Source of the DNA: Bacteroidia bacterium
GTDB lineage: Bacteria; Bacteroidota; Bacteroidia; AKYH767-A; OLB10
DNA length: 18,598 nt
Direction of reading: 5' to 3'
Assembly: GCA_025450095.1 (NCBI GenBank)
Contig: JANWID010000156.1
Span: forward strand, 1-18,598
In this document: one piece after another, positions 1 through 18,598 of the stretch
Position numbering within the stretch: position 1 is the first letter of the stretch
How the letters are laid out: each line of letters opens with the position of its first letter
Notes under the pieces: model-generated
What the model was told of the DNA's origin: nothing
The model's database searches: none
What the model saw: only the letters and a program-made list of their open reading frames with translations
Translations under genes and position numbers: made by a program

Positions 1-80
1 CCGAAAGATATATGAAAAAATGTCTGAATAATAGAGGACTATTAATCGTTGTCAACAAATGATTATTTGCAGAAAAATAT

Positions 81-167
81 GGAACGCAGATAACCCAGAT
101 TTAGCTGATTTGCGCGGATTGCTCCTTAGAATAAATAAATCCACTAAATCCGTTAAATCTGCGTTCC
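81..167. repeat. Dispersed intergenic repeat, copy A (imperfect inverted repeat)
   Basis: The ends are an exact inverted repeat, GGAACGCAGAT (81-91) against ATCTGCGTTCC (157-167). The interior is rich in AATCCG / GATTTAG motifs that pair imperfectly across the centre. Related, more degenerate stretches lie at 897-990 and 2785-2866, all ending in TTCCTTT on the + strand. It lies in the 242 bases before the first gene, where no coding sequence is seen. It may be a REP-like or decayed mobile intergenic element; its function is unknown. Confidence 0.55.
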
Positions 168-242
168 TTTATCGTTGAAAGTCAACAATATATAAATTCA
201 CCTTCCCCAAAACAATTCCTCAAAAATCCTGTTTTAAAATTA

Positions 243-884
243 ATGTACCTCCTCCAGCTGCTATTTCTCCTCTTCATTAATGCAGGCGAAATAACCCCGG
301 CGCCAGCCAATAATTTTGAAAACAATATATCTCCTGAAGCTACTTTATACCAGGAATTACAACTTGAAGATCGGTTGGCGTATGATGTTTTTGCGAAAGC
401 TTTTCAAGGCTTAAATATTTATCATCCCGAAAAACAATTTCTTGCCATTGCCGATTTCAGCAAGGCATCGTCGGACAAACGGCTTTTCATTATCGATCTG
501 AATAAAAGAAAACTGGTGATGCACACGTATGTGGCGCATGGGAAAAACAGTGGAGCGCTGATGGCTACTACTTTTTCAAATAAGCCGCAATCGTTGATGA
601 GTAGTCCGGGTTTTTACCTTGTCAGGGATGTTATTCAGAGTCCCAAACATGGTGAAGCGTTGTTGCTGGAAGGTCTCGAGAAAGGGGTGAATGACAATGC
701 CCGTAAACGGGAGATCATTATTCACGGTGCCGATTATGTGTGTGAAAAATTTATCCAGACAACCGGTCGGTGTGGAAGAAGCTTTGGTTGCCCGGCAGTA
801 CCGGTGAACGAAATGCACCAGGTGAGTGAATACCTCGCTGGAGGATCGCTGCTTTTTATCTATTCGCCTTCGCAAAAATCCTGA
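243..884 (+). CDS. Small L,D-transpeptidase-like murein catalytic domain protein (YkuD_2 type)
   Basis: This 213-residue exported protein matches the YkuD_2 type of murein L,D-transpeptidase catalytic domain common in Bacteroidota. Such enzymes are thought to act on peptide stems of peptidoglycan in the periplasm. The first ~15 residues (MYLLQLLFLLFINAG) look like a short hydrophobic export signal. The catalytic region is clear: a histidine in IIIHGADYVCEKF (His161) and, after TTGRCGRS, the nucleophile motif SFGCPAVP (Cys183). The segment around FIIDLNKRKLVMHTYVAHGKNSG (83-104) is the usual substrate-side strand of the family. No in-frame ATG lies just upstream, so the ATG at 243 is used. It stands alone, 142 bases before a second, unlike L,D-transpeptidase on the same strand. 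The family is secure; the exact reaction (3-3 cross-linking, carboxypeptidase or lipoprotein anchoring) cannot be read from sequence. Confidence 0.88.
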   Translation: MYLLQLLFLLFINAGEITPAPANNFENNISPEATLYQELQLEDRLAYDVFAKAFQGLNIYHPEKQFLAIADFSKASSDKRLFIIDLNKRKLVMHTYVAHGKNSGALMATTFSNKPQSLMSSPGFYLVRDVIQSPKHGEALLLEGLEKGVNDNARKREIIIHGADYVCEKFIQTTGRCGRSFGCPAVPVNEMHQVSEYLAGGSLLFIYSPSQKS

Positions 885-896
885 CGGTCTAAAAAT

Positions 897-990
897 TAAA
901 CACAAGATTTAACGGGATTTAACCAGAAAAGGAACCAGATCCTTCCTGGGATAATCTAATCTGTGTAAATCCGATTCCTTTTTTTGTGGC
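897..990. repeat. Dispersed intergenic repeat, copy B (degenerate)
   Basis: This stretch between the two L,D-transpeptidase genes has the same word content as copy A: GATTTAACGGGATTTAACC on the left and AATCTGTGTAAATCCGATTCC on the right, ending in a T run. A small hairpin AGGAA-N8-TTCCT lies at 930-947. The resemblance to copies A and C is visible by eye but not exact. It could contribute to transcription ending after the first gene; that is inference. Confidence 0.4.
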
Positions 991-1016
991 TGTGGATTTG
1001 CATATATTTATGCAAA
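983..1016 (+). promoter_or_regulatory. Possible promoter with perfect inverted repeat before the second L,D-transpeptidase
   Basis: TTTG at 983-986 and TATATTTA at 1003-1010 resemble the Bacteroidota -33/-7 elements, with one mismatch in the -7 and a rather short 16-base spacer. Overlapping the -7 is an exact inverted repeat, TTTGCAT (997-1003) - N6 - ATGCAAA (1010-1016), ending ten bases before the ATG. That placement would suit an operator, or a hairpin hiding the translation start. Neither role is shown by the sequence. Confidence 0.35.
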
Positions 1017-1026
1017 CATCCCATAT

Positions 1027-2688
1027 ATGAAAATCAGAATCTTCACTTTTTGCATTTTAGCAATCGCTTTTGCATGCTGCAAAAACCAGGATAAAAATAA
1101 AATTGCTTCCGCAAAAGTCCACGAAGTATACAGCGAAGTAAACTACACCGATTCACTGATCGATCAAAGCCAGATAGATATTTTTTATAGCGCTATTGCT
1201 GCCGATAGTTTCCTGGTCCGGAATGTAAATTCATTTTACAACGAACGTGATCGCCAGATGGCCTGGAGTGTTGATGGCGAGCTGACCGACGCAGCCGATA
1301 ACCTGTACGAACGTATCATGGAGCATATGTACGTGACACGTGATAGTCAGCTGGTTTTTTTAAGGCTGCACGATACCTGGGAAACACCCTTGCGAACAAC
1401 ACCTAAAGGCATGAATACACCGGTGTTCATCGACCTGCTTTTAACAGCTTCTTATTTTAAGTATGCCGAACATACTTATAGTGGTTCTGCAAAAAATCTT
1501 GCTCTCCTGGAATGGTACATACCACGTAAAAAACGAAATTATGTGGGAATGCTCGATGCGTTGATTGCCGGCGAAGCTGGGGAAGAACCTCTACAAAACA
1601 ACAATTATTATCAACGGCTTAAAGATAATTTAATTAAATATCGTAAGATAGAAGATGCCGGTGGCTGGCCGGAAATTCCCCCGGAAGTAGTCAATTTAAA
1701 ATTGAACGATACCAGTGATGCATTGATTCCGCTTCGAAAATATTTATTCATTACAGGCGATTTAGCAAATGGTGATACAACCTCCACGCTTTTCGACAGT
1801 TTCATTTCGGACGCCATTTCATCATTCCAGCAACGACACGGTAAACACAAAACGGGTGCACCCGATAAGGAAACAATTGCTGAAATGAATGTTCCGGTTG
1901 GCAACAGGATCAAGCAGATACTGTTGAATATGGAACGCCTGCGCTGGATTGCAATACCTGATTCGGTGACGGACTTCTTACTTGTAAATATTCCCGATTA
2001 CGAATTGCATGCATATGAAAACGGAAAGTTGATATGGGATATGAAGGTTGTGGTTGGCACTACTGCAAACCGAACTACTGCATTTTATGGTAACATCACG
2101 CAAGTAGTTTTGAATCCATATTGGAATATCCCGAAAAGCATTGTCACTAATGAAATGCTGCCCCGGTTAGAAGAGAATCCAAATGAATATATTGAATCAC
2201 AAAATATGGAAGTGATTTCTAATGGTGAAAAAATAAAGCCATCTGAAATAAATTGGTCAGATCCCGATGAAGTGAATGATGTACGTATCCGCCAGTGCCC
2301 GGGACCTGGTAATGCGCTGGGAAAATATAAATTTCTTTTCCCAAACAGTTTTAGCATCTACCTTCACGACACACCTTCAAAACATTTGTTCGACAAAGAA
2401 GAACGGTCATTCAGTCATGGATGTATCCGGGTTGATGAACCCGAGAAGCTGGCGAATTACCTGTTGCGTGATGACCCGGAATGGTCTGCAGAAAAAGTGG
2501 CTGATGCCGTTGCTGATGGGAAAGAGAAGTTCATTAATCTAAAAAAACCACTGCCGGTGTACATCGTATATTTTACTGCATGGGTTAATGAAGAAGGTAA
2601 ACTCAATTTTCGGGATGATATCTACAATCATGACCTGAAGCTGGAACGGGAGATTTTTGTCAGCTCGAAATCGGTCTCGGAGCAGTAA
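1027..2688 (+). CDS. L,D-transpeptidase, YcbB/LdtD-like lipoprotein
   Basis: This 553-residue protein has the full YcbB/LdtD architecture. It begins with a lipoprotein signal (MKIRIFTFCILAIAFAC; Cys17 or Cys18 lipidated), followed by an L,D-transpeptidase scaffold region (about 45-205), a peptidoglycan-binding-like helical segment (about 235-295) and the YkuD catalytic domain (about 315-480). The catalytic motif SFSHGCIRVDEPEKL carries His464 and Cys466, and NPYWNIPKSI (363-372) is the strand typical of the LdtD branch. Enzymes of this family make 3-3 (mDAP-mDAP) peptidoglycan cross-links from tetrapeptide donors and resist most beta-lactams other than carbapenems. A lipid anchor would tether it in the periplasm. 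Length is normal for the family. It converges on the lipoprotein gene at 2869 with a repeat-bearing 180-base gap between them. Confidence 0.92.
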   Translation: MKIRIFTFCILAIAFACCKNQDKNKIASAKVHEVYSEVNYTDSLIDQSQIDIFYSAIAADSFLVRNVNSFYNERDRQMAWSVDGELTDAADNLYERIMEHMYVTRDSQLVFLRLHDTWETPLRTTPKGMNTPVFIDLLLTASYFKYAEHTYSGSAKNLALLEWYIPRKKRNYVGMLDALIAGEAGEEPLQNNNYYQRLKDNLIKYRKIEDAGGWPEIPPEVVNLKLNDTSDALIPLRKYLFITGDLANGDTTSTLFDSFISDAISSFQQRHGKHKTGAPDKETIAEMNVPVGNRIKQILLNMERLRWIAIPDSVTDFLLVNIPDYELHAYENGKLIWDMKVVVGTTANRTTAFYGNITQVVLNPYWNIPKSIVTNEMLPRLEENPNEYIESQNMEVISNGEKIKPSEINWSDPDEVNDVRIRQCPGPGNALGKYKFLFPNSFSIYLHDTPSKHLFDKEERSFSHGCIRVDEPEKLANYLLRDDPEWSAEKVADAVADGKEKFINLKKPLPVYIVYFTAWVNEEGKLNFRDDIYNHDLKLEREIFVSSKSVSEQ

Positions 2689-2784
2689 AGGAACACGCCT
2701 GCCTGCCGAATATTTATGAAAATAGTTCTTGTGAAACTTGTGTCAATAGAAGTTTTGAATAATTATTGCAATCAGTCGTCAAGC

Positions 2785-2866
2785 AGGGATTAAACGGATT
2801 TGTTTCGTAGAAAAAAATAAATCCCGATAATCTGCTAAATCTGCACAATCCGTGTTCCTTTTTCTG
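2785..2866. repeat. Dispersed intergenic repeat, copy C (between convergent genes)
   Basis: GGGATTAAACGGATTT on the left and AAATCCCGATAATCTGC plus CACAATCCGTGTTCC on the right repeat the vocabulary of copies A and B and can fold into an imperfect hairpin (GGGATT with AATCCC). The copy ends in TTCCTTTTT, three bases from the TAG stop of the minus-strand lipoprotein gene. Lying between two convergent stops, it is placed where a bidirectional terminator would be, although no compact GC-rich stem is seen. Confidence 0.45.
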
Positions 2867-2868
2867 CT

Positions 2869-3933
2869 CTAAAGATTCAGTATGATATAATTCAAAATCG
2901 CTTCCACTTCGTTGCTCACACCTTGCGGATGATTATGAAAAGTTGTAAAATAGATAGCACCTGTTGAACTTGTAGGATTTAAATCTGCTTTTAGAGCAAG
3001 CACACCCAATGTTGGGTGCGTGATGATCGGTGTAAATGGTGCATCGTAACTATGTACAATTTCCCAGTTAGGTAAATTGTAAATAATATTCATAGAATTA
3101 GTGCCCGCTGCAACGATCATATCAGGATCAAGGATAACGGCATTAGTAAAGGTTCCCATACTTCCCATTCTTTGAGTACACAAGGCACTATCCGGGATGA
3201 ATCCACCTATCAATGGATTGATACAGGTGATAGCTGTCTTGTCTCCTGGTGCTTCATGTGAATGTGAAAGTACATTGGCCGGGCTTGCTATCCGGAGATT
3301 GCCATCGCCTGTCAAACATTCTACTGCGAAATCACTTGTATAGATACTACCATGATTCATGGCATAATCCATCAGGTTAGTATATTTGGCGGCGCTCATA
3401 TCATCAGAGTTGAGCAACCCACAGTTCAAGAATAAGCCTCCATATTGGGAAAAAGTGGATAAAACATTCAGATTTGAAAACGGAATCGAAGTCGCAGCAT
3501 ACCCCAATGAATCAGTAATGAGTGTTTGAATCTGATCATAAGCTCCTTCGATATAAGCCAGATCAAGTATCTGCAACAATACAGTTTCCGAAGGCGGCAA
3601 CACTAAATCTACGCCGCCGGTAAGGCTTAAGGTAACAACGGTTTTAAATATTCTTCCTTCTCCCGTTTGAATGATCAGTTGATGATCTCCCGATGGAAGT
3701 TTGAGTTCAAATTCACCGTTGATGTCCGTTTGGGTAGAATAAGTGCCTGTTATAACCGTTGCCGTTGGAACCCGTTTACCCGAAGGTGTGGTTACTACGC
3801 CTGAAACTTTTGCTGTTGTGGCTGCAGCTCCAGGATCTTCCTTTTCATCTTTAGAGCAGGAGCTAACAAAAAGAAAGGCCCCGGTGATAAGCATAAGGAA
3901 AACCGGGTTAAAGAATGATACGGCTTTTTTCAT
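2869..3933 (-). CDS. Lipoprotein with carboxypeptidase-regulatory-like and ThuA/GATase-like domains
   Basis: This 354-residue protein starts with a lipoprotein signal peptide whose lipobox LFVSSC gives Cys26 as the lipidated residue, followed by a charged linker (SKDEKEDPG). Residues about 41-112 form a carboxypeptidase-regulatory-like beta-sandwich: VSGVVTTPSGKRVPTATV, then a TDINGEFELKLPSGDHQLII turn typical of these surface domains. Residues about 118-354 resemble the ThuA / class I glutamine-amidotransferase fold: an alternating alpha/beta region, GGLFLNCG near 165-172, and a closing GAIYFTTFHNH ... VEAILNYIILNL. No complete Cys-His-Glu amidotransferase triad can be assigned, so an enzymatic role is not claimed. 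It is probably on the outer membrane or cell surface; substrate unknown. It is transcribed away from the GloVer gene's 3' end with 166 bases between, and may have its own promoter near 3959-3966 (TAGTTTTT on the minus strand). Confidence 0.7.
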   Translation of the reverse strand: MKKAVSFFNPVFLMLITGAFLFVSSCSKDEKEDPGAAATTAKVSGVVTTPSGKRVPTATVITGTYSTQTDINGEFELKLPSGDHQLIIQTGEGRIFKTVVTLSLTGGVDLVLPPSETVLLQILDLAYIEGAYDQIQTLITDSLGYAATSIPFSNLNVLSTFSQYGGLFLNCGLLNSDDMSAAKYTNLMDYAMNHGSIYTSDFAVECLTGDGNLRIASPANVLSHSHEAPGDKTAITCINPLIGGFIPDSALCTQRMGSMGTFTNAVILDPDMIVAAGTNSMNIIYNLPNWEIVHSYDAPFTPIITHPTLGVLALKADLNPTSSTGAIYFTTFHNHPQGVSNEVEAILNYIILNL

Positions 3934-4099
3934 GGTGAAGTTTGTTAAAAGTAATTTTAAAAACTATAAAGAAACTCGTTAAGCAGGTAACTATTAGATG
4001 TAAATATAACCGGAATAGTTGCAGCAATCAATATCCGTAGTGTAGAATATAACCTACGGTAAAATGCTTCTAAAAGCCATGACTAATCCGCATTTATTC

Positions 4100-6325
4100 T
4101 TACTTAACCGCAATCCGTGAATGATAAATCACATCTCCGTAATGGATCTCCGCTAAATAAATCCCGCTGCTCCAGGTTTCAGTTAATACAGTTGTTTCGG
4201 TAAATAATTCCTGTTTTTCAAAAATCTTTCTGCCTTTAATGTCGTGTATGACTAAGCTGAAAGGTACACCAGTATCTACTTTAATATGAAACTGGCTTTG
4301 TGCAGGGTTCGGATAAACAATTACGCTATTCCCGTTATTTATTGAAGGAATACCCAGCAGCGGATCAATTGTAGCATTACCCGATACGGAAGTGAAAAAC
4401 AATTCCACTTCTCCGGCTGATGTGCCCTGGATGGTTGAAGGTGTAACTGCCAACGTGGTAAGCTGAGTGATACCCGGTGCTGCACGCAGATGAAGTTTTC
4501 CAAGCGAACCGGAAATATTGATAACGTTCGTATGATTAATCCGCGTCAGCGCAATTTCGATGATGCCTGTTGCAGGATTATAATTTGAAAACGCGATCAT
4601 GTCAGTGCCCAGGGTTCCCAAAACACTCGGAGACCAGCTCAGACTGGTTTGAGATGCATCTACAAGAGTTGGATCCAACTCCAGTGTAAATGCAATTCCA
4701 TATAGACTGTCGGGAAGCGGTGCAGAAAAACCGAGGTAAATATCGAAATCGATATTGCCACCGGGCCCTACTGCTGCAGGAGATGGAATCAATGTAATGT
4801 CTGTACTTGCAGCTGTTAATGCAATTGGAGAAGATATTCGCAGAGGATGCACCTGGTTAAAATTAATACCGATCGCAGTAGTATCATTCATATTCACATT
4901 GCCATCGCCGTTAGTATCTGCATGTTTGTGATTCACGGTAGTGGCAAATGAATTAGTCCAGGCAGTTGCCGGCTGACCAGTCCAGGATGTGGAAGCTCCG
5001 GCACGTATGGGTCCTGCATCATTATACGCAAGCCCGATATTCAGCAAATCGAGATTATTTGCAACCAGGTCGGAATTGCAATCTCCCGGCCATACCAGGC
5101 TTCCCGATGCTGTATTTCGCTGATGTAAAGTTGAAGTCATCGGCCTGTATCCTGTTGCACATGCAAAATCCAGTTTTTCGGTAAGGGTGTTTGTTGCAGT
5201 ATTGAATTCAAAAAGATTTCCTTTATAATCATCACCGGCAATTGACCGCAACGCGTAAAGCTTGCCATTTATTTCAGTCAGGCGTCCCGCAAGGTGATTG
5301 TACATATTTGCGGGTCCCGGCATATCTGCAAGTTTGGTGAGTTGATTTGTAGTAGTGTCGAATGAACTAAAAGTTCCCTGGTTATTTGCTCCGTCCTTTG
5401 TAAGCATGAGATAAAAGATTCCGTTTGTGGCTTCGAATAATGTTCCACTACCACTTCCGGAAGCAATACTCAGGTCAGCGGCTTTTAAAGTTGTACCGGC
5501 AGCGATATCATGGATAAAAATTACTCCTTTATTATTCAATCCTCCAACACGTGAAACACCATATATTCGTCCGGGTGAAAGTTCCGAAAGTATAGCATCC
5601 GGGTTGGAACCATTGGTTTGATCAAATTGAAAAACTGCCGAAAGGATATTTCCTGTAATGTCGTAAGTAAATAATGTTCCCTTATTATTTGTTCCCCCGA
5701 AAGAAGTTGTTCCATATAATTTTCCATCTGACGCCTGCATGAGACCTGCACCGGGGCTACGTCCTGTTGTTGCCGCGTCGAAACTTTCTTTCAACGTCAG
5801 GCTGTTGTTACCCGGATCAAATTCAAACAGGGCACCCTCTGAATTCACACCTCCGGAACTGGTTAAACCATATAATTTTCCGTTGGATGCCAGGCACATT
5901 TCCGCAGGATTCGCTCCCGGTGATGAGTAAGGATCTGCAAAACCACCATTTGTATTATTGAAAGTTGCCGATACTCCGTTAGTTCCCGCTACAGGATCGA
6001 TTTCATAAATGACCCCCATATTATCAAATCCTCCCCGCTCTGCGATGCAATAATACATTCCATTAGGCGCAGCCGTTATACCTCCGGAAGGGTATGCTCC
6101 CTCATAAGCCTGGTTCATGTCAACGATGGAAGTAATCACATCATTCACATAATCGTATTCAAAAATATTTCCGGCTTGCATGCTTCCTCCTCCTTCGGTC
6201 ATGCCAACAAGCTTGCCCCCGGTGAACAAGAGATCTCCCATAGGATAATTCCCGGTGTTACTATCGAATTCTACCTTCGCAACCGCTGCTCCAGTCGACG
6301 GATCGTATTCGAACAGGGTTCCCAT
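4100..6325 (-). CDS. C-terminal part of the GloVer protein: repeats, dockerin-like, cohesin-like, T9SS sorting domain
   Basis: This 741-residue frame is the downstream part of the interrupted gene; its first ATG is simply an internal Met after the TGA. It holds the rest of repeat 7 and repeats 8-14 (GGKLVGM, NGMYYCI, NGKLYGL, DGKLYGT, PGRIYGV, NGIFYLM, NGKLYAL). A dockerin-like pair of Asp/Asn-rich calcium-loop motifs follows (GDCNSDLVANNLDLLNIG and ADTNGDGNVNMNDT, about residues 415-490 of this part). After that comes a cohesin-like beta-sandwich (about 510-655, SPAAVGPGGNIDFDIYLGF onward). The end is a T9SS type A sorting domain (VIVYPNPAQSQFHI ... GIYLAEIHYGDVIYHSRIAVK). The T9SS tag predicts export through the outer membrane and surface attachment or release. 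Without a signal peptide this piece alone would stay in the cytoplasm, so it is unlikely to be a real separate gene. Confidence 0.8.
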   Translation of the reverse strand: MGTLFEYDPSTGAAVAKVEFDSNTGNYPMGDLLFTGGKLVGMTEGGGSMQAGNIFEYDYVNDVITSIVDMNQAYEGAYPSGGITAAPNGMYYCIAERGGFDNMGVIYEIDPVAGTNGVSATFNNTNGGFADPYSSPGANPAEMCLASNGKLYGLTSSGGVNSEGALFEFDPGNNSLTLKESFDAATTGRSPGAGLMQASDGKLYGTTSFGGTNNKGTLFTYDITGNILSAVFQFDQTNGSNPDAILSELSPGRIYGVSRVGGLNNKGVIFIHDIAAGTTLKAADLSIASGSGSGTLFEATNGIFYLMLTKDGANNQGTFSSFDTTTNQLTKLADMPGPANMYNHLAGRLTEINGKLYALRSIAGDDYKGNLFEFNTATNTLTEKLDFACATGYRPMTSTLHQRNTASGSLVWPGDCNSDLVANNLDLLNIGLAYNDAGPIRAGASTSWTGQPATAWTNSFATTVNHKHADTNGDGNVNMNDTTAIGINFNQVHPLRISSPIALTAASTDITLIPSPAAVGPGGNIDFDIYLGFSAPLPDSLYGIAFTLELDPTLVDASQTSLSWSPSVLGTLGTDMIAFSNYNPATGIIEIALTRINHTNVINISGSLGKLHLRAAPGITQLTTLAVTPSTIQGTSAGEVELFFTSVSGNATIDPLLGIPSINNGNSVIVYPNPAQSQFHIKVDTGVPFSLVIHDIKGRKIFEKQELFTETTVLTETWSSGIYLAEIHYGDVIYHSRIAVK

Positions 6326-6352
6326 ATAATTAACGCCACCCGATGAAGTAAG

Positions 6353-7366
6353 TCAGTATAATTTACCATTGGGCGCTTCGCACACGGTTCCGTACCAGGG
6401 AGAGCCGCCGACAGTTCCATCAAAAAATATTTTTGTATCAAACAAGTATGTTGCAGGATCAAATTCAAAAAGAGTTCCGTCAGTCCCGCCTTCGTTTGTC
6501 ATTCCATACAGCTTGCCGTTTGAAGCCTCCATCAGGGAGCTATATGAATATTTTCCTTCCAATGCTGTAAAGTCATGCCGTTTGGTGAATGTAGAAGTTG
6601 TAATATCATATTCGAATATTACACCAAAATCATCCGTGCCACCATAAGCTGTCATTCCGTAAAGCTTACCATTTGACGCCTGTATCAGACCGCCCCATGG
6701 TTCAAATCCATCAATTGCAGATGCTGGAAAATCATAAAATTTTGTAAGTGTATTGGTTGTAATATCATATTCAAAAAGGACGCCACCACCACCTGTTCCA
6801 CCGCTACCCAGCGCATAGAGCTTACCGTTAGTTGCTTCAACAAAGCCCCCGTTATTTGTGGGGCCGAAATCCAGTCCGTTGAAATCAGAGATCACTGTGA
6901 ACACCTGGCCAGGAATATCGTAAGAGAAAATAGTTCCGCCATTAACAGCTCCACCGGATGCAATTATACCGTAAAGCTTACCATTTACTGCCTGGATGGG
7001 ATGACCGGCCGGGTAACCTCCATCTGTATTTAAATCAAAATCTACCAGGCTGAAATAAATGTTATTGATCTCATCGAATTCAATTAAATTTCCATAACCA
7101 CAGGAACCTCCGGAGAAAGTATATCCGTATAGTTTTCCATTCGCGGCTTCTATCAACTCTCCCTGGGGCGAATCACCAGGATAGGAAGTGCTGAACTGGT
7201 GAATAATCTGCTGGTTACTGCCGTCATAATTTGTTTTAAATACGACGCCCAGCCCTGCATTTCCGCCAAAGGCAGCAGTCCCCCACAGTTCCGTCTGGCC
7301 ATAGGAAGATATTGAAAAACTAATACAGGAAGAAATTAAAAGCAGGGATTTGGAAATGGTGTTCAT
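6353..7366 (-). CDS. N-terminal part of the GloVer protein: signal peptide and first six repeats
   Basis: This 337-residue frame begins with a Sec signal peptide (MNTISKSLLLISSCISFSISSYGQ, cleavage near residue 23). It then holds tandem repeats of about 45-58 residues with the core NGKLYGMTxxGG...GxLFEYD, the 'GloVer' (Gloeobacter/Verrucomicrobia) tandem repeat recognised in choice-of-anchor proteins. Visible cores: TELWGTAAFGG, NGKLYGYTFSGG, NGKLYGIIASGG, NGKLYALGSGG, NGKLYGMTAYGG, NGKLYGMTNEGG; the seventh is cut by the TGA. The spacing and aromatic/Gly pattern suggest propeller-like blades. The ATG at 7366 directly precedes the signal peptide and fits as the start. If translated alone it would be a secreted stub with no anchoring domain. 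The ligand is unknown. Confidence 0.8.
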   Translation of the reverse strand: MNTISKSLLLISSCISFSISSYGQTELWGTAAFGGNAGLGVVFKTNYDGSNQQIIHQFSTSYPGDSPQGELIEAANGKLYGYTFSGGSCGYGNLIEFDEINNIYFSLVDFDLNTDGGYPAGHPIQAVNGKLYGIIASGGAVNGGTIFSYDIPGQVFTVISDFNGLDFGPTNNGGFVEATNGKLYALGSGGTGGGGVLFEYDITTNTLTKFYDFPASAIDGFEPWGGLIQASNGKLYGMTAYGGTDDFGVIFEYDITTSTFTKRHDFTALEGKYSYSSLMEASNGKLYGMTNEGGTDGTLFEFDPATYLFDTKIFFDGTVGGSPWYGTVCEAPNGKLY

Positions 7367-7412
7367 GGTAGTGAGTGGTTAGTGTTGGTAAATTAAAAAT
7401 ACACAAAAAAAT

Positions 7413-7531
7413 TGAATGTAACGAATGTACGAATCGGCTTCGCCGTACGAATCTACGAATTACGAAAAATCAAATATTCGTAATTCGTAGATTCGTATTC
7501 ATTCGTATATTCGTTACATTCGTTACATTCA
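7413..7531. repeat. Long nested palindromic repeat abutting the TerB-like gene stop
   Basis: A perfect 21-base inverted repeat (arms 7446-7466 and 7477-7497, loop of 10) is built of TACGAAT/ATTCGTA words. A looser outer pair surrounds it (7413-7434 against the region 7501-7531, where the right arm has an extra ATTCGTTAC unit). A small hairpin CGGC-TTC-GCCG lies at 7435-7445. The right end stops exactly at the TGA stop (7529-7531) of the minus-strand TerB-like gene. The element could end or stabilise that transcript, or be a REP-like mobile element; it also contributes the leader region of the GloVer gene. Confidence 0.7.
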
Positions 7532-7891
7532 CTCTATCATCTGTTCTTCCCACGCATTATAAAGCTCATTCAGAAAAAGATTTTCACGGGGAGAAATGTG
7601 TTTATCGGCAGCCACAAGACGGGTTGCCATATCTAAAAAATGATTGCGTTCTTTTTTTGATGAATGCAGATAAAAATTATTCATAGCATTATTAAAATGA
7701 ACCGGATAATCTTCAACCGGTAATGCTCTGATCACTTCAATCTCATAATCAAGGTCCACCAGGCCGCCATAATTCTCATCCATGTATTCACGGATCACCC
7801 GGTCTTCTTTCACGTTGAATTTCCCATCAATTACCGATAAAATCATCAGCATATGATACCCCGCTACAGCCCTGCTCATTGTTTGTGACAT
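7529..7891 (-). CDS. TerB-like small helical protein
   Basis: This is a 120-residue, all-helical, highly charged protein without signal peptide or membrane segment. It resembles a TerB/TerB-like domain: an N-terminal helix followed by SVIDGKFNVKEDRVIREYM (about 19-37), where acidic residues would bind metal, and a second half-repeat DMATRLVAADKHISPRENLFLNELYNAW (about 87-114), echoing the duplicated 'D-G-xx-xxE' pattern of the family. TerB proteins are linked to tellurite resistance and more generally to stress and envelope-associated signalling. No other ter genes are present, so a tellurite role should not be assumed. It is transcribed divergently from the hybrid kinase, with a good minus-strand -7 element at 7968-7975. 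Confidence 0.75.
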   Translation of the reverse strand: MSQTMSRAVAGYHMLMILSVIDGKFNVKEDRVIREYMDENYGGLVDLDYEIEVIRALPVEDYPVHFNNAMNNFYLHSSKKERNHFLDMATRLVAADKHISPRENLFLNELYNAWEEQMIE

Positions 7892-7967
7892 AACTCAAAT
7901 CATTTAACACGACTAAGATAAGTATTCCCGGCATTTCCCTATATGATATTTGTATAACGCTGGCAGA

Positions 7968-7975
7968 CAAATATA
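7968..7975 (-). promoter_or_regulatory. Bacteroidota -7 element for the TerB-like gene
   Basis: On the minus strand this reads TATATTTG, an exact match to the TAnnTTTG -7 consensus of the Bacteroidota primary sigma factor. It would give a leader of about 70 bases before the ATG at 7891. No convincing -33 TTTG is seen at the expected distance, so confidence is moderate. Confidence 0.4.
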
Positions 7976-8142
7976 TATGTTTACATTACAACCTTATATG
8001 TACTGTTTTTTACTTCCGAATTACAGCCGAAACATGCTTGTAAAGTATTGGATATCAAAGAAAAACATGTAGCCACGAAGGCAGTGTCTTTAATTTTCCT
8101 TTTATGTAACCGTTTACGCCTATTGCGTACAAATACTTTAGG

Positions 8143-8217
8143 GTACGCATTACAGATTCTTAAATATACGCTGAAACGGATGTACGCTTGCCCGACGTCA
8201 GGCGGGGATTACAGATT
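8143..8217. repeat. Direct repeat with a 20-base near-palindromic insert
   Basis: GTACGC followed directly by ATTACAGATT occurs at 8143-8158. The same two words recur at 8182-8187 and 8208-8217, separated by a 20-base GC-rich insert (8188-8207). The core of the insert, GCCCGACGTCAGGC (8190-8203), is palindromic apart from one mismatched base pair. The surroundings are AT-rich, so the insert stands out in composition. It may be a small mobile repeat unit or an operator-like site. Confidence 0.5.
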
Positions 8218-8323
8218 ACATTCTATGAAAACCTAACTGTAATTTGTACAGCAATACCTATTATTTGAAGTTTAATATAGAGAATTCTTAAACGACACAA
8301 CAACTTAACTTTTACCGGTAACC

Positions 8324-11300
8324 ATGAGTTTTTTCAAAGACAGTGTCATTAAAATGGACAAACGGGTTTATATCGTTTTCATCCTGGTTGTTTCCGTTGC
8401 CATTGCCAATGCGGTGTTGAGTACCATCAAGATCACGAATAATAAAAACGCGATTTTTGAAATTACGCAATCTACAAATCCCACCCTCGACAACCTCGAG
8501 GATTTTCATTTGCTGGTGACTCGTTCGAGGATGTTTATTTCCAACTGGGTGTATTTGCGTGATAACAATAACGACAAAGCCAGCCTGGTGCATCTCAATA
8601 ATATAAATTATCCGAGACTGAAACGAAGGCTGATTGTATTAACCGGTAAATGGCGTTCGCAAACAAATATTGATCAGGTGCAACAGCTGTTTCACGAGTA
8701 CGAATCTGTAATACATGAGCAGGAAAAAATTATAAACAGCCTGGTTAGTATCGATGACTACGATAACCACATAAAGAAAGAACTCGCCGAAGAGCAACTC
8801 GAAAAGGAAATCATTCCTGCCACCAACACCATCATGGTGAAGCTGAAAGAGCTGATCAATATTAAAAAAGAAGAAGCCCGGCAAATGCAGGATGCCATGC
8901 TACTCGAAAACGCTCACCTCCTGGTGATTGTTTTTTCGCTCGCAATCATGGTAATTCTTTCCGTGATGATGGCTGGTATTTACCTGATGAAAAAGGTGAT
9001 ACTTCCATTGCTGCGCGTCAGGCAGACATTGCTGAGCATGAGTATCGGTGAATTACCCGAAGTGCAGCGCGTGGATGGTCGTAACGCTCTTGCCGAAATC
9101 AATACAGCATTATTCCAGCTTCGTGAAGGGTTGCAAAGGACTTCCACTTTTGCAGCTGAAATAGGACGTGGAAATTTTAATGCAGAATTTCTTCCCCTGA
9201 GTGAAAATGATGTTTTGGGAAGCACACTGCTCGAGATGCGTGATAAACTCAAAAAAGCATCCGACGATGATGCGGTTCGGAATTGGGCTGCGGAAGGATA
9301 TGCACACATCAGTTCGGTACTGCACAGTAATACAGAAGATATTAAAAAATTATCCGGTGAAATAATTACCGGGCTTGTTACTTACATCGAAGCGCAGCAG
9401 GGTGCTATTTATTTACTGAATGAAAATCACGGAGGCGAAGCATTTATTGAGCCTGTTTCTTTTTATGCTCCTGGCAGGAATCAGCTGAATATGGAAAGGC
9501 TGAAGCTCAATGAGGGACTCATCGGTCAGGCTATTTCAACAAATACAAAAATATACCTGCAACATGCCGGTGAAAAAGGATATACCATTGAAACATCTCT
9601 TGCAACGATACCGGTGAGTGAATTGTTGATTGTGCCGCTGGTTGCCGGAGGCCGTGCGTTCGGTGCATTGGAAATTCACAGTGTGAAGCCTTTGAATAAA
9701 GCATTGGTCACTTTCGTGGAAAGAATTGCAGAACCTATATCCGCCAACGTGATGAATATGAAAGCAAACCTGCTGACACTGCAATTGCTTGAAGAATCAC
9801 GCCAGAAAACAAAAGAGCTGGCAATGCAGGATGAGGAATTGCGCCAGATCAACAATGAGTTAATGGTGCAGTCGGGACGATTGAAACAATCGGAATCAAA
9901 TTTACGATTTCAGCAGGAAGCCTTGCAGCGAGTGAATGGAGAACTGGAAAGTAAAGCGCTTTTGCTTGAAGAAAAAAATATGGCTGTTGAGGATGCACAT
10001 AAGGCGCTTGCATTTAAAGCCGATCAGCTCGAGAGAAGCAATAAGTATAAGTCAGATTTCCTTGCCAACATGTCGCACGAATTAAGGACACCACTTAATA
10101 GTGTACTCATACTGGCCCGCCTGTTGAGTGAAAACCGTACAGGAAATATGTCTGAAAAACAGGTGGAGCATTCAAAAGTGATTCATAAGTCAGGTAGTGA
10201 CCTCCTGATTATCATTAACGATATTCTGGACCTGTCGAAAATTGAAGCCGGGAAGCTGGATCTGCATAAGGAAAATATTCCGATTGCCGAGATCCGGAAT
10301 AATATGGAATTGCTCTTTACGGAAGTATCCCGTGAAAAAAATATTCATTTCAGTACGGTCCTGGATGATCAGCTTCCAGAATTCATAGATACCGATCGCG
10401 TTAGGATGGAACAGGTGTTGAAAAACCTGCTGGGAAATGCTTTTAAAGTCACATCTGTTGGTGGAGAAGTACAGCTCAAAATTTCAAAATTACCCGGGGG
10501 AAACAGTTTTGCAAATGCAAAGCTGAAGCAATCGGAAATGGTAATATCATTCGCCGTTGTGGATAACGGGATTGGTATTCCATTGGATAAGCAGAAGCTG
10601 ATTTTCGACGCATTTAACCAGGCCGACAGTTCCATTACACGCAAATTCGGAGGCACAGGCCTCGGACTTGCCATCTGCCGGCAGCTTTCATCATTGCTTG
10701 GCGGTGAGATCACTTTGGAAAGCAGTGAGGGAAAAGGTTCGGTATTTACCTTATATATTGCTGGTAGTGATCATGTACATTCAGGAAATTTTAAAACGGA
10801 TGATTCCCGGATTAAATTTGAAACACACGATATTGGCGGACATGTTCTCATCCTTTCCGGAAATGAAAATACACCTCCCGACTGGGAATCATTCTTTACG
10901 AGGGAGAACTTCCAGGTTAGCTTGAGCAATATCACCGACTTCAATCCTGTTGGAATTCATCCGGACATTATCATACTCGACGCCACGATTCCTGATAAAG
11001 AATACATAGATATTGTCATGCAACTGAAACAGGATAAACGAACATCGGGCGCCATGCTGGTTTGCCGGTCGGTTTCCGAATACCTGCCACCGGAAATAAA
11101 AGCTCTGGTACAACTGCATACTACCGCACCGGTTAGTTCATTGTTAGTAACAGCAATTATTGAAATGACGCAGGAGCGGGTTATGATGTCGCAGGGAAAT
11201 GTTACTGCAGGAGATCAATCAGAACCCTTAGATAATTCAAGAATATCATCAAGGACTATCAACCAAGTTACCGATGCAAGATTGAACAATGTGAAAATAC

Positions 11301-11656
11301 TGATTGCCGATGATGATATCCGGAACATCTATGCACTGACAACACTATTCGAAAATGAAGGAGCCCGCGTGGTATGTGCCATGGATGGTTTTGAAGCGAT
11401 CGAAAAGTTTAAAGAGCACCTGGATATTGATATCCTGATCATGGACATTATGATGCCGGGTAAGGATGGCCTGCAGGCGATCACCGAAATAAGGGCGATG
11501 GAAGGAAACAACCCTATGCCCATTATCGCGGTAACGGCAAAGGCTATGCGAAACGATCGGGAAGTATGCATGAAAGCAGGTGCCACCGATTACGTAACAA
11601 AACCGGTGAATATGGAAAACCTGATTTCCCGTATTTGCAGAATGCTGGGTAAGTAA
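8324..11656 (+). CDS. Membrane hybrid sensor histidine kinase / response regulator (HAMP-GAF-HisKA-HATPase-REC-REC)
   Basis: This 1110-residue inner-membrane hybrid kinase senses a signal and autophosphorylates. In order it has: a transmembrane segment (15-33); a ~160-residue periplasmic helical sensor (34-195) of the four-helix-bundle/CHASE3 kind; a second transmembrane segment (197-222); HAMP (about 223-275); a GAF domain (about 325-475); and a coiled coil (485-572). The HisKA domain carries MSHELRTP (His585). The HATPase has NLLGNAFKVT (Asn705), DNGIG (747-751) and FGGTGLGLA (775-783). A degenerate receiver-like module (838-948) has the Asp of IIILDATIPD but neither the acidic pair nor the conserved Lys. 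The C-terminal receiver (988-1110) is complete: acidic pair in ADDD (995-998), Asp1041, Thr1071, Lys1093. The ATG at 8324 is used; a second ATG at codon 11 is possible. It lies 42 bases upstream of a receiver-kinase gene, probably in one operon, and there is no DNA-binding output domain. Confidence 0.93.
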   Translation: MSFFKDSVIKMDKRVYIVFILVVSVAIANAVLSTIKITNNKNAIFEITQSTNPTLDNLEDFHLLVTRSRMFISNWVYLRDNNNDKASLVHLNNINYPRLKRRLIVLTGKWRSQTNIDQVQQLFHEYESVIHEQEKIINSLVSIDDYDNHIKKELAEEQLEKEIIPATNTIMVKLKELINIKKEEARQMQDAMLLENAHLLVIVFSLAIMVILSVMMAGIYLMKKVILPLLRVRQTLLSMSIGELPEVQRVDGRNALAEINTALFQLREGLQRTSTFAAEIGRGNFNAEFLPLSENDVLGSTLLEMRDKLKKASDDDAVRNWAAEGYAHISSVLHSNTEDIKKLSGEIITGLVTYIEAQQGAIYLLNENHGGEAFIEPVSFYAPGRNQLNMERLKLNEGLIGQAISTNTKIYLQHAGEKGYTIETSLATIPVSELLIVPLVAGGRAFGALEIHSVKPLNKALVTFVERIAEPISANVMNMKANLLTLQLLEESRQKTKELAMQDEELRQINNELMVQSGRLKQSESNLRFQQEALQRVNGELESKALLLEEKNMAVEDAHKALAFKADQLERSNKYKSDFLANMSHELRTPLNSVLILARLLSENRTGNMSEKQVEHSKVIHKSGSDLLIIINDILDLSKIEAGKLDLHKENIPIAEIRNNMELLFTEVSREKNIHFSTVLDDQLPEFIDTDRVRMEQVLKNLLGNAFKVTSVGGEVQLKISKLPGGNSFANAKLKQSEMVISFAVVDNGIGIPLDKQKLIFDAFNQADSSITRKFGGTGLGLAICRQLSSLLGGEITLESSEGKGSVFTLYIAGSDHVHSGNFKTDDSRIKFETHDIGGHVLILSGNENTPPDWESFFTRENFQVSLSNITDFNPVGIHPDIIILDATIPDKEYIDIVMQLKQDKRTSGAMLVCRSVSEYLPPEIKALVQLHTTAPVSSLLVTAIIEMTQERVMMSQGNVTAGDQSEPLDNSRISSRTINQVTDARLNNVKILIADDDIRNIYALTTLFENEGARVVCAMDGFEAIEKFKEHLDIDILIMDIMMPGKDGLQAITEIRAMEGNNPMPIIAVTAKAMRNDREVCMKAGATDYVTKPVNMENLISRICRMLGK

Positions 11657-11698
11657 AATAATTATAAATCGCTTCCGGGCTTACAGACCATATAATTA

Positions 11699-12826
11699 AT
11701 GCAAACAGGAAAAACCATAAAGGAAAAGCTGCTCGAAGCGGATAGTTTCCAGGTATTGATTGTTGATGACCGGCCGGAAAACCTGCTCACGCTGGAAAGC
11801 ATTATCGAAAAGGAAGGCCGAAGGATCATAAAAGCAACCGGTGGAAATGAAGCATTACGATTGGCGATCAGAGAGCCGATCGGACTTGTTATGCTCGATA
11901 TCCAGATGCCGGAAATTGATGGTATTGAAGTCGCCAGGTTGTTGCGTTCAAATAATGCCACTCGTCACATTCCGATAATTTTTGTTTCTGCTATCAATAA
12001 TTCCGAACGACTTTGCATGGAGGAATTTGAAGAAGGGACAGTTGATGTCCTGCATAAGCCGCTCGATATGGAAGAAACCCGTAATAAGGTTGCTATGCAT
12101 GAACAACTTTACCGGCTACGTGTGGAATGTGTGAGGTTGCAGGCTATTGCCGACAGAGATGCATTACAGTTTGAGCAATTCGTATATATTGTTTCGCATG
12201 ATCTGAAAGCGCCATTGCGTGCAATCGACAATCTTACCAATTGGATTTCGGAAGATCTGGGCGGAAAAACGGAAGGTAATATCAGCGAGAACCTGCAGTT
12301 GATGAAAAGCAGGGTTGGAAGGATGCAGGCTTTGCTGGAAGGTATCCTGGAATTCTCCCGCAGCGGAAGGTATAGCGAAGAACCTGAAATGATTGTTGTA
12401 AAGCACCTCGCACATGCTGTTTTCGAATCGCTTGCACCGCCGGCAGGATTTACATTGGAAGTGAATGATCTTCCTCAGGTGAAAATGGAATCCCCCCGCA
12501 TGTATACCATATTATTTCATCTTATAAAAAATGCGATCCGGCATCACCCTTCGCCTGATAAAGGTGTAATTTCCATTAGTTGTGAAAACGAAGGTGAGAA
12601 TTTGGTCTTTTCTGTAACAGATAATGGTAGCGGCATCAAACCACAGTATGCAAAAAAAATATTTGAACTGTTTGCCACGCTGAAATCAAGAGATGAAATG
12701 GAAACTCCCGGTATCGGTTTGCCAGTCGTTAAAAAAGTTTTGCTGGATATTGGTGGTGACGTGTGGTTGGATACATCATATACAAAAGGTGCAGCGTTCA
12801 AATTTTCGATTCCTGTACAATTGTAA
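11699..12826 (+). CDS. Soluble response regulator-histidine kinase (REC-HisKA-HATPase)
   Basis: This 375-residue cytoplasmic protein has an N-terminal receiver and a C-terminal kinase. The receiver (about 17-135) is intact: acidic pair in IVDDRPEN (Asp23-Asp24), phospho-acceptor Asp67 in MLDIQMPEIDG, Ser97 and Lys120 in HKP. A short helical linker (137-158) leads to a HisKA domain with IVSHDLKAPLRAIDNL (His167) and a HATPase with LIKNAIRH (Asn278), DNGSG (308-312) and PGIGLP (337-342). There is no transmembrane segment or sensor domain, so its input is probably phosphate from the hybrid kinase directly upstream. Receiver-first kinases of this form occur in relays and in phytochrome-associated systems. 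No output domain beyond the kinase is present, so its own target must be encoded elsewhere. The reading frame ends just before tandem repeats and a convergent gene. Confidence 0.92.
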   Translation: MQTGKTIKEKLLEADSFQVLIVDDRPENLLTLESIIEKEGRRIIKATGGNEALRLAIREPIGLVMLDIQMPEIDGIEVARLLRSNNATRHIPIIFVSAINNSERLCMEEFEEGTVDVLHKPLDMEETRNKVAMHEQLYRLRVECVRLQAIADRDALQFEQFVYIVSHDLKAPLRAIDNLTNWISEDLGGKTEGNISENLQLMKSRVGRMQALLEGILEFSRSGRYSEEPEMIVVKHLAHAVFESLAPPAGFTLEVNDLPQVKMESPRMYTILFHLIKNAIRHHPSPDKGVISISCENEGENLVFSVTDNGSGIKPQYAKKIFELFATLKSRDEMETPGIGLPVVKKVLLDIGGDVWLDTSYTKGAAFKFSIPVQL

Positions 12827-12836
12827 ATTCAGTAGT

Positions 12837-12953
12837 GATTCAATGGGGGATTCAATAGTGATTCAATGGAGGATTCAATAGTAAATTAACTATCGAATAT
12901 CTATCGAATAAACAATTGAATTAACTACGGAATTAACTACGGAATTAACTACC
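12837..12953. repeat. Two short tandem repeat arrays between convergent genes
   Basis: The first array is four units of 11-12 bases, GATTCAATGGGG / GATTCAATAGT / GATTCAATGGAG / GATTCAATAGTA (12837-12883). Two copies of CTATCGAATA follow at 12890-12910. The second array is three units of GAATTAACTACG (12918-12953, last base varied). It runs into the minus-strand gene, whose TAG stop (12951-12949) lies within the third unit. No hairpin terminator is seen here. The arrays look like replication-slippage products. Confidence 0.75.
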
Positions 12954-14313
12954 GAATTTCACTTTTACTTACCGGCTTCAGCAATTCCCAGATTGTAGCG
13001 GCAATAATTTTCAGGTCGAAGAAAAATGACCAGTTATTCATATAAAAAAGATCGAGTTTAACACGGGTGATTTTCTTTTCCAGGTCATTCGTCTCACCTC
13101 GGAATCCTTTCGCTTGTGCCAGACCCGTTATACCTGGTTTGATCTTATGACGTGTCATGAACTTACTTACCTCCGTGGAAAAATCCTGGGTGTGTTTCAG
13201 CATGTGCGGACGTGGTCCTACAACTGACATATCACCAATGAGCACATTGAAAAACTGGGGAAGTTCATCGATGCTTGAATTGCGTAAAAAATGTCCTACC
13301 CGGGTAATGCGTTCATCATTACGGGTTGCCTGCAATGTATCACTCTGATCATTCACATACATGGTACGCAGCTTAAAACACCAGAACCATTTATTATCGC
13401 GACCAGTACGGCGTTGACGGAAAAAAACCGGACCCTTTGAATCCAGCCTGATGGCTATTGCCAACAACGGTAACAACCAACTTAAGAGGGCAACTGTAAT
13501 GAAGATGGAAAAAACGATATCAAATGAACGCTTCACCAGTTGCTTGTCCCAGTCATCAAGAGGTGATGTGTGAACTTTCATAACCGGTATTTCACCGAAG
13601 CGCTCCATCTCGAGATCGCGGAAAGTAACACCTTTGAAATCCGCAATCAACCGCATTCGTATCAGGTTTTCTTCTGCAAAATTCATCAGGTCGGCAAGGG
13701 TATCATATTTCACTACCGACATGGAATAAAATATTTCATGGATCTTATTCTCAATGCACCAGGTTTTCAATTCTTCATGATTATTATCCATACCCTGGTC
13801 GCTGACGTGCATCACCTTATTGACCCTGTATCCATATTCCGCATGTGACGACAGGAAAGATTGCAATTGAAGCGGATTGTCATCCTGGGTCACAATGACC
13901 ACATTCCGGTAATTCCATCCCTTTCTCCGGAAATATTTTACGGTAAGATGAAAGCACAGCTTATGAATGATCGTGACAACGGTTAAAGCACTGTACATGA
14001 TCAACAGGAACTCCCGTGAATAACGGTGCGACTGTTCGAAAACATAATATGCAAAGACAAGCAGCATATGAATCAGGATCACCCAGAAAGAAGTTCTCAG
14101 GATTCTGAGAAACCCGGATATGCGGGCTACATCATAAGGCTTAATAACCGATGTTGATACAAACCATGCGATGTTGATGTACATCAGCATGAACATAAAG
14201 GGTGGATGAAAAGTCCCGGATCGGAAATAATATATGGCAAGGTAACATGCATTCAGTAGCAGAAAATCACTGAATATACTGATGCGTTTAATGTAGTGCG
14301 AATACCGGGTCAA
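12949..14313 (-). CDS. Exopolysaccharide polyprenyl-phosphate sugar phosphotransferase (WcaJ-like)
   Basis: This 454-residue membrane enzyme belongs to the bacterial sugar transferase family (polyprenol-phosphate hexose-1-phosphate transferases). It moves a sugar-1-phosphate from a UDP-sugar to undecaprenyl phosphate, the first step of exopolysaccharide or capsule synthesis. The N-terminal half has four hydrophobic segments (about 14-30, 40-57, 73-92, 102-124) and a CoA-binding-like Rossmann region (135-245). The catalytic half starts with KRSFDIVFSI and a re-entrant hydrophobic helix (263-288), then FFRQRRTGRDNKWFWCFKLRTM, SSIDELPQ (Asp349-Glu350), GDMSVVGPRP and KPGITGLAQ, all family hallmarks. 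The start is TTG at 14313: an in-frame TAG lies three codons upstream and the first ATG would remove transmembrane segment 1. An exact -7 element 33-40 bases upstream supports it. It is divergent from the deiminase gene and convergent with the kinases. Confidence 0.92.
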   Translation of the reverse strand: MTRYSHYIKRISIFSDFLLLNACYLAIYYFRSGTFHPPFMFMLMYINIAWFVSTSVIKPYDVARISGFLRILRTSFWVILIHMLLVFAYYVFEQSHRYSREFLLIMYSALTVVTIIHKLCFHLTVKYFRRKGWNYRNVVIVTQDDNPLQLQSFLSSHAEYGYRVNKVMHVSDQGMDNNHEELKTWCIENKIHEIFYSMSVVKYDTLADLMNFAEENLIRMRLIADFKGVTFRDLEMERFGEIPVMKVHTSPLDDWDKQLVKRSFDIVFSIFITVALLSWLLPLLAIAIRLDSKGPVFFRQRRTGRDNKWFWCFKLRTMYVNDQSDTLQATRNDERITRVGHFLRNSSIDELPQFFNVLIGDMSVVGPRPHMLKHTQDFSTEVSKFMTRHKIKPGITGLAQAKGFRGETNDLEKKITRVKLDLFYMNNWSFFFDLKIIAATIWELLKPVSKSEIR

Positions 14314-14345
14314 GTCCGACTATTAAGAATAATATGTAAGCCGTT

Positions 14346-14353
14346 CAAAACTA
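14346..14353 (-). promoter_or_regulatory. Bacteroidota -7 element for the sugar phosphotransferase
   Basis: On the minus strand this reads TAGTTTTG, an exact TAnnTTTG match. Transcription would start about 25-30 bases before the TTG start codon at 14313. The upstream region is T-rich but no clear -33 TTTG is placed at the usual spacing. Confidence 0.45.
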
Positions 14354-14517
14354 CAAATAAAAAAATCGAAATAACCCGAATCATAAACTGGATGAAACCG
14401 TTTTTCATTGTCATTTTTTGAAGCTGTTAACAAGTTGATTTCTCCAAATGGATGAAAATCAAATAAAATCCGGAGAAGCATCACTTTTTATGCGGCAGGG
14501 CTGTTGATAAAAAATAG

Positions 14518-14525
14518 TATCTTAG
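14518..14525 (+). promoter_or_regulatory. Possible -7 element for the PPAD-like gene
   Basis: TATCTTAG differs from TAnnTTTG at one base and lies 15 bases before the ATG at 14541, so the leader would be very short. No -33 element at proper spacing is seen. This is a weak assignment. Confidence 0.25.
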
Positions 14526-14540
14526 CTTGCATAAACATTC

Positions 14541-16262
14541 ATGATGAGAAAAAATTTACTCGCATCCATAATTATTTTGTGTTCATACATGGCAACATCT
14601 CAATCGTTGCCTCATGTTTTTGCTCCCGGCGAAAAATCTTCTATGCCAAACTACCTGCAATCCAGGTCAGCAGCATCATCCGGAGTAACTACACCTCCCG
14701 GTTCGCCGGTAAGAACCATTGGGGAATGGGAAGAATTACAGGGATTACTCATTACATGGACTTCCTATCAAAGCATCCTTAAAGAAATTGTAAGAGCAGC
14801 AAAAGAAGAAACAAGAGTTTACATTGTTTGTAACAATCCCGCGACTGTTATCAGTTATCTCGCAACTAACAACATTGATACTGTAAATGTTACCTGCATG
14901 ACTACTCCATATAATTCGGTATGGAGCCGTGATTATGGTCCATGGAGCGCATATACCAATGATGTTGATACACTGGTTACGATTGACTGGATCTATAACC
15001 GTCCCCGTCCGCTTGATGATGTTATTCCATCTGCAATTGCAACACAACTGGGAACTCCGTTTTATGAAACAACCACATTTCCCTGGGACCTGATTCACAC
15101 CGGAGGCAATTTTATGACCGATGGGTTCGGAACCGGATTCTCATCCAACCTGGTTGTGAATGAAAATCCAACAAAGACCATTGCGGAAATCGATACCATT
15201 ATGAACCGGTTTATGGGAATCAACAGGTATATAAAAATGAACACGCTGCCTTATGATAATATCCATCATATCGATATGCACATGAAATTGCTGGACGAAG
15301 AAACATTGCTGATGGGAGAATATCCTGCCGGTGTTGCAGATGGTCCGCAGATTGAAGCCAACCTGCTTTATATTCTGAATAATTTTAATTCTGTTTTCGG
15401 CACACCTTATAAAATAATCAGGATCCCGATGCCGGATGATAATGGCCTGTATCCGCACAACGGAGGTGATTATTTTACATATACCAATTCATCATTTATA
15501 AATAATACGATCATTGTTCCGATATATAATATACCGGAAGACTCGACCGCACTTAACATTTATCGTGAAGCACTTCCCGGCTATACTGTTACCGGTATCA
15601 ATTCGCTGGCAAGCATAGGTGCACTCGGTGCATTGCATTGCATTACCAAAGAGCTGGGAACAGATGATCCGTTGCTCATCAGTCACAAGCCACTCCCCGA
15701 TACTTATGATGATGTTAATCCTTACCTGGTTTCAGCCCTGGTTAAGCATCGTACCGGAATTTCATCTGCTACTTTATATTATCGTACCGATACTCTTTTA
15801 CCTTATATATCAGTACCAATGTCACAGTCTCCAAACCCGGCTTACTGGGAAGGTTATATTCCGGCACAACCCGTAGGTTCTTTGATCTATTATTATATTT
15901 CAGGTGAATCCGTCAGTGGAAAACAACAGGTTCGCCCCATGCCTGCACCGGCAGGTTATTGGAAATTCAGAGTGTTGGGTCCAATTTCAGTTTCAGAACA
16001 CGCTCCGCTGATCATGGAAAATATTTTTCCGAATCCCTCTAAAGGAATTACCTGCATTCCGGTGACTTCTTCACTTTCATGCCCCGTAAATATTAGTGTA
16101 CTGGATATTACCGGCAAATTGATCACAACGGTTTTTGAAGGATTCTCGTATATCGGACAGAACAGGTATTTTGTTGATACGCAAATGTTTAGTGCCAGTG
16201 TTTATGTGGTTCGGGTGGATTATGGAACAGGTTCTCTCTACCGGAAATTAATCGTGCGATAG
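14541..16262 (+). CDS. Secreted peptidylarginine-deiminase-like enzyme (PAD_porph) with T9SS sorting domain
   Basis: This 573-residue protein has the same layout as Porphyromonas gingivalis PPAD: signal peptide (1-21), PAD_porph/agmatine-deiminase-type catalytic domain (about 55-385), Ig-like domain (about 395-480) and T9SS sorting domain (about 490-573, FPNPSKG ... SVYVVRVDYGTGSLYRKLIVR). Guanidino-modifying residues are all in place: Asp131 in WSRDYGPW, HTGGNFMTDG (186-195), His243 and Asp245 in HHIDMH, candidate Asn316 in YTNS, and the nucleophile Cys367 in GALGALHCI. The pair Arg154-Pro-Arg156 in YNRPRP matches the two arginines that in PPAD bind the carboxylate of C-terminal arginine (from memory: Arg152, Arg154). 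It should hydrolyse arginine guanidino groups to citrulline and ammonia. Export through T9SS favours peptide or protein substrates over agmatine, but this is inference. It is a single-gene unit, divergent from the sugar phosphotransferase gene. Confidence 0.88.
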   Translation: MMRKNLLASIIILCSYMATSQSLPHVFAPGEKSSMPNYLQSRSAASSGVTTPPGSPVRTIGEWEELQGLLITWTSYQSILKEIVRAAKEETRVYIVCNNPATVISYLATNNIDTVNVTCMTTPYNSVWSRDYGPWSAYTNDVDTLVTIDWIYNRPRPLDDVIPSAIATQLGTPFYETTTFPWDLIHTGGNFMTDGFGTGFSSNLVVNENPTKTIAEIDTIMNRFMGINRYIKMNTLPYDNIHHIDMHMKLLDEETLLMGEYPAGVADGPQIEANLLYILNNFNSVFGTPYKIIRIPMPDDNGLYPHNGGDYFTYTNSSFINNTIIVPIYNIPEDSTALNIYREALPGYTVTGINSLASIGALGALHCITKELGTDDPLLISHKPLPDTYDDVNPYLVSALVKHRTGISSATLYYRTDTLLPYISVPMSQSPNPAYWEGYIPAQPVGSLIYYYISGESVSGKQQVRPMPAPAGYWKFRVLGPISVSEHAPLIMENIFPNPSKGITCIPVTSSLSCPVNISVLDITGKLITTVFEGFSYIGQNRYFVDTQMFSASVYVVRVDYGTGSLYRKLIVR

Positions 16263-16358
16263 TTAACTGCAGATTCTGTAACTTTCTGATTTTCTGAAAA
16301 CTCCGATATAATTTTCCCGGAATTATCCCGCTTGTTTTTTACATTACTCACTTTTATC

Positions 16359-16366
16359 TACCTTTG
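16359..16366 (+). promoter_or_regulatory. -7 element of the DUF177-rpmF-plsX-fabH operon
   Basis: TACCTTTG is an exact TAnnTTTG match, placed so that transcription would begin about 30 bases before the DUF177 gene at 16403. A TTG at 16332-16334 may serve as the -33 element, although the 24-base gap is longer than usual. Confidence 0.5.
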
Positions 16367-16402
16367 CAGACTTTCCCTGCGCTGAAATAGAGCATAAGAG
16401 TA

Positions 16403-16924
16403 ATGGATCGTCTGGAAAAATATTCGATCCCGTTTGCGGGTCTCGCAAGGGGAAGTCATCCGTTTGAGTTTGAAATAGATGATCAGTTCTTTGAAGCATT
16501 TGAAAATTCAGTAATCAGTAAAGCGAAGGTGCATGTAGAGCTTGACTTCAACAAAGCCGAAACAGTGCTAACGCTTAACTTTCATCTGACGGGTTATATA
16601 ACACAAACCTGCGATCGTTGCTTAGAGGAATTTAACATTCCTGTTGATGAGCGCAAGATATTGTTAGTTCGTTTTGGCATTCCCGGAGTAGGAGAGACCG
16701 ACGACATCATCGTAATTCCGCACAGCGATCATCAGATCAATGTTGCGCAACACATTTACGAATACCTGAGCCTGATGGTGCCGATGCGTGTGGTACATCC
16801 CGATGATGAAAATGGAAATCCCGGCTGCAATCCTGAATTTTTAAACCGTCTTGAAAATAATCCTGAAAGTACCGGTGATCCCAGGTGGGAAATATTAAAA
16901 AAGCTGGGACTTCATAAAAATTAA
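16403..16924 (+). CDS. yceD: DUF177 (YceD-family) protein
   Basis: This is a 173-residue cytoplasmic protein of the DUF177/YceD family, whose gene almost always sits directly before rpmF. Members are linked to 23S rRNA accumulation and large-subunit assembly, but the molecular mechanism is not settled. The family signature is visible: a beta-rich N-terminal part (VHVELDFNKAETVLTLNFHLTG), the TCDRCLEEF pair (Cys70, Cys73), a later Cys142 in NPGCNPEFLNRL, and the closing DPRWEILKKL. It starts at the ATG at 16403, behind an exact -7 promoter element, and is the first gene of a run that continues with rpmF 28 bases later, plsX and fabH. Length is typical. The name yceD is by family and position. 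Confidence 0.88.
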   Translation: MDRLEKYSIPFAGLARGSHPFEFEIDDQFFEAFENSVISKAKVHVELDFNKAETVLTLNFHLTGYITQTCDRCLEEFNIPVDERKILLVRFGIPGVGETDDIIVIPHSDHQINVAQHIYEYLSLMVPMRVVHPDDENGNPGCNPEFLNRLENNPESTGDPRWEILKKLGLHKN

Positions 16925-16952
16925 TTATAAATAAATTTAACAGTATCATACA

Positions 16953-17141
16953 ATGCCAAATCCTAAACATAAACACTCGAAATCAAGGAGTGCGAAGAGG
17001 AGAACCCATTACAAGGCTACCGCGCCTACCGTTGCAGTTTGTGCTACTACCGGTGAAGCTCATTTGTTCCACCGTGCTTACTGGCATGAAGGAAAGATGT
17101 ATTATAAAGGTAAAGTAGTAACTGAACAGCCTGCCGCCTGA
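16953..17141 (+). CDS. rpmF: 50S ribosomal protein L32
   Basis: This 62-residue basic protein of the large ribosomal subunit begins [20 protein letters not shown], the conserved lysine/arginine-rich L32 start (minor changes from the usual PKRRxSKxR). It continues [21 protein letters not shown]. Only one cysteine (Cys30) is present, so the Cys-X2-Cys zinc ribbon of some L32 proteins is lacking; this is the zinc-free form, common in Bacteroidota. It lies 28 bases after the DUF177 gene and 48 bases before plsX, the conserved order. The coupling of L32 to phospholipid synthesis genes is long known in bacteria and suggests one shared transcript. Confidence 0.97.
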
Positions 17142-17189
17142 GGCCAGGTTCAGTTGCCCGGGAAATCTAATCACTAATTACAGCCATTA

Positions 17190-18158
17190 ATGAGAATTGG
17201 CATTGATATGATGGGTGGCGATTTCGCCCCCCTGGAAACCACCCTTGGTGCAATCCAGGCGCGGAAGGAGCTCGATCCTCGCTATACGCTTGTTCTTATC
17301 GGTAACGAACACGAAATCCGCGCTATTATCCGTCAACACGGAGGTAACGAATCGGATTTTGTTTTTGTTCATACCGAAGAGGTAATCGGGATGGCGGAAC
17401 ATCCGACAAAAGCATTTCAGCAAAAACCAAAATCAGGCATTCCTGTCGGTTTTCACCTTCTGAAGGAGAAAAAGATCGATGCTTTTGCCAGCGCCGGTAA
17501 CACTGGTGCCATGATGGTTGGTTCCATGCTCGCGGTTAAACCTATACCGGGAATTCTTCGTCCTGCAATCTCTTCTATCGTTCCGAAAGAAGATGGCGGA
17601 CTGGGAATTATCCTCGATGTTGGAATTAACGCCGACTGCAAACCTGAAATGATTCAGCAGTTCGCAGTGCTTGGTTCCATCTTTGCCGAAAACGTTTACC
17701 ATGTAACAAATCCGAAAATCGGGCTTGTAAGCATCGGTGAAGAAGATGAAAAGGGTAATGTGCTTACCAAGGAATCGCACCAGCTGCTCAAAAACACACA
17801 CGGAATAAATTTTATTGGCAATATTGAAGGACGTGATATGTTCAACAGTAAAGCCGACGTGATTGTATGCGATGGCTTTACAGGGAACGTGATGCTGAAG
17901 CTTGCCGAATCATTCCATACACTTTTGCAGAAGCGCAATATTCACGATCCATATTTTGACCGGTTTGATTTTGAAAATTATGGCGGTACGCCAGTCCTGG
18001 GTATCAACTCAACAGTGATGATCGCCCATGGCATTTCAAATTCCAAAGCCATAAAAAATATGATTCTTTTAACGCGGGAAGTGATCGATGCCGGCCTTAC
18101 CGAAAAAATTTCCAGGGCACTCAACGAATCAACCATCAGTGAGCAGTTGCCCAAATAA
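17190..18158 (+). CDS. plsX: Phosphate acyltransferase PlsX
   Basis: This 322-residue enzyme converts acyl-ACP and phosphate to acyl-phosphate, the donor PlsY uses for the first acylation of glycerol-3-phosphate in phospholipid synthesis. It acts as a peripheral membrane protein. Family landmarks are complete: the start MRIGIDMMGGDFAP, the AGNTGAMM motif (107-114), LDVGINADCKPEM, IGLVSIGEEDEKGN, the GNIEGRD and VCDGFTGNVMLKL segments (about 210-238) and the closing GISNSKAIKNMI. Length is close to that of other PlsX proteins. It is followed by fabH after only nine bases, and together they link fatty acid initiation with membrane lipid assembly. Confidence 0.97.
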   Translation: MRIGIDMMGGDFAPLETTLGAIQARKELDPRYTLVLIGNEHEIRAIIRQHGGNESDFVFVHTEEVIGMAEHPTKAFQQKPKSGIPVGFHLLKEKKIDAFASAGNTGAMMVGSMLAVKPIPGILRPAISSIVPKEDGGLGIILDVGINADCKPEMIQQFAVLGSIFAENVYHVTNPKIGLVSIGEEDEKGNVLTKESHQLLKNTHGINFIGNIEGRDMFNSKADVIVCDGFTGNVMLKLAESFHTLLQKRNIHDPYFDRFDFENYGGTPVLGINSTVMIAHGISNSKAIKNMILLTREVIDAGLTEKISRALNESTISEQLPK

Positions 18159-18167
18159 TCACGATTT

Positions 18168-18598
18168 ATGGAAAAAATAGTTGCTGCAATTACTGCCGTT
18201 CACGGGTGGGTGCCGGATTATGTGCTCACCAATGCAGAACTGGAAAAGCTGGTTGATACCAATGATGAATGGATCACAACACGCACCGGCATTAAAGAAC
18301 GGCGTATACTCAAGGGAGAGGGAAAAGGATCATCAGATATCGCGGTCGAAGCAATTAAAGGACTTCTCAAAAAAAGAAACATTGGTCCTGATGAAATTGA
18401 AGTGGTGATTTGCGCCACTACCACACCGGATTATGTTTTTCCTGCAACGGCCAATGTGATCAGCGACAAGGTCGGAATGAAAAATGCGTTTGGTTACGAT
18501 ATCAGTGCTGCATGCTCCGGATTTTTATTTGCGCTTGCAACAGGTTCGAAATTTATAGAGAGCGGACAGTATAAAAAAGTACTGGTGGTTGGTGTCGA
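18168..18598 (+). CDS. fabH: 3-oxoacyl-ACP synthase III FabH (3' end cut by the window)
   Basis: The ATG at 18168 opens a frame that runs without a stop to the last base, giving 143 complete residues of beta-ketoacyl-ACP synthase III. FabH condenses a short acyl-CoA with malonyl-ACP to start fatty acid synthesis. The start is typical (MEKIVAAITAVHGWVPDYVL, then LEKLVDTNDEWITTRTGIKERR). The nucleophile is Cys116 in YDISAACSGFLFAL, and CATTTPDYVFPATA (82-95) is the conserved thiolase-fold segment. The catalytic His and Asn lie beyond the edge and cannot be checked. It follows plsX by nine bases and is certainly co-transcribed. Confidence 0.96.
   Translation, partial: MEKIVAAITAVHGWVPDYVLTNAELEKLVDTNDEWITTRTGIKERRILKGEGKGSSDIAVEAIKGLLKKRNIGPDEIEVVICATTTPDYVFPATANVISDKVGMKNAFGYDISAACSGFLFALATGSKFIESGQYKKVLVVGV

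What the first reader, a model, noticed from the sequence alone, without database searches (positions are those of the whole stretch)
14541..16262. A PPAD-like, T9SS-exported deiminase outside Porphyromonas
The protein keeps the whole layout of P. gingivalis PPAD (signal peptide, deiminase domain, Ig-like domain, T9SS tag). It has the full set of guanidine-modifying residues (Asp131, His243, Asp245, Asn316 candidate, Cys367) and the Arg-Pro-Arg pair (154-156) that in PPAD recognises C-terminal arginine. Secreted bacterial citrullination is best known from Porphyromonas. An environmental-type Bacteroidota with the same arrangement suggests a wider and older role, such as release of ammonia or change of surface proteins. 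A difference from PPAD seems to lie just around the HID motif (NIHHIDMHM here), which could alter specificity.
Basis: partly seen in the sequence, partly recalled or inferred. Interest (0 to 1): 0.7.

Follow-up and report, generated by a model that had tools for sequence, protein, structure and literature searches.

The report
Secreted PPAD-like deiminase without its lock
This environmental bacterium has a gene for an exported enzyme that should turn arginine into citrulline, a cousin of the gum-disease enzyme PPAD, but it lacks the tyrosine thought to restrict PPAD to the last arginine of a chain.

Summary
Window 14541-16262 (+) encodes a 573-aa protein with a leader (by eye), a PAD_porph deiminase domain, an Ig-like domain and a type IX secretion tail. 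Its best solved relatives are PPAD chains. All five catalytic residues and the Arg-Pro-Arg pair are present. It is not an agmatine deiminase: 49 bits against a cut-off of 382, and a joint clade is rejected (p-AU 1.3e-51).

"PPAD-like outside Porphyromonas" is not new: two papers already describe wide bacterial distribution.

Worth keeping: the protein belongs to a sister branch of PPAD (signature LPYDxIHHIDMHMK). None of 319 branch rows has a tyrosine at the position of PPAD Tyr233, which Goulas 2015 says bars internal arginines; the Arg pair is kept in 319 of 319. PPAD's own branch has Tyr in 99 of 120 rows; 18 of the other 21, one subclade, carry Ser/Thr, the residues of human PAD4/PAD2.

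Best reading: a secreted peptidyl-arginine deiminase with a remodelled, perhaps wider, entrance. Action on internal arginines is inferred, not shown.

The parts
14541..16262 (+). whole gene: secreted PAD_porph deiminase, 573 aa
   Evidence: ORF and translation; Pfam
14541..14606 (+). N-terminal leader (about residues 1-22), Sec-type by inspection
   Evidence: sequence; helix 3-18 in the model; no signal-peptide predictor was run
14721..15653 (+). deiminase domain PAD_porph, residues 61-371
   Evidence: PF04371, 128.6 bits; PPAD fold match
14931..14933 (+). Asp131 = PPAD Asp130, guanidine binding
   Evidence: Asp in 319 of 319 branch rows
15000..15008 (+). Arg154-Pro155-Arg156 = PPAD Arg152/Arg154, carboxylate and peptide-carbonyl binding in PPAD
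   Evidence: both Arg in 319 of 319 branch rows; 0 of 17 agmatine-type rows carry the first
15246..15287 (+). end of the Michaelis loop and HID motif, residues 236-249 LPYDNIHHIDMHMK; Asn240 stands where PPAD has Tyr233, His243/Asp245 catalytic, Met246 where PPAD has Cys239
   Evidence: ungapped register in profile comparison; column counts
15444..15479 (+). longer loop, residues 302-313, before catalytic Asn316; 11 of the 12 positions are gaps in 120 of 120 PPAD-branch rows, the twelfth is an aligned Pro
15486..15488 (+). Asn316 = PPAD Asn297
   Evidence: 319 of 319
15639..15641 (+). Cys367 = PPAD nucleophile Cys351
   Evidence: 319 of 319
15666..15983 (+). Ig-like domain, about residues 376-481
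   Evidence: strands between 395 and 478; aligned to PPAD through its residue 463-465
16023..16256 (+). type IX secretion C-terminal domain, residues 495-572
   Evidence: PF18962 35 bits; TIGR04183 30.4 bits over cut-off 23

Best explanation
The gene encodes a secreted peptidyl-arginine deiminase of the PAD_porph family, in a branch that is sister to PPAD's own. It is made with a leader, exported by the type IX system through its C-terminal domain, and works outside the cell or on its surface. Cys367 attacks the arginine guanidinium held by Asp131 and Asp245, His243 acts as acid/base, and ammonia and citrulline result (mechanism carried over from PPAD by the conserved residues). Arg154 and Arg156 hold the substrate's C-terminal carboxylate or backbone carbonyl, which favours arginine peptides over agmatine (inferred). 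The tyrosine that closes PPAD's entrance is absent, and residues that frame PPAD's ammonia/water channel (Cys239, Arg252, His258, Thr346) are replaced. The entrance is therefore remodelled and may be more open than PPAD's, so internal arginines may be accepted as well as C-terminal ones. Shown here: homology, architecture, residue conservation, branch position. Inferred: export, activity, substrate, the wider entrance, and a role such as gaining ammonia/nitrogen from peptides or changing the charge of surface proteins. The confidence below is for a secreted peptidyl-arginine deiminase, whether or not internal arginines are accepted; I split it as about 0.3 (internal too) and 0.4 (C-terminal only, first rival).
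Against: No activity data exist for this branch. Arg154 (PPAD Arg152) is kept, and Goulas 2015 names both Tyr233 and Arg152 as colliding with a C-terminal extension, so the missing tyrosine alone may not open the site. PPAD mutated at Arg152 or Arg154 still acted on Gly-Arg only among the short peptides tried (PMC4893104 passage): removing one contact did not give internal activity. A conserved aromatic residue, Tyr238 (193 Tyr and 8 Phe of 201), lies on the same loop and could take over. Ala or Ser at PPAD Cys239 leaves about 8% activity; here the residue is Met. The model has no substrate and its coordinates could not be measured. The window's own genome is not held, so its T9SS could not be checked directly.
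Confidence: 0.7

Rival explanations
1. It is a strict exo-deiminase like PPAD: only C-terminal arginines are modified, with Tyr238 or another residue doing the work of Tyr233.
For: Arg pair fully kept; PPAD Arg152 is indispensable and would itself collide with extensions; PPAD Arg152Ala and Arg154Ala stayed active on Gly-Arg only; Tyr238 is Tyr or Phe in 201 of 201.
Against: Asn240 stands at the Tyr233 position with an ungapped register; the position is Gln, Val, Gly or Ala in 286 of 319 rows and never Tyr or Phe.
Confidence: 0.4
2. It is an extracellular free L-arginine deiminase that gains ammonia and citrulline from free arginine.
For: PPAD itself is described as able to citrullinate free arginine (PMC4893104 passage); arginine deiminases share the two carboxylate arginines (PMC4487231 passage).
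Against: Arg156 (PPAD Arg154) is kept in 319 of 319; Goulas 2015 names its contact with the preceding peptide carbonyl as the main cause of peptide preference.
Confidence: 0.15
3. It is an exported agmatine deiminase, as many of its homologs are labelled.
For: Where a source gives a name, it is agmatine deiminase (family) or agmatine/peptidylarginine deiminase; same fold.
Against: 49.3 and 52.6 bits against cut-offs of 381.8 and 483; the first Arg of the pair is Ala or Gly in 17 of 17 agmatine-type rows, and Thr187 is Glu there in 17 of 17; AU test p 1.3e-51. Two of 22 relatives' genomes carry a separate agmatine-type gene beside an aguB-like gene.
Confidence: 0.05
4. It is a binding protein or inactive cargo with a dead deiminase domain.
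For: No activity is known in the branch.
Against: All five catalytic residues in 319 of 319 rows of a diverse branch.
Confidence: 0.04

Closest known systems
PPAD of Porphyromonas gingivalis (PDB 4YT9, 4YTB, 4YTG, 5AK7, 5AK8, 6I0X)
   Same: Deiminase, Ig-like and T9SS domains after a leader; five catalytic residues; Arg-Pro-Arg pair; TGGN motif; 26-28% identity
   Different: Tyr233 is Asn240, Cys239 is Met246, Trp240 is His247, Asp347 is Gly363, Arg252 is Gly259; longer loop before the catalytic Asn; different branch of the tree
Agmatine deiminase AguA and similar chains (2JER, 3H7K, 6B10; also 1XKN, 2CMU and 1ZBR, whose titles say putative (peptidyl-)arginine deiminase)
   Same: Fold and guanidine-modifying core
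   Different: Matches end at residue 371-378 of the model for most of these chains, so no Ig-like or T9SS part is matched; Ala/Gly in place of the first Arg, Glu in place of Thr187 in 17 of 17 rows; query far below curated cut-offs
Vertebrate peptidylarginine deiminases (PAD1, PAD3, PAD4)
   Different: 12-13% identity; no PAD_N or PAD_M domain found here. Calcium dependence was not tested
I1 branch (L132-L135), sister of PPAD's branch
   Same: Arg pair 4 of 4, catalytic residues 4 of 4
   Different: A(I)SHIDTW-type motif, open frames of 414-933 aa; joins PPAD at 100/99

Membership tests
PAD_porph family (PF04371) | Pfam model over its curated cut-off | tested here: met
   128.6 bits against 25
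PAD_porph family (PF04371) | Asp/His/Asp/Asn/Cys guanidine-modifying set | tested here: met
   D131, H243, D245, N316, C367
PPAD-type secreted deiminase | two arginines that bind the substrate carboxylate | tested here: met
   R154 and R156 are present; binding itself not tested
PPAD-type secreted deiminase | Ig-like domain after the deiminase domain | tested here: met
PPAD-type secreted deiminase | T9SS C-terminal domain | tested here: met
   PF18962 and TIGR04183 over cut-off
PPAD-type secreted deiminase | Sec leader | not tested
PPAD sensu stricto (branch of the P. gingivalis enzyme) | lies inside the PPAD branch | tested here: not met
   PPAD+I1+IQH form a group without the query branch at 100/98
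PPAD sensu stricto (branch of the P. gingivalis enzyme) | Tyr233 gate and Cys239-Trp240 | tested here: not met
   Asn240, Met246, His247; in the PPAD branch Tyr is 99 of 120, Cys and Trp 120 of 120
PPAD sensu stricto (branch of the P. gingivalis enzyme) | exclusive action on C-terminal arginine | not testable with these tools
   needs an enzyme assay
Agmatine deiminase AguA | NCBIfam model score | tested here: not met
   49.3 bits against 381.8; 52.6 against 483
Agmatine deiminase AguA | groups with agmatine deiminases | tested here: not met
   tree; AU test p 1.3e-51
[quoted passage not shown]
   Pfam scan lists only PF04371 and PF18962 at E <= 0.001

The most novel reading that the evidence does not exclude
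The query branch (found in Bacteroidota, Ignavibacteria and Chlorobi records) consists of secreted bacterial deiminases that citrullinate internal arginines. The tyrosine gate that confines PPAD to C-terminal arginines would then be a late invention of PPAD's own branch, replaced again in one subclade by the Ser/Thr found in human PADs. Bacterial endo-citrullination outside the cell would be widespread in the environment and would not need an arginine-cutting protease as partner.
Probability: 0.3. Interest if true: 0.75.

Novelty: new variant of a known kind. Interest (0 to 1): 0.5.

Why it matters
Papers of 2015 and 2018 call PPAD the only known prokaryotic PAD, or unique to Porphyromonas (PMC4585897 passages; PMC6147916 abstract start). 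Here the PPAD layout is common in environmental relatives, and PPAD's own branch looks like the rarer one in an even sample: 21 of 395 genomes for the query branch, 4 of 395 for the I1 branch and 0 of 395 for PPAD proper (only two candidates per genome were scored there). Nature has varied the one residue thought to decide C-terminal against internal arginine, on a fixed catalytic background. That makes the question of what decides specificity testable with natural enzymes of environmental bacteria. The label agmatine deiminase, given to many of these proteins, is probably misleading.

Tried and rejected
Agmatine deiminase: rejected. A possible link to agmatine use was followed: an aguB search gave hits in 22 of 22 relatives' genomes, none over the cut-off; 7 of 22 scored 240 bits or more. 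Two of the seven (G010, G014) sit beside a separate agmatine-type gene. Of the other five I examined two: in G008 the hit lies among several pyrimidine-degradation-type genes, in G012 beside one such gene, so they look like ureidopropionases. G020 was fetched (L161) but not examined; G011 and G013 were not looked at.

Gene neighbourhood as a clue to function: among 80 genome loci plus the window, the commonest neighbour family is found in 10 of 81 (it includes the window's two kinase/regulator genes), the next in 9; the downstream yceD gene is shared by 5 of 81 (up to six ORFs on each side, many loci are cut short). No partner could be named.

Promoter: the Bacteroidota-type promoter pattern (recalled) has one match in the window, not near the gene, 0.99 expected. 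Sigma-70-like and terminator-like matches are at chance level. No RNA family at the gathering score and no tRNA in the window.

Prior print: paper searches listed nothing on the missing Tyr233 in a PPAD sister branch. I saw listings and, of seven papers, abstracts or passages; the only longer read was part 2 of 8 of PMC4487231. Figure S4 of PMC8826395 and the full tree of PMC7864903, which may contain these branches, could not be seen.

Sampling limits: rows P0002-P0121, P0122-P0241 and P0242-P0359 are the best-scoring hits of three capped lists, not random samples. The 80 genome loci were found with six peptide patterns, one of which (HHIDMHMK) contains the motif counted. The even sample is free of this and gives 0 Tyr in 21 (one of the 21 lies in G001, already counted among the loci). 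The single origin of the query branch is weakly supported (72/13) because two rows, L129 and L131, are unsettled.

Full report

Active site. D131, R154, R156, H243, D245, N316 and C367 align with PPAD D130, R152, R154, H236, D238, N297 and C351. Goulas 2015 (PMC4487231; abstract, passages and part 2 of 8 of the text) reports that R152 binds the substrate's C-terminal carboxylate and is indispensable, that R154 binds the carboxylate and the preceding peptide carbonyl, that Tyr233 binds the carboxylate, and that a C-terminal extension would collide with Tyr233 and Arg152. The equivalent of Tyr233 is Ser468 in human PAD4 and Thr468 in PAD2. Montgomery 2015 (PMC4893104, passages) reports that PPAD acts on C-terminal but not internal arginines in synthetic peptides, and that its Arg152Ala and Arg154Ala mutants kept activity on Gly-Arg only; it also cites disputed earlier reports of autocitrullination.

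What differs. I aligned 319 rows of the query branch: 121 (the query included), 80 genome loci and 118 new ones; 317 are distinct. The equivalents of D130, R152, R154, H236, D238, N297 and C351 are conserved in 319 of 319. Position 233 is Tyr in 0 of 319: Gln 101, Val 78, Gly 73, Ala 34, and 33 others (Glu, Asn, Asp, Leu, Arg, His). Cys239 is Met in 318 of 319, Trp240 is His in 319, Asp347 is Gly in 319. In the first 201 rows the stretch reads L-P-(Y/F)-D-x-I-H-H-I-D-M-H-(M/I/L)-K with three exceptions in all (two at Pro237, one at Met246), and a loop of 12 residues (302-313), 11 of them gaps in the PPAD branch, precedes the catalytic Asn. Cys239, Arg252, His258 and Thr346, all replaced in the query, are among those that frame PPAD's ammonia-exit/water-entry channel. 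The loop register is secure: a profile comparison aligns the loop without a gap from the conserved Gly-Ile to His-x-Asp.

PPAD's own branch. Of 120 rows returned for PPAD, 99 have Tyr at 233; 21 do not: 13 Thr, 7 Ser, 1 Phe. Eighteen of these (13 Thr, 5 Ser) keep the Arg pair; three odd rows (P0124, P0126, P0127) have Pro in place of Arg154. The 18 form one clade (SH-aLRT 97) in a tree built without the loop columns (a quick tree with a long-branch warning). So nature has put the human-PAD residues at this position in one PPAD subclade.

Tree. Of 84 rows, 32 are query branch, 18 PPAD, 4 I1, 6 GGTG, 2 IQH, 3 DIT, 17 agmatine type and 2 other; groups were named by me from the motif around the catalytic His and, for agmatine type, from motif and length. 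The query branch joins PPAD, I1 and IQH at 100/98; these plus GGTG are split from the agmatine, DIT and other rows at 98/96. PPAD+I1+IQH is a group without the query branch at 100/98. A clade of query branch plus agmatine types is rejected (p-AU 1.29e-51). A single origin of the query branch is weakly supported (72/13). Tyr at 233 occurs, among the sampled groups, only in the PPAD branch and in one of the two 'other' rows, so it is most simply a gain within that branch; this is an inference, not a formal reconstruction. The Arg pair is not universal on the PPAD side: the two IQH rows lack its first Arg.

Distribution. In 395 evenly drawn genomes of the phylum of G001 (a Bacteroidia MAG by the title of L002), 251 have some match at E <= 1e-10, most of them in the range of agmatine types; 21 (G001 included) hold a query-branch member at E <= 1e-124, and the next match is at 2.8e-54. 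With a PPAD-branch query, 6 of 395 match at E <= 1e-60: four I1-type (44-50% identity) and two query-type (G077, G273), none PPAD proper; only two candidates per genome were scored. Named sources include Ignavibacteria and Chlorobi MAGs. The genome scan confirmed 557 of 567 pattern matches as relatives; 80 were kept.

Export and context. PorV and SprA families are above cut-off in 22 of 22 genomes of relatives. The window itself carries a second ORF with the T9SS tail (4100-6325). No gene neighbour is widely conserved. Fourteen of 22 relatives' genomes have a single PAD_porph match, the query type; with the aguB results this argues against a role in agmatine use, though three aguB-like hits were left unexamined.

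Known or new. That PPAD-type genes exist beyond Porphyromonas is in print: PMC8826395 calls them more widespread than previously thought (passages), and PMC7864903 shows a large tree of bacterial PADs with transfers to centipedes (passages). The enzyme is therefore a new variant of a known kind. The missing Tyr233 in a large secreted sister branch, and the Ser/Thr subclade inside PPAD's branch, did not appear in the listings of nine paper searches.

Verdict. A real, well-conserved secreted deiminase, likely active on arginine in peptides, with open specificity. Confidence 0.7 for a secreted peptidyl-arginine deiminase, about 0.3 for action on internal arginines.

Noticed in passing
window 4100-7366 (-): A repeat-type gene (NGKLYG..GG..GTLFEYD repeats) whose second part ends in a T9SS tail is interrupted by an in-frame TGA at 6355-6353; the reading frame goes on unchanged after it. 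Natural break or sequencing error not settled.
   Followed up: partly
P0122-P0241 (PPAD-branch rows): The commonest residues at PPAD positions 232 and 235 are Thr (109 of 120) and Asp (112 of 120), as in the natural P. gingivalis variant crystallised in 6I0X; the residues of the common laboratory strains are the exception in the branch.
   Followed up: no
L136, L137, L138, L140, L154, L155: A further group of long PAD_porph proteins (618-724 aa) with motif GGTGH(I/L)D and only the second Arg of the pair.
   Followed up: no
L139, L156: PAD_porph proteins with motif GIQHIDC that keep the catalytic Asp, His, Asp, Asn and Cys but lack the first Arg of the pair (Tyr or Asn there; the second is Arg in one of the two), beside PPAD+I1 in the tree.
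   Followed up: no
L083, L084, L085: A 458-461 aa PAD_porph group with motif DITD(Q/H)HIDGF, near agmatine deiminases in the tree, in three genomes that also hold the query type.
   Followed up: no
window 8324-12826 (+): Two adjacent hybrid histidine-kinase/response-regulator genes upstream of the finding; genes of the same cluster lie near the deiminase gene in 10 of 81 loci, the window included, which may be chance for such common families.
   Followed up: no
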